The notes beneath the pieces were generated by a model. That model was not told the origin of the DNA. It saw only the letters and a program-made list of their open reading frames with translations, and did no database searches. Positions 1 through 63,257 of a stretch of DNA of 63,257 nucleotides are shown one piece after another. Position 1 is the first letter of the stretch; the number at the start of each line of letters is the position of its first letter. The translations under genes were made by a program, and so were the position numbers. The stretch covers positions 1-63,257 of the forward strand of contig NZ_ADGX01000044.1 in assembly GCF_000177675.1 (NCBI RefSeq), written 5' to 3'. This DNA comes from Parafrankia sp. EUN1f (GTDB taxonomy: Bacteria > Actinomycetota > Actinomycetes > Frankiales > Frankiaceae).

Positions 1-86
1 TTCCATTCCGAACCCGGTAGCTAAGCCCTTCAGCGCCGATGGTACTGCGCGGGGGACCGCGTGGGAGAGTAGGACGCCGCCGGACT
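1..86 (+). rRNA. 5S ribosomal RNA, 3' part
   Basis: The first ~86 bases match the conserved 3' two-thirds of bacterial 5S rRNA: the CCGAACCCGG loop region, the GCGCCGATGGTACTGC helix and the closing GGGAGAGTAGGACGCCGCC. About 30 bases of the 5' end lie outside the window. It implies an rRNA operon running rightwards into the window, closed by the hairpin that follows. Confidence 0.93.
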
Positions 87-91
87 TCTTT

Positions 92-145
92 CCGATGGGG
101 TTGTTTCTGGCTTTAGGGCCGGGGGCAGCCCCATCGGTATTTCTG
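92..145 (+). terminator. Rho-independent terminator of the rRNA operon
   Basis: CCGATGGGG (92-100) pairs with CCCCATCGG (129-137), followed by the T-rich TATTTCT. It lies immediately after the 5S rRNA. Confidence 0.85.
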
Positions 146-507
146 CGTTCACCACAGGACCCGCTCGCTCGGTGCTCGACGGGTCCGCCGGGGATGCTGC
201 GGCGCCGCCCGGCACCGGCGATCCATGCCTATAGGTGTATATGGGACAGGGTGCCACTTGGTGATCCGCAAGATCTGAGGATTTCGGCTGTTGCAGCAGC
301 CGAAGTTTTCTGTTCTTGCTCGGAAGCGGCGGCGGCGGCGTCGGAAGCGGCGGCATCGCCGGATCTGCCGTCGCCCTGGGTCTCGCTGCCGACTCCCTGG
401 TAGCCGCGATCATCGGATCCTCGCCCTGCGGCAACGGGATGCCGGCACATCGTGCGGTCGGCTACTCCTGAGATGCGGCCCCTGAGACGCGGTCGTCAGT
501 CGCACAG
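146..507. other. Intergenic stretch between rRNA operon and icmF
   Basis: No convincing gene is seen. The short reading frames here are Ala/Arg/Pro-rich and overlap on both strands. The stretch holds one degenerate copy of the palindromic repeat family (266-323) followed by a GCGGCGGCGGC-type low-complexity patch. Confidence 0.6.
266..323. repeat. Palindromic repeat family, copy 1 (degenerate)
   Basis: CAAGATCTGAGGATTTCGG on the left is followed by an imperfect right arm (297-323) whose reverse complement starts CCGAGCAAGA. The left arm matches the copies near 45565 and 62589, and the right end matches the outer edge of the copy at 62586. It can fold into an imperfect hairpin with a short loop. 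Confidence 0.65.
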
Positions 508-537
508 TTGGCCCCAACTTCATGGACGTCCTACTAT
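508..537 (+). promoter_or_regulatory. Candidate promoter for icmF
   Basis: TTGGCC (508-513) and TACTAT (532-537) are separated by 18 bases, about 55 bases before the chosen icmF start. This is a prediction from consensus only. Confidence 0.4.
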
Positions 538-591
538 CGGACGTGCCAGCGAGATTCGGTGGCAGCCGAGCGTCGTCCAGGGAGCGTGGCC

Positions 592-3500
592 ATGAGCGCA
601 GTTACCGCGGCGGAGCAGGAGATCCCCACGTTGCACGTGCCCACCCGGCCGGTGCGGGTTGTCACCGCGGCAGCTCTCTTCGATGGTCATGACGCCGCGA
701 TCAACATCATGCGGCGCATCCTCCAGGCACAGGGTGCGGAGGTGATCCACCTCGGGCACGACCGTGGGGTCGATGAGGTCGTGACGGCCGCCATCCAGGA
801 GGACGCGCAGGCGGTCGCGATCTCCTCATACCAGGGCGGCCACGTCGAGTACTTCACCTATCTCGTCGAGCGGCTGCGTGAGCGCGGCGCTGGGCACGTG
901 CGGGTCTACGGCGGCGGTGGCGGTGTCATCGTCCCGGAGGAGATCGATCTGCTGCACTCGCGCGGCGTGGCACGGATCTTCTCTCCGGAGGACGGCCGGC
1001 GACTCGGGCTGGCTCTCATGGTCAACAGGATCGTCCGGGAAAGCGATGTGGACCTGGCCGCGGTCGCGCCGGCGCTGGGGGATCTGCGTGCCGGTGGCGA
1101 TGCCGCGCTGGCCCGGGCGATCACCGTGCTCGAGGATTCTCGGGATGCCGCCTTTGCCGCTGCCGTCCGGGAAGCGGCGGCGGCCGCAGACCGGCCGCCG
1201 GTGCCGGTCCTCGGCATCACAGGCACGGGCGGATCAGGCAAGTCCTCGCTCACCGACGAGGTGCTGCGACGCTTTCGGCTTGATCAGAGCGATTCGCTGC
1301 GCATCGCGGTGTTGGCCGTCGACCCGACACGGCGGCGCGGCGGCGGAGCGCTGCTCGGCGACCGGATCAGGATGAACGCGCTGGCGATGCGGCCGGATGC
1401 CGGCCTCGAGCCAGCGGGGCCGAGGTCGGGCGGCGACGTGGCGTTGACCTTCTTCCGGTCGCTGGCAACGCGAAGGGCCGGGCGGGAGCTGCCCGAGCAG
1501 TTCGCCGACATCGTGGCGGCCTGCAAGGTAGCGGGTTATGACCTGGTGATTGTCGAGACCCCCGGAATCGGCCAGGGCGACGCCGCCATTGTGCCTTTCT
1601 GTGACGTCTCCCTGTATGTCATGACGCCCGAGTACGGGGCGTCGTCCCAGCTCGAAAAGATCGACATGCTCGACTTCGCGGACGCGGTGGCCGTCAACAA
1701 GTTCGAGCGCCGTGGTGCCGAGGACGCGCGGCGCGATGTCGCGCGTCAGATGGTCCGCAATCGGGAGGAGTTCGGCGCAGAGTGGGAGGAGATGCCGGTC
1801 TTCGGCACGTCCGCGGCCCGCTTCAACGACGACGGCGTCACGGCGCTGTACTTCTGCCTGCGCGATCTCCTCGGTGAGCGTGGCCTGGAGCTGAAGCAGG
1901 GCGCGCTCGAACCCGTGGAGGTGCGGGTATCCAGTGGTCTGACCACGGTCGTTCCGCCGGCCCGGATCCGCTATCTCGCGGAGATCGCGGATGCTGTCCG
2001 GGGCTACCACGCCCACACGGAGGCACAGGCGGTGCTGGCACGTCGTCGCGAGCACCTGGCCACCGCCATCGCCGAGCTCGAAGCGCATCAGCAGGGCACG
2101 GGGCAGGAGCAGGCCGGGCAGGCCGAGCAGTCGGACCTGCGGTTGCTGCGAAGCCTGCGGGATGCCGCCGAGTCGCGCCTTGATGCCGAGACGCGTGACC
2201 TGATCGAGTCCTGGCCCGCGGTGCGCGCGGAGCGTTCCGGCGACGAGATGGTCTACACCGTGCGCGGCCGGGAGATCCGCACTCCGCTGGTACGCACCAC
2301 CCTCTCCGGAACCTCGCTGCCCCGGGTGGCGGTTCCGGAGATAGACGACGATGCCCGGCTTGTCCGGTTCCGCCGGCGGGAGAACCTGCCGGGGCTGTTT
2401 CCGTTCACCGCCGGGGTCTTTCCCTTCAAGCGGGCTGGTGAGGCCCCGGCGCGCATGTTCGCCGGGGAAGGCGATCCGTTCCGGACCAATCGGCGCTTCC
2501 ATCTCCTCTCGGCGGATTCACCGGCGACTCGGCTCAGCACGGCCTTTGATTCGGTCACCCTTTATGGACGTGACCCGGGTGCCCGGCCCGACGTCTATGG
2601 GAAGATCGGTACCTCAGGTGTGTCCGTCGCCACGCTGGATGACATGAAGGCGCTGTTCGCCGGCTTCGATCTGTGCGCGCCGACGACCAGTGTCTCGATG
2701 ACGATCAACGGGCCGGCGCCGGCCGTTCTGGCGATGTTCCTGACCACGGCGGTCGACCAGAGGCTCGACCTCTTCCGGGTGGAGCATGGCCGTGAGCCCC
2801 GGGCGGCCGAGGCCGCCGAGGTCGCCGCGTGGGCGTTGGCGAACGTGCGTGGCACGGTCCAGGCGGACATCCTCAAGGAGGACCAGGGCCAGAACACCTG
2901 CATCTTCTCGACCGAGTTCGCGCTGCGGTGCATGGCCGACATGCAGGAATGGTTCATCGCCAACCAGGTGCGCAACTTCTACTCGGTGTCGATCTCCGGC
3001 TACCACATCGCGGAGGCCGGGGCGAACCCGATCAGCCAACTGGCGTTCACGCTCGCGAACGGTTTCACCTACGTCGAGGCGTACCTGGCGCGCGGCATGA
3101 ACATCGACGACTTCGCCCCGAATCTTTCCTTCTTCTTCTCCAACGGCATGGACGCCGAGTACAGCGTGATCGGCCGGGTCGCCAGGCGCATCTGGGCGGT
3201 GGCCATGCGCGAGCGCTACGGTGCGTCGGAGCGCTCGCAGAAGCTCAAGTACCACGTGCAGACCTCGGGCCGTTCGCTGCACGCGCGCGAGATGAACTTC
3301 AACGACATCCGGACGACCCTGCAGGCCCTGTGTGCGATCTATGACAACTGCAACAGTCTGCACACCAATGCCTATGACGAGGCGGTCACCACGCCCACCG
3401 AGCAGTCGGTCCGGCGCGCACTGGCGATCCAGATGATCATTGACCGGGAATGGGGGCTCGCCGGGAACGAGAACCCCCTGCAGGGCTCGTTCGTGATCGA

Positions 3501-3951
3501 TGAGCTCACCGATCTCGTCGAGGAGGCCGTCCTCGCCGAGTTCGAGCGGATCTCGGAGCGTGGTGGCGTTCTCGGGGCGATGGAGACCGGATACCAGCGT
3601 GGTCGCATCCAGGACGAGTCGATGCTCTACGAACGGCGCAAGCACGACGGTTCGCTGCCGATCATCGGTGTCAACACCTTCCTCGGCCCGGACGACGACG
3701 AGGAGGACGCACACCACCTCGAGCTGGCCCGGGCCACCGAGGAGGAGAAGCAGTCGCAGCTGCGCCGGCTCGAGGAGTTCACCTCAGGCAACGCGGCCGA
3801 GGCCGCCCTGGCGCTCGACCATCTGCGGAAGGTCGCGACAGCGGGCGGCAATACCTTTGCCGCCTTGATGGACGCGGTGCGGGTGTGTTCGCTCGGTCAG
3901 ATCAGTGCGGCGTTCTTCGAAGTCGGCGGGCAGTATCGCCGAAACATCTAG
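592..3951 (+). CDS. icmF: Fused isobutyryl-CoA mutase IcmF
   Basis: This is an adenosylcobalamin-dependent acyl-CoA mutase that interconverts isobutyryl-CoA and n-butyryl-CoA, fused to its own G-protein chaperone. The domain order fits IcmF: an N-terminal B12 domain with DGH (D31-H33), a MeaI-like GTPase with Walker A GTGGSGKS (about 211-218, K217) and NKFE, then the C-terminal TIM-barrel mutase. Two substrate-site residues separate isobutyryl- from methylmalonyl-CoA mutases. Here they are Phe623 (RMFAG, where MCM has Tyr) and Gln767 (GQNTC, where MCM has Arg), which supports IcmF. The start ATG at 592 has an AGGGAG ribosome site 7 bases upstream; an in-frame GTG at 586 is possible. Length 1119 aa, usual for the fusion. 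A role in branched-chain acyl-CoA or butyrate metabolism is inferred. Confidence 0.95.
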   Translation: MSAVTAAEQEIPTLHVPTRPVRVVTAAALFDGHDAAINIMRRILQAQGAEVIHLGHDRGVDEVVTAAIQEDAQAVAISSYQGGHVEYFTYLVERLRERGAGHVRVYGGGGGVIVPEEIDLLHSRGVARIFSPEDGRRLGLALMVNRIVRESDVDLAAVAPALGDLRAGGDAALARAITVLEDSRDAAFAAAVREAAAAADRPPVPVLGITGTGGSGKSSLTDEVLRRFRLDQSDSLRIAVLAVDPTRRRGGGALLGDRIRMNALAMRPDAGLEPAGPRSGGDVALTFFRSLATRRAGRELPEQFADIVAACKVAGYDLVIVETPGIGQGDAAIVPFCDVSLYVMTPEYGASSQLEKIDMLDFADAVAVNKFERRGAEDARRDVARQMVRNREEFGAEWEEMPVFGTSAARFNDDGVTALYFCLRDLLGERGLELKQGALEPVEVRVSSGLTTVVPPARIRYLAEIADAVRGYHAHTEAQAVLARRREHLATAIAELEAHQQGTGQEQAGQAEQSDLRLLRSLRDAAESRLDAETRDLIESWPAVRAERSGDEMVYTVRGREIRTPLVRTTLSGTSLPRVAVPEIDDDARLVRFRRRENLPGLFPFTAGVFPFKRAGEAPARMFAGEGDPFRTNRRFHLLSADSPATRLSTAFDSVTLYGRDPGARPDVYGKIGTSGVSVATLDDMKALFAGFDLCAPTTSVSMTINGPAPAVLAMFLTTAVDQRLDLFRVEHGREPRAAEAAEVAAWALANVRGTVQADILKEDQGQNTCIFSTEFALRCMADMQEWFIANQVRNFYSVSISGYHIAEAGANPISQLAFTLANGFTYVEAYLARGMNIDDFAPNLSFFFSNGMDAEYSVIGRVARRIWAVAMRERYGASERSQKLKYHVQTSGRSLHAREMNFNDIRTTLQALCAIYDNCNSLHTNAYDEAVTTPTEQSVRRALAIQMIIDREWGLAGNENPLQGSFVIDELTDLVEEAVLAEFERISERGGVLGAMETGYQRGRIQDESMLYERRKHDGSLPIIGVNTFLGPDDDEEDAHHLELARATEEEKQSQLRRLEEFTSGNAAEAALALDHLRKVATAGGNTFAALMDAVRVCSLGQISAAFFEVGGQYRRNI

Positions 3952-4231
3952 CCACGTCGGTGGCGTTGACGTGCTGCGGCAGCGCGGTCGCGCAGCCGTG
4001 ACCGTCATCCGCCACATCGGTCATCGGCTACATCGGTCATCGTCGCGTGAAGATGTTGTACGCCCGGCGGCGGCGGCTCGGCACGTCGTTGTGGACGAGC
4101 CGAGCCGCCGGCACACTGCGCCGGCGGGCCTCGCCTGTTGCCAAGGTCCGCGAATGGCACGTGGGAATGGCATAGTGGACAGCGCCATTCATCCGCCCAT
4201 CCGTCCCGCGATCTTTTGGAGTACCGCCGTC

Positions 4232-4738
4232 GTGTCGCCGCCGAAGCCGCTTCCGACCGACCCGATCGCGGAGGCACACCGGCAGTGGACGGCGCACGGG
4301 TGGGGCGGCGTGGCGGACGGGATGGCCGCGGTCACCTCGTTGATGCGTGCACAGCAGATCCTGCTCGCCCGCGTCGACGAGATCCTGCGTCCGCTTGATC
4401 TGACGTTCGCCCGTTACGAGCTGTTGATGCTGCTGCTGTTCAGCCGCCGGGGCTCTTTGCCGCTCAGCCGCATCGGCAGCCTGCTCCAGGTCCACCCGAC
4501 CAGCGTCACCAGTGCCGTCGACCGACTGGAGGCCCGGGGCCAGGTTCGCCGCCAGCCACACCCGACCGACCGGCGGGCCATCCTCGCCGAAATCACCGAC
4601 GACGGTCGCGCGACGGCGCTCGCGGCCACCGAGAAGCTCAACGAGAGCGTGTTCGCCGATCCCGGTCTGCCCGAGAACGGGGTCCGCGAGCTCGTGGACC
4701 TGCTCACCGACCTTCGCAGCCGGGCCGGCGACTTCTGA
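4232..4738 (+). CDS. MarR family transcriptional regulator
   Basis: This 168-residue protein has the MarR winged helix-turn-helix. LRPLDLTFARYELLMLL leads into the DNA-binding part, the recognition helix lies near HPTSVTSAVDRLEARG, and the wing carries the family's DRR motif (HPTDRRA). The GTG start is preceded by TTGGAG with a 10-base gap. A longer reading frame upstream is possible but has no ribosome site. It sits 280 bases after icmF on the same strand, so control of icmF is possible but unproven. The ligand is unknown. Confidence 0.85.
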   Translation: MSPPKPLPTDPIAEAHRQWTAHGWGGVADGMAAVTSLMRAQQILLARVDEILRPLDLTFARYELLMLLLFSRRGSLPLSRIGSLLQVHPTSVTSAVDRLEARGQVRRQPHPTDRRAILAEITDDGRATALAATEKLNESVFADPGLPENGVRELVDLLTDLRSRAGDF

Positions 4739-4837
4739 GGGCCACGCTGTGCCGATCCTCCCGGTCTTCCCTGGTGGGACCGCTCGGCCCCGGCGAGCCC
4801 AGCTGAGGCGTCCAGGCTGCGGCTACCCTCTACAGAC

Positions 4838-6028
4838 GTGACCTACCTCGACCACGCGGCGACCACGCCTATGCGTCCCGAGGCCGTCGAGGCGTTCACC
4901 GCAGCCCTGACCGGCGCGCGCAACGCCTCATCACTGCATGCCGGCGGTCGGCGCGCACGCCGGCTCGTCGAGGAGTCGCGGGAGTCGCTGGCCGAGGTGC
5001 TGGGCGCGCGGCCGTCCGACGTCATCTTCACGGGTGGCGGCACGGAAAGTGACAATCTCGCGGTGAAGGGCCTGTTCTGGTCCCGCCGGGCGGCCGACCC
5101 GCAGCGGCGGCGTGTGCTGGTCAGCGCGGTCGAGCATCCCGCCGTGCTGGACACGGCGTCGTGGCTGGCCGGGCAGCAGGGCGCGGTGCTGGAGAAGATT
5201 CCGGTGGATGGCACCGGTCTGGTGCACCCGGAGGCACTGCGTGCGGCCGTGCAGGCCGATCCGTCGTCCGTCGCGCTGATCTCGGTCATGTGGGCGAACA
5301 GCGAGGTGGGCACGATCCAGCCGGTCGCGGAGCTGGCGAGTATCGCGCACAACTACGGCATTCCATTCCATACCGACGCGGTGCAGGCATTCGGCCAGGT
5401 GGAGACGTCCTTCGCCGCAAGCGCGGCGGACGCACTCACGATCAGCGCACACAAGATCGGTGGTCCGGTCGGAGTCGGGGCGCTGCTCCTGCGGCGCGGC
5501 CTCGAGCTTGAGCCGCACCTGCACGGCGGTGGCCAGGAGCGCGACGTCCGTTCCGGCACCCTCAACACGCCCGGTGTCGCCGCCTTCGCGGCGGCCGCGC
5601 GCGTCGCCACGGCGGAGCTGCCCGCGGAGCGGCTCCGGCTTACCGACCTGCGTGATGACCTGGTGCGTCGGGTGCTCGCGGAGGTTCCCGGGGCCGTCCT
5701 CAACGGCGCGCCCTCCGGCGCCGGCCGGCTGCCCGGCAACGCCCATCTGACCTTTCCCGGCTGTGAGGGCGACTCGCTGCTCATGCTGCTCGACGCGCAC
5801 GGAGTGGAATGCTCGACCGGTTCCGCCTGCTCCGCGGGAATCGCGCGGCCCTCTCATGTGCTGTTGGCTATGGGAGTCGAGGAGGCGCACGCTCGGGGTT
5901 CGCTGCGTTTCTCGCTCGGGCACGGTTCGGTCGCCGCGGACGTCGACGCGCTGGTGGCGGTGATCGGGCAGGTGGTCGAACGGGCGGGCCGGGCTGGTGA
6001 GCTCGCGGGCCTGACCTCGCGGATCTGA
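4838..6028 (+). CDS. Cysteine desulfurase (IscS/NifS type)
   Basis: A PLP enzyme that takes sulfur from cysteine as an enzyme-bound persulfide. The start YLDHAATTPMRP is typical. Lys206 (SAHKIGG) is the expected Schiff-base lysine and Cys331 (TGSACSAG) the persulfide cysteine. Length 396 aa matches the family. The gene directly precedes mnmA on the same strand, so supplying sulfur for tRNA 2-thiouridine is the likely main job; Fe-S assembly is an alternative. TACCCT at 824-829 of this kilobase (4824-4829) lies 8 bases before the GTG start, and no Shine-Dalgarno site is seen, which suggests a leaderless mRNA. Confidence 0.93.
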   Translation: MTYLDHAATTPMRPEAVEAFTAALTGARNASSLHAGGRRARRLVEESRESLAEVLGARPSDVIFTGGGTESDNLAVKGLFWSRRAADPQRRRVLVSAVEHPAVLDTASWLAGQQGAVLEKIPVDGTGLVHPEALRAAVQADPSSVALISVMWANSEVGTIQPVAELASIAHNYGIPFHTDAVQAFGQVETSFAASAADALTISAHKIGGPVGVGALLLRRGLELEPHLHGGGQERDVRSGTLNTPGVAAFAAAARVATAELPAERLRLTDLRDDLVRRVLAEVPGAVLNGAPSGAGRLPGNAHLTFPGCEGDSLLMLLDAHGVECSTGSACSAGIARPSHVLLAMGVEEAHARGSLRFSLGHGSVAADVDALVAVIGQVVERAGRAGELAGLTSRI

Positions 6029-6141
6029 TCTCGCGCGGGTCTGGTCGTGCGGGTCTGCCTCGCGGATCCTGGCAGCTGGTCGGAGGGCCGTCTGGCCGGA
6101 CGGGAGTAGCGGGAGAGCGGGAGTAGCGGGAGATGGGGATC

Positions 6142-7209
6142 GTGAGCGGGATGAAGGTGCTCGCGGCAATGTCGGGCGGCGTCGATTCGGCGGTCGCCGC
6201 GGCCAGGGCCGTGGACGCCGGTCATGACGTGACCGGCGTCCATCTCGCCCTGTCCCGGTCGCCGGCCTCCGACCGGGGCGGTTCTCGAGGCTGCTGCACT
6301 CTGGAGGACGCGCGGGACGCCCGTCGTGCCGCCGACGTGCTCGGTATCCCCTTCTACGTGTGGGATCTCGCGGACCGCTTCGAGGCGGAGGTCATCGACC
6401 AGTTCGTCGCCGACTACGCTGCCGGACGAACCCCTAACCCGTGTGTTCAGTGCAATGAGCGCATCAAGTTCTCCGCCGTCCTGGACAAAGCGCTCGCGCT
6501 CGGCTTCGACGCTGTGGTCACCGGGCATCACGCGAGACTCGACCCGGACGGCACCCTGCGCCGCTCGGTGGACCTGGCCAAGGACCAGTCCTACGTGCTC
6601 GGCACGCTGCGCCCCGACCAGCTCGCCGCGGCTCGATTCCCGCTCGGCGACTCGACGAAGGCCCAGGTCCGTGAGGAGGCGGCGCGCCGTGGGCTGGGCG
6701 TCGCCGACAAGCCGGACAGCCACGACATCTGCTTCGTCGCCGCCGGGGACACCGGGGCCTGGCTCCGAGACCGGCTGGGTCCGCGGCCCGGTCCCATCGT
6801 CGACTCCGAGACCGGCGAGACCCTTGGCGAGCACGACGGCGCCTACGCCTTCACGGTGGGGCAGCGCCGGGGCCTGCGGCTGGGCCACCCCGCGCCGGAC
6901 GGCCGTCCCCGCTACGTGCTCGAGGTGTCCCCGGTGACGTCCACGGTGACCGTCGGGCCGGCGCGGGCGCTGGACATGCGCAGCCTGGTCGCGGAGCGGA
7001 TCGTCTGGCCGCACGAGGGCCCGGTGTCGTGTGTGGCGCAGGTGCGGGCACACGGTGGTGTGGTCCCCGCGGTGGTCCGTGCCCGTGGCGAGGAGCTCGA
7101 CGTGCAGCTGGTCGAGCCTGTGCGCGGGACGGCGGCCGGTCAGGCCGTGGTGTTCTACGACGGCGACCGTGTGCTCGGCGGCGGCCGCATTCGCTCGCTG
7201 GCCGCCTGA
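6142..7209 (+). CDS. mnmA: tRNA-specific 2-thiouridylase MnmA
   Basis: Adds sulfur to U34 of the Lys, Glu and Gln tRNAs using ATP. The N-terminal PP-loop SGGVDS is present, followed by the catalytic cysteine region NPCVQCNE and the second, persulfide-forming cysteine in HDICFVAAG. Length about 355 aa is usual. The start is ambiguous: GTG 6142 has GGGAG 9 bases upstream, ATG 6133 touches that ribosome site, and ATG 6151 is the position where most family members begin. The gene follows the cysteine desulfurase by about 110 bases. The gap contains a repeated GGGAGTAGCGGGAG motif. Confidence 0.95.
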
Positions 7210-7415
7210 CATCCTTTTCCGGATCCGGTCCCTGACGGCGGAAGCCACGTTGGGGCCCGCGGCGTGGGCCAGCCCCGGGACCGGCCCGATGGCATCGGCA
7301 CGACGGCACCTGGCACGAGGGCACCTGGCGACGGCACCTGGCCGGCCGCGGGCGTGGGATGCGTCCGGAGATCCGGGATGCGTCCGGAGACTGTTCCGGA
7401 GATTGAGGAGTCGAT

Positions 7416-8531
7416 GTGGCGATGATGTGGTCCGCGACGGAGCGCGAGCCGGGGCCGCCGGAGGAGGGGGACAGCGCGTCACCGGCTGGCCGGACCCCTG
7501 CCGCGTCCGAAGGCCTGCCGTGGTCGGCGGGGTGCGCGTCGGGTGTCGGGTCACTGCCCGACCTCGACCCGGTCGAAGCGGCGCGCTACGTGCTGGGGGA
7601 GGTCCCGGACCTGCCCTTCCTGCCGGAGCTGCCCGCCCGCGGGGTGGGTGCGGACATGATCGGTCGGACCTGCGCGATGCTGGCGGACCTGCCGGTTGAT
7701 CTGCAGCCATCCGGTTGGCGGCTGGTGCCGCGTCCGGGGCTCGACCTCCGCCGGGCCCGCGACCTGCTTGAACGGGACCTCGACGCGTTCACCGAAGCGG
7801 CCGCCGGCTACACCGGCCCGCTCAAGGTGGCCGTCGGTGGTCCCTGGACGCTGGCGAGCACGGTTGAGCTGCCACGCGGGCACAAGGCGCTCGCGGACGC
7901 CGGGGCCACCCGTGATCTCGCGGAGGGGCTCGCGGAGGGGCTCAGCGGCCACCTGACCGACCTCGCTCGCCGGATGCCGGGAGCCCGCCTGGTGGTTCAG
8001 CTGGACGAGCCGGTGCTGCCGGCGGTGCTCGCCGGACGCATCCGCACCCCCAGTGGCTTCTCGGTGTTGCGTGCGGTCGAGGAAGGGTCGGCGACGGAGC
8101 GGCTGGCCACCGTCCTCACCACGGCGACCGCGGTCGGGGCGGTGATCGCGGCCGGCGTGCACTGCTGTGCGCGAGACGTCCCGATCGGGCTGCTGCGCCG
8201 GGCCGGGGCCCGTTTCGTCGGTCTGGACGCGACACTGCTCACCCGGGACCAGGACGACGCCGTCGGCGAGGCGGTCGAGGCGGGGATGGGGCTGATGCTC
8301 GGCCTGGTGCCGACCTCCGCCGGCGCCGGCCAGGAACTGTCGGACCCTCGTCGTACCGTCGCGGTGGCGGTCGACCTGTGGCGTCGGCTGGGTTTCCGTC
8401 CGGAGCTGCTGGGAGAGGTGGTCGCGGTGACACCAACGTGTGGTCTGGCTCATGCCACGGTGGCCGATGCGCGTGCCGTGCTGCGGCATTGCCGCCTGGC
8501 GGCGCGTGTCCTGGTGGAATCACCGCAGTGA
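7416..8531 (+). CDS. Cobalamin-independent methionine synthase C-terminal-domain family protein
   Basis: This 371-residue protein resembles the C-terminal barrel of MetE. It has VQLDEPVLP in mid-protein, then HCC (VHCCARDVP) and a late cysteine (TPTCGLA), the likely zinc ligands. It lacks the MetE N-terminal half. A gene of this family also sits just before ligA in Mycobacterium, so the neighbourhood is conserved. Its real methyl acceptor is not known; methionine synthesis should not be assumed. The GTG start at 7416 follows GAGGAG; ATG 7422 is an alternative. The upstream gap holds two copies of GGGATGCGTCCGGAGA. Confidence 0.8.
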   Translation: MAMMWSATEREPGPPEEGDSASPAGRTPAASEGLPWSAGCASGVGSLPDLDPVEAARYVLGEVPDLPFLPELPARGVGADMIGRTCAMLADLPVDLQPSGWRLVPRPGLDLRRARDLLERDLDAFTEAAAGYTGPLKVAVGGPWTLASTVELPRGHKALADAGATRDLAEGLAEGLSGHLTDLARRMPGARLVVQLDEPVLPAVLAGRIRTPSGFSVLRAVEEGSATERLATVLTTATAVGAVIAAGVHCCARDVPIGLLRRAGARFVGLDATLLTRDQDDAVGEAVEAGMGLMLGLVPTSAGAGQELSDPRRTVAVAVDLWRRLGFRPELLGEVVAVTPTCGLAHATVADARAVLRHCRLAARVLVESPQ

Positions 8532-8543
8532 TTTCCACACAGT

Positions 8544-8609
8544 GAGCCTTTCCATCTCACGCTCGTCGGGCGTGTCGCGGCAGGTCGGAGCCGACGATGG
8601 AAAAGGCTC
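8544..8609. repeat. Long inverted repeat between MetE-like gene and ligA
   Basis: GAGCCTTTCCATC (8544-8556) and GATGGAAAAGGCTC (8596-8609) are complementary apart from one extra base. They flank a loop that itself contains GTCGG/CCGAC. It starts 12 bases after the stop of the upstream gene. It could be a terminator without a U-tract, or a leader structure for ligA. Confidence 0.6.
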
Positions 8610-8614
8610 AGTGA

Positions 8615-10813
<2,199 letters not shown>

Positions 10814-10923
10814 CCTTCGAATCCTGGCAGCGAAAGGTTCATCACGGTGAGCACTCATATGTTCTGTCATGTACCTGGCCGCGTGACGGGCCGCGCTTAC
10901 GAGCATCTGAAACACGTCGACGG

Positions 10924-13373
10924 ATGGGCTCCGGGCGGACCTGGACTTTGCTGATGGGGGGCCCTCGGCCGAGCGGCGGGCCGTCGGGGCTGTCCGAGGC
11001 GTCTGGGCTGTCCAGATCGCCCGCATCGTTGTCCGCCGTCTGGGCGATTGTGGGCGGGGCGCTGGGATGCCTGTCCGCACTCGCGATCATTGCGGTCGCG
11101 GCCAGCCATGGCGGGTTCGACGATCTCGGGGTGGCATTCGCGCTTCTCGCCGGGCTCACCGTCGTCGTCGGCCCGCAGCCGCATCCGTCGCTGATGCCGT
11201 CCGCATCGGCGCAGATCACCGGGCCACTGCCAGGGTCTGGGGCGGGGTCTGGGCTGCTGTCGGGGCCGGGGCCGGGTCCGCGGCGACCCAGGTGGTGGGT
11301 GGCGGCACGGACCTCACGGGCACCTTCCTGTTCGCGATTCTGCTCGGCTGGGGTGCGGCGCCGGCGCTGGCGGTCCACCTCGTCGTGGGTGTTCTGCTGG
11401 AGCTGCCGCGACGGAGTTCGCTGGGGCGTGTGGTGGCCCGGGTGGGGCGTCGCGCGCTTGGGCTCGCCGCGGCCGGGGCCGTCGTCGCGGCGTTCGGTCT
11501 CGACCACACCCTCGGTACCGCCGAGCTGCCCGCTGTCGCCCTCGCCGCGCTGGTGCTGTTCGTTGTCGATGACCTGGCCGGCGCCCCAATCGGGCCGCTT
11601 CGGTCGCGCGGGCCGGTTCGGCCTGCTCGGCCGAACCGGCTGGGCCGTCCGGGCGCGCGTGTCGGCGGAGCTGCCCGTGGCCGGCGGAACGACATCCGCG
11701 GGGGCGGTAACGGTGGGAGCGGTAGCCGTGGCGATGCATCGTTCCGTCTGCTGTACAACGAGCTGCATCGGCGGCTGGCGGTCGCCGCGGCCCTGCTGTC
11801 CCTGGCGCCGTTGATCGTGATCGCCGCCGGGCGTGGTCCTTGGCTGGCGCTGCTGCTCCTGCCCGCGCTGCGGGTGGTGACGAGGGTCGGTGAGGGTGCG
11901 CGGCAGAAGGAGCATGAGGCCCGTCACGACGGGCTGACCGGCCTGCCGAACCGGACCGCGCTCGCCGAGCGTGCGGCGCTCAGCATCGCGGCGGCGGAAC
12001 GGACCGGTACTCGTGTCGGGTTGTTGTTGCTCGATCTCGACCGGTTCAAGGAGGTCAACGACCGGCTCGGGCACGATGTCGGCGACCGTCTGCTGGTTGT
12101 CGCCGCGGCTCGTCTCGCCGCTGCCCTGCGCCCCGGGGACGTTGTCGCGAGGCTCGGTGGTGACGAGTTCGCGGTGCTGCTTCCGTGGCTTCCACCCGGC
12201 GCCGACGGCCGTGCTGTCGCCACCGAGGTCGCCGGGCGGGTGCGCGGTGTCGTGCGCGCGCCGTACGAGATCGACGGTCAGTTCTGCGACATCGATGTGA
12301 GTGTCGGCGTGGCGCTCTACCCCGATCACGGCGCCGATCTGCCAGCGCTGTCGCAGTCCGCCGACATCGCGATGTACGCGGCGAAGGAGCATGGGCTCGG
12401 GGTCCAGGCCTACGGCCCCCGTGACGCCCGCCGGGCCCGGCTGCGTACGCGGACCACGGCGGAGCTGGGCTACGCCCTCGACCACGGGCAGCTCGAACTG
12501 CACTACCAGCCTCAGGCGGAGATCGTCGACGGAAGGGTGCGCCGAACCGAGGCGCTGCTGCGTTGGCGGCACCCGAGCCGCGGTCTGCTGCTGCCGGGAG
12601 TCTTCGTTCCGCTCGCCGAGTCCGCCGGTCTGATCCGTCCAATCACCTCCTGGGCGATGGACACGGCGCTGACCCAGACCGCCCGGTGGCACGCGGCCGG
12701 GATCCCTGCCGCCGTCGCGCTGAACGTTTCCCCGCGTGATCTGCGCGACCCCGGATTCGTCGGGTCCGTCGCGAGCGCGCTTGCCGCCAACAACCTGCCA
12801 CCGGGCGCACTCACCTTCGAGGTGACCGAACGGGCGCTGACCGCTGACGGCGACGGGGCCGCCCGCGCGCTACGGGATCTGGTCGACCTCGGCGTGACCG
12901 TGAGCCTGGATGACTTCGGTACCGGACTGATCTCCCTGGACGCCCTGCGTCGCCTGCCGATCGGCGAGATCAAGATCGATCGGACGGTGATCGGCCGGCT
13001 GGGCGCCGATCCCCGAGACGCCGTCACGATGGGCCTGGCCGATGGGGAAACCGTGGCCTGGGAGGCGGCTACCCGGGAGGTCGCCTTCATTCGTGCCGTG
13101 GTGCGGATGGCGTCCGACCTCGGGATGCGCGTCGTGGCGGAAGGCGTCGAGACACCGACGGAGTGGTGCCAACTCGCCGGGTTCGGCGCGGACGCCGCGC
13201 AGGGCTGGCATGTGGCGCCGGCACTGCCCGCGGCGTTGGTCACCCGGTGGCTGGTCGAGCCCGGCCAGGCCCGCGAGCGTCTCACCGGACATCGTCCCGG
13301 TGATGCCCGCCGGGTGGACTCCCGGCACGGCGTGTCACAGAACGCAGTGGTGAGCCTGAGCCGCGACGGCTGA
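10924..13373 (+). CDS. Membrane GGDEF-EAL c-di-GMP protein, apparent N-terminal frameshift
   Basis: The downstream frame (continuous from 11067) encodes membrane helices, then a GGDEF domain (LDLDRFKEVND, LGGDEF near 12150-12170) and an EAL domain (EALLRW, NVSPRDL, DDFGTG, AEGVET). Both catalytic signatures look intact, so synthesis and hydrolysis of c-di-GMP are both possible. From 10924 to about 11215, however, the protein-like sequence lies in another frame (VWAIVGGALGCLSALAII is a good membrane helix), while the 11067 frame there is Arg-rich noise. One extra G in the GGG run near 11219-11221 would join the two frames into one protein. So this is either a real frameshift or a sequencing error; if neither, the gene starts inside the 11067 frame. 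Confidence 0.75.
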
Positions 13374-13420
13374 CGGGACTGCACCGGGTCCCGGTCAGGT
13401 CGGGCTGTCCGCCGAAGGCG

Positions 13421-14125
13421 CTAGCGCCGGGGGCCGTTGGTACGCGCGAGGCTCGCAGCGATGCCGGCCAGATGCGCCAGACGGGCGATCTCGGAGCCGC
13501 GAAACGCTGGGCCGCCTGGTCTGCCGACGAGCAGGACCAGTTGGTCGTGGCCGACAGGCGCGGCGGCGAGCTCCATGCTGACCGCCTCCCAGCGGGCCGG
13601 GAACTCGCCGTCGTTGGGCGCGATTCGCCTGGCCTTCTCCAACGGCAGCCACGGCAGGGAGATGCGGACCCGTTCCGGCACGCCCAGGTCGTCCCCGCCG
13701 AGGTTGGGAGCGCCCACCGACGCCTCGCGGACGCGGACGTCACCCGGAGCCAGGTGTTCGAGCAACAGGGCCCAGTCGGCGTTGAAGACTCCCGAGACCA
13801 GCTCGGTCAACACGGCCGCGGCTTCGGAGGGACGTTCGGTCAGCGCGTCCACGAGCTCCAGGTCGTCGCCGATGCCGGCACCGTCGGCGAGGAAGGGGCG
13901 CAGGGCCTCGACGGTCACCCCGGGAACGGACTGGGCGGCCGTGAACACGCGGTCGGCCAGACCGCCGGGCGGCAGCAGCACGATCATGTCGTCGACCGCG
14001 CCGGCGGGTGTGTGTTCAACGACCGAGAGGCTCACGATGTCGATCCCCGCCGCGCCGAGGGCCGTCGCCACCGCGCCCAGCGCGCCAGGATGGTCGGGCA
14101 GAAGAAGCCGGAGCAGGTACGACAT
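13421..14125 (-). CDS. ACT domain-containing protein
   Basis: About 234 residues. The N-terminus LLRLLLPDHPGALGAVATALG is a typical ACT domain start, followed by DIVSLSVVEH. The C-terminal part has no recognised domain. An ACT-domain gene sits opposite gatC in Mycobacterium as well, which supports orthology. The start was placed at the ATG immediately before the ACT domain; ATGs 12 to 45 bases further upstream are possible and none has a clear ribosome site. Ligand and role are unknown; amino-acid sensing is the generic expectation for ACT domains. Confidence 0.8.
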   Translation of the reverse strand: MSYLLRLLLPDHPGALGAVATALGAAGIDIVSLSVVEHTPAGAVDDMIVLLPPGGLADRVFTAAQSVPGVTVEALRPFLADGAGIGDDLELVDALTERPSEAAAVLTELVSGVFNADWALLLEHLAPGDVRVREASVGAPNLGGDDLGVPERVRISLPWLPLEKARRIAPNDGEFPARWEAVSMELAAAPVGHDQLVLLVGRPGGPAFRGSEIARLAHLAGIAASLARTNGPRR

Positions 14126-14379
14126 GCGGCTGAGCATGCGCAAGATGTGTGACGCTGTCATGGCGATCACGTCACGGGCAGATGTCGATGCAGGTCACCC
14201 GCCTGTAGGTAAACGGTTTTCGGGAACGGGTGCGCGGCGCGCCGGCTCCGCGACGCGGACCCGTACGATGAGTACACGCTGACGCCGCGCTTCGCCAGGT
14301 ACGCCGCTGCCCGCGCGGCGCGCGCCACGACCTAGCCGATGTAGGGCCTGTGCCCACCGCCCACGAGGGGTCCACCGGA

Positions 14380-14676
14380 ATGGCGATCACCCGGGACGAG
14401 GTCGCGAACCTTGCCCGCCTGTCGCGGATGTCCCTGTCCTCCGCTGAGCTCGACGCGCTGGCACCGCAGCTGGAGGCGATTCTCGGCGCCGTGGCCAGGG
14501 TCGCAGAGGTGGCGGCGGCGGACATTCCGCCGACCTCGCACGCCGTACCGCTCACCAATGTCTTCCGCGCGGACGTGACTCGCCCGTCACTGCCGGTCGC
14601 CGACGTCCTCGCCGGCGCGCCCGCTGCCGAGGAGGGCCGGTTCCGGGTGCCGCGCATTCTCGATCCGGAAGAGTGA
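14380..14676 (+). CDS. gatC: Asp/Glu-tRNA amidotransferase subunit C
   Basis: Small subunit (98 aa) of the GatCAB enzyme, which converts Glu-tRNA(Gln) or Asp-tRNA(Asn) to the amide form. [15 protein letters not shown] is the family start and FRVPRILD the usual C-terminus. GAGGGG lies 9 bases before the ATG. It heads the operon gatC-gatA-(small membrane protein)-gatB. Confidence 0.95.
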
Positions 14677-14693
14677 AGGGCACCAGGCTGCAC

Positions 14694-16226
14694 ATGACCG
14701 ACGTTTCAGGCATCTCGACGCCCGTGGAGTCCGCCCGGACGGACGACGTCGTCCGGCTGACGGCTGCCGCGACGGCTGCCGCGATCGCCGCAGGTGAGCT
14801 TTCCGCAGAGGAGGCCACTCTCGCCGCCCTGGACCGCATCGCGAAGGTCGACGACGCGGTGCACGCGTTCCTACACGTCGACGCGGAAGGCGCGCTTGCC
14901 ACCGCCCGCGCGGTGGACGCCCGGCGTGCCGCGGGGGAGCGGCTGGGTCCACTGGCCGGTGTGCCGCTCGCGCTCAAGGACGTGTTCACCGCTCGCGGCA
15001 TGCCGACCACCTGCGGCAGCAGGATTCTCGAAGGCTGGCGGCCGCCCTACGACGCGACTGTGGTCTCCCGGTTGCGTGCTGCCGACGTCGTCATTCTCGG
15101 CAAGGTCAACATGGACGAGTTCGCGATGGGCTCCTCCACCGAGAACTCGGCGTACGGCCCGACCCGTAACCCATGGGATCTCACCCGGATTCCGGGTGGC
15201 AGCAGCGGTGGCAGCGCGGCCGCGGTGGCCGCTTTCGAAGCGCCGCTGTCCATCGGCACCGACACCGGTGGCTCGATCCGTCAGCCGGCCGCCGTCTGCG
15301 GTCTGGTCGGGGTCAAGCCGACCTATGGCGGGGTCAGCCGGTACGGCCTCGTCGCCTTCTCCAGCTCCCTGGACCAGGCGGGCCCGATCACCCGCACCGT
15401 CGCCGACGCCGCCCTGCTGCACGCGGCCATCGCCGGGCACGACCCGCTGGACAGCACCAGCGTCGAGCTGCCGGTACCTCCGGTGGTGGAGGCCGCGGCC
15501 CGTCGGGACATCCGCGGGATGCGGGTGGGCGTGGTGCGCGAACTCGCCGGTGAGGGCTACGACCCGGGCGTGCAGGCCGCGTTCGACGCCGCCGTCGCGG
15601 AGCTGGCCGGGCTCGGCGCCGAGGTGGTCGAGGTGAGCTGCCCGCACTTCACCTATGCGATGGCGGCGTACTACCTGATCGCACCGAGCGAGTGCTCGTC
15701 CAACCTGGCCCGCTTCGACGCGATGCGCTTCGGCCTGCGGGCCGGGGACGACGGTCGCGCCGGCGCGGAGGAGGTCATGAGCCGTACCCGGGACGTCGGG
15801 TTCGGTGCCGAGGTGAAGCGGCGGGTCATGCTCGGCACGTACGCGCTGTCCTCGGGGTACTACGACGCCTACTACGGGCAGGCACAGAAGGTCCGGACGC
15901 TGATCAGCCGGGACTTCGCCGCCGCGTACGAACAGGCTGACGTGCTGGTCTCACCGACCACGCCGACGCCGGCCTTCCCGATCGGGGACAAGGTCGACGA
16001 CCCGGTGGCGATGTACCTGTCGGACCTGTGCACGATTCCGTCCAACCTCGCCGGTGGGCCGGCGATGAGCCTGCCGTCCGGGCTCGTGGCCGGGCTGCCC
16101 GTGGGCATCCAGATCATGGCGCCGGCGTTCGCCGATGACCGGCTCTACCTGGTCGGCGGGGCGCTGGAGGCCGCGCTGGACGCCCGGCGCGGGCACGCCC
16201 TGCTCGACGAAGCACCGACGCTGTAG
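14694..16226 (+). CDS. gatA: Asp/Glu-tRNA amidotransferase subunit A
   Basis: The amidase subunit that releases ammonia from glutamine. The Ser-cisSer-Lys triad is visible: Lys95 (LKDVFT), Ser170/171 (GGSSGGS) and the nucleophile Ser194 ([10 protein letters not shown]). Length about 510 aa. ATG 14694 follows an AAGGGCACCAGG stretch. GTG 14673 would overlap the gatC stop by 4 bases and is a realistic alternative. The Cys residues in [11 protein letters not shown] and neighbouring amidase signature regions are as expected for GatA. Confidence 0.95.
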
Positions 16227-16284
16227 ACAAACCGACGCTGTAGACAACAGGCCAGCGCACCAGGAGAGGAGGGACGAGAAAGAG

Positions 16285-16572
16285 ATGGTCGAGCTGCGCA
16301 GCGGTCGTCAGGACCGCGCACTTCTGCTGATTGTCTGGGGACTCACGCTCGTGGTGCTCGTCCTCGGCGTCCTGACGTTGAGCCCGATCCTGCTCGTCTG
16401 GGGGATCATCGGCCTGCCCGCGGCGGTCGCGCTGGGCTACGTCCATATCCGTGACACGCGGCGTCGGGCCGGCAGCCCGGGGACGACACCTGGGCGTCCG
16501 GCGGCCGGCGGTCACGAAGACGGCCTTGAAGACGGCCTAGAAGACGGCATCGAAGAGGAGTCATCCCGGTGA
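16285..16572 (+). CDS. Small membrane protein between gatA and gatB
   Basis: A 95-residue protein with two closely spaced hydrophobic segments (about residues 12-34 and 36-52) and a polar tail. The tail contains an acidic repeat ([15 protein letters not shown]) encoded by a 12-base tandem repeat. GAGGAGGG precedes the ATG, and the stop overlaps the gatB GTG in GTGA, so it is translationally coupled to gatB. No family is recognised. The position suggests only co-expression with the amidotransferase. Confidence 0.75.
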
Positions 16573-18086
16573 GCACATCGGCTCCCGTCATCGCCACTCC
16601 CTCCTATGAGGACGCCACCGCGCGCTACGAGGCGGTGATCGGGCTGGAGACCCACGTCGAGCTCGGCACCGCCTCCAAGATGTTCTGCGGGTGCGCGACG
16701 GTGTTCGGCGCGGAGCCGAACACCCAGGTATGCCCGGTCTGCCTGGGCCTGCCCGGGGCGCTGCCGGTGGTGAACGAGGCCGCGGTGCGGTTCGCGACGC
16801 TCATCGGGCTCGCGCTGAACTGCACGATCGCCTCCTGGTGCCGGTTCGCCCGGAAGAACTACTTCTATCCGGACATGCCGAAGAACTTCCAGATCAGTCA
16901 GTACGACGAGCCGCTGTGCTCGAACGGCTGGCTTGACGTCGAGGTCGAGGGGGAGATCCACCGAGTCGGGATCACCCGGGTCCACCTGGAGGAGGACACC
17001 GGCAAGTCGCTGCACGTCGGCGGGGCGACCGGGCGGATCCACGGAGCCACCCACTCCCTGGTCGACTACAACCGGGCCGGCATCCCCTTGGTGGAGATCG
17101 TCACCGAGCCCGACATCCGGCATCCCGAGGTCGCTCGGGCCTACGTTGACGAGCTGCGGGAGCTGTGCCGGGCGCTGGCGGTCTCGGACGTGCGGATGGA
17201 CCAGGGCTCGCTGCGCTGTGACGCGAACGTGTCGCTGCGGCCCCGGCCCGCGGCAGGGCAGCCGGACGCGCCGTTCGGCACCCGTTCGGAGACGAAGAAC
17301 CTCAACTCGCTGCGTTCGGTCGAGCGGGCTGTCCGCTTCGAGATCGTGCGCCAGGCGGCGCTGCTGGACGCCGGCGAGCGGGTCATCCAGGAGACCCGGC
17401 ACTTCGACGAGGCGTCGGGCCGCACCTCCTCTGGCCGGTCGAAGGAGGAGGCGACCGACTACCGCTACTTCCCGGAGCCGGACCTGACGCCGCTCGCGCT
17501 CACCTCGGAGTACGTCGAGGCGCTGCGCGCAGTCCTGCCGGAGCTGCCGGCGCAGCGGCGGGCCCGGCTCGTCGCGGAGCTCGGCTACACCGCCCGTGAG
17601 CTGCAGGAGATGCGCAACGCCGGGGTGCTGGAGCTGGTCGAGGCGACGGTGGCCGCAGGCGCGAGCCCGGCCGGGGCGCGCAAGTGGTGGCTCAACGAGC
17701 TGGCGAGGCGCGCCTCGGATGCCGGTGTCGAGCCGCGTGAACTGGCGATCAGCCCGGCCCAGGTGGCCCGGATCTGCGAGCTCGTCGCTGAGGGGAAGCT
17801 GACCGACGCGCTCGGGCGCAAGGTCGTCGACGGCGTGCTCGCGGGTGACGGCTCGCCCGACGAGGTCGTCGCCGCGCGGGGGCTGGCCGTGGTCTCCGAC
17901 GACTCGGCGCTGCGCGACGCGGTTGACGCCGCGATCGCGGGCGCGCCCGACATCGCGGACAAGGTCCGGGGCGGCAAGCTGAACGCGGTGGGGCCGCTCG
18001 TCGGCACGGTGATGAAGACGATGCGTGGCCAGGCGGACGCCGCGGCCGTCCGCAGGTTGCTGCTGGAGCGGCTGGAAGTCTCCTGA
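16569..18086 (+). CDS. gatB: Asp/Glu-tRNA amidotransferase subunit B
   Basis: The tRNA-binding and kinase/transamidase subunit of GatCAB (505 aa). [13 protein letters not shown] is the family N-terminus, [13 protein letters not shown] the conserved cysteine block, and the C-terminal GatB/YqeY region ends with [23 protein letters not shown] start overlaps the previous stop by 4 bases. Having GatCAB implies that Gln-tRNA (and perhaps Asn-tRNA) is made indirectly, which fits the nearby tRNA-Gln and tRNA-Glu genes. Confidence 0.96.
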
Positions 18087-18123
18087 CCCCTGCGGATCCG
18101 GCAGTGTGCGACGATCGTCGGTG

Positions 18124-19035
18124 ATGTCTGGAACCACGCGGGGGCGCCTGCTCGCCACCAGCGATATCCATGTTCGCCATCCGGAGAACCGGGCGATCGT
18201 CGAGGCGATGCGGCCGGGCCATGACGATGACTGGTTGCTCGTGGTCGGCGACGTCGGCGAGCGTCTCGACGACGTCGAATGGGCGCTGCGGTTGCTCGCG
18301 GGCCGGTTCGCCCAGGTCGTGTGGGTGCCCGGCAATCATGAGCTGTGGACGTTGAGCCGGGACACCCTGCTCCTGCGCGGTGAGGCCCGTTACCGCCATC
18401 TGGTCGACCTGTGCGCGGGCCTGGGAGTTCTCACCCCCGAGGACCCCTACCCGATCTGGACGGGGCTGGGTGGTCCCGTGCGCATCGTGCCGATGTTCCT
18501 GCTCTACGACTACACGTTCCGTCCCGAGGGCACCTCGAACAAGGAGGAGGCGCTCGCCGCGGCGTACGCGGCGGGCGTGGTGTGCTCCGACGAGTCGGTG
18601 CTGCACTCCGACCCCTATCCGACCAGGGACGACTGGTGCCGGGCTCGGGTCGCGCAGACGCGCGTCCGGCTGGACGAATGCCCCCGGGACGTCCCCCTCG
18701 TACTCGTGAACCATTTCCCGCTGGTGCGTGAGCCCACCAGGATCCTGCGCTACCCGGTGTTCGCGCAGTGGTGCGGAACCGAGCTCACCGCGGACTGGCA
18801 CACCCGCTACAACGTCGCCGCCGTGGTCTACGGTCACCTGCACATTCCTCGGACGACCTGGTATGACGGCGTCCGGTTCGAGGAGGTCTCGGTGGGCTAC
18901 CCGCGTGAGTGGCGCAGCTGGCGGACCCGACGACCGGTGTTGCGCCAGATCCTGCCCGCGCCGATCGGTGAGCGCGTCCCGCCCTGGGGCGCGACCCGGG
19001 ACGAGTCGGAGTCCGCGGTGGTCCCGCCGGGCTGA
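18124..19035 (+). CDS. Calcineurin-like metallophosphoesterase
   Basis: About 303 residues with the five metal-binding blocks of the family in order: SDIHVRH, VVGDVGER, GNHELW, VNHFPL and YGHLH. The substrate is unknown. It begins 35 bases after gatB. GTG 18121 directly before the ATG is an alternative start. With GACGAT 6-11 bases upstream and no Shine-Dalgarno, a leaderless transcript is possible but weakly supported. In Streptomyces such proteins often neighbour a phosphopantetheinyl transferase; none is seen here. Confidence 0.85.
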   Translation: MSGTTRGRLLATSDIHVRHPENRAIVEAMRPGHDDDWLLVVGDVGERLDDVEWALRLLAGRFAQVVWVPGNHELWTLSRDTLLLRGEARYRHLVDLCAGLGVLTPEDPYPIWTGLGGPVRIVPMFLLYDYTFRPEGTSNKEEALAAAYAAGVVCSDESVLHSDPYPTRDDWCRARVAQTRVRLDECPRDVPLVLVNHFPLVREPTRILRYPVFAQWCGTELTADWHTRYNVAAVVYGHLHIPRTTWYDGVRFEEVSVGYPREWRSWRTRRPVLRQILPAPIGERVPPWGATRDESESAVVPPG

Positions 19036-19231
19036 CCGGCTGGCCGGTTGCCCGGCTGCTCCGACAAAGGTGTGGTCCTCCGTGTTGCCACCATCGGTGC
19101 ATCCGCGTGTCGGCTTGCCGACGTCGCGCGGCGCGTCGGATGCGGAGTCGCGAAGCCGTTCGTAGTGTGTGGACGGGCCTTGCGGGCCCCACCGGATGGT
19201 TCTGCGAGGCAATGGGGGGAGGCGAGTCGTC

Positions 19232-21094
19232 GTGCCCCTCACACCTACGGGGTTCGGTCCGTCCCGGTCGCGACGCAGGGGGCGGGGGCGCCGGGGCCTG
19301 CTGGCCGCTGGTCTGGTGCTCGTGCTGGTGGCGGTTGGTGGCGGTCTCACCTACTGGCTGAAGGAACGGTCGGACGCACGCGCGGCTGACCGCGCGGTGG
19401 TCTCGGTGGCCGCGGCCTATCTGGAGGCCTGGAAGGCGCTGACGATCGCGCCGTCCGCGGCCGAGGAGTCCGACACGGCTGCCGGCGGGACCGGAGCCGC
19501 TGCCGGCGGGACCGCAGCCGGCGGGACCGCAGCCGGCGGGACCGCAGCCGCTGCCGGCGGAACCGCTGCCGGCGGAACCGCTGCCGCTGCCGGTGGGACC
19601 GGCGGTGGCGATGCCGCGGCCGGTCAGGCCCGCGCTCGGGCCGGTGCCGCGGTCAGCGCGGTCAGCGTCGACGGCGACGTCCCGGTCGCGACACTGGTCG
19701 GGCTGATGTCCGACGTTCACGATCGGCTCTCGGTCACCAGGGCGGAGTTCGTCGCGGGGAAGGCGGCTCGCTCGGGGGCGAGCGCCACCGTCCCCTACAC
19801 CGCGACCCTGACGCTCGCCGGATTCACCGAGCCACTGACGTACTCCGGTTCGCTAGGCCTGACCCGGGCCGGCGGCGACACCTGGAAGGTGCGGGCGGCG
19901 CCGTCCTCGGTGCACCCCGACCTCAAGCCGGGCCTGCACCTGGACCGCACCGACTCCACCGGTAAGCGGGGGGCGCTGCTGGACGTGAACGGGCGTCCCA
20001 TGGACACCAACCCCGAGCTCGCCGGGAACCTCATCGGCCGGATCGATCCGGCGTCCGGCCTGCAGCGGGTCTACGACTCGCGGCTGCGGCCCCAGGGCGG
20101 CTCGGTGGTGGTCCGCACCGATGGCAACGAGACGGTCAAGACCCTCAAGGCCTACCCGAGCAGCGACGGCGAGGCGATCCGCACCACCATCAACCTGGAC
20201 GTCCAGCGTGCGGCCGAGGCGGCCCTCGGCACCGCCGCCCAGCCGAACGGGGCGCTGGTCGCCATCGACACCCGGACCGGCGGGGTGCTCGCGGTCGTGA
20301 ACCGCCCGATCAACGGATACGGGCGGGCGGTTCGCGGGTCCTATCCGCCCGGTTCGACGTTCAAGATCGTGACGGCGACGGCAGCGCTGATGAACGGCAA
20401 GACGGCGGACACCCCGCTCGACTGCACCGAGAAGGTGAGCATCGGCGGGCGGGAGTTCCAGAACGCCGAGGCGGAGCAGTTCGGGATGATCCCGTTCCGC
20501 ACGGCCTTCGCCAAGAGCTGCAACACCGCGTTCATCCGGCTGGAGCAGTCGCTGCCCGACGGCGCGCTTGAGCAGGCCGCCAAGCTGTACGGCTTCGACG
20601 ATGTCGAGCCGCTGCCCATCGCCAGCGTCGGCGGCTCCTTCCCGACCCCGCGCGACGACGTCGAGGCTGCGGCCGCGTCGATCGGGCAGGGCCGGGTCGC
20701 CGCGTCGCCGTTGCAGATGGCGAGCGTCGCCGCCGCCGTGGCCAGCGGTACCTGGCGCCAGCCGTTCGTCGTGGGGGAGGCGCCGCGCAGCAACGCTCTG
20801 CCGGCGCAGGCCCTGGGGCCGCTGCGCGACTTCATGCGGGCCGTGGTCACCGAGGGGACGGCGGCGGGGGTCCCGATGCCGGGTGAGGTCGGCGGCAAGA
20901 CCGGTACGGCCGAGTACGGGAACGGGAACCCCCCGCCGACGCACGGCTGGTTCGTCGGATACCGCGGTGACATCGCGGTCGCGACGGTCATCGAGGACGG
21001 TGGTTTCGGTGCCGAGTCCGCCGCGCCTGTGGTCTCCAAGTTCTTCACCGCTCTCGACGGTGGCCAGATCACGGCGCCCGCCGCGGCGGGCTGA
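19232..21094 (+). CDS. Penicillin-binding protein (transpeptidase) with NTF2-like N-terminal domain
   Basis: A 620-residue membrane-anchored D,D-transpeptidase for peptidoglycan cross-linking. Order: short cytoplasmic Arg-rich tail, one membrane helix (about 22-42), a low-complexity linker of repeated AAGGT pentapeptides, an NTF2/MecA_N-like domain, the PBP dimer region, then the transpeptidase with SxxK (S375-K378, STFK), SxN (S429-C430-N431) and KTG (556-558). No glycosyltransferase domain, so class B-like. GTG 19232 has GGGGGGAGG 9 bases upstream; longer in-frame starts lack this. Confidence 0.9.
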   Translation: MPLTPTGFGPSRSRRRGRGRRGLLAAGLVLVLVAVGGGLTYWLKERSDARAADRAVVSVAAAYLEAWKALTIAPSAAEESDTAAGGTGAAAGGTAAGGTAAGGTAAAAGGTAAGGTAAAAGGTGGGDAAAGQARARAGAAVSAVSVDGDVPVATLVGLMSDVHDRLSVTRAEFVAGKAARSGASATVPYTATLTLAGFTEPLTYSGSLGLTRAGGDTWKVRAAPSSVHPDLKPGLHLDRTDSTGKRGALLDVNGRPMDTNPELAGNLIGRIDPASGLQRVYDSRLRPQGGSVVVRTDGNETVKTLKAYPSSDGEAIRTTINLDVQRAAEAALGTAAQPNGALVAIDTRTGGVLAVVNRPINGYGRAVRGSYPPGSTFKIVTATAALMNGKTADTPLDCTEKVSIGGREFQNAEAEQFGMIPFRTAFAKSCNTAFIRLEQSLPDGALEQAAKLYGFDDVEPLPIASVGGSFPTPRDDVEAAAASIGQGRVAASPLQMASVAAAVASGTWRQPFVVGEAPRSNALPAQALGPLRDFMRAVVTEGTAAGVPMPGEVGGKTGTAEYGNGNPPPTHGWFVGYRGDIAVATVIEDGGFGAESAAPVVSKFFTALDGGQITAPAAAG

Positions 21095-21207
21095 GACCGG
21101 GCTGGATGCCCCGCGCCGGCCGCCGGGCCTGGGTCGACGCGGGGTCTCGCCGGCGCCGGGATCCGGCCGGCGCGGTGTGGTCTGGCTCTCCGGTCACCAC
21201 CCCCCGC

Positions 21208-21236
21208 TTGACGTGGTGGCCGATGTCGGGGATGGT
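21208..21236 (+). promoter_or_regulatory. Candidate promoter of the ilvB leader
   Basis: TTGACG (21208-21213), 17 bases, then GATGGT (21231-21236). The predicted transcript start falls at or just before the leader-peptide GTG at 21244, so the leader peptide may be translated from a leaderless RNA. Alternatively, GGGGA at 21228-21232 could serve as its ribosome site if transcription starts further up. Confidence 0.45.
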
Positions 21237-21243
21237 TTAGCGC

Positions 21244-21282
21244 GTGCTGCTTGGCATCCTCGTACGCTCGGAGCGCGTGTAG
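21244..21282 (+). CDS. ilvB leader peptide (branched-chain amino acid attenuator)
   Basis: GTG CTG CTT GGC ATC CTC GTA CGC TCG encodes a 12-residue peptide, MLLGILVRSERV. Its first half is three Leu, one Ile and one Val. It is followed 31 bases later by a strong Rho-independent terminator (21314-21346), upstream of ilvB. This layout is classical ribosome-mediated attenuation and is known for ilvB in actinobacteria. When charged Leu/Ile/Val tRNAs are scarce, the ribosome would stall on these codons and prevent terminator formation. The function is inferred; the codon run and hairpin are read directly. Confidence 0.8.
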   Translation: MLLGILVRSERV

Positions 21283-21313
21283 TCGGACCGACTGGTCACC
21301 GACCACCCGCGCC

Positions 21314-21346
21314 GCCCCTCAGTGCCTCCGGCACGAGGGGCTTTTT
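21314..21346 (+). terminator. ilvB attenuator terminator
   Basis: GCCCCTC (21314-21320) and GTGCC (21322-21326) pair with GGCAC (21330-21334) and GAGGGGC (21335-21341) around a TCC loop, followed by TTTTT. The stem is perfect apart from one unpaired A. It lies between the leader peptide and ilvB and has the strongest U-tract in this part of the window. Confidence 0.9.
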
Positions 21347-21375
21347 CATGTCCGGCCCGGCGCGTGCACCACCAC

Positions 21376-21447
21376 GTTCCGACCAGCTCTGCCGTTCCGA
21401 CCAGCTCTGCCGTTTCGACCAGCTCTGCCGTTTCGACCAGCTCTGCC
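21376..21447 (+). repeat. Four 18-bp tandem repeats before ilvB
   Basis: Four consecutive copies of GTT(C/T)CGACCAGCTCTGCC lie between the attenuator terminator and the ilvB ribosome site. Copies 1-2 have GTTCC and copies 3-4 GTTTC. They are transcribed only when the attenuator is read through. No function is recognised. Confidence 0.9.
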
Positions 21448-21471
21448 GGCCCCGTCAAGGAAGACGACCAG

Positions 21472-23268
21472 ATGACCAGAGAGACTCCACAGATCACCGG
21501 CGCGCAATCGCTCGTCCACTCGCTTGAGGCGGTCGGTGCCGAGGTGGTCTTCGGTATTCCGGGCGGGGCGATCCTGCCCGCCTATGACCCGCTGTTCGAC
21601 TCCACCCGGGTCCGTCACGTGCTGGTCCGGCACGAGCAGGGTGCCGGGCACGCCGCCGAGGGCTACGCGCAGGCCACGGGGCGTGTCGGGGTCTGCATGG
21701 CGACGTCCGGGCCGGGCGCGACGAACCTGGTGACCCCCATCGCGGACGCCTACATGGACTCGGTGCCCATCGTCGCGATCACCGGCCAGGTGCCCAGCGC
21801 GGCGATCGGCACCGACGCCTTCCAGGAAGCCGACATCTGCGGCATCACGCTGCCGGTCACCAAGCACAACTTCCTGGTCCACTCGGCGGACGACATTCCG
21901 CGCACGATCGCCGAGGCGTTCCACATCGCCTCGACCGGCCGGCCGGGCCCGGTGCTCGTCGACCTGCCGAAGGACATCCTGCAGGGGCTCACCTCGGTGC
22001 TGCCGCACGAGGTCTGGCCGCCGGCGCTGGAGCTGCCCGGATACCGTCCGGTCACCCGGCCGCATGCCAAGCAGGTCCGTGAGGCGGCGAAGATGATCAG
22101 CGCCGCCCGCCGCCCGGTGCTCTATGTCGGCGGTGGAGTGCTCAAGGCCCGGGCGGCCGCCGAGCTGCGGGTCCTCGCCGAGCTCACCGGCATCCCGGTG
22201 GTCACCACGCTGATGGCTCGTGGCGCGTTCCCCGACTCGCACCCGCAGCATCTGGGCATGCCCGGCATGCACGGGTCGGTCGCGGCGGTCACGGCGATGC
22301 AGAAGTCGGACCTGTTGATCACCCTCGGGGCCCGCTTCGATGACCGGGTGACCGGGCGGCTGGCGTCGTTCGCGCCGGGGGCCGCGATCATCCACGCCGA
22401 CATCGACCCGGCCGAGATCGGCAAGAACCGGGTCGCCGACGTGCCGATCGTGGGCGACTGCCGGGAGGTGATCGCCGACCTCACCGTCGCTCTGCAGGCC
22501 GAGCCGCGCCCCGACCTGGAAGCGTGGTGGCACGCGCTGAACCGCTGGCGGGAGACCTACCCGGTTGGTTACGACCTGCCGGCGGACGGCTCCGTCGCCC
22601 CGCAGCAGGTCATCGAGCGGATCGGTCAGATCGCCGGCCCGCAGACGGTCTTCGCGGCCGGCGTCGGGCAGCACCAGATGTGGGCGGCCCAGTTCATCTC
22701 CTACGAGCACCCGTACACCTGGCTCAACTCCGGCGGCGCCGGGACGATGGGGTACGCGGTGCCGGCGGCGATGGGCGCGAAGGTCGGCCGGCCGGACGCG
22801 ACCGTGTGGGCGATCGACGGTGACGGCTGCTTCCAGATGACCAACCAGGAGCTGGCGACCTGCGCCCTGGAAGGCATCCCGATCAAGGTCGCCGTCATCA
22901 ACAACGGCTCGCTGGGCATGGTGCGCCAGTGGCAGACGCTGTTCTACGACCAGCGGTACTCCAACACCGACCTGGGCACCCACCCGGCCTCGGCGCGGAC
23001 CGGGGTGACCCGCGTTCCGGACTTCGTGCGCCTGGCGGAGGCGCTCGGCTGCGTCGGCCTGCGCTGCGAGTCCCCGGAGGACATCGACGCGACCATCGAG
23101 AAGGCGATGAGCATCAACGATGCTCCCGTTGTGGTCGACTTCGTGGTCCATCCGGACGCCATGGTGTGGCCGATGGTGGCCGCGGGCGCCAGCAACGACG
23201 AGATCCAGGTCGCCCGCGACCTGGCTCCCGACTTCGACTACTCCGGCGACGCGGAGGTCAACCTGTGA
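21472..23268 (+). CDS. ilvB: Acetolactate synthase large subunit
   Basis: A thiamine-diphosphate and FAD enzyme catalysing the first common step of Val/Leu/Ile synthesis (598 aa). Visible features: [13 protein letters not shown] near the start, the catalytic-glutamate block [14 protein letters not shown], the central FAD domain, and the ThDP motif GDGCFQM ... [14 protein letters not shown] 21472 has AAGGAAG 8 bases upstream. Its stop overlaps the ilvN start. Expression is probably controlled by the leader-peptide attenuator at 21244-21346. Confidence 0.97.
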
Positions 23269-23789
23269 CCCGGCACACCCTTTCGGTTCTCGTCGAGAAC
23301 AAGCCTGGCGTCCTCGCCCGGGTGTCGGGCCTGTTCTCCCGGCGGGGCTTCAACATCGAGTCGCTCGCCGTCGGGCCCACCGAGCACCCGGACGTCTCCC
23401 GGATGACGATCGTCGTCGCGGTCGAGGACCTGCCGCTGGAGCAGGTGACCAAGCAGCTCAACAAGCTGGTCAACGTGCTGAAGATCGTCGAGATGGACAC
23501 GAGCGTCTCGGTCCAGCGCGAGCTGATGCTGGTCAAGGTGCGGGCCGACCTCACGGTCCGTTCCCAGGTGCTGGAGACCGTCCAGCTCTTCCGGGCGAAG
23601 GTCGTGGACGTCGCCCAGGACGCGGTGACGATCGAGGCCACCGGCACCCGTGACAAGCTGGACGCGCTCATCCGCATGCTCGAACCCTTCGGGATCCGCG
23701 AGCTGGTCCAGTCCGGCATGGTCGCTCTCGGCCGCGGCTCACGGTCGATCACCGACCGCAGCCTGCGTGCGGTCGAGCGCTCGGCCTGA
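23265..23789 (+). CDS. ilvN: Acetolactate synthase small (regulatory) subunit
   Basis: A 174-residue regulatory partner of IlvB conferring valine feedback. It has an N-terminal ACT domain ([21 protein letters not shown], then NIESLAVG) and the C-terminal ALS small-subunit domain ending [17 protein letters not shown]. The GTG overlaps the ilvB stop (GTGA), with GGAGG 7 bases upstream, so translation is coupled. Confidence 0.97.
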
Positions 23790-23885
23790 CGAGCATCCCC
23801 TTTGTTTCCACCAGCAGTGCCAGCAGTGCCAGCAGTGCCCACCAGCAGTGCCCACCAGTAATTCCCACTAGGAGATTCACCAACG

Positions 23886-24881
23886 ATGGTCGAGATCTAC
23901 TACGACGACGACGCGAACCTCGCGAACCTGGCTGACCGCAAGGTCGCCGTGATCGGTTACGGCAGCCAGGGGCACGCGCACGCGCTGAACCTGCGCGACA
24001 GCGGGGTCGACGTCCGCGTCGGCCTGCCGGAGACGAGCACCAGCCGGGCCAAGGCCGAGGAGCAGGGCCTGCGGGTGGTGACCCCGGCGGAGGCCTCCGC
24101 CGAGGCCGACATCATCATGATCCTGACGCCCGACACGACGCACCGCAAGATCTACGCCGAGTCGATCGCGCCGAATCTGACGCCGGGCAAGGCGCTCGCC
24201 TTCGGGCACGGCTTCAACATCCGCTACGGCCTCATCGAGCCGCCGGCCGGCGTGGACGTCTTCATGGTGGCGCCCAAGGGCCCGGGCCACCTGGTCCGTC
24301 GGGTGTTCACCGAGGGCAAGGGCGTGCCGTGCCTCGTCGCCGTCGAGTCGGACGCCTCCGGCAAGGCGCTCGACATCGCGCTCGCCTACGCCAAGGGCAT
24401 CGGTGGCACCCGGGCCGGCGCGCTGCGCACGACGTTCACCGAGGAGACCGAGACCGACCTGTTCGGCGAGCAGGCGGTGCTGTGCGGCGGTGCCAGCGCG
24501 CTGGTGCAGGCCGGCTTCGAGACGCTGGTCGAGGCCGGGTACACCCCCGAGGTCGCCTACTTCGAGTGCCTGCACGAGCTCAAGCTGATCGTCGACCTCA
24601 TGTACGAGGGCGGCATCACCCAGATGCGCTACTCGATCTCCGACACCGCCGAGTACGGCGACGTCACCCGTGGCCCGCGTGTGGTCACTCCGGCGGTCAA
24701 GGCGGAGATGCGCAAGATCCTCGGCGAGATCCAGGACGGGACGTTCGCCCGCGAGTGGGTCGCGGAGGACGACGCGGGTCGCCCGACCTTCACCAAACTG
24801 GTCGAGGAGGGCAAGCAGCACCCGATCGAGCAGGTCGGCGGCAAGCTGCGGCCGATGATGTCCTGGATCGCGAAGGACTGA
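23886..24881 (+). CDS. ilvC: Ketol-acid reductoisomerase (class I)
   Basis: An NADPH-dependent enzyme converting acetolactate or acetohydroxybutyrate to the dihydroxy acid. The Rossmann motif is [17 protein letters not shown]. Acidic Mg2+ ligands lie in [14 protein letters not shown] and the C-terminal [17 protein letters not shown]. Length 331 aa is the short class I form. The TAGGAG ribosome site is close to the ATG. The 95-base gap after ilvN contains several CAGCAGTGCC units in tandem (about 23811-23856). Confidence 0.97.
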
Positions 24882-24893
24882 CGCGGTGGGCCG

Positions 24894-24918
24894 GGCCGGG
24901 TGGCACTGCCGCCCGGCC
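24894..24918 (+). terminator. Hairpin after ilvC
   Basis: GGCCGGGTGGC (24894-24904) pairs with GCCGCCCGGCC (24908-24918) around ACT, 13 bases past the ilvC stop. No U-tract follows, so it may be a stabilising or weak terminator hairpin of the GC-rich actinobacterial type. Confidence 0.5.
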
Positions 24919-25159
24919 GTGCCCGGCGTGTCAGGTCGTGCCCGGCTGTGCCCGGCTGTGATCCCTCGGTGGTGAGAGCGGGCACACCGCCGTGGGCAAC
25001 CGATCGCGCTGAGCGTCCTCTGTAGGCTGTAGGCGCACCGTAAAGCCCACCTGATTCGACACCGTCGTCGTCCGCCCGGGCAGCGGCGCAGCACGGCCTG
25101 GTGCCGCTGCGTCCTTCTCACTGGTGGCCGGCGACGAGCTGCGCTACTAGGAGCAGACC

Positions 25160-26749
25160 GTGCCCGTCGTACTCGTCGCCGAGGAGCTCTCACCGGCCGG
25201 GCTGGAGGTCCTCTCTGGGGACTTCGAGATCCGCCACGTGGACGGGGCCGACCGATCCGCGCTGTTGCCGGCGCTGGCGGACGTGGACGCGGTCCTCATC
25301 CGTTCGGCAACGAAGATCGACGCGGAGGCGCTCGCCGCCGCGCCGCGGCTGAAGGTCGTGGCCCGGGCCGGGATCGGGCTCGACAACGTCGACGTGCCGG
25401 CCGCCACCAGCCGGGGCGTCATGGTGGTGAACGCACCGCAGTCGAACATCGTCAGCGCCGCCGAGCACGCGGTCGCCCTGCTGTTGTCCGTGGCCCGTCG
25501 GGTGCCGGCCGCGCATGGCGCGCTCGTCGGCGGCGAGTGGAAGCGGTCGAAGTACGTCGGCGTGGAGCTGACCGAGAAGACCGCCGGCGTCGTGGGGCTC
25601 GGCCGCATCGGCGTCCTGGTCGCGCAGCGCCTCGCCGCGTTCGGGATGGACATCGTCGCCTACGACCCCTACGTGTCGGTGGCCCGGGCCTCCCAGCTGG
25701 GCGTCCGCCTGGTCGACCTGGACGAGCTCCTCGCCGTCAGTGATGTGATCACCATTCACCTCCCCAAGACGCCCGAGACGCTGGGGCTGATCGGCGCCGA
25801 GCAGCTCGCGCGGGTCAAGCCCGGTGTGATCATCGTGAACGCCGCGCGTGGTGGCCTGGTCGACGAGGCCGCGCTGGCCGAGGCCGTCAGTTCCGGCCGG
25901 GTCGGTGGCGCCGGGCTCGACGTGTACGTCAAGGAGCCGACCACCTCCTCGCCGCTGTTCGGCCTGGAGAACGTGGTCGTCACCCCGCATCTCGGCGCCT
26001 CGACCCAGGAGGCGCAGGACAAGGCGGGCCTCGCGGTGGCGAAGTCGGTGCGCCTGGCGCTGAGCGGCGAGTTCGTTCCCGACGCGGTCAACGTGCAGGC
26101 CGGCGGGGTCGTCGCCGAGGACGTGCGGCCCGGCCTGCCGCTCGCCGAGAAGCTGGGCCAGCTCTTCTCCGGCCTGGCCGGGGGTGTCGCCGCGGCGATC
26201 ACGGTCGAGGTGCGGGGCGAGGTCGCCGTGCATGACGTCTCGGTGCTGCAGCTGGCCGTCCTCAAGGGTGTCTTCACCGACATCGTCGAGGAGCAGGTCA
26301 CCTATGTGAACGCGCCACTGATCGCCAAGGAGCGCGGGGTCGAGGTCGGGCTGGAGACCTCCGAGGAGAGCCCGGACTACCGCAACCTCGTGACGGTGCG
26401 CGGAGCGCTGCCCGACGGCACCGCCGTCTCGGTCAGCGGCACCCTGGTCGGGTCGCGGCAGGTCGAGAAGATCACCGCGATCGACGGGTTCGAGGTGGAC
26501 CTCCGGCCCGAGAACCACCTGGCCTTCTTCCGTTACGAGGATCGCCCGGGGATTGTCGGTGCCGTCGGCGCACTGCTCGGCGAGGCCCATATCAACATTG
26601 CCAACGCGCAGGTCAGCCGTCTGAGCGCCGGCGGTGAGGCGCTCATGTCCCTGTCCCTGGACGACGCGGTGGCGCCGGACATCCTGACCGAGATCGCGAA
26701 GATCATCGGCGCGTCCTACGCGCGGGCGGTCAGCATCTCCACCGACTGA
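25160..26749 (+). CDS. serA: D-3-phosphoglycerate dehydrogenase
   Basis: First step of serine synthesis: NAD+-dependent oxidation of 3-phosphoglycerate. 529 aa is the long type with an extra intervening domain and a C-terminal ACT domain (about residues 455-529, FRYEDRPGIVGAVGALLG). The NAD motif is GLGRIG; catalytic Arg is in NAARGGLVDE and His in TPHLGAST. The GTG has AGGAG 6 bases upstream. The 5' leader holds a TAGGCT -10 candidate (25023-25028) and a GCAGCGGC/GCCGCTGC stem at 25080-25110. Serine feedback through ACT/ASB domains is known for this type. Confidence 0.96.
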   Translation: MPVVLVAEELSPAGLEVLSGDFEIRHVDGADRSALLPALADVDAVLIRSATKIDAEALAAAPRLKVVARAGIGLDNVDVPAATSRGVMVVNAPQSNIVSAAEHAVALLLSVARRVPAAHGALVGGEWKRSKYVGVELTEKTAGVVGLGRIGVLVAQRLAAFGMDIVAYDPYVSVARASQLGVRLVDLDELLAVSDVITIHLPKTPETLGLIGAEQLARVKPGVIIVNAARGGLVDEAALAEAVSSGRVGGAGLDVYVKEPTTSSPLFGLENVVVTPHLGASTQEAQDKAGLAVAKSVRLALSGEFVPDAVNVQAGGVVAEDVRPGLPLAEKLGQLFSGLAGGVAAAITVEVRGEVAVHDVSVLQLAVLKGVFTDIVEEQVTYVNAPLIAKERGVEVGLETSEESPDYRNLVTVRGALPDGTAVSVSGTLVGSRQVEKITAIDGFEVDLRPENHLAFFRYEDRPGIVGAVGALLGEAHINIANAQVSRLSAGGEALMSLSLDDAVAPDILTEIAKIIGASYARAVSISTD

Positions 26750-26859
26750 CCCAGGTCAAAGGGGTTTTTTCGCGACGCCTCGGTGTGACTCGACCTGATC
26801 CGGCTGATCGTTAGGCAGAAGTGACGCCCGAGGCGCTTGCCGGCGTTACCGTGACACAC

Positions 26860-27729
26860 ATGGCGCCACGGCACCCGGATCCGTTCGAGGGCGTGCGGCT
26901 TGACGAGCGCTTTGTGCGGTCCGCACGCTTCCTGGAACCCTCGGCGATGGAGCGTGCGGGCCGGTTTCCACCTGCCGGCGGGGCGCGGTGCACGGTCGTG
27001 CCGGCGCCCCGCGGCCTGCACGGGCTGGTCTTCCGGCTCTTTGTCGCCCCGCCGCGTCCGGCGCCGCGGGCGAGGCGCCTCACCTGGGTACTGGCCGTGC
27101 TCACCCTCGCGCTCGGGATGATCAGCCTCACCTTCATAGCGCTGCGCCAGACGGCGCGCAGCGTTCCGGTCGCGACCTTGCCGCAGCCAGCCTCGGGGAT
27201 CAGCGCCACCAGCAGCACGCTTGCCTCGCGAGGGGCCGGCGGTGAGGTCGCCACCACCGCGACCAGGTTCACGACCGGCCCGTCATCGCTGGCAGGGAAC
27301 GGGGCGGCGGCGGGCCTGGCTGCCGCCGCTTCACAGGGCTTCGACCTCACGCCGGCCCTGTTCGCCGGGCTGCGGGCGGGGGACTGCCTGGCCTGGCCGG
27401 CCGCGCCGGCGACCAGGCTGGCCCCGGTGCCGGTGGACTGTTCCCAACCTCACATCGACGAGATCACGAAGGTCGTGGACCGGGCTGGAGGCTACGCCTC
27501 CTGGCCCGGCACGGACGTGCTCAGCGCATCCGCGACGGACCTCTGCGGCGGTTCCCTGCTGGCGTCCGCGGGTGCCTTCGACGTGGCTTCGAGCGGGGTC
27601 GTCGCGACGGTGTGGCCGGACCAGGCCAGCTGGGAAGGCGGCGTGCACGGGCTCGCCTGCACGATCCGCTCGCAGGACCTGACTCCCCGGTCCGGGCGCC
27701 TGGTGATCCCTGCACCCGTTCAGGGCTGA
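26860..27729 (+). CDS. Membrane protein with septum-formation-like domain
   Basis: A 289-residue protein with a cytoplasmic N-terminus, one membrane helix (TWVLAVLTLALGMISLTFIAL, about residues 76-97), a Ser/Thr/Ala-rich linker and an outer domain. GDCLAWP ... VPVDCSQPHIDEI and LCGGS resemble the Septum_form family of actinobacteria, with paired cysteines. ATG 26860 is 8 bases after TACCGT (26847-26852), consistent with a leaderless mRNA; GTG 26821 is an alternative. The role is not established. Confidence 0.65.
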   Translation: MAPRHPDPFEGVRLDERFVRSARFLEPSAMERAGRFPPAGGARCTVVPAPRGLHGLVFRLFVAPPRPAPRARRLTWVLAVLTLALGMISLTFIALRQTARSVPVATLPQPASGISATSSTLASRGAGGEVATTATRFTTGPSSLAGNGAAAGLAAAASQGFDLTPALFAGLRAGDCLAWPAAPATRLAPVPVDCSQPHIDEITKVVDRAGGYASWPGTDVLSASATDLCGGSLLASAGAFDVASSGVVATVWPDQASWEGGVHGLACTIRSQDLTPRSGRLVIPAPVQG

Positions 27730-27863
27730 CAGCTATCCAGGGCTGACAGCCGTCCGGAGCCGACGGCCGGCCGTCCGGAGCTGACATTCGGATCTGACAT
27801 TCGATGTTCTGGGTGGTGGCGTGGGCGACGGTGTGCGGCGGGTCGGGTTCGCCGGCCGTCGGG

Positions 27864-27869
27864 TAGGCT
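27864..27869 (+). promoter_or_regulatory. -10 element of the leuA leader
   Basis: TAGGCT lies 10 bases before the leader-peptide ATG at 27879, so the transcript would begin on or next to that ATG (leaderless leader peptide). No clear -35 element is seen. Confidence 0.5.
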
Positions 27870-27878
27870 GACTAGGCG

Positions 27879-27920
27879 ATGCGTGCGCTGCTTCTTCTTA
27901 GGTGCCGCGGCGGGGCCTGA
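27879..27920 (+). CDS. leuA leader peptide
   Basis: ATG CGT GCG CTG CTT CTT CTT AGG encodes a 13-residue peptide, MRALLLLRCRGGA, with four consecutive Leu codons, three of them the rare-in-this-genome CTT. It lies 150 bases before leuA. Between them are competing stems such as TCAGCGC (28009-28015) with GCGCTGA (28030-28036), and CTCAG...CTGAG nested around it. A Leu-rich leader before leuA is a known actinobacterial attenuator arrangement. No terminator with a U-tract is visible, so the readout may be antitermination through other structure, or translational. Confidence 0.75.
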   Translation: MRALLLLRCRGGA

Positions 27921-29795
<1,875 letters not shown>

Positions 29796-29798
29796 GGT

Positions 29799-29839
29799 GG
29801 CGTGGGCCCGGTGGCGCGGCCTGCCACCGGGCCCACGCC
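29799..29839. terminator. Bidirectional terminator between leuA and the DUF1059 gene
   Basis: GGCGTGGGCCCGGTGGC (29799-29815) is exactly complementary to 29823-29839 around a 7-base loop, giving a perfect 17-bp stem 3 bases after the leuA stop. It lies between convergent genes and probably serves both. No long U-tract is seen. Confidence 0.75.
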
Positions 29840-29868
29840 CGCTCCAGGCGTGCCGTCAGTGCGTGCCG

Positions 29869-30072
29869 TCAGTCGTTGTGCGCGTTGAGCGCGGTGGGCT
29901 CGACGTCGCGGATGCCGCGCCGGACCAGCTCGGTGAGCTGCAGCGGCACGTCGGTCATCCCGTGGTCGACCCGGGCGTGCGTGTCGACGGAGGCGATGAT
30001 CTCGTCCTCGCTGGGCGCGACCAGGCGGGTCTCACAGTCGTGGATGATCGCCCCGCAGTAGAACTCCTTCAT
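29869..30072 (-). CDS. DUF1059 family protein
   Basis: A 67-residue protein starting MKEFYCGAIIHDCETRL with SEDEIIASVDTHARVDHGM. This is the DUF1059 pattern, with two conserved cysteines and an HGM motif. Function unknown; the two Cys and His could bind a metal (inference). The ATG 30072 is immediately preceded by an in-frame GTG, and the ribosome site is weak. It lies about 100 bases downstream of the EAL gene on the same strand and may be co-transcribed with it. Confidence 0.8.
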   Translation of the reverse strand: MKEFYCGAIIHDCETRLVAPSEDEIIASVDTHARVDHGMTDVPLQLTELVRRGIRDVEPTALNAHND

Positions 30073-30173
30073 CACCGGGGGGCGCCCCAGTGTGATCTCT
30101 CGGACCCGGGTGCCGGGATCACCCACGGGGCGCGGGGCGATCAGGGCCTGCGCGGTCCAGAACCGGTTCCGCC

Positions 30174-31475
30174 TCATACCGCCGACAGCTCCGCGAGACG
30201 CAACATCAGGCGCTCCATCCGTACCAGGCCGAGGGGTCGTCCCATTTCGGTCACGATTATCACCGGGTCGAACCGACGCCCCTTCGGGCGGGTCATGGCT
30301 CGGCGCGCCACCTCGGTCACGGGCTCGTCCGGCCGGGCGAACAGCGAGGTGGGAATCCTGCGGGGTGCCTGAGCTCCAGCGCCTCCAGCTGCGCCGGCGC
30401 CTCCGGCGGCCCCGGCGCCTCCGGCAAGTTGCAGCGCAACGGGCCGGCACCGGTTGCTGACGATGATGGTCGTCTCCCCGGCCCCGTCGCGGTCGCCGTT
30501 GCTGTCGCCGTCACGGTCGCTGTCGCCGGAGGGCTGCCGCGCGGCGCCGGTTTCCGTAGCCGAAGCCGGGGACTCCGGCGCGTCCGCCAGGTCGAGCATG
30601 CAGGGCGGGCACGCCGCGTCGCGGGCGCACTGCCCGTGATCACCGGTGGACACCCGGGCCGGCTCCATCAGGCTGACGATGTGCGCGGAACGGTCGGTAT
30701 GCGCGGCCATGGTCTGGATCCGTCTGGCCACCGAGGGGTCGAGGAACTGCCAGTGGGCTGACGGACGTCCGAGGAGAAAGCCCTGTGCCAGCGGGACGCC
30801 CAGGGCGACGAGCATGGTGAGCTCCTCCACCCGTTCGATGCCTTCGGCGATCACCCAGCCGTTGAGGCGGCTGGCGAACCCGCCGACCAGCTCGGTCAGC
30901 GCGATCTTCACCTGGTCGTCATCTATGTGGGTTACGAGCGATCTGTCCAGTTTTACGAAATCCGGGCGGATGTAGGTGAGCTGGCGCAGCCCCGCGTAAC
31001 CCGAGCCGACATCGTCCATCGCAATGAAGGCACCTCTGTCGCGGAGCTCCTGTGATGTCGCGGCCAGGGCCGAGGAGCAGTCGATGGCCACCGCCTCGTT
31101 CAGCTCGAGAACCAGCCGGGAAAGATCGGCTGTCCGCCAGACGGACTCGACCTCCGGGCTGGAAAGGAGATGCGGGAAGACGTTGACGGCGAGAAAACAA
31201 CGATCCGGAAGGTGATCCCGTGCGGCGATCGCCTTGCGCAGCACCCGCGCCTCCACCTCGGCGGCGACACCGAGACGATCAGCCTCGGCGAAGACGAGGT
31301 CCGGGGCGTTGCGTGGGTCGTCGCCGAAGCGGGCCAGTGCTTCGTAGCCGGCTGTCAGGCCCAGCCGGAGGTCCACAATTGGCTGGAAGACAAGGCTCGG
31401 TGCGTCCGGGTCGGCCAGGATCCGGTCGATGTCGGGACGGGCCGGTGGTCCCACGGCGGGCTGGAGCTTTGCCAC
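30174..31475 (-). CDS. EAL domain protein with C-terminal half-CBS-like region
   Basis: 433 residues. The EAL c-di-GMP phosphodiesterase signature is well kept: FQPIVDL, GYEALARF, NVFPHLL, DDVGSGYAGLRQL, KLDRSLV and AEGIER. After it comes a linker with a Cys cluster (CARDAACPPC) and Gly/Asp-rich repeats. The C-terminus, DPVIIVTEMGRPLGLVRMERL, resembles one CBS motif. There is no membrane segment and no GGDEF domain. GTG 31475 has GGGAGAGG about 9 bases upstream on the minus strand; ATGs up to 31625 are in frame but lack a ribosome site. Confidence 0.85.
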   Translation of the reverse strand: MAKLQPAVGPPARPDIDRILADPDAPSLVFQPIVDLRLGLTAGYEALARFGDDPRNAPDLVFAEADRLGVAAEVEARVLRKAIAARDHLPDRCFLAVNVFPHLLSSPEVESVWRTADLSRLVLELNEAVAIDCSSALAATSQELRDRGAFIAMDDVGSGYAGLRQLTYIRPDFVKLDRSLVTHIDDDQVKIALTELVGGFASRLNGWVIAEGIERVEELTMLVALGVPLAQGFLLGRPSAHWQFLDPSVARRIQTMAAHTDRSAHIVSLMEPARVSTGDHGQCARDAACPPCMLDLADAPESPASATETGAARQPSGDSDRDGDSNGDRDGAGETTIIVSNRCRPVALQLAGGAGAAGGAGAAGGAGAQAPRRIPTSLFARPDEPVTEVARRAMTRPKGRRFDPVIIVTEMGRPLGLVRMERLMLRLAELSAV

Positions 31476-31995
31476 CGCCGAGACCTCTCCCACCCCGCCG
31501 TGGCCTCCTCGACTCGCGGATCCGCGGCCCGTCGGCCGGCCGGTGTCCGCCGAACGCCCGCTGGTCAGGCGCTGAGGAACCATGCGTCGTGCACCCCCTC
31601 GTATCCCCGCACGTCGCATCAGCAAAGTTGTTTATTTCGTACCACTTTTACGGCGGGATCGGCATGCTGTCTACGTGGAGTTGTGGTGCTGTGCGTGGGT
31701 GTGGTCCGAACTTTGTCCGTTGTGCATTTTTCGAAGTCAACGCGATTGTGTTCCGGTTGATATGCGCAGGGTCGGCCGGTGCTTCGTTTGGATCGACTGA
31801 TCGGCACGCGAATGCAGCGCACTCGTTGAACGGAATGCCGGGCTGACCCGACTGCCACCACGGGCCGTGGTCGGCGAGCACGATCGGCCGGTGGAGCGGC
31901 CCGCCGAAGCGCTGCATGCAGGTCCTCTCACGGAGGGTGGCGGAGGGGTCGGTCCAGCCGAGTGGGTCCGTGGGGGCCGACTACAGTCAGGCCTC
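31476..31995. other. Divergent intergenic region with an AT-rich core
   Basis: This region separates the EAL gene (leftwards) from leuB (rightwards). About 31610-31850 is conspicuously A/T-richer than its surroundings (runs such as GTTTATTTCG and GCATTTTTCG). No gene is convincing there. It is a likely site for regulator binding or a small foreign remnant. The leuB -10 candidate TACAGT is at 31982-31987. Confidence 0.6.
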
Positions 31996-33024
31996 ATGAG
32001 GCTTGCGGTCATAGGTGGCGACGGGATTGGTCCGGAAGTGGTGGCGGAGGGGCTGCGTGTACTGCGCGCGGTCTACCCCAAGGTCGAGACGACCGACTAC
32101 GAGCTGGGTGCCCAGCGGTGGCACCGGACCGGCGAGACCCTGCCCGACAGCGTGCTCGCCGAGCTGCGCGGCCATGACGCGATCCTGCTGGGCGCCGTAG
32201 GGGACCCGGGCGTGCCGAGTGGTGTTCTCGAGCGTGGGCTGCTGCTGCGCCTGCGGTTCGAGCTCGATCACCACGTCAACCTTCGTCCGGTGCGGCTCTA
32301 CCCGGGCGTGACCACGCCGCTCGCCGGTGACCCCACCATCGACATGATCGTGGTCCGGGAGGGGACGGAGGGGCCCTACGCCGGTGCCGGTGGAACGCTG
32401 CGTCGCGGCACGCCGCACGAGGTGGCGACCGAGGAAAGCCTGAACACGAGGTTCGGCGTCGAGCGGGTCGTCCGGGACGCCTTCGCGCGGGCGAGCCGGC
32501 GGCCGCGCGCGCATCTGACCCTGGTGCACAAGACCAACGTCCTCACCAAGTCCGGTGATCTCTGGGCCCGCACGGTGGCCGACGTCGGCGCGGAGTTCCC
32601 CGGCGTCACCGTCGATTACCAGCATGTCGACGCGGCGTCGATGTTCTTCGTGACCAACCCCGGGCGGTTCGACGTCGTGGTCACCGACAACATGTTCGGC
32701 GACATCCTGACCGACATCGGCGCCGCGATCACGGGCGGCATCGGGCTGGCCGCGAGCGGGAACCTGGACCCGTCGGGTGCGAACCCGAGCATGTTCGAGC
32801 CGGTGCACGGCAGTGCGCCGGACATCGCCGGCCAGGGCCTGGCCGACCCGACCGCGACCGTGGCCTCGGTCGCCATGCTGCTCGACCACCTCGGGCACAC
32901 CGGCGAGGCGGCACGGGTGGAGGCGGCGGTCGCCGCGTCACTCGCGGCGCGTGCCGCGTCCGACGGGGGGCGACGGTCCACCCGTGAGATCGGGGATGAC
33001 CTGGCGGCGCGCGCCGCCGGCTGA
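31996..33024 (+). CDS. leuB: 3-isopropylmalate dehydrogenase
   Basis: An NAD+-dependent oxidative decarboxylase of leucine synthesis. GGDGIGPEV opens the protein. The substrate region carries [21 protein letters not shown]. Metal aspartates are in [15 protein letters not shown], followed by [14 protein letters not shown]. 342 aa is the actinobacterial length. The ATG lies 8 bases after TACAGT with no Shine-Dalgarno, so the mRNA is probably leaderless. In-frame upstream starts from 31867 are not supported. Confidence 0.96.
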
Positions 33025-33266
33025 GCGGCGCCGGCACCGCGCGATGGCGGTGGCGGTGGCATCGTCGCGGGCGGTGCCCGCGCCGGCGGTCGTTTTCCGT
33101 TCGGTCATCCGGGGGCTATTCTCGGAAGGGAGCCGTAGATCCGGTACGACGGCAGCCGACAGGGCCTGACCACGGCGACGATCGGCAGTTTCGTCATCTC
33201 TGACTGTTCGTCACAGTGTTCGCCTGCGCCCTCGTGCGCCCTGAAGTCTTTCGTACTGGAGTTGCC

Positions 33267-34190
33267 ATGCCCATTACCCCCACTTCAAAGATCTGGATGA
33301 ACGGCGAGCTCGTCAACTGGGACGACGCCCAGGTCCACGTGCTCAACCCGAGCCTCCACTACGGCTGGGGTGTGTTCGAGGGCATCCGCGCCTACGCCAC
33401 CTCGAGTGGCAGTGCGGTCTTCCGGCTGACCGACCACATCGCGCGTCTCTACCGCAGCGCCAAGATCTACATGATGGAGCCGGCCTTCTCGCCGGAGGAG
33501 ATCATCCAGGCGACGAAGGACCTCATCGTCGAGAACGACGTCCAGGCCTGCTACATCCGCCCGCTGATCTACCTCGGCTACGGCGAGATCGGTCTCAACC
33601 CGCTGCCGTCCTCGATCGAGGTGATGATCGCGGTCTGGCCCTGGGGCTCCTACCTGGGGGAAGAGGCCGAGCGTAACGGCGCGCGCGCCACCATCTCGAC
33701 CTGGCGCCGCAACGACGCGAACATCATCCCGCCGGCGGCGAAGGCCACCGGGCAGTACATCAACTCGTCGCTGGCCAAGGTGGCCGCCATCAAGGCCGGC
33801 TACGACGAGGCGATCATGACGAGCCCGAACGGCCACATCGCGGACGGCTCCGGGGAGAACGTCTTCATCGTCTCCGGGCGGAAGGTCATCACCCCGCCGC
33901 TCAGCGATGGTCCGCTCGGCGGCATCACCCGGGCGTCGGTGATGCAGATCGCGGCGGACCAGGGCTACGAGGTGCTGGAGCAGCACATCGTGCGGACGGA
34001 CCTGTACCTCGCCGACGAGGCCTTCTTCACCGGCACCGCGGCCGAGATCGTTCCGATCGCGTCGGTGGACGACCGGCCGGTCGGTGCCGGCCGGCCCGGC
34101 CCAATCACCCGGGAGATCCTCGACATCTTCCACCAGGCGACCCGCGGCGAGCTCGACCGCTACAAGGACTGGAACGAGTCCGTGCGCTGA
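33267..34190 (+). CDS. ilvE: Branched-chain amino acid aminotransferase
   Basis: A class IV PLP aminotransferase for the last step of Leu/Ile/Val synthesis (307 aa). LHYGWGVFEGIRAY and YIRPLIYLGYGEIG are family blocks. The PLP lysine is expected in AAKATGQYINS, and DEAIMTSPNGHIADGSGENVF follows. ATG 33267 is preceded by CTGGAG; an in-frame ATG at 33216 would add residues with no family match. Confidence 0.94.
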   Translation: MPITPTSKIWMNGELVNWDDAQVHVLNPSLHYGWGVFEGIRAYATSSGSAVFRLTDHIARLYRSAKIYMMEPAFSPEEIIQATKDLIVENDVQACYIRPLIYLGYGEIGLNPLPSSIEVMIAVWPWGSYLGEEAERNGARATISTWRRNDANIIPPAAKATGQYINSSLAKVAAIKAGYDEAIMTSPNGHIADGSGENVFIVSGRKVITPPLSDGPLGGITRASVMQIAADQGYEVLEQHIVRTDLYLADEAFFTGTAAEIVPIASVDDRPVGAGRPGPITREILDIFHQATRGELDRYKDWNESVR

Positions 34191-34215
34191 GGCTCACCGC
34201 GGCCGCGTAATGCCT

Positions 34216-34265
34216 ACGGCCCCCGCCCGGGTAACTCGCCGGGCCGGGGGCCGTTGTCGTTTCGG
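34216..34265 (+). terminator. Terminator after ilvE
   Basis: CGGCCCCCGCCCGG (34217-34230) pairs with CCGGGCCGGGGGCCG (34239-34253), with one bulged base, followed by TTGTCGTTT. It lies 26 bases after the ilvE stop. Confidence 0.8.
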
Positions 34266-34429
34266 GACGTTTTATGGCGCAGTGACCGCTGTGTGCTGTC
34301 CCTTTTCTGACACCATCGACAGCCGTTCTGGCGTGTGCTCTGGCCAACTCGACCTTGGCCGCCTACCGTCTCCCTTAGTCGTTTCACGAACGCACAAGCG
34401 TCAGGAGCGAGCCGGTTCAGGAGGGCGCC

Positions 34430-34816
34430 ATGCGGGTTTCGGACGGAATGAGTGTTCTGGTCCTCGTGATCGGGCCGAACCACACGCTGCGGCAGGCGGC
34501 CCGGCTGATGGCCGCCCGGCAGGTCGGTGCTGCGGTGGTCCTCGACAGCGAGAGTCAGGGGTTCGGAATCCTGACCGAGCGCGATGTTCTCCGCTCGGTC
34601 GCCCTCGGCCAGGATCCTGACGTCGAGCTTGTCGGCGATCACGTGACGAGGGACGTCGTGGTGGCCGGCCCTGACTGGTCCCTGGACGAGGCCGCCGCGG
34701 CCATGCTGCGGGGTGGCTTCCGGCACCTGATCGTGACCTCGGGAGCCGAGGTCGAGGGTGTGCTCTCGATGCGAGACGTCGTCCGGTGCTGGAGTCGCCG
34801 GCGGGTCGCTGCCTGA
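34430..34816 (+). CDS. Two-CBS-domain protein
   Basis: 128 residues made of a CBS pair: LRQAARLMAARQVGAAVVLD with GILTERDVLRSVALG, then LDEAAAAMLRGGFRHLIV with GVLSMRDVVRCW. Such stand-alone CBS proteins bind adenine nucleotides and usually act as energy or redox sensors; the partner here is unknown. GGAGG lies 5 bases before the ATG. A Crp/Fnr gene follows 108 bases later on the same strand. Confidence 0.88.
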   Translation: MRVSDGMSVLVLVIGPNHTLRQAARLMAARQVGAAVVLDSESQGFGILTERDVLRSVALGQDPDVELVGDHVTRDVVVAGPDWSLDEAAAAMLRGGFRHLIVTSGAEVEGVLSMRDVVRCWSRRRVAA

Positions 34817-34924
34817 CATGATCCGGATCGCCAAGTGTGGTCGTCGAGTGACGTTGTGACGATGAATTCACCGAGTCGGGCATCCGTGGCGCATCACATG
34901 CCCCGACAACGCTACGTTCACGGA

Positions 34925-35602
34925 ATGCACGACACTGAGGCGGTCACCCTGCTGCGGGCGACCACGCTGCTGAAGGAACTTGACGAGGAGGACCTGCTCC
35001 GGCTGGCCAGCAGGTCGGTGACCCGGCGGTTCCGCCGGGGGCAGGTGGTCTTCACGGAAGGCGAGCCCGCGGACACACTGCTCGTGGTCGCCTCGGGCCG
35101 GCTGAAGGTGCTCACCAAGGCGGACGACGGCCGTGATCACGTTCTGAACATCGCGGGCCCGAAGGAGACGCTGGGCGAGCTCAACATCGTCGAGGCCGGG
35201 ACACGTTCCGCAAGCGTCGAGGCGCTGGAACCGAGCACCGCGCTGGTGCTGGACCGCAGTGCCGTGTGGGAGCTCGTCCGGGAACGCCCGGCCGTCGCCG
35301 AGCAGCTCATCCGGGCTCTGGTCGCGCATGTGCGCCGACTGACCGGCGCGAACGCCGACCTGGTGTTCCTCGACCTGCCGCGCCGCGTCGCCAAGCTGCT
35401 GCTGATGCGGATGCGCGAGGCCGGCCGCCCGGTCATCGAGCTCGGGCTCACCCAGACCGAGATCGCCTCGCTGCTGGGTGGCTCACGCCAGTCGGTCAAC
35501 CAGGCGCTGCGTGAGTTCGAGCGGCGCGCCTGGATCCTGTCCGAGGGGCAGACGATCACCATCCTGCAGGTCGACCGGCTTCGGCGCTTCGCCGGCGACT
35601 GA
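34925..35602 (+). CDS. Crp/Fnr family transcriptional regulator
   Basis: 226 residues. The N-terminal cyclic-nucleotide-binding fold has RRFRRGQVVFTEGEPADTLLVV and GELNIVEAGTRSASVEAL. The long dimer helix follows, then a winged HTH with TQTEIASLLGGSRQSVNQALREFERRAWI. The Arg and Glu of the cAMP pocket are not clearly both present, so the ligand is unresolved. There is no cysteine cluster typical of Fnr. ATG 34925 lies 7 bases after TACGTT (34913-34918) and lacks a Shine-Dalgarno, so it is probably leaderless. Confidence 0.88.
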   Translation: MHDTEAVTLLRATTLLKELDEEDLLRLASRSVTRRFRRGQVVFTEGEPADTLLVVASGRLKVLTKADDGRDHVLNIAGPKETLGELNIVEAGTRSASVEALEPSTALVLDRSAVWELVRERPAVAEQLIRALVAHVRRLTGANADLVFLDLPRRVAKLLLMRMREAGRPVIELGLTQTEIASLLGGSRQSVNQALREFERRAWILSEGQTITILQVDRLRRFAGD

Positions 35603-35992
35603 GCCGGCTCGCCGCTTTTCCGGGCTCCCTCGCCGATTCCCGCTCCGTGGCTCCGTGGCGGCGGGCCCCGCCCGGCAGCCGCGAAGCCGGCCCGCCGGCC
35701 GCCACGCCACGAGCGGTGCGTAGCGTGGGGGGCAGGAACGGGTCGCATCGAGTACGGCAGGGGCCCGCCGGCGCCGGCCTTCCGGGCCGCCGGCCCGGCC
35801 CCGGGCGAGAGAACCCCAGGTAGATCAGGTGGGCCAGCACGATGGCGCTCGCCACACTTGCTACGTGTCCAGCGTGTTACGACATAAGGTGGGACGCTGG
35901 CGGCGAACCCGTCCCCGTCGCGCGTACCGGTCACTGACCACGGAGACCGGGGCGCGTGACGGCCAGACAAGGTTCCGGCGAGAGGTCCAGCT
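35603..35992 (+). other. Intergenic region before cimA
   Basis: 390 bases without a convincing gene. TTGCTA (35859-35864), an 18-base gap and CATAAG (35883-35888) form a promoter candidate. CCAGCGT (35869-35875) and ACGCTGG (35894-35900) could pair around it. A 31-codon frame from ATG 35841 exists, but it is not rich in branched-chain codons, so a leader peptide is not claimed. Confidence 0.45.
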
Positions 35993-37666
35993 GTGCACCA
36001 CGACGTCCCAACCACCACCCGAACCGCTTCCGCCGATGCCCGTGCCGAGGGCGCCCCGGCGGAACCCGTGTTCGACCGTGAGTCGCTGCACATCTACGAC
36101 ACGACCCTGCGGGACGGAACCCAGCAGGAAGGGCTCTCGCTTTCGGTCGCCGACAAGCTCGTCGTCGCTCGTCATCTCGACGATCTGGGCGTCGGGTTCA
36201 TCGAGGGCGGCTGGCCCGGATCGAATCCCAAGGACGCCGAGTTCTTCCGCCGTGCCCCCACCGAGCTGAACCTGCGCGGCGCGCTGCTGACCGCCTTCGG
36301 TTCCACCCGGCGGGCGAGCAAGGCCGTGGCCGACGATCCGCAGGTCGCGGCGCTGCGTGACGCGGGTACCGCGGTCGTGTGCCTGGTGGCCAAGGCCGAC
36401 CGTCGGCACGTCGAGCGCGCGCTGCGCACCACACCCGCCGAGAACCTGGCGATGATCCGCGACACCGTCCGGCATCTGACCGCCGAGGGCAAGCGGGTGT
36501 TCGTCGACGCGGAGCACTTCTTCGACGGTCACCGGGCCCACGCCGACTACGCCCTGGAAATGGTGCGCACGGCGGCCGAGGCCGGTGCCGAGGTCGTCGT
36601 GCTGTGCGACACCAACGGCGGGATGCTTCCGACCAGGATCGGCGAGGTCGTCGCCGAGACGCTGGCGCTCACCGGTGCGCGGCTCGGCATCCACTGCCAC
36701 GACGACGCGGCCTGCGCCGTCGCGAACAGCCTGGTCGCGATCGAGGCCGGGGCGACCCATGTGCAGGGCACCGCGAACGGCTACGGCGAGCGCTGCGGAA
36801 ACGCCAACCTGTTCAGCGTGATCGCCGGCCTGGAGACCAAGCTGGGGCGCCAGGTGCTGCCCGCCGGGCGGCTGCGCGACCTCGTCCGGGTGTCTCACGC
36901 CATCGACGAGGTCACCAACTCGGTACCGGACAACAGCCGGCCGTATGTCGGGGCGAGCGCTTTCGCGCACAAGGCCGGCCTGCACGCGAGCGCGGTCAAG
37001 GTCGACCCGGACATGTACCAGCACATCGACCCGGCCGTGGTCGGCAACGACATGCGGATGCTCGTCTCGGAGCTGGCGGGCCGGGCGACGCTGGAGCTCA
37101 AGGGCCGGGAGATGGGCCTGGACCTGTCCGGCGAGCGTGAGGCCCTCGGCCGGGTGCTGGAGATCGTCAAGGACCGTGAGGCCGCGGGCTACTCGTACGA
37201 GGCCGCGGAGGCCTCCTTCGAGCTTCTGCTGATCGACGAGGTGTCCGGGCGGGAACGCTACTTCACCCTGGAATCCTGGCGGGTCATCGTCGAGCAGCGG
37301 GCCGGTGGCGAGGTCGTCAGCGAAGCGACGGTCAAGCTCACCTCCCACGGCGAACGGCACGTTTCGACCGCCGAGGGCAACGGCCCGGTGAACGCGCTCG
37401 ACACCGCGCTGCGGGCCGCGCTGGAGAAGGCCTACCCGGGCCTCGTGGACCTCGACCTCGTCGACTTCAAGGTCCGGATTCTCGACGGGAGCCAGGGCTC
37501 CGGAGCGGTCACCCGGGTGCTGGTCGAGACCAGTGACGGCCGCGGCCGTTGGGACACCATCGGGGTCGACGAGAACATCATCGCGGCCTCCTGGGTGGCG
37601 TTGCAGGATGCAGTCATCTACGGGCTGCGTCGCCAGGGCGAGCGTCCCGACCCCGACGCGGTCTAG
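35993..37666 (+). CDS. cimA: Citramalate synthase
   Basis: A LeuA-superfamily enzyme condensing pyruvate and acetyl-CoA to (R)-citramalate, a threonine-independent entry to isoleucine. The catalytic block is IYDTTLRDGTQQEGLSLS, metal histidines are in GIHCHDDAACAVAN, and NGYGERCGNANL follows. The C-terminal LeuA-type regulatory domain contains EGNGPVNALDTALRAAL. 557 aa is typical of CimA rather than homocitrate synthase. GTG 35993 is the chosen start, with AGAGG upstream. The residue pattern GGWPGSNPKDAEFF is characteristic of this subfamily. Confidence 0.92.
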   Translation: MHHDVPTTTRTASADARAEGAPAEPVFDRESLHIYDTTLRDGTQQEGLSLSVADKLVVARHLDDLGVGFIEGGWPGSNPKDAEFFRRAPTELNLRGALLTAFGSTRRASKAVADDPQVAALRDAGTAVVCLVAKADRRHVERALRTTPAENLAMIRDTVRHLTAEGKRVFVDAEHFFDGHRAHADYALEMVRTAAEAGAEVVVLCDTNGGMLPTRIGEVVAETLALTGARLGIHCHDDAACAVANSLVAIEAGATHVQGTANGYGERCGNANLFSVIAGLETKLGRQVLPAGRLRDLVRVSHAIDEVTNSVPDNSRPYVGASAFAHKAGLHASAVKVDPDMYQHIDPAVVGNDMRMLVSELAGRATLELKGREMGLDLSGEREALGRVLEIVKDREAAGYSYEAAEASFELLLIDEVSGRERYFTLESWRVIVEQRAGGEVVSEATVKLTSHGERHVSTAEGNGPVNALDTALRAALEKAYPGLVDLDLVDFKVRILDGSQGSGAVTRVLVETSDGRGRWDTIGVDENIIAASWVALQDAVIYGLRRQGERPDPDAV

Positions 37667-37917
37667 TCCGGTCGCCTGGCGGTCCCCCATCGCCAGATCA
37701 ACATCGTCAACGCCGCCTATGCGGCGTCCGCCCGTCCTGCCAAAGATTTCTCCGCTCGTGCCAACGCGGCGCGGCCATCCTTTGGTGCCCGTTACGCTGA
37801 CCGCGACGCTTCCGGCGATCCGGCTAATCCACCGCATATCGGTGTCCTGGATGTCCGAGGCGATGGTGAGACGCGAGCTCGGTCACCAAGCCGGGGAGAG
37901 GGGACGGCGGTGTCGCG

Positions 37918-40026
37918 GTGTCCGGCTATGGCGCGGTGTCCGGCTATGGAGTGCCAGACCATAAGCGGCCGCCTGTGGGGGCGGCTGTGAGCCGCCGGGC
38001 CGTCCGTGGCGCGGCAGGTAACGGTGCTGCGGGTCATGGCGCTGCGGGTCATGGCACGGCGGGCCGCCGGGCCGGTGCGCACCGGTCGTCGCGGGCCGCG
38101 GCCGAGGCGGCGTGGGTCGATCCTCCGTCGAGGCGCCGCAGGCCGGCGACAGCACGCGGCCAGGTGACGGCCCGCCGGCCGACGTCGTCAGCCGCCGCCG
38201 GTGGGCGACGCCGACGCAACGCCGGCCAGGCGGCACGTGTCTCCTGGGGTGCGCTGCTGAAGCTCCCGCTGGCGGTGGCCGTGCTCACTCTCGCGGTGAC
38301 CGCGGTGGCCACGCCCGCGCCCGCCGCCGAACCGATCAGCCTGCGCGGGCCGGTCAACGGCCGGATCGACCAGGTCGAGGTGCTGCCCGACAACGGGGCC
38401 GACTTCGGTGGAGCGACCGTGGAGGACCTGGCCGGTGTGGTCGGCGCGTCCGGGCAGATCCGGCTGCCGGTGCGTGACGGGCTCACGGTGTCCGCCGGTA
38501 CCGGGCGCGGGACCGCGACCCGCTCCGGGTCCGACGTCGCCGCCGACGACAACGACGAGGCGGACGACGGTTCGGCGCCGGATTCGACGGTCCGTAACGA
38601 ATCGCTGACCACGCCGCCCGGTTCGAGTGCCGAGGCCTCCACGATCCCGTCCCGGGCGTTGGCCGCCTACACGAGCGCGGCCGACCGGGTGAACGCCGAG
38701 CGGCCGGACTGCTTCCTGCACTGGTCGCTGCTGGCAGGCATCGGCGCGATCGAGTCAGGCCACGGAAAGGGCGCGGCGATCGACCCGGCCACCGGCCGGG
38801 TCACACCCACGGTGGTCGGCCCGCGGCTCGACGGCTCGGCCGGCATGTTCCACATCCGCGACACCGACGACGGCTGGCTCGACGGTGACCGCGAGCTCGA
38901 CCGGGCGGTCGGACCGATGCAGTTCACCCCGGCGATGTGGCGCTGGGCCGGCCGGGACGCCGACGCGGACGGACGTGCTGACCCCAACGACCTCGACGAC
39001 GCCACGCTCGCCGCGGCGGAGCTGCTCTGTGCCTCCGGTGACCTGCGGATCCCGAAGAACGTGCTCACCGCGGTGCGCTCGTACAACCCGTCGGAGGCGT
39101 ACACCCGCTCCGTCCTCGGCTGGGCGGCCTGGTACGCCGTCGGCGCGACGGTCGTGAGCGGCCTGGGCACCGAACCGGCCGACGCGACCGGTGGTGACAC
39201 CTCGGATGATCAGGGGGCGCAGGGCCTGCCGATCGACCAGCCGTTCGAGGTCACGGCGCTGACGCCGCTGGCAGGCGCGGAGGGGCAGGGCTGCCTGACG
39301 CCGGTGATCGACCAGGGATCGATCAGTGTCGACGGGGTCGGCGGCGATGTGCTGACCGGCTCGGACCATGAGTCGTTGGAGGTACGCGGCCGGGTCGGGG
39401 GCACCGAGGGCCGGACGGTGACCATCGAGCTGGTGGTGCTCGACAGCACGGGCGCGACGGTGGCCACGGGGACGAGTGCCCGGACCGTGTCGAGCGGTGA
39501 CGAGGTCGTCTCGTTGGGACGGGTGGACGGGCTGGCGATCGGCCGGGCGACGGGCCGCGGCCCCTTCGACGTCGTGGTCCGGGTCCTGCCCGGCGGAGCT
39601 GACTGCCCGGCCGCCGAGACGCGGACCCGGGCTGCCGACCTCGATCCCGCGGACTTCACCGGTGCTCCGCCCACGCTCGCCGGGTTGCGGCGCCATCTGG
39701 AGACCTACCGCGACACCGGACGCATCACCCGGACGGCCGTGGACGACCTGCTCGCCACCCTGCCGGACGGCGATGGCGGTCTGCAGGCCGCTGTCGAGCT
39801 GTCCCGTTTCCTGGACCGGCTCGCGGCCGCGATCCAGGTGGGAGAGATCGCCGCCGATGCGCGGATCGGTCTCGGCGAGGTGATCACGGCCCTGTGCGCC
39901 CAGGTGGATCCGGGCTCTGCCGCCGCGGGTTCGGCCGCCGCGGGTTCGGCCGCCGCTCCGGGAGCTGCCGGAAGCGGTGGCGACGGGAGCACGCTGCCCT
40001 TCCCGGTCGTGTCGTTGGCCCCGTAA
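37918..40026 (+). CDS. Secreted lytic-transglycosylase-like protein
   Basis: About 702 residues. There is a long Arg/Ala-rich cytoplasmic N-terminus, a signal-anchor-like helix (LLKLPLAVAVLTLAVTAVATPAPA), a linker, and an SLT/MltB-like domain. HWSLLAGIGAIESGHG would carry the catalytic Glu, and VGPMQFTPAMWRW is the second signature. The C-terminal ~200 residues are unassigned and end in SAAAG repeats. Peptidoglycan cleavage outside the cell is the likely role. The start is uncertain: GTG 37918 gives the longest form, and GTG 37987 is an alternative. Confidence 0.78.
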   Translation: MSGYGAVSGYGVPDHKRPPVGAAVSRRAVRGAAGNGAAGHGAAGHGTAGRRAGAHRSSRAAAEAAWVDPPSRRRRPATARGQVTARRPTSSAAAGGRRRRNAGQAARVSWGALLKLPLAVAVLTLAVTAVATPAPAAEPISLRGPVNGRIDQVEVLPDNGADFGGATVEDLAGVVGASGQIRLPVRDGLTVSAGTGRGTATRSGSDVAADDNDEADDGSAPDSTVRNESLTTPPGSSAEASTIPSRALAAYTSAADRVNAERPDCFLHWSLLAGIGAIESGHGKGAAIDPATGRVTPTVVGPRLDGSAGMFHIRDTDDGWLDGDRELDRAVGPMQFTPAMWRWAGRDADADGRADPNDLDDATLAAAELLCASGDLRIPKNVLTAVRSYNPSEAYTRSVLGWAAWYAVGATVVSGLGTEPADATGGDTSDDQGAQGLPIDQPFEVTALTPLAGAEGQGCLTPVIDQGSISVDGVGGDVLTGSDHESLEVRGRVGGTEGRTVTIELVVLDSTGATVATGTSARTVSSGDEVVSLGRVDGLAIGRATGRGPFDVVVRVLPGGADCPAAETRTRAADLDPADFTGAPPTLAGLRRHLETYRDTGRITRTAVDDLLATLPDGDGGLQAAVELSRFLDRLAAAIQVGEIAADARIGLGEVITALCAQVDPGSAAAGSAAAGSAAAPGAAGSGGDGSTLPFPVVSLAP

Positions 40027-40115
40027 TCCCCAACCGCGACAGGCGTGCGTCCCGCTGTCTCCCGGTGGCTATGGGTAACCGAGCGCCGTAGCCTCACCGT
40101 CACGGGGAGGTGGCG

Positions 40116-40964
40116 ATGGTGCTGCGGGCGATCCGGGGCCGAGTGCGGGACAGGCGCGCTCTGCGCGATGCGCTGGAGCGGGGGGCAAGCGGTTCGAGTG
40201 CGCCGGGCGGTTCAGGTGCGCCGGGCGGTTCAGGTGCATCGGGCGGCGGCCCAGCTGGCGCCGGGCTGGCCGCCTGGACCACCGGGACGTCACGGGACGG
40301 TGTCTTCGTCGGCCTGTTCGACCTCGATGACCCCGGCGATGTGGATGGCACCGAGTTCTGGCAGGGCAGGACCTGGGAGTCCTTCGGAGGGTTGCTGCGC
40401 CCCGTGGCCGTGATCGACCATCCCCACGTGCAACTCGTCGGCGAGACGAGCCCGGCGGGGGAGGGAGGCTGCCCCGAGCTGGGGCGGGCGCGGTTCGTGC
40501 GGATCACCTGGGGGCGGACCGCCGACTGGGCGGCACTGTGGGAGCTGCGGAGGCGGCTCGCCCGCCGGCTGCCTGACGCCCGCCCGGACCTGCTGGGCCT
40601 GCTGTCGGCCTGCACGGCGAGCGGATGGCTGGTTGAGGCGGCCTACCACGAGTCCGAGGAGCTGACGCACGCGGCGGACCGTGGCTGGCAGGAACCGGAG
40701 GTCGCGGAGCTGCTCGCCGAGGCGAGCAGCTTGGTCGCGGTCGCCGCCGTGGACGTCCTGCCGGCTCCCTGGCTGGCCGGTCGCCGGCCTGCGACCGGCG
40801 ACAGCGACGACATCGGGGGCGACAGTGGGGGCGTCGGGGCGGCCCGGCACCCCCGGGGCGTCGCGTCCCGGAAGGTCAGTCCTCTTCCGGGATCTCCTCC
40901 CACCACTGGCACCACCAGTCGCCGCCGACCAGGATCCGCAGCTTCGGGTGCCAGCAGTAGGTGA
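40116..40964 (+). CDS. Hypothetical protein
   Basis: 282 residues with no family recognised. A short basic N-terminus is followed by a Gly/Ser/Ala repeat (GGSGAPGGSGASGG, encoded by repeated GCCGGGCGGTTCAGGT units) and a globular-looking middle (GVFVGLFDLDD, ARFVRITWGRTADWAALWELRRRLARR). The C-terminal ~30 residues overlap, tail to tail, the end of the gene on the other strand and look unstructured. GGGGAGG lies 7 bases before ATG 40116. Confidence 0.65.
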   Translation: MVLRAIRGRVRDRRALRDALERGASGSSAPGGSGAPGGSGASGGGPAGAGLAAWTTGTSRDGVFVGLFDLDDPGDVDGTEFWQGRTWESFGGLLRPVAVIDHPHVQLVGETSPAGEGGCPELGRARFVRITWGRTADWAALWELRRRLARRLPDARPDLLGLLSACTASGWLVEAAYHESEELTHAADRGWQEPEVAELLAEASSLVAVAAVDVLPAPWLAGRRPATGDSDDIGGDSGGVGAARHPRGVASRKVSPLPGSPPTTGTTSRRRPGSAASGASSR

Positions 40965-41142
40965 TGTCCTTGTCGGTGTCGAGGTAGTACAGGCAGTTGT
41001 CGCAGCGCTCGTCGCCGTTGGGCTTGCCGCGAAGGATTGCGTCCTCCGCGAGGTGGCCAAGCTGGACGCTGAGCTCCTCGTCGATCGGCTTGGGCTCGGG
41101 TGCGCCAACGTCGTAGACGGGAGTGGTGTCAGTCTCGGTCAT
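40876..41142 (-). CDS. Small four-cysteine protein, HiPIP-like
   Basis: 88 residues with an acidic N-terminus and four cysteines: Cys47, Cys50, Cys63 and Cys78 (C-x2-C-x12-C-x14-C). The last sits in GGDWWCQWWEE, and YY follows the first pair. The spacing and the aromatic residues around the last Cys resemble high-potential iron-sulfur proteins, which hold a [4Fe-4S] cluster, but there is no signal peptide and similarity is by pattern only. Zinc is the alternative. AAGGAG lies 5 bases before the ATG, so expression is likely. It overlaps the convergent hypothetical gene by 89 bases. Confidence 0.75.
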   Translation of the reverse strand: MTETDTTPVYDVGAPEPKPIDEELSVQLGHLAEDAILRGKPNGDERCDNCLYYLDTDKDITYCWHPKLRILVGGDWWCQWWEEIPEED

Positions 41143-41450
41143 CGTGCTCCTTCCAGATCGAGGCCGGTCCGTGATGGGGCACCGCTGTCCCGACCCGGGG
41201 CGCGGACCCGTACGGGGCAATCCTGCCTGATTCTCGGTCCCCTTTCGCCGCCCCGGCGAATCGGATGCCTCGGCGAGGCTGGTGCGGTGCGGTGCGAGCG
41301 GGCCAGCCATGGTCAGACATGGTCAGTGGCGGCCGGACCTGGCCGGATGTGGCCGGATGGTGGTCCGGCGGGCTCAGGGCTGCGCAGCGTCGGTGGTTGG
41401 GTGCGCCGCACCACGCCCCCGACGCGTAGCTGGGTCGGTACGGTCGCCCA

Positions 41451-42227
41451 GTGCGCATCGCGAGGTTTACAGACGGATCGGAACCGGCGTTCGGAGTGGT
41501 CGAGGGGTCACCGGAGGAAGGAACCGCGGTTGTAGCCGGGATCACACCGCATCCGTTCGCTCCGTTCACCTTCACCGGGGTGCGGCGTCCGCTGGCGGAG
41601 GTCCGGCTGCTCGCTCCGGTGCTGCCGAGCAAGATCCTGTGCATCGGCAAGAACTACGCGGACCATGCGCGGGAGATGGGCGGTGAGCCACCGGCGAGCC
41701 CGGTGCTGTTCCTGAAGCCGTCGACCAGCGTGGCCGGCCCGGGGGACCCGGTCATGCTGCCGGCCGAAAGTCGGCGGGTGGACTACGAGGGTGAGCTGGC
41801 CGTCGTGATCGGCCGGCTCTGCCGGGACGTCCCGGTGGAGCGGGCGATGTCCGTGGTGCTCGGCTTCACCTGCGCCAACGACGTGACGGCCAGGGATGAG
41901 CAGGCGACGGACGGCCAGTGGACACGGGCCAAGGGGCATGACACGTTCTGCCCGCTCGGGCCCTGGATCGAGACCGAGCTCGATCCGTCCGACGTGGCCC
42001 TGCGGACGACGCTGGACGGCGAGGTCCGGCAGAACTCCCGGACCAGTCACCTGCTGCATGACGTGCCGGCCCTGGTCGCCTTCATGTCGCGTGCGATGAC
42101 GTTGCTCCCGGGAGATGTCCTGCTTACGGGCACTCCCGCCGGAGTGGGGCCGATGGAAGCCGGGCAGACCGTCGCCGTCACCGTGGACGGCATCGGAACC
42201 CTGACGAACCCGGTGACCGCCAGGTAG
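41451..42227 (+). CDS. Fumarylacetoacetate hydrolase family protein
   Basis: 258 residues with the FAH fold: KILCIGKNYADHAREMG, then metal ligands in VDYEGELAVVIGRLCRDV and the FTCANDVTARDEQ block, ending with LLTGTPAGVGPM. Family members hydrolyse or isomerise 2-keto-diacids; this substrate is unknown. The GTG lies 7 bases after TACGGT (41439-41444) and lacks a Shine-Dalgarno, so a leaderless mRNA is likely. In Mycobacterium the same gene is followed by gltX; here the tRNA genes follow directly. Confidence 0.9.
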   Translation: MRIARFTDGSEPAFGVVEGSPEEGTAVVAGITPHPFAPFTFTGVRRPLAEVRLLAPVLPSKILCIGKNYADHAREMGGEPPASPVLFLKPSTSVAGPGDPVMLPAESRRVDYEGELAVVIGRLCRDVPVERAMSVVLGFTCANDVTARDEQATDGQWTRAKGHDTFCPLGPWIETELDPSDVALRTTLDGEVRQNSRTSHLLHDVPALVAFMSRAMTLLPGDVLLTGTPAGVGPMEAGQTVAVTVDGIGTLTNPVTAR

Positions 42228-42371
42228 CTCCTCGGGTGCCGCGGGGTCGACCGTCCTGGACCCGCCCGACCCCCGGACCTCGATCTCTGGAACTGGCCGG
42301 CCGTGTCCTGGCCCCACTCGCGGATCAGGGCCGTGCATGGGGTACAGTAGGCAACGCCCGCAAGGGCCCCT

Positions 42372-42443
42372 TGGGGTATGGGGTAATTGGCAGCCCAACG
42401 GATTCTGGCTCCGTTAGTCTAGGTTCGAGTCCTGGTACCCCAG
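42372..42443 (+). tRNA. tRNA-Gln (CTG)
   Basis: Cloverleaf: acceptor TGGGGTA (42372-42378) pairs with TACCCCA (42436-42442), with discriminator G. The anticodon stem ACGGA/TCCGT holds loop TTCTGGC with anticodon CTG. The T-arm contains GGTTCGAGTCC. CCA is not encoded. TACAGT at 42343-42348 may be the -10 of its promoter. Confidence 0.95.
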
Positions 42444-42488
42444 CTGCACCAAAAGCACGAAAATGCTGTATATTGCAGGAACGGTTCT

Positions 42489-42561
42489 GGCCCCGTCGTC
42501 TAGCGGCCTAGGACGCCGCCCTCTCAAGGCGGTAGCGCCGGTTCGAATCCGGTCGGGGCTA
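42489..42561 (+). tRNA. tRNA-Glu (CTC)
   Basis: Acceptor GGCCCCG (42489-42495) pairs with CGGGGCT (42554-42560), with discriminator A. The anticodon stem CCGCC/GGCGG encloses CTCTCAA with anticodon CTC, and the T-arm has GGTTCGAATCC. TATATT (42469-42474) upstream may be a separate -10 element. Confidence 0.95.
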
Positions 42562-42576
42562 CATTTGAAGTACATC

Positions 42577-42612
42577 AGACGCCAACCTTCGGGTTGGCGT
42601 CTTTCTTTTTCT
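42577..42612 (+). terminator. Terminator of the tRNA unit
   Basis: AGACGCCAACC (42577-42587) and GGTTGGCGTCT (42592-42602) form a perfect 11-bp stem with a TTCG tetraloop, followed by TTCTTTTT. Confidence 0.97.
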
Positions 42613-42698
42613 CCGTCGACGCCAGGCGCCGCTGTCGGCGCCGGCCGCGGGCGAGTGACGTACGTCTCCTTGTCTCCGCGTCGCGTTGTCGTGGAACG

Positions 42699-42735
42699 CG
42701 TCGAGGGCTCCGAGTAGGCCTCGGAGCCCTCGACG
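42699..42735. repeat. Perfect 16-bp hairpin
   Basis: CGTCGAGGGCTCCGAG (42699-42714) is exactly complementary to 42720-42735 around a TAGGC loop. It lies in a gene-poor stretch between the tRNA terminator and the small minus-strand frame. It may terminate transcription arriving from the right. Confidence 0.75.
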
Positions 42736-43467
42736 AGCGCCCGACGGACGCGGAGGTCTGCTGAGCGTGGCGGGGCGTTCCCGGGCCGGCAGGGCGGCAG
42801 GGCGGCGGCGCGGTGGCGGCGGGCAGGCCTGGCCGCGGTGACCTTGCCGGCGTGCGCCGGCCGCGACGCATGCCGCGGGTGGTCCGGGGTGGTCCGGGTG
42901 CTCTGGTTGTCGGTGCTGGGTCCGGTCGGGCTCCGGTCGCCGCGACGGACGACCTACCGGAAGGTGGCGGTGGAGGACTAGTTCTTGGGCGTGGCCCTAG
43001 TCAACGACACGGAGACGAGGCATGGACGCTGGGTGACGGGCCATCGCGCACGGCCGGCAGTTGCACGTGACCGGCCCACCCCAGCCGTGGACGACCTCCG
43101 CGGGCCCTTCGGACCCGTCGACCTGCTCCGAGCCGACGAGACGCAACAGGGGCCGGGGCGCCAACACCCCGCGGACACCGCTCTGGGCGCCATTTACCGC
43201 AGGTTGCGGCGCTGTCTGGGTGATGAGGGCGGTCGCGGTCGCGGTAGTCAGGGCAACTGGGGGCACGTGTCCTCCTTCACGGGCGGCCGTCGGCGAGGCC
43301 ACCTCGCGGACCACAGCCTGTCGGGAATGCCGGCATCTGCGCCATGCCCTTTTGAGCCCCTTACCGGGTGGTGCGGATGGCCTAGTCAAAGCTGGGCATA
43401 GTCGTCATACGACACCACCCGTGCCAGCCATGGCGCTCCGGGACCGGAACGGGGGAAACTTGCTCGG
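42736..43467. other. Gene-poor region between tRNA-Glu and the histidine kinase
   Basis: Apart from the possible small minus-strand gene at 42997-43266, no coding region is convincing. Frames on both strands are Arg/Gly/Pro-rich. TTGACT on the minus strand (43389 to 43384) with GGTAAG 18 bases on could be a promoter for the small gene. Confidence 0.5.
42997..43266 (-). CDS. Possible small protein with Cys-rich C-terminal part
   Basis: An 89-codon frame whose GTG has a very good ribosome site (GAAGGAGG, 5-6 bases upstream) and a promoter-like TTGACT about 120 bases upstream. The peptide starts VPPVALTTATATALITQ and near the end has CNCRPC. It has no recognised family. The Thr/Ala-rich leader-like start and Cys cluster near the C-terminus allow, but do not show, a peptide precursor. 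No modifying enzyme gene is adjacent. The alternative is chance. Confidence 0.35.
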   Translation of the reverse strand: MPPVALTTATATALITQTAPQPAVNGAQSGVRGVLAPRPLLRLVGSEQVDGSEGPAEVVHGWGGPVTCNCRPCAMARHPASMPRLRVVD

Positions 43468-45201
43468 ATGTCCTCCGCCAGCCCCTCCATGCCCGCACGG
43501 GCGCGCCGCCGTCACGGCAGTGCCCATGTAGGGCGCGCCGCCCGGCGGCCCGAGAAGCCTCGGCCGTCCCGGAACCACGCGGCGGATTCCGGGCTGGCCG
43601 CGTCGGGTGTCGACACCACGTCCCGTGGGCCGGTCTCCTGGTTCCCCCGGGGCCGGGGCCTGCCCACGGAGGACTGGGCCGCCCGCCACTCCCTGATGTG
43701 CTGGGTGCTCGCCCTCCACCTGCCGGCGATCGTCGTGTACGGCCTGTGGCGTGACCACAGCCTGCCACACGGTGTCCTGGCCGCCAGCCCGCCCGCGCTG
43801 CTGTTCGGTGCGGCGCTGGTGCCCGGCATGCGCCGGGTGCGGGCCCTCGCGGCGAGCCTGGGGCTGCTGTGCTGCTCCGTCGTCTTCGTGCATCTCTCCG
43901 ACGGCCAGACCGCGATGTACTTCCACTTCTTCGTCGTGGTGGCGCTCATCGCCCTCTACGAGGACTGGACCGTCTACCTGCTGGCGATCGCGTTCGTGTT
44001 CCTGGCCAGCCTGGAGATCGGCGACATCGTCACCGCCGAGGCCGCGGGGCGGATGGAGGACAACGCCCTGGTGCTGGCCGGCCTGCACGCCGGCTTCATC
44101 TGCGCCCTCGCCGGCGCCCAGATGGTCTTCTGGCACTACAACGAGCAGTCCCGCCGGCGGGAGGAGGACTACCGCCAGCAGCTCTACGAGGGCCAGCAGA
44201 GCCTCATGGCCCGGCTGGAGGAGACCGACCGTATCCGCAGCGACCTGGTCGCGACGGTCTCCCACGAGTTCCGGACGCCGCTGACGGGAATCCGCGGCAC
44301 CCTGCTGACCATCCGGCGCCGCCGCGACCGCCTCTCCGACGCCCAGCTCGACGGGATGCTCGACTCCGCCGTCACCTACTCCGACCGCCTGTCCAGGCTG
44401 CTGGAGAACATGCTGACGGCGGCGACCGCCACCGGAACCGACGACAACACCGTCGCCGACCTACCCGAGGTGGTCCGGGACGTCATCGCCGGCCTGACCT
44501 ATGCCGGCAACAGCGTCACCGTGGACCTGCCGCCCCAGCTCTCCGTGCGGATGGCCCGCCAGGCCCTCCACCAGGTCGTCGCGAACCTGGTGGACAACGC
44601 GCTCGTGCACTCCTGGCCGGGCGCGCCGGTGCGGCTCATCGCGGGCCGGGTCGGCGACGAGGTGGTGCTCCGGGTGCGCAACCCCGGGCCGGACCTCGAT
44701 CCGGCGACCATCCGCCAGCTCTTCGAGCCGTTCACCCAACGGGACGGGACGGCTACCCGCCAGACCGACGGTGCCGGGATGGGGCTCTACGTCGTGCGGC
44801 GCCTGGTCGAGGTGCACGGTGGCCGTCTTCGGATGTCCTCGGAGAACGGCGAGATCATCGTCGAGGTCGACCTGTGGGCAGCCTCGCCGGCCGCCGCCAC
44901 GGGTGCCGCGGAGCCAGCTCCCATGCCGGTTCCGATGCCTCTCCCGCGCAGTCTGCGCACCCGGGGCGACCTGCCCGACCCGCCGGCTCTGCCCGCGGGC
45001 TCCGGAGCTCTGCTCCGGCCCCGGGGTGGCCCTTCCGGCAGCGGCGCGGGCTCACAGGTGCCGACCCCGACGCCGGCGAACTTCCCCAAGCCGTCCTCCG
45101 CCCGGCTGCCCGCCGTACCCCCGGCTCCGCCGGGCCCGCGGGCAGCAGCCGAGCCGGCGCAGGGGTGGCCGTCATCGCTGCCCGCCGACTGGGTTGGCTG
45201 A
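43468..45201 (+). CDS. Orphan sensor histidine kinase
   Basis: 577 residues. The N-terminal half has about five to six membrane helices (for example FFVVVALIALYEDWTVYLLAIAF). A coiled linker follows, then HisKA with the phospho-acceptor His266 (VSHEFRTPLTG), and an ATPase domain with N-box NLVDNALVHS and GAGMGLYVVRRLVEVHGG. The last ~110 residues are a Pro-rich tail. No response regulator is adjacent. The ATG follows GGGGGAA by about 10 bases. The signal is unknown; the membrane domain suggests a membrane-borne or small lipophilic cue (inference). Confidence 0.9.
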   Translation: MSSASPSMPARARRRHGSAHVGRAARRPEKPRPSRNHAADSGLAASGVDTTSRGPVSWFPRGRGLPTEDWAARHSLMCWVLALHLPAIVVYGLWRDHSLPHGVLAASPPALLFGAALVPGMRRVRALAASLGLLCCSVVFVHLSDGQTAMYFHFFVVVALIALYEDWTVYLLAIAFVFLASLEIGDIVTAEAAGRMEDNALVLAGLHAGFICALAGAQMVFWHYNEQSRRREEDYRQQLYEGQQSLMARLEETDRIRSDLVATVSHEFRTPLTGIRGTLLTIRRRRDRLSDAQLDGMLDSAVTYSDRLSRLLENMLTAATATGTDDNTVADLPEVVRDVIAGLTYAGNSVTVDLPPQLSVRMARQALHQVVANLVDNALVHSWPGAPVRLIAGRVGDEVVLRVRNPGPDLDPATIRQLFEPFTQRDGTATRQTDGAGMGLYVVRRLVEVHGGRLRMSSENGEIIVEVDLWAASPAAATGAAEPAPMPVPMPLPRSLRTRGDLPDPPALPAGSGALLRPRGGPSGSGAGSQVPTPTPANFPKPSSARLPAVPPAPPGPRAAAEPAQGWPSSLPADWVG

Positions 45202-45208
45202 CTCTGCC

Positions 45209-45350
45209 GTCTGTCAGCCCGGCCGTCTGTCAGCCCGGCCGCCTGTCAGCCCGGCCGCCTGTCAGCCCGGCCGTCTGTCAGCCCGGCCGTCTGTCAGCCC
45301 GGCCGTCTGTCAGCCCGGCCGTCTGTCAGCCCGGCCGTCTGTCAGCCCGC
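45209..45350 (+). repeat. Nine-copy 16-bp tandem array
   Basis: G(T/C)CTGTCAGCCCGGCC is repeated head to tail eight times plus a partial ninth, starting 8 bases after the histidine kinase stop. Copies 3 and 4 carry GCC in place of GTC; the others are identical. There are no spacers, so it is not a CRISPR. Such arrays vary in copy number by slippage. Confidence 0.95.
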
Positions 45351-45455
45351 GGAGCGGCGCCGGGCTGGTGCCGCCCCGCCGGTGTGACAGGGGTCGGGCG
45401 ATCTACTCGGCTACGGCGATCTACTCGGCCACGATGCCCCACGCACGAGCGCGAT

Positions 45456-45527
45456 CCTTGCTACCGGAGAAAACCTGAGGATTTTGGTCTCTGGAACGAC
45501 CAAGATCCTCAACACTCAGAGTCGAAG
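45456..45527. repeat. Palindromic repeat family, copy 2
   Basis: TTGCTACCGGA leads into CTGAGGATTTTGGTC (45476-45489), matched with one mismatch by GACCAAGATCCTCA (45498-45511), the two arms being separated by about 8 bases containing TGGAAC. It lies between the histidine kinase and the Ser/Thr kinase stop and partly overlaps the latter's end. It may also serve as a terminator between convergent genes. Confidence 0.85.
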
Positions 45528-47843
45528 CCTCGAGTTGCCGCAGTGGCTGGCGTTGCTACCGGACAAGATCTGAGGATCCCGGTTGCCAGAACGACCAAAA
45601 TCCTCAGATCTTCGAGCCGGCGCGGCCGGCGTCACGGGCGGGCGCAGGAGGACGGCGCCCGTCAGGTTCGGATGCCCGTCAGGTTCTGGGGCCGTCGTCA
45701 CCGGGGCGCTTGTCACCGGGGCCGGGGCCGGTGACGCGAGACACTTCGGCTCCAGCCAGACGTTCTCGCCCTTGTGCTTCATGGTGCCGGCCGAGGGGGT
45801 GGTACCGGCCGCGGTGGTGCCGGTTCCCCACTGGCAGCCGCCCCCGCCGTCCAGAACGCCAAGCCCCGCGCCGGTCAGCGTGCTGCGGGCCGCGCTGAGC
45901 GAGCTGCCGGCGACGGACGGGACCTCGACGCAGTCCGTGGCCTGCACGGTCAGTGTGACCTTCGTGGAGACCGGGACGACGCTGCCGGCGTTGGGGCTCT
46001 GACCGAGCACGATCCCGCCGCTCTTGCCCTTCTGGCAGGTCTCGCTGGTCGCGACGTTCGTGAAGCCCTTGCCGCTCAGTGCGCTCGTCGCGGCTGACTT
46101 GCTCTGGCCCGTCACGTCGGGGACGGTCCCGTCCTTGGCCGTCGGCGAGGCGGAGGCGCTCGCGGTCGCGCTCGGGGAGGCCGTCCCGGACTGGGTGGCG
46201 CTGGCGCCGGGCGAGGTGCTCTGGCCGGGACGGCTGGATGCGGTGCCGCGCGCCGCGCCGGTGGAGCGCCCGTCCGTGCCGGCGGCCGGCGGGGCCATGC
46301 CCGGCGGCATCGGGCTGCCGCCGGGAAGGGTCGCGACCGCGGACGGGTCGGTGAGTATCTGCTGGTTGCCGTCCGCGGTCAGGGCGGTGTCGTTGCCTCC
46401 GGCGGCGGCCAGCGCCCAGCCACCGGCTCCGGCGACGAGGGCCACGACCAGTCCGGCACCGGCCGCGATGCGGCTGCGGCGGCGGCGGTCGGCCGCCGAA
46501 CGGCCGCTGGGTGCGCCCGCTCCCGGCGGTCCCGCGGGTGCGGAATCCTTGCTCTTCGAGATCACCGTGTTGCGGTCGGAGGCCGAGCCCGCCGAACGCG
46601 CGGGAACCCGGACCGCGGGCTGGGCCCCGGTGGCGGCGTCGGACCAGTCGGCGCCGGCGCCCGGGCCGGTCCCGGCACCAGCGCGGTCCGGCCGCACGGG
46701 CGGCATCCCGGCGATCTGCGTGTGCGCCGCGGCATCCCAGTCGGCGCGGGCCGGTGGAATGCCGGCGACCTGGGTGTGCGCGGCGTCGTTCCAACCGGTG
46801 TGGGCGCCGGTCGCGTCCCCACCGGCGGCGAGCAGGCTGGTCGCGGCGACGGGGGCGATCCCACCGACCTGGGTGAGCGCGGCGTCGAAGGCGGCGTCGC
46901 GTCCCGCGGCCGTGCCGTGCCGACGTCCGGCTGCGCCCGATCGGCTGGCAGCGCCGGGTCGCTCGGCCCGGTCGATCCGGGTGGTGTGGTTGTTGTTGCC
47001 GGAGTCCTGGTCGAAGTCGTGGTCGCGGTCGTCGTCCTCGAGGGCGTCGAGCAGGTCCTCCGCCGCGTCCGCCGCGGTGGCCGGGCGTTGCTTCGGCGAC
47101 TTCGCGAGCATCGAGGCCAGGACGTCCCAGACCGCCGCCGGCACACCCTGGATGGGCAGCGGCTGCTCCTCGCGGTGCGCCCGCATCAGGTCGGCGGGAT
47201 GCGCGTGGTCGAACGGGGGACTGCCGGCGATGAGCTCGTAGAGCACGACTCCGGCGGCGTAGATGTCCACCGAAGGTGTCGGTGGGACGTCGTCCGCCAG
47301 CTCGGGTGCCATGTAGAGCGGGGTCCCGATCGGGCCGGTCAGTGATGCCCGGCCCGGGGTGTGGATCATGCGGGCCACGCCGAAGTCGGTGAGCCGCACG
47401 TAGGGACGACGCGGATCCGAGGTGTCGATGAGCACGTTCTCGGGCTTGACGTCGCGGTGGATGATGCCCGCGTCGTGCACGCTGTCGAGCGCCCACAGCA
47501 GGCCGATGACGAGGCGGGCGGCCTCGGTCACCGGGCGTGGGCCGCTCTGGTCGAGGTGCGCGCGCAGGTCGATGCCCTCGACGAGGTCCATCACGATTGC
47601 CAGCGTGCCGGGCTCCTTGATCAGGTCCCGCACCCGCACCAGTTCGGGGCTGTCAAGCTGCACCAGGAGGTCGCATTCGCGGAGGAACCGGTCGACGACC
47701 TCCGGATCATGCGCGAGTTCCGGCCGGAGAACCTTGATAGCCACCGGCTCCCCGTCGGGGACGTGGGCCCCGCGCCAGACCTGGCCGGCAGTGCCCTGCC
47801 CGATCAACTCGTGCAGGACGTACCGCGAACCCAGTTTGCGCAC
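45516..47843 (-). CDS. Membrane Ser/Thr protein kinase with two PASTA-like domains
   Basis: 775 residues. A Hanks-type kinase domain has Lys37 (VAIKVL), HRD 129-131 and DFG 153-155. A cytoplasmic linker contains three TQ(V/I)xGI-type repeats. A membrane helix at about 457-482 is followed by a Ser/Thr-rich stalk and two PASTA-like domains (from TVPDVTGQSKSAATSALSG and from VEVPSVAGSSLSAARSTL), each with a pair-forming Cys. PASTA kinases sense peptidoglycan fragments and control cell wall growth and division. GTG 47843 follows GGGGGAAAGG; the frame stays open upstream to 48530 but is Arg-rich there. The last ~32 residues come from palindromic repeat copy 3 and its flank. Confidence 0.9.
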   Translation of the reverse strand: MRKLGSRYVLHELIGQGTAGQVWRGAHVPDGEPVAIKVLRPELAHDPEVVDRFLRECDLLVQLDSPELVRVRDLIKEPGTLAIVMDLVEGIDLRAHLDQSGPRPVTEAARLVIGLLWALDSVHDAGIIHRDVKPENVLIDTSDPRRPYVRLTDFGVARMIHTPGRASLTGPIGTPLYMAPELADDVPPTPSVDIYAAGVVLYELIAGSPPFDHAHPADLMRAHREEQPLPIQGVPAAVWDVLASMLAKSPKQRPATAADAAEDLLDALEDDDRDHDFDQDSGNNNHTTRIDRAERPGAASRSGAAGRRHGTAAGRDAAFDAALTQVGGIAPVAATSLLAAGGDATGAHTGWNDAAHTQVAGIPPARADWDAAAHTQIAGMPPVRPDRAGAGTGPGAGADWSDAATGAQPAVRVPARSAGSASDRNTVISKSKDSAPAGPPGAGAPSGRSAADRRRRSRIAAGAGLVVALVAGAGGWALAAAGGNDTALTADGNQQILTDPSAVATLPGGSPMPPGMAPPAAGTDGRSTGAARGTASSRPGQSTSPGASATQSGTASPSATASASASPTAKDGTVPDVTGQSKSAATSALSGKGFTNVATSETCQKGKSGGIVLGQSPNAGSVVPVSTKVTLTVQATDCVEVPSVAGSSLSAARSTLTGAGLGVLDGGGGCQWGTGTTAAGTTPSAGTMKHKGENVWLEPKCLASPAPAPVTSAPVTTAPEPDGHPNLTGAVLLRPPVTPAAPARRSEDFGRSGNRDPQILSGSNASHCGNSRLRL
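45551..45613. repeat. Palindromic repeat family, copy 3 (within a coding region)
   Basis: TTGCTACCGGACAAGATCTG leads into GAGGAT (from 45572), and the right arm GACCAAAATCCTCAGATCTT spans 45593-45612. The outer 13 bases are perfectly paired. This copy is read in frame as the C-terminal tail of the Ser/Thr kinase. Confidence 0.88.
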
Positions 47844-48282
47844 TGCGCCTTTCCCCCTTTGACTGCCGTGGGGAGCCTGACCGGTGTGAGCCTGCGCCCC
47901 GTCGTGACGGGGACCCGGCAACCGCAGCGCGCCGACGTGCCTGCCGTCGCTGGGATTGCGCATGGCCACTGGCGCCGCGTCCGACCGGAGCGATCGGCCT
48001 GGAAGCACATCGGGCCGGGCACTCGCAGCCCCGGCCGGAAACCGCGGAGCCACGGTCAGGCCGAACCGTGCGACATCCATGTCCGTGGGTGGACAACCGC
48101 TCGGAAACATCGATCCTGACTGTTGACCACCAAAGGCTACGACGTCGCATCTCACCCGGTTGCGTCGGGGTCCCGCTGACGCTTGCCGCTGTGGCTGGAT
48201 TGCGCTCCGCCATGCCCGCAGGTGGTGTTCACGGCGAGAATCCAGTGATTTTCCTGTGTGTTCGCGGACCGGCATTCTCCGG
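47844..48282. other. Upstream region of the Ser/Thr kinase gene
   Basis: Open but unprotein-like (Arg/Pro/Ser-rich) on the minus strand. TAGCCT on the minus strand (48139 to 48134) is a possible -10 element, which would give an untranslated leader of about 280 bases. Nothing else is recognised. Confidence 0.4.
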
Positions 48283-49059
48283 CTATCCATCGTGACTTCG
48301 GGTACTTTCCCGGGGGGTCGCGTTCTGATCGTCGGGATGCGGCGGGCGCGGCGCAACCGGCGCGCGCGGCGCTGACAGCTGCCGGGCCGCGGCGACGACG
48401 ACCGGGCCGTGGCGCCGTCCCGGCGACCGGGTGAGCCGTTCGACCGGTCCGGAAAGCGACACCGCGGCGACCAGGCCCGATCCGTCGAAGACCGGGGCTG
48501 ACACCGAGGCCAGGCCGGGCTCGCGCTCACCGACGCTCTCCGCCCAGCCGCGCCGGCGCACCCTGGCCAGGATGTCCGGGGCGAACGTGGCGCGGGCCAG
48601 CAGATCGGGCTCGGCGGCGTCGGTGAAGGCGAGGAGGACCTGCGCGCCCGATCCGGCGGTCATCGGCAGGGTCGCGCCGACCGGCACGGTGTCGCGAAGG
48701 CCGGCGGAGCGTTCCGCCGCGGCGACGCACACCCGGACCGGGCCGCGCCGAACGTAGAGCTGGGTACTCTCGCCGGTCTCGTCGCGCAGGGCGGTCAGAA
48801 TCTTGCCGGCCGCGTCCAGCATCTCCCAGGGCAGCGCGGCGGGGCTGCCGGCGGCGAGCCGAGGTCCGGGAACAAAACGCCCGGCCGCGTCGCGTGCCAG
48901 CAGCCGGTGGACCTCCAGAGCGCTGGCGAGCCGGTGGGCGGTGGCTCGGCTCAACCCGGTCTGGGCGACGAGGTCGCGCAGGTCGGCCGGGCCATGCTCC
49001 ACAGCGGTCAGAACCAGGGCGGCCTTGTCCAGCACGCCGACGCCGCTACTATGTTCCAT
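48283..49059 (-). CDS. ndgR: IclR family regulator, NdgR type
   Basis: 258 residues. The N-terminus SSGVGVLDKAALVLTAVEHGP and HTH (LSRATAHRLASALEVHRLL) match the NdgR/LtbR group of actinobacteria. The ligand domain has CVAAAERSAGLRDTVPVG and RRRGWAESVGEREPGLASVSAPV. NdgR-type regulators control leuCD and other amino-acid genes; here leuC is divergent, with the shared 220-base region as control site. The C-terminal ~25 residues are a variable Pro/Arg tail. An ACTATG-TTC-CATAGT palindrome covers its own start codon. Confidence 0.92.
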   Translation of the reverse strand: MEHSSGVGVLDKAALVLTAVEHGPADLRDLVAQTGLSRATAHRLASALEVHRLLARDAAGRFVPGPRLAAGSPAALPWEMLDAAGKILTALRDETGESTQLYVRRGPVRVCVAAAERSAGLRDTVPVGATLPMTAGSGAQVLLAFTDAAEPDLLARATFAPDILARVRRRGWAESVGEREPGLASVSAPVFDGSGLVAAVSLSGPVERLTRSPGRRHGPVVVAAARQLSAPRAPVAPRPPHPDDQNATPRESTRSHDG

Positions 49060-49062
49060 AGT
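49048..49062. promoter_or_regulatory. Palindrome over the ndgR start codon, possible operator
   Basis: ACTATG TTC CATAGT is a perfect 6-bp inverted repeat with a 3-base centre, overlapping the ndgR ATG. IclR regulators bind short palindromes in this position. The sequence does not closely match a published NdgR site that I can recall, so the operator call is inference. Confidence 0.45.
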
Positions 49063-49085
49063 CTGATACTGCCATCCCAAAGTAT

Positions 49086-49133
49086 GAGATGTCGCAGGAG
49101 TGAGATGTCTCGGGAGCGGGATGTCTCAGGGGC
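49086..49133. repeat. 16-bp tandem repeats in the leuC-ndgR promoter region
   Basis: Three imperfect copies of GAGATGTCTCGGGAGC (with changes such as GTCGCAGGAGT and GTCTCAGGGGC) and the start of a fourth follow head to tail. A 16-base period inside a regulator-controlled promoter may present repeated half-sites or may be neutral slippage. Confidence 0.75.
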
Positions 49134-49279
49134 GGGATGGCGTAGGCAAGGCGCGTGGGAAACCACGAAGCGGAAAACCAGCCGAGCGGGAGACCAGGCG
49201 ACCGCCTCCCGCGGCGCAGTCATGACACCGGGATTCGAGCAGCGTGGGCCCGGCTCACGCGAGAGAGGGAGTGGGGCCA

Positions 49280-50677
49280 ATGGGGCGCACACTCGCGGAG
49301 AAGGTCTGGGACGCACACGTCGTCCGCCGCGCCGACGGAGAGCCGGACCTGCTCTACATCGACCTGCACCTCGTCCACGAGGTCACGTCGCCGCAGGCGT
49401 TCGAAGCCCTGCGGCTGGCCGGCCGGCCGGTCCGGCGGCCCGACCTGACGATCGCCACCGAGGACCACAACGTCCCTACGACCGACACCCTGCTCCCGAT
49501 CGCGGACCCGGTGTCGCGAGCGCAGGTGGAGGCGCTGCGCAAGAACTGCGCCGACTTCGGTGTCCGCCTGTTCCCGATGAATGACCCGGGGCAGGGAATC
49601 GTTCACGTGGTCGGCCCGCAGCTGGGCCTGTCCGAGCCCGGGATGACGATCGTCTGTGGTGACAGCCACACCTCGACCCACGGCGCCTTCGGCGCGCTGG
49701 CGTTCGGCATCGGCACGAGCCAGGTCGAGCACGTGCTGGCAACCCAGACCCTGCCGCAGCGCCGGCCGAAGACGATGGCCGTCACCGTGCAGGGCGAGCT
49801 GCCGGCCGGGGTCACCGCCAAGGACCTGATCCTCGCGGTGATCGCCAGGATCGGCACGGGCGGCGGCGCCGGCTATGTCATCGAGTACCGCGGCGAGGCC
49901 GTGCGCGCGCTGTCGATGGAAGGCCGGATGACGGTCTGCAACATGTCCATCGAGGCCGGTGCGCGGGCCGGCATGATCGCCCCGGACGAGACGACCTTCG
50001 AGTATCTGAAGGGGCGTCCGAACGCGCCGCAGGGGGCCGACTGGGACGCCGCCGTCGCCTACTGGCGGACCCTGGCGACCGACGACGACGCGACCTTCGA
50101 CCACGAGGTGGTCATCGACGCGCCGAGCCTGAGCCCCTACGTCACCTGGGGAACGAACCCCGGCCAGGCGGCGCCGCTGAACACCGCCATCCCGGACCCG
50201 GCCGACTACGGCGACGCGGCGGCGAAGGCCTCGGTGGAGCGGGCCCTGGCCTACATGGGTCTCACACCCGGCGCGCCGCTGAGCGACGTCGCCGTCGACA
50301 CCGTCTTCATCGGCTCCTGCACCAACGGCCGGCTCTCCGACCTGCGTGCCGCCGCCGAGGTGCTGCGCGGGCGGCAGGTGGCCGACGGGCTGCGCGTCCT
50401 GATCGTCCCCGGTTCGATGGAGGTCAAGGCACAGGCCGAGGCCGAGGGCCTGGACGAGGTGTTCCGCGCGGCGGGCGCCGACTGGCGCAGCGCGGGCTGC
50501 TCGATGTGCCTGGGCATGAACCCGGACACCCTGTCGCCGGGGGAGCGCAGCGCGTCGACGTCGAACCGCAACTTCGAAGGCCGCCAGGGCCCCGGGGGGC
50601 GCACCCACCTGGTGTCGCCGGAGGTTGCCGCCGCCACCGCGGTGACCGGCCGCCTGACCGCTCCCGCCGACCTGTAG
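49280..50677 (+). CDS. leuC: 3-isopropylmalate dehydratase large subunit
   Basis: An Fe-S aconitase-type isomerase of leucine synthesis (465 aa). Substrate blocks [10 protein letters not shown] and [13 protein letters not shown] are intact. The three [4Fe-4S] cysteines lie in GSCTNGR and [11 protein letters not shown] 49280 has GAGGGAG 8 bases upstream. It is divergent from ndgR and followed by leuD. Confidence 0.97.
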
Positions 50678-50716
50678 CCGTCCGCACCGACCTGTAGCCG
50701 CCTGCACACAGCGACT

Positions 50717-50746
50717 TTCGAACGAAGCCGTTCGAACGATTTCGAA
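50717..50746. repeat. Three TTCGAA boxes between leuC and leuD
   Basis: TTCGAA occurs at 50717, 50731 and 50741, two of them followed by CGA. They can form small alternative hairpins just before the leuD ribosome site. The leuC stop region also repeats ACCTGTAGCCG. A function is not established. Confidence 0.6.
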
Positions 50747-50761
50747 GGGGACGTGCCTGTC

Positions 50762-51349
50762 ATGGAGGCGTTCACCATCCACACCGGTCGGGCGGTGCCG
50801 CTGCGGCGCAGCGACGTCGACACCGACCAGATCATCCCGAGCGAGTGGCTCAAGCGCATCGAGCGCACGGGCTTCGGCGCCGGTCTGTTCTCCGAGTGGC
50901 GGGCCGACCCGTCGTTCGTCCTGAACAACCCGGCGTACGCCGGGGCGTCGATCCTGCTCGCCGGGCCCGACTTCGGCACCGGCTCGTCCCGGGAGCACGC
51001 GGTCTGGGCCCTGCAGGACTACGGGTTCCGCGCCGTGCTCTCGCCTCGCTTCGCCGACATCTTCCGGGGCAACGCGCTGGGCAACGGCCTGCTCCCGGTG
51101 GTGGTACCGGTCGACGTCGTCGAGGCGCTGACGGCCGCCGTGGAGGCCGATCCGACGACGGAGATCACCGTCGACCTGGTGGCCCGCGAGGTCCGCGGCG
51201 CCGGCCGGACGGTCGGCTTCGAGCTCGACGACTTCACCCGGTGGCGGCTCATGGAGGGCCTGGACGACGTCGGATTGACGCTGCGTCACGAGGAGCAGAT
51301 CACCGCCTTCGAGGCGGGTCGGCCGGCCTGGCTGCCGACCACGGCCTGA
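50762..51349 (+). CDS. leuD: 3-isopropylmalate dehydratase small subunit
   Basis: The swivel domain of isopropylmalate isomerase (195 aa). [22 protein letters not shown] and [17 protein letters not shown] are family blocks. ATG 50762 has AAGGGG 11 bases upstream. GTG 50753 is in frame but only 2 bases from that site. It is co-directional with leuC, 84 bases away. Confidence 0.97.
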
Positions 51350-51919
51350 GACCGAGCCCTGCGCCGGTCCGGTCCGGGCCGCCACAGCCGCCGGGCCGGC
51401 CGGTTCCGGGGCTTCACCGGACGCTCTGACCCGGCCCGGCACAGGGCTTTTCGGGCCATCGGGCGGCCTGTCGGGGCCGCTGCGGGGATGTTGCTTTGAT
51501 CACATCCAGAGCCATCGGGCCACCGCATCGGAGGGCGGCCGTGTCACCTCGGGGGCATCCCCGCTCGAGTGCTCGTTGTGGTGCTGAGTGTGATCTCACA
51601 TCCGCTTGGGGTAGTGCGCCGGTGCGTTGCGGTAAGCGCACCCGTCTCGTTGCGTCTGGGGGCTATCAATTCGTGACGTTCGGCATGAATTGCCGCTGGC
51701 AAAAAGTGACTCAAGGTGACGAAACTGCAGGATGCCGCGGCCTCGTTGAACAGTGCGCAAGCGGTAGTCACCTGGCGCGAACCCGCTGACGTGCGGGTTT
51801 GTGTGACGCGACACGCTCATGGGAATTGCCCTCGACAGTGGAGATGCCTACGGTGCAGCGCAGTGTGATGCCCGATCTGCTCCCCACCCCGTCAAGCGCG
51901 GGGGCGTCCGGAGGTTGTT
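51350..51919 (+). other. Long intergenic region before the HU gene
   Basis: 570 bases with no convincing gene. The stretch 51600-51830 is A/T-richer than the surroundings. AACCCGC...GCGGGTTT (about 51779-51800) forms a small hairpin. TTGCCC (51826-51831) and TACGGT (51849-51854), 17 bases apart, are a good promoter for the HU gene. Confidence 0.55.
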
Positions 51920-52204
51920 GTGAACAAGTCCCAGTTGGTTGACCGCATCGCTCAGCAGATCGAGGGCGGGCGGTCGAACGCCACCAAGGCGGTCGACGCC
52001 GTGTTCGACGCGATCCAGGAGGCCGTGGCCGGCGGCGAGAAGGTCACGATCACCGGCTTCGGTGTGTTCGAGCGGGTGGAGCGTGCCGCCCGCACCGGCC
52101 GCAACCCCGCGACCGGTGAGCCCGTGCACGTCGCCGCGTCCGTGGTGCCGAAGTTTCGGCCCGGCTCCGAGTTCAAGGCCAGCGTTTCCGCCAGCAGCGA
52201 CTGA
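51920..52204 (+). CDS. hup: HU family DNA-binding protein
   Basis: A 94-residue histone-like protein that bends DNA in the nucleoid. MNKSQLVDRIAQQ, then TITGFGVFERVERAARTGRNPATGE (the DNA-arm with GRNP) and VPKFRPGSEFK are diagnostic. It is the short form without the Lys/Ala tail of mycobacterial HupB. GGAGG lies 5 bases before the GTG. A promoter candidate is at 51826-51854. Confidence 0.96.
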   Translation: MNKSQLVDRIAQQIEGGRSNATKAVDAVFDAIQEAVAGGEKVTITGFGVFERVERAARTGRNPATGEPVHVAASVVPKFRPGSEFKASVSASSD

Positions 52205-52213
52205 AGCGCACGG

Positions 52214-52253
52214 CGGCCGCGCCGCCGCCCACGGCCGCCTTCCGGCGCGGCCG
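52214..52253. terminator. Hairpin between hup and ppk
   Basis: CGGCCGCGCCG (52214-52224) pairs exactly with CGGCGCGGCCG (52243-52253), 9 bases after the hup stop and between convergent genes. There is no U-tract. Confidence 0.6.
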
Positions 52254-52371
52254 TGACCGGCGGCACGGCCGCGGCCGGCCCGGTGATGTGTCCCGCCCGG
52301 CGATCCGCCCGGCCCGGCGATGTGTCTGCCACGGTGGGGTGCCGTGCCGGGGCGGCGGTGATGCGCCAGCC

Positions 52372-54567
52372 TCAGCGGCGCCCGCGCTCGAACGCACGAG
52401 CCATCAGGTCGTGCTGGTAGTCCGACAGCGCCACGTCGTCGGCACTGGTGGTGTGCCGCTCCCAGCGGCCGTCCGGGGCGAGGACCCAGGCGGAGACCTG
52501 GTCGGAGAAGGCGTGGTCGAGCATCCCGCGCACGGTGGCCTGGCCTTCGGCGTGTGGAACCCGAACCAGCGCCTCGATCCGGCGGTCGAGGTTGCGGTGC
52601 ATCATGTCGGCGCTGCCGATCCAGTACTCGCCCGCCGACACGAACTCCAGCACCCTGCTGTGCTCCAGGAACCGCCCGAGGATCGACCGGACGTGCACCG
52701 TCTCGGAGAGCCCGGGAACTCCCGGTCGCAAGGCACAGATTCCGCGGACAAGGCACTGGATCGGCACCCCGGCGATCGACGCCCGGTAGAGCGCGTCGAT
52801 GAGCTGCTCGTCGACCAGGCTGTTGACCTTGATGCGGATGCCGCACTCCCGGCCCTCGCGGGCGGCGGCGATCTCGGCTTCCACGCGCTCGATGATTCCG
52901 TCCCGCATGTGCTGCGGGGCGACCAGCAGTGAGCGGTACTCGGTCTGCCGGCTGTAGCCCGTCAGCACGTTGAACAGGTCGGTCAGGTCGGCTCCGACGT
53001 CCGGGTTCGCGGTGAGCAGGCCGATGTCCTCGTAGAGCCGCGCGGTCTTCGGGTTGTAGTTCCCGGTGCCGACGTGGCAGTAGCGGCGCAGGCCTCCGCG
53101 CTCCTGCCGCACGACGAGGCAGATCTTGCAGTGCGTCTTGAGCCCGATCAGGCCGTACACGACATGGCAGCCGGCTCGTTCCAGTTCCCGGGCCCAGCGG
53201 ATGTTGGCACTCTCGTCGAACCGGGCCTTGATCTCCACCAGGACGACGACCTGCTTGCCCGCCTCCGCTGCGGCGACGAGCGCGTCGACGATCGGGGAGT
53301 CGCCGGAGGTCCGGTACAGGGTCTGCTTGATGGCGAGCACGTTCGGGTCCGCGGCGGCCTGCTCCAGGAAGCGCTGCACCGACGTGGTGAACGAGTCGTA
53401 CGGGTGATGAACCAGGACGTCGACCTCGCGCAGCACGCTGAAGAAGTCCGTCGGCTCACCCTCGTCGTTGAGTAGCCGGGGGTGGGTCACGGGCACCCGC
53501 GGCGCATCCTTCAGCTCGGGGCGGTCGAGGTCGTACAGAGCCCACAGGACGGACATGTCCAGCGGGCCGCGTACCCGGTGCACCTCGCGCTCGGTGATCT
53601 CCAGCTCGCGCATCAGCAGGTTCAACAGGTCGTCGTCGATGTCGGCGTCCACCTCGAGCCGCACCGCGGGGCCGAAGCGGCGGCGCGCGAGCTCGCGCTC
53701 CAGCGCCTGCAGCAGATCCTCCGCCTCGTCCTCCTCGACCTCGAGGTCCGCGTTGCGGGTGACCCTGAACAGGTGTGAGTCGACGACCTCCATGCCGGGA
53801 AAGAGCTGCCCGAGATGAGCCGCGATGACCTCTTCGAGCGGCACGAAGCACGCGGTGGAGTCATCCCGCGCACCGGCCAGGCCTTCGGTGCTCTCGTCGA
53901 CATCCACTCTGATCAGTCGGGGGACGTTCGGCGGAACCTTGACCCGGGCGAACCGTTCGGATTCGCCGCCCGGTTCACGCACGGCGACGGCGAGATTGAG
54001 CGACAGCCCGCTGATGTAGGGAAACGGGTGGGCGGGATCGACGGCGAGCGGAGTGAGAACCGGAAAGATCTGCTGGGCGAAGTAGTCCCGTAGCCGTTCC
54101 CGCTGTGGCGCTTCGAGCTGCTGCCAGAGTTTGATCGTGATTCCGGCGTGAGCGAGTGACGGCGCCACCTCGTCGGTGAAGCACCGGGAATGGCGGGCGG
54201 TGAGCTCGGCGGTCGTGCGGCTGATGAGATCGAGCTGCTCGCGTGCGGTCAGGCCGTCCGCCGAGCGGACCGCGAGGCGGGTGGCGTGGCGGCGCATCAG
54301 GCCGGCCACCCGCACCATGTAGAACTCGTCGAGGTTGCTGGCGAAGATCGCGAGGAACTTCGCCCGCTCCAGCAGGGGTGTCGAGACATCCTCAGCAAGC
54401 GCCAGGACGCGCGCGTTGAAGTCCAGCCAGGACTTCTCCCGGTTGATGAACCGACCCGGGGGAAGATCCGACGGGGCTGGCGCACGAGGCGCCTCCAGGG
54501 GTTCCAGCAGCGCGCTCCGAGCCTTTCGCTGCGGCTGTTCCGACCGGGTCGCGACCAGCTCGCTCAT
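52372..54567 (-). CDS. ppk: Polyphosphate kinase 1
   Basis: Reversibly polymerises the gamma-phosphate of ATP into polyphosphate (731 aa). [17 protein letters not shown] starts the N domain. The phospho-accepting His lies in [15 protein letters not shown] and the second catalytic His in [12 protein letters not shown]. The ATG at 54567 follows a 30-residue variable N-terminus before the core. CCGCGTGAACT (54588-54598), read on the minus strand as AGTTCACGCGG, resembles one half of a PhoP box just upstream. A second half is not clear. Confidence 0.96.
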
Positions 54568-54816
54568 GTCTACCCATGCTGCCAGTTCCGCGTGAACTCG
54601 GCAGCTGCGAAGGATGACGATGTGAGGTCATCGTGTGGATTGGTTGTGTCGCGCAGGAAGCGATGATGGTCCGTGTTGACATTGTTCGGTAAAGGCTGGG
54701 CGGGGGTGTCCCCGCTGTTAACGGGCGGGAAACAGAAACGAGCGACGATCGACGGCGTGGCGCCAACTTCCGGGCCGATCAGGGACGGGTGCGCCCCGCA
54801 TGATCCCCATCACGGC

Positions 54817-55800
54817 ATGTCGGAGCCCGCGGGCGAGGTCGACCTGGCGGGAGCCGAGCGGGTCACCTATCGGGTGAGCCAGCGCTTCCGCTACACCTAC
54901 GACGGAGCCGCGAAGGATCTGGACCACCGCCTCGTCGCTGTGCCGCCCGTCCGCCACGGCGGTCAGCTGCGGCGTTTCATGGATCTGCAGGTCTCCGCGC
55001 CCCAGGCGCGCACGACCTGGCAGCGTGGGCCGGACGGGCTGCAGGTGGCCAACATCAGGATCGACGTCGTCCCGCCGACGCTGGACTTCGACGTCACCGT
55101 GGTCGTGGAGCGGGTCGCCGACCTCGGCTGGCCGGAGCTTCCGGCGTCCGCGCTCAGCAGTCGCCGCCTGCTCGCCCCGACCCCGCTCACGACGCCGACC
55201 GCCGCGATGGTCGATGCGGCCCGCTCGTTGGCGAGCTCCGACCCGGTCGCCACGGCCCGTCGTGTCTGCGGCTGGGTGTACCAGCGCATCGCGTACGTCT
55301 CGGGCAGTACCGATGTGGGGACGACCGCCGCCCAGGCCCTCGCCGGCGGGTCCGGGGTCTGTCAGGACCAGGCCCACATCATGATCGCCATGTGTCGGGC
55401 GGTCGGGATCCCCGCGCGCTATGTGTCCGGGCACCTGGTGGGCGAGGGGGCTTCGCATGCCTGGGTCGAGGTGGTCGTGCCGAGTGGGGCGCTGTCGTCC
55501 GGCGGTGCGCTGTCGTCCGGCGGTGCGCTGTCGCCGGGTGGGGCGGGTGCGGTGGCGGTGCCGTTCGACCCCTGTCACGACCGGACCGCGGATCTGCGTT
55601 ATGTGACGGTCGGGGTCGGGCGTGACTACCAGGATGTGGCGCCGACATCCGGCCGTTACGTCGGCGTGGGGCGTGGGGCGCTGGTCGCCACCCAGCGGGT
55701 CGACGTGGTCAGCGTGGTCCCTCCCTCCGCGACCTCCGCCGCCTCCGCGACCCCCGCCGCCTCCGCGACCCCCGCTGTTGCCACCACGGTCACCGAGTGA
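54817..55800 (+). CDS. Transglutaminase-like family protein
   Basis: 327 residues. A bacterial transglutaminase N-domain (TYRVSQRFRYTYDG) precedes the papain-like core with Cys182 (GSGVCQDQAH), His214 (SHAWVEV) and Asp251 (FDPCHD), all in the expected order. The core is interrupted by a Ser/Gly repeat (ALSSGG units), and the C-terminus has SATPAA repeats. Family members are usually proteases or amidohydrolases; the substrate is unknown. The frame is open back to 54673; ATG 54817 was chosen because the domain begins there, and the ribosome site is not clear. Confidence 0.82.
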   Translation: MSEPAGEVDLAGAERVTYRVSQRFRYTYDGAAKDLDHRLVAVPPVRHGGQLRRFMDLQVSAPQARTTWQRGPDGLQVANIRIDVVPPTLDFDVTVVVERVADLGWPELPASALSSRRLLAPTPLTTPTAAMVDAARSLASSDPVATARRVCGWVYQRIAYVSGSTDVGTTAAQALAGGSGVCQDQAHIMIAMCRAVGIPARYVSGHLVGEGASHAWVEVVVPSGALSSGGALSSGGALSPGGAGAVAVPFDPCHDRTADLRYVTVGVGRDYQDVAPTSGRYVGVGRGALVATQRVDVVSVVPPSATSAASATPAASATPAVATTVTE

Positions 55801-55902
55801 CCTTCGGGCGCTTCTTCTGGTTGTCCGAATCCGGCTGTTCGTGACGCCGCGATCTGGCGGGAATGGCTGCCGACGCGCCGCGCGCACCACAGGTGGACAC
55901 TC

Positions 55903-55931
55903 TTTGTGTTTGCCCGATCACAAGATACGGT
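55903..55931 (+). promoter_or_regulatory. Candidate promoter for the second GGDEF-EAL gene
   Basis: TTTGTG (55903-55908), 17 bases, then TACGGT (55926-55931). It lies in the 426-base gap after the transglutaminase gene, and would give a leader of about 290 bases. The rest of that gap shows nothing recognisable. Confidence 0.4.
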
Positions 55932-56226
55932 GACGCGAGGCGCTCTCCGACGAGCTGGTCACTCGGCGTCGAATGGTTGATCGGGCAGGAGATGCCCGGT
56001 TCGCGGGAGCGCCCGACGAGTGCGCCGCGGCCGCTCACCGCGCTCAGTGACCCTCGTGGGGCGCCGAACCGTCAGGTCACGGCCCAGCCGCGACGCGCCG
56101 TCATCCAGGAACAGCCGCCATGCCCCTGCTCGCAGCCGGCGCGGCCCGTCGAGGGCCAGCGTGCGGGGAATCCGGCCCACGGCCGGCGGGTGACCGGACC
56201 ACCGGCCACAGGGGAGGAGGGTGGGC

Positions 56227-58725
56227 GTGCCGCTGTTGCTCGACGGCACCGCGATCGTGGCAGCACTTGCCGCCGCGACCGGCTGCGTCTGGAAGGGCCG
56301 CCGGCTTGGACGGGCACACGGCAGATGGCTGATCTGGGCCGCGGTGGCCCTCGTCGCCTGGACCGCGGGCCAGTCGGTCTGGCTGCTGCAGGCCGGGCCG
56401 GCTCATGGGGGGAACCGGCCATACCGACTGTCGCCAGCCGATGTCGGCTACCTGGCCATGCCGGTGCTCGCCCTGGCAGCCCTCGCCGCCGCGCCCACGG
56501 CCAGACCGCGCCGGCCGGTGAGCCAGCCGGACCTGCCGCCGCTTCCCCCCGGAGTGCCCACGGGCGGTGCCGGTGGTGCGGGTGGTGTGGGTGGTGTGGG
56601 CGGTGCCGGTGGCACGGTCGGGTTCGGTGGCACGGGCGCGTTCGGTGGTTCGGGCGGGTTCGGGAGCGGGATCGTGGGCGGCGGGTCCGCCGGCCTGGTC
56701 GACCGTCTTCTGCTCGCCTGCTCGGTGCTCCTCGTCGGCTGGGGGCTTGGCGTACGCCCAGCGCTCACCGCCGCGGACGACGGCTGGGGACGGTTCGTGG
56801 CGATCGTCCGCCCGGCCGAGGTCGTGGTGCTGGTGCTGGTGTCGCTGCACACCGCGGCGTTTCGTCGGCTCACCGATCGCGTCCGCGTCCTCGCGGTGGC
56901 GGCCGGGCTGGTTCTGCTGGCCGCCGCGACGTCGCTGGCGCGGTGCGCCAGCGGCCCGGACGGTGCCACCGGCCCGGACGCACCGGGGCTCCTCATCGGG
57001 ATCATGTCGATCGCCGGCTGTGCCGTGGTGCTCACGGCCGCGTGGCACACGGCCGGCGCCGCGCCGCGGGGGCAGGCCGGCCTCGCGCTCGCCGACGGTG
57101 GCGACGGACCGGAGGGCCGGACGCTCCTTGTCGTGCCGACGCTGCTGGCCGGGGCCGCGACCGCGGTCGTGCTCACCGGGGTGGCCAGCGGGCATCGGCC
57201 CGACGGTGTCGAGATCGGGCTGGCAGCGGCCCTGGCGACCGGGATGGTCGCGGATCGCCTGGAGGCTGCCCGGGCGGGGCGTCGGCTCGTGCTGCGGGTC
57301 CGTGCCGCCGAACGGGAGCTGCACCACCGCGCGTTCCACGACCCGCTGACCGAGCTTCCCAACCGAGTCCTGTTCCAGCACCGGCTGCGCGGGCTGCTGT
57401 CCGACCGCCGACGGGCCGCCGGCCGGGGGGCGGGGGCCGGGTCGGGGTCCGCGTCCGGGTCCGCGTCCGGGTCCGCCTCCGGGGCCGGGCCCGGTGCCGA
57501 TATCGCCATCCTGTACTGCGACCTGGACGACTTCAGCGTTCTCAACGACAGCCTCGGGCCCGCGGCCGGTGACCATCTGCTGCGCACGGTCGCGCAGCGG
57601 CTGCTGCACTGCGTCCGCGCGACCGATCTCGTCGCCCGCATCGGGTCGGACGAGTTCGCGGTGCTCATGGCTGGTGGTGGCGAGTCGCCCGAGGTCGTGG
57701 GTGCCCGGGTGCTGGCGGCGCTGCGCCGCCCGGTGTCCTTCGGCGGCCGGCAGCGGTCGATCCGCGCCAGTGCCGGACTCGCCGTCGCCCGCCGCACGCA
57801 CGAGACGGGTGAGGCGCTGCTGCGGCATGCCGAGACCGCCGTGCAGGTGGCGAGATGCTCGGGCCGGGACCGGCTGGTGACCTACCGCCCCGGGATGGCC
57901 TCGCCCGAGGCCGGCGCACACCTCGCGGACGCGCTGGCGACCGCCCTGCGCCGCGGCGGGAGCTCCGCTGGCTTCGACGTCCACTACCAGCCGATCGTCC
58001 GGCTTCGCGACGGGCGGGCGGTGGCCCTGGAAGCTCTGGCACGGTGGACGGATCCGGGCCGCGGGCCGGTTTCCCCGGGCACGTTCGTCGCCGCCGCGGA
58101 GAGCGGTGGCATGGTCGGGCTCCTGGACGACCTGGTGCTCACCCGGGCCTGCACCGAGGTCGCCCTCGCCTACCCGACCGGTTCCCAACTGCGCCTGCAT
58201 GTGAACGTCTCGGCCAGCCGGATCGGTGACACCCGGCTGCGTGACACGGTCGCCCGGGTCCTCGCCGCGAGCCGTCTCGACCCGCGGCGCCTCGTGGTCG
58301 AGGTCACCGAGACCAGCCGGATCACCGACCTCGCCGCGGCGGCGGACGTCCTGACCGAGGTCAAGGAGCTCGGGGTGACGATCGCGCTGGACGACGTCGG
58401 CGCGGGCAACACGAACCTGGCCGTGCTGCACCGGCTGCCGGTGGACGTCGTCAAGCTGGACCGCACGCTCATCGACCCGCCGATGGACGGCAGCCGGTAC
58501 TCCAACCTGCGTCGATCGATGATCGACGTGGCGCATTCGCTGGGCGCGGTCGTGATCGCCGAGGGCATCGAGCGGGAGGCCCAGCTCGTGGAGCTGGACC
58601 GGCTCGGCTGCGAGCTCGGTCAGGGCTTCCTCTTCGCCCGGCCGGGGCCGCTGTCAGGGCTGGCCACGATCGAGGAGCCCACGGCCACGATCCCGGCGGA
58701 TCAGCGGTGGCGTCGACCATCCTGA
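56227..58725 (+). CDS. Membrane GGDEF-EAL protein, degenerate GGDEF motif
   Basis: 832 residues. Several membrane helices are interrupted by a Gly-rich insert (about residues 112-158, GGAGGVGGVGG type). A GGDEF domain follows, whose signature reads GSDEF (473-477), with the YCDLDDFSVLND block. It has its own low-complexity insert (GSASGSASGSASG). The EAL domain looks complete: EAL 602-604, NVSASRIGD, DDVGAGNTNL, KLDRTLI, AEGIER. So c-di-GMP hydrolysis is more likely than synthesis. GTG 56227 has GGAGGAGG 6 bases upstream. Confidence 0.88.
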   Translation: MPLLLDGTAIVAALAAATGCVWKGRRLGRAHGRWLIWAAVALVAWTAGQSVWLLQAGPAHGGNRPYRLSPADVGYLAMPVLALAALAAAPTARPRRPVSQPDLPPLPPGVPTGGAGGAGGVGGVGGAGGTVGFGGTGAFGGSGGFGSGIVGGGSAGLVDRLLLACSVLLVGWGLGVRPALTAADDGWGRFVAIVRPAEVVVLVLVSLHTAAFRRLTDRVRVLAVAAGLVLLAAATSLARCASGPDGATGPDAPGLLIGIMSIAGCAVVLTAAWHTAGAAPRGQAGLALADGGDGPEGRTLLVVPTLLAGAATAVVLTGVASGHRPDGVEIGLAAALATGMVADRLEAARAGRRLVLRVRAAERELHHRAFHDPLTELPNRVLFQHRLRGLLSDRRRAAGRGAGAGSGSASGSASGSASGAGPGADIAILYCDLDDFSVLNDSLGPAAGDHLLRTVAQRLLHCVRATDLVARIGSDEFAVLMAGGGESPEVVGARVLAALRRPVSFGGRQRSIRASAGLAVARRTHETGEALLRHAETAVQVARCSGRDRLVTYRPGMASPEAGAHLADALATALRRGGSSAGFDVHYQPIVRLRDGRAVALEALARWTDPGRGPVSPGTFVAAAESGGMVGLLDDLVLTRACTEVALAYPTGSQLRLHVNVSASRIGDTRLRDTVARVLAASRLDPRRLVVEVTETSRITDLAAAADVLTEVKELGVTIALDDVGAGNTNLAVLHRLPVDVVKLDRTLIDPPMDGSRYSNLRRSMIDVAHSLGAVVIAEGIEREAQLVELDRLGCELGQGFLFARPGPLSGLATIEEPTATIPADQRWRRPS

Positions 58726-59519
58726 TGGCGGATGGTTCGCGTGGTTCGCCTGCGACGGCCGCCGTCGCGCGGGTGGGGCGGGAGCAGGCCGAACACCGTG
58801 GCGGCGGAGCCGGAGCCGGCCCGGTTGACGGTGCCCCCGGCCAGCACCCAGGCACCGGCCGGGGGAAGCGCTGCGAGATTGGTCAGGTTCTCCAGGGATA
58901 TGCGGTGTTCGTGGAAGAGCTCCCTGGAGACCGCGAACGTCTCGTCCGAGCCCGGATCCGGGCCGAAGGTGTCCGAGCCCAGAGCGCCCCGTCGCCCGAG
59001 CCGCCCGGTGCCGATCAGCCAGCGGACGGCGTCCAGGCCGAAGCCCGGTTGGCGCGGGCGGCCGTGCCGGTCCAGGTTCGCGTAGGCGGGGGTGCCCCAG
59101 CGGTCGGCCCAGCCCGTCCAGGCGATGACGGCGGCCCCGGCGGGAATCCGGCCGTGCCGGCGCTCGAAGGCCGCCAGGTCGTCCAGCGTCACCTGGTAGT
59201 CGGGGTCCGCGGCCGCGGCGGCCCGGACGTCGACCCGCACGGCGGGCAGGAAGAGGTCCGCGGGGCTGAGGTCGTCGGCGAGGGCGCCACCGGGCTCGAA
59301 GTGGCCGGGTGCCCCCCAGTGCGTGCCGGTGTGCTCACCGCAACACACCCGCTGCAGATAGTAGCCATCCTCGTTGATCGTCGCCGCGGTGGTCAGCGTG
59401 AACTCCGGGTCCCCAGGGAAGATCGGCGTCGTCGCGGGATCATGGATGTGGGCGAGGCTCACCACCGTGAGCTCGTGGAGCCCGCCGGGGGAGACCGCCG
59501 CGGCGCGCGGCGTGCTCAC
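58701..59519 (-). CDS. Cyclase family protein (kynurenine formamidase-like fold)
   Basis: 272 residues. The family metal motif appears as HTGTHWGAPGHF, where the usual form is HxGTHxDxPxHF; the Asp is replaced by Gly. VSLAHIHDPATTPIFPGDP opens the domain, and ENLTNLAALPPAGAWVLAGG near the end is also family-like. The GTG overlaps the cofC stop (GTGA), so the two are translationally coupled. The tail overlaps the convergent GGDEF-EAL gene by 25 bases. The substrate is unknown. Confidence 0.82.
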   Translation of the reverse strand: MSTPRAAAVSPGGLHELTVVSLAHIHDPATTPIFPGDPEFTLTTAATINEDGYYLQRVCCGEHTGTHWGAPGHFEPGGALADDLSPADLFLPAVRVDVRAAAAADPDYQVTLDDLAAFERRHGRIPAGAAVIAWTGWADRWGTPAYANLDRHGRPRQPGFGLDAVRWLIGTGRLGRRGALGSDTFGPDPGSDETFAVSRELFHEHRISLENLTNLAALPPAGAWVLAGGTVNRAGSGSAATVFGLLPPHPRDGGRRRRTTRTIRHQDGRRHR

Positions 59520-60262
59520 GCCGCGCTGCGCGGCGACGGGTCGGCCTTCAGCACCCGCCTCGTCGCCGGGCCCAGCCCGAGTGCGCGGGCGTCCGCGAGA
59601 TCGGAGACCGTGTCGACATCGCGGCGCAGCCCGGGAACCTGGTCGCGCAGGAGCCCGGTGAGGTCGGCGGCTCCCGCGTCGCGGTGCGCCCGGAAGCTGC
59701 CGGACCCGAACCGCGGGCGCAGCTCGGTGCCGGGCGCCGCGCTGAGCAGCACGGTGCCGGTGCCGACGGCGTCCGCGAGCACGGCGTGGCCGGTCGACGG
59801 CGCGACCGTCAGCGCACGGCGCAGCTCCTGTGGTCGCAGCGCGGGCAGGTCCGCGGAGAGGGCCGCCGTGCCCCATCCCGGATGCAGCCGCCGGGCGAGT
59901 GCCGCGGCATGCGCGAACGCCGGGTTAAGCCCGCTGCGCGGCTCGTCCGCGGCTACCAGCAGACGTCCCACCTGCCCGACGGATCCCTCGGGTCTGCCGT
60001 CGACGTCGACGTCGACGTCCGCGGACGTCGACGTCGACGTGGCGGCCGGGTACGCCCTCGCGAGGTCAGCCAGGGCTTCGCGGGCCGAGGGGTCGTCGGT
60101 GACGACGATGACCGAGCCCACCACCTCGGCGTCGACGTCGAGGATGGCCGCGGTGGTGTCCAGCGCCATCGCCAGGGCCAGCGCGCCGCGATCGGGGTGG
60201 TCGAGCCGGGACTTGGCGGCCTGCAGCGGTTTCAGCGGTACCAGCACGACCCATGGCGGCAT
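59516..60262 (-). CDS. cofC: 2-phospho-L-lactate / phosphoenolpyruvate guanylyltransferase (F420 synthesis)
   Basis: Makes the guanylylated precursor that is attached to Fo in coenzyme F420 synthesis (CofC, in mycobacteria FbiD). VVLVPLKPLQAAKSRL is the nucleotide-binding start, followed by VTDDPSAREAL, the SGLNPAF motif and ALSADLPALRP with the metal Asp. 248 aa. A Thr/Ser-Asp/Val repeat (TSTSADVDVDVDG) is inserted in mid-protein, encoded by the palindrome at 60003-60040. TATCGT on the minus strand upstream (60293 to 60288) may be the -10. The mycobacterial orthologue also neighbours gpsA. Confidence 0.92.
   Translation of the reverse strand: MPPWVVLVPLKPLQAAKSRLDHPDRGALALAMALDTTAAILDVDAEVVGSVIVVTDDPSAREALADLARAYPAATSTSTSADVDVDVDGRPEGSVGQVGRLLVAADEPRSGLNPAFAHAAALARRLHPGWGTAALSADLPALRPQELRRALTVAPSTGHAVLADAVGTGTVLLSAAPGTELRPRFGSGSFRAHRDAGAADLTGLLRDQVPGLRRDVDTVSDLADARALGLGPATRRVLKADPSPRSAA
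60003..60040. repeat. 38-bp perfect palindrome within cofC
   Basis: Every base from 60003 to 60021 pairs with 60040 down to 60022, centred on CCGCGG. It is built from repeated GTCGAC/GACGTC units. It is in frame in cofC and encodes alternating Thr-Ser and Asp-Val residues. Confidence 0.97.
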
Positions 60263-60539
60263 CGTCTCGGCGGACTGCACAGCGCCGACGATAGGCCATC
60301 GGGATCGGCGAAGGCGCCGTGGCGGGCTGGGGCGGCTCCCCGGGCCGGCCGGCGCGGCTGACGCCGCATGGCTGCCCGCGACGCGTCCGGCGGCAGGCTC
60401 GGGCCGGGCACAGGTGCCCGAATCGGTCCGAATGCGGCTGGAACGTACGATCGGTGGCGTAGGCCTCGCGCGGGTCCGTGTCCCGCCACCGCGCGACGAA
60501 CTCGACAGGCTTCCCGGCGCTGAGCAAGACTTCGCGTTC

Positions 60540-61529
60540 ATGAGACGACCGTGGCGGGGCGGCCCCGGAATCACGCTCGCCGCGGCCATGATCCTGCCGC
60601 TCTCGCGGTTGCTGACCCGGCGGCGTTGGTCCGGTCAGGAGAACATCCCCGCCTCGGGTGGTGTCATCCTGGTCGCGAACCACCTCTCGACGGTGGACCC
60701 ACCCCTGCTCGCGCACTATGTGTATGCCGCCGGGCGTAACCCCCGGTTCATGGCGACGAGCGAGTTGTGGGAGGTTCCGATCCTGCGCCAGGTGCTGGCG
60801 AGTGCCGGCCAGATTCCGGTCTACCGCCGGGATCCGAGCGCGCAGGACGCCTTGCGCGACGCGATCGCCGCGCTGCGGGCCGGGCGGGCCGTGGTCATCT
60901 ATCCGGAAGGTGGGATCACCACCGATCCGGACTACTGGCCGAGTAGGTCCCGCACCGGTGTGGCGAGACTGGTTCTCGCCACGGGCGCGCCGGTCATCCC
61001 GGTGGCCCAGTGGGGTGCACAACGGATCTGGGGAAAGGACCGCCGGCTGCGGCTGCTCCGCCGCCCGGAGATCCGGATTCATGCTGGGAGAGCTGTGGAT
61101 CTGGCCCGTTTCGCCGAACGGTCCCGCCCGCTGCCTGGAAACGGGCCGACGGGCCGTGGCGGTGCTGCCGGTGGTGAGGCCGCGGGCATTGAGGCCGCGG
61201 ACGCTGGGGTCGTGGACGCTGGGGTCGTGGACGTCGAGGCGGTGGACGTTGATGCCCCGGGTGGTGAGGCCGTGGACGGCGGTGCCGACAACGCGCGGCT
61301 GCTACGTGAGGTGACTGACGCGGTGATGGCGGATCTGCTCGTCGAGCTGGAGCGTCTGCGCGGCGAACCGTACCCGCGGCGCCCCGGGCTCGATCAGGTC
61401 CTTCCCGTCCAGCCCGATGCCCCGGCCGGTGCGTACCCGAACGCGAGCCGGGAGCTGGCGCAGCCCCGGGACCTGGCGCGCGGTGGCGGCGACGACGGGA
61501 ATCCGGCCGCGCCGGGGGAGCGGCGGTGA
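60540..61529 (+). CDS. 1-acyl-sn-glycerol-3-phosphate acyltransferase (PlsC family)
   Basis: 329 residues. The acyltransferase HxxxxD motif is NHLSTVDPP. The second block reads YPEGGITTD in place of the common EGTR. A hydrophobic segment (GITLAAAMILPLSRLL) near the start anchors it in the membrane. After the domain lies a Val/Asp/Ala repeat (AGVVDAGVVDVEAVDVDA) and a Pro-rich tail. The stop overlaps gpsA (GTGA), which makes glycerol-3-phosphate, so the pair plausibly serves phospholipid synthesis. The ribosome site for ATG 60540 is weak; a start further up (ATG 60432) is possible. Confidence 0.86.
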   Translation: MRRPWRGGPGITLAAAMILPLSRLLTRRRWSGQENIPASGGVILVANHLSTVDPPLLAHYVYAAGRNPRFMATSELWEVPILRQVLASAGQIPVYRRDPSAQDALRDAIAALRAGRAVVIYPEGGITTDPDYWPSRSRTGVARLVLATGAPVIPVAQWGAQRIWGKDRRLRLLRRPEIRIHAGRAVDLARFAERSRPLPGNGPTGRGGAAGGEAAGIEAADAGVVDAGVVDVEAVDVDAPGGEAVDGGADNARLLREVTDAVMADLLVELERLRGEPYPRRPGLDQVLPVQPDAPAGAYPNASRELAQPRDLARGGGDDGNPAAPGERR

Positions 61530-62533
61530 GGCGCGCTGCGGTGCTCACCGCGGGTTCCTGGGGCACGGTCTTCGCGAAGGTGCTGGCCGACGCGGGAGCG
61601 CGTGTCACTCTGGTCACCCGGGACCGGGAGGTCGCGGACTCCATCAACGGCCGTCATGTGAACCCCCGGTACCTCGAGGGCGTTCGGCTTCCCGACCAGG
61701 TGCGCGCCACGGTGCGGCCGGAACAGGCGTTGCGTGACGCCGACCTGGTGGTTCTCGCGGTGCCGTCGCACGCGCTGCGGTCCTGCCTGCTCGACTGGGC
61801 GCCGATGGTGGGGCCGGGGGCCGTCTACGTCAGCCTGATGAAGGGCATGGAAGCCGTCACCAGCCAGCGGATGAGCGAGGTGATCGCGCAGGCGGCCGGC
61901 GTGGGCCCCGAGCGCATCGCCGTCGTCAGCGGCCCCAACCTGGCGCGCGAGATCGCCGTCGAGCATCCTGCCGCCACCGTGGTGGCCAGTGCCTCGGCGG
62001 CCACCGCGCACCGGGTCCAGAGCGCCTGCTGGACGCCCTACCTTCGGCCCTACACCAACGGCGACGTAGTCGGCTGCGAGCTTGGCGGGGCGGTGAAGAA
62101 CGTGATCGCCCTCGCGGCCGGGATGCTGGAGGGCATGGGCTTCGGCACCAACAGCCAGGCCTCGCTGATCGCCCGCGGGCTGGCCGAGACGATGCGGCTC
62201 GGCGCCGCGCTCGGCGCCGAGCCGATGACGTTCGCCGGGCTCGCCGGGCTCGGTGACCTGGTCGCCACCTGCGGATCCCCGCTCTCCCGGAACCGGACCT
62301 TCGGCGAGCGGCTCGGCCGTGGGATGACGTTGGAGCAGGTACTGGCGCAGCAGCTCCAGGTCGCCGAGGGCGTGCGGTCGTGCCGGCCGCTGCTGGCGCT
62401 GGCCGAAGGCCTCGGGGTGTCGATGCCGATCACCCGCCAGGTCGAGCGGGTGCTCTATGAGGGCCTGCCACCGCTGGAGGCCGTCAAGGACCTGATGAGC
62501 CACGAGCCCGGCCCCGAGTACCGCCCCCGCTAG
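61526..62533 (+). CDS. gpsA: Glycerol-3-phosphate dehydrogenase (NAD(P)+)
   Basis: Reduces dihydroxyacetone phosphate to sn-glycerol-3-phosphate for phospholipids (335 aa). The Rossmann motif reads TAGSWGTVFAKVL, with the first Gly of GxGxxG replaced by Thr. VSGPNLAREIA, the catalytic Lys in GGAVKNVIALAAG, and AGLGDLVATC(G)SPLSRNRTFGE are intact. The GTG overlaps the PlsC stop by 4 bases. In Mycobacterium ddlA follows; here a repeat and an insertion sequence follow instead. Confidence 0.95.
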   Translation: MRRAAVLTAGSWGTVFAKVLADAGARVTLVTRDREVADSINGRHVNPRYLEGVRLPDQVRATVRPEQALRDADLVVLAVPSHALRSCLLDWAPMVGPGAVYVSLMKGMEAVTSQRMSEVIAQAAGVGPERIAVVSGPNLAREIAVEHPAATVVASASAATAHRVQSACWTPYLRPYTNGDVVGCELGGAVKNVIALAAGMLEGMGFGTNSQASLIARGLAETMRLGAALGAEPMTFAGLAGLGDLVATCGSPLSRNRTFGERLGRGMTLEQVLAQQLQVAEGVRSCRPLLALAEGLGVSMPITRQVERVLYEGLPPLEAVKDLMSHEPGPEYRPR

Positions 62534-62548
62534 CAGCGAGGGCGGTAC
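62518..62548 (+). terminator. Hairpin at the gpsA stop
   Basis: GTACCGCCC (62518-62526) pairs perfectly with GGGCGGTAC (62540-62548), enclosing the gpsA stop codon. No U-tract follows. Confidence 0.55.
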
Positions 62549-62583
62549 TGCGAGCCGTGAGCTGCAAGCCGCCGCTGCTGCTG

Positions 62584-62626
62584 CCGAGCAAGACCTGAGG
62601 ATTTTGGTCGCAGGAACGACCTTGCT
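62584..62626. repeat. Palindromic repeat family, copy 4 (right arm mostly lost)
   Basis: The left arm CAAGACCTGAGGATTTTGG starts at 62589, followed by the TGGAAC-like centre (GCAGGAACGACC, to 62621). The expected right arm is missing: after GACC the sequence goes straight to TTGCT. Either 14 bases were deleted inside the arm (TTGCT would be its outer end) or the insertion sequence begins here. Confidence 0.8.
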
Positions 62627-63257
62627 GGTTTATTCGGGCTGTGGGGGTGCGAGTCCGGCTTGGCATGGCTGGTCGGGTTTGAGCGGGTCTGTGGTGCGGC
62701 CGGGGGTGTTGGGTCGGCCCAGGGTGAGGGTGTCAGGGTCTGTCAACTCTCGCGCAACACCCGGGACGGTGTGCTGGTCGTGGGGTGTCGGGTCGGGAGG
62801 ATGACGGTCGTGTCCCTGCAGCCGAGACCCTGGCCCGAGGTCCCACCGCTGACCGCGCGGGTCGCGCGTGCCGCGTCCCCGAAGGGGAACCTGGCGATGC
62901 GTATCCGTGACGAGCTCGGTGTGGTCTACGAGGACGGGCGGTTCACCGGCGCGTTCGGGGTGCGGGGCCGGCCGGGGATCTCTCCGGCCCAGCTGATGAT
63001 GGCCACGGTTCTGCAGTTCTCCGAGAACCTCACCGACCGGCAGGCCGCGGACGCGGTCCGCGACCGGATGTCGTGGAAATACGCGCTCGGTCTCGATCTC
63101 GACGATCCGGGGTTCGACGCCAGCGTGTTCTCGGAGTTCCGCGCGCGGCTGGTCGAGGGGGAGTCTGGCGACCCACGCGCTCGACGCGCTTCTGGCGCGT
63201 CTGGTCGCCGAGGGGCGTGCTCAAGGCGGGCGGGCGGGCGCGCACCGACTCCACCCA
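62622..63257 (+). mobile_element. Insertion sequence, IS1182-like, left part
   Basis: The transposase fragment at 62810-63257 places an IS1182-family element at the right edge of the window. The left boundary is a guess at the point where the palindromic repeat stops matching. Terminal inverted repeats cannot be identified because the right end lies outside. Confidence 0.55.
62810..63257 (+). pseudogene. IS1182 family transposase, N-terminal part with two apparent frameshifts
   Basis: GTG 62810 with GGGAGG 9 bases upstream opens a frame with ARAASPKGN, RGRPGISPAQLMMATVLQF, NLTDRQAADAVRDRM and DASVFSEFRARLVEG, the IS1182 N-terminal region. After VEGE (63161-63163) an extra T near 63164 breaks the frame. 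Removing it restores LATHALDALLARLVAEG. An extra C near 63215 breaks it again before VLKAGGRARTDSTH. Two close single-base insertions at the window edge may be sequence errors or genuine decay. The catalytic residues would lie outside. Confidence 0.8.

Follow-up and report, generated by a model that had tools for sequence, protein, structure and literature searches.

We found that the gene for a PASTA serine/threonine kinase in Parafrankia sp. EUN1f, as sequenced, lacks the stop codon present in most of its orthologues and is read on through a palindromic repeat. Comparison with related genomes indicates that the repeats were very probably already in place at the gene's end when the stop disappeared, with the loss falling in the stretch ahead of the repeat in EUN1f and the open reading frame (ORF) reading on across the nearer copy. 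The analysis covers a window of 63,257 nucleotides, which is a whole contig (C353) of the EUN1f draft genome (9,352,740 bases in 396 contigs). ORF and gene calls were made in-house from codon-position G+C. The genus was represented by one genome per species, and six of these genomes, including that of EUN1f, contain the kinase gene. The closest relative in the set is the 9.5 Mb genome G004, which matched the window at 94% identity across 2127 of 2224 query bases.

The kinase ORF occupies positions 45516–48530 on the reverse strand (ORF call and Pfam); the gene call in G004 starts at the equivalent of position 48155. Within its 1004 residues, Pfam placed a protein kinase domain (PF00069) at residues 237–485 (E 5.9e-50) and its sole PASTA match (PF03793) near the C-terminus, at residues 802–862 (E 5.9e-17). 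A second PASTA-like unit, extending up to EPKC, is visible from the orthologue alignments only. A candidate membrane segment, RIAAGAGLVVALVAGAGGWALAA, judged by eye, would place the PASTA units outside the cell. The end of the ORF reads ...EPKC-LASPAPAPVTSAPVTTAPEPDGHPNLTGAVLLRPPVTPAAPA-RRSEDFGRSGNRDPQILSG-SNASHCGNSRLRL followed by the stop, which leaves 74 residues after the last PASTA cysteine. The first-pass annotation had placed one repeat copy, its copy 3, in frame at the 3' end of the gene and had derived the final residues from a spacer, and a codon map confirmed both points. The 19 residues of RRSEDFGRSGNRDPQILSG are the in-frame reading of a 55-nt repeat match at 45558–45612 (forward strand; BLAST and model search), and the 13 final residues, SNASHCGNSRLRL, come from the spacer between this copy and a second one, 95 nt away in the same orientation (45463–45517, forward strand; model search). 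The stop codon of the ORF (45518–45516) overlaps the edge of that second copy. Counted from position 45681, the ORF continues for 54 residues, with 22 ahead of the repeat, 19 on the repeat and 13 on the spacer.

Beyond the six genus orthologues, the match score in the family drops from 192 to 65 bits; the named kinase relatives are Parafrankia colletiae, P. soli and Frankia sp. EI5c. The distance from the last cysteine to the stop (loci L088–L093) is 74 residues in the window and 263 in G002, the two of the six genomes without the usual stop, and it is short in the other four. Among these, G001, G003 and G005 yielded no repeat match near the kinase in a model search of L003–L005, L032, L034 and L035, and they stop 23, 12 and 21 residues past the cysteine. 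This is near the place shortly after the second PASTA unit where repeat-free orthologues had been predicted to end. The tail of the EUN1f kinase was absent from all five other orthologues, so that no repeat-free gene carrying the same tail was found among them. Because G001, G003, G004 and G005 all stop 12–23 residues past the cysteine, this stop is taken as ancestral.

The comparison with G004 separates the repeat from the loss of the stop. Both repeats are present there (C5:465110–465164 and C5:465205–465259, locus L040), matching the window in their 95-nt spacing and in orientation; the G004 kinase stops 77 nt before the first of them, 16 residues past the cysteine. The cysteine codon and the near repeat are separated by 128 nt in either genome; therefore this repeat stands in the same frame relative to the kinase in both species. 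Since G004 has both repeats behind an intact stop, they would already have stood in place, and in this frame, when the stop disappeared, unless that of G004 was regained. The change itself would lie in the stretch ahead of the repeat, because G004 stops before the same repeats although they lie equally far from its cysteine codon. The proposal that a palindromic repeat became the tail of the kinase thus survives only in part: 19 residues do lie on the repeat, but the repeat was very probably not the cause, as G004 has the same repeats and an intact stop, and 22 of the 54 residues are pre-repeat sequence and 13 are spacer. Replacement of the stop codon by the incoming repeat, as first proposed, would fit the in-frame position of the repeat within the ORF and the early stops of the three orthologues without it. 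On the simplest history, however, this is contradicted by G004, which stops ahead of the same repeats in the same frame; its stop would have to have been regained at a place, and with a sequence, resembling the stops of other species, and we regard this explanation as highly improbable.

We then compared the 128 nt that separate the codon of the last PASTA cysteine from the repeat (45613–45740, reverse strand); this stretch changes fast and lacks the in-frame stop seen in the orthologues. Ungapped, the window and G004 agree at 63 of 128 bases; counted per 16 bases from the cysteine side, the identities are 13, 11, 8, 4, 8, 5, 5 and 9, with most at the start. In a gapped comparison, the stop context of G004, CCAGGACCTGACAGG, resembles CCAGAACCTGACGGG in the window, which lies out of frame and 11 nt further downstream; an 11-nt difference in the opposite sense follows. 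The best ungapped match equalled this stop-context match in 77 of 1000 shuffles. The kinase of P. colletiae ends within GAACCTGACGGGC, which occurs twice in the window, out of frame, and the 13 identical bases that it shares with the stop context of P. colletiae were equalled in 31 of 1000 shuffles. The out-of-frame TGA at 45681–45679 (reverse strand), within AACCTGACGGGC, is a likely, though not a secure, relic of the old stop, the matches being weak by these shuffle tests. An imperfect 17-nt tandem duplication spans 45655–45693, with copies at 45655–45676 and 45672–45693 (77% identity) and an out-of-frame TGA in each copy.

These comparisons suggest a history in which the ancestral kinase would have ended in a short tail rich in proline, alanine and threonine, 12–23 residues past the last PASTA cysteine. 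Two palindromic repeats would have settled downstream before EUN1f and G004 separated. Later, and in EUN1f only, a change between the cysteine and the near repeat would have removed the stop. The most likely route would be an insertion ahead of the old stop (about +11 nt relative to G004), putting its TGA out of frame, together with an equally large compensating change beyond that TGA, as the stretch is 128 nt long in both species. The ORF would then have run on over the nearer repeat and ended at a TGA that happens to lie at the second copy's edge. We infer both the order of these events and the indel route. With equal lengths of 128 nt, no net frameshift separates the kinase from the repeat, and residues 2–1001 of the window ORF align as protein past the G004 stop in a single frame; substitutions or a replacement of the stretch may therefore have removed the stop instead. 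The loss of one base ahead of the relic stop was considered as well, and this candidate was weakened by the equal length in G004 and the marginal match of the relic.

An error of assembly or base calling would also remove a stop from the sequence, in which case the true gene would stop before the repeat and the repeat would be purely intergenic. The genome is a draft in many contigs, the stretch is C-rich, and in G002 the stop was likewise lost in a C-rich tail. Elsewhere in the window, a GGDEF-EAL gene that is intact in G004 is split between two frames (11230–11310, at 11276), next to G/C runs. Among 229 unfiltered gaps, those of non-triplet length number 123 with bases missing in the window and 62 with bases missing in G004, many of them pieces of larger gaps. 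Against an error, one-base indels are balanced once isolated by requiring 8 identical flanking bases, a filter that excludes both the kinase tail and the 11276 site: among 24 isolated indels, 4 such bases are missing in the window and 5 in G004. The stretch also has exactly the G004 length, so that a lost base would need a coincidence, and because of this equal length we grade an error as unlikely. In a survey of frameshifts, which is blind to changes at the very end of a gene, 41 of the 42 G004 gene calls in the matching stretch were found in the window, 40 of them in one frame and one, the GGDEF-EAL gene, split. The reverse comparison gave a second frame in 2 of 37 window calls, namely the GGDEF-EAL gene and 20 residues at the start of the ORF at 18025–19035.

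The composition of the tail changes along its length. Codon-position G+C is 0.73/0.60/0.90 in the kinase, compared with 0.52/0.61/0.58 over repeat and spacer; the 25 codons before the repeat (PEPDG...APA) give 0.88/0.64/0.80 and are not clearly non-coding. An open run of at least 54 codons was kept in 39% of 5000 Markov-shuffled intergenic sequences (median 40), and an open run of the length of the tail is not remarkable. At the orthologue loci tested, the two other frames beyond the stop stay open for 13 to 118 codons, one of them leaving the available sequence; in the window, the third frame shuts after 5 codons. Given the long open runs in the shuffles and in the other frames, a long read-through is therefore expected once a stop is lost. 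We infer that the predicted extension is most likely neutral, and we propose no function for it; the tail looks like a chance product of a fast-changing stretch and not of the repeat.

The second genome without the usual stop bears on whether the extension could function outside the cell as a part, perhaps a variable one, of the sensor kinase. The stop was lost within the same Pro/Ala tail in two of six genomes, which would make the end of this gene changeable. However, no constraint was seen, and the G002 extension looks like junk; its C-runs are short for phase variation. The G002 ORF, which separately lacks the stop (L033, reverse strand from position 1690; L092), crosses a hairpin-like stretch and in part overlaps, in antisense, the end of the convergent gene for a histidine kinase. 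We consider a functional extension very improbable. Equally doubtful is the broader proposal that stops have been lost repeatedly in the C-rich Pro/Ala tail across the genus, with lineages switching between short tails and long extracellular extensions that change fast and derive from downstream intergenic or repeat sequence.

The convergent gene of the window, for a histidine kinase (ORF call; matches to the HisKA and HATPase_c domains), lies at 43468–45201 on the forward strand. Between this gene and the repeats, at 45206–45349, a 16-nt unit like GCCGTCTGTCAGCCCG occurs nine times in tandem; the array was not evident in the matching G004 stretch.

The repeat belongs to a large family with the consensus GCCGAGCAAGATCTGAGGATCnTGGTCGCCnGAACGACCAAAATCCTCAGATCTT. 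BLAST with the copy at 45558–45612 gave at least 62 matches in the EUN1f genome, with the best 40 of 179 initial candidates scored. Our repeat model, R2, was built on a hand-written structure and scored this copy at 76.5 bits (E 8e-16 over 182,061 bases), beyond what chance would give, the copy itself being among the training rows of the model. The model search also found copies at 270–324 (reverse strand) and, weakly (25.7 bits), at 62583–62631 (forward strand). We examined 67 copies from the window and 36 EUN1f loci, chosen from the 62 BLAST matches and covering part of them (a match on C352 near 52.9 kb, for example, was left out). Forty-eight copies spanned both ends and 19 did not; one of the 48, with an insertion, was excluded, which left 47 in the alignment. 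Our ORF calls place 26 copies between tandem genes, 23 between convergent and 5 between divergent genes, and 11 at edges; 2 touch an ORF. Thus 65 of 67 are outside ORF calls, and of the two that overlap one only the kinase copy is embedded. Neighbouring copies on the same strand are spaced by 83–84 nt (9 pairs) or 93–99 nt (8 pairs), and the two classes, 83–84 and about 95 nt (L010–L058; window 45463–45612), differ by approximately one helical turn.

The aligned copies form an imperfect palindrome, with 86.9% of pair cells paired. Their covariation (0.080) did not exceed that of shuffles (0.076 ± 0.005; as high in 78 of 500), so that the EUN1f copies lend no support to a structured RNA, and RNAalifold did not recover the hairpin. 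Between the copy at 45558–45612 and its G004 counterpart (L040, 18111–18165), four outer stem pairs differ by eye, with both sides changed and the palindrome kept; these paired arm changes may reflect a different subfamily or a concerted change of the arms. Within 45000–46000, no intrinsic terminator was found, and no Rfam family matched at the gathering score.

Model R2 gave at least 150 matches each in EUN1f and G004, including double hits on both strands. Of the 33 further Frankiaceae genomes (35 in all), G023 showed a single weak match (E 2e-4), and 32 showed none among the best 150 candidates scored per genome. On these sequence searches, which include the window copies and L010–L059, we judge the family to be a lineage-specific expansion in EUN1f and G004. 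Near 21.1 kb of the window (21094–21204, against L042 2605–2889), two copies are present in G004 only, and the window copy at 270–324 (region 150–481) is absent from G004. Neither place could be read as a clean insertion site, since the flanks are too diverged for boundaries to be visible.

REP elements and BIMEs are short, imperfect intergenic palindromes that occur in many copies, often in close pairs. The repeat family described here, being multicopy, intergenic, imperfectly palindromic and closely paired, resembles them by description. In contrast to a REP element with its RAYT, however, it comes without a PF01797 (Y1 transposase) match in the EUN1f draft (0 matches among 6 candidates in EUN1f, 2 in G004), which argues against that assignment. 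By title, the literature that we surveyed on palindromic or extragenic repeats in Frankia and on EAN1pec insertion sequences included no such family, most subscription journals being outside its scope, and the portion available of a paper on Frankia insertion sequences (PMC2770080) describes none.

A close parallel is enhC of Coxiella burnetii. According to the accessible part of the source, the palindromic element QMITE2 provides the C-terminus in one strain, with 33 residues attributed to it, and another strain that has the repeat stops immediately ahead of it, an indel being decisive (PMC5896051). The kinase likewise has a repeat in frame at its 3' end and a relative, G004, with the same repeats that stops before them, whereas the organism, the repeat and the protein are different and 19 of the 54 extra residues lie on the repeat. 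The two cases are nearly the same, and the kinase tail would be one more example, predicted from its sequence. The Rickettsia palindromic elements are the better-known palindromes within proteins, integrating frequently into genes by the part of the account available (PMC10969869); the kinase repeat is similarly read in frame within a protein ORF, but only 1 of our 67 copies is embedded in an ORF call. Non-coding sequence is also taken into recent de novo protein C-termini, described in the consulted portion of PMC4494051 with no mention of a repeat, and the kinase end is alike in that non-coding sequence enters it.

We suggest that no function be read into the annotated C-terminus of this kinase prior to resequencing. 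The gene offers a worked example that an in-frame repeat at the end of a gene need not have made that end. The repeat family itself may be of more interest than the kinase tail, and it merits a study of its own.
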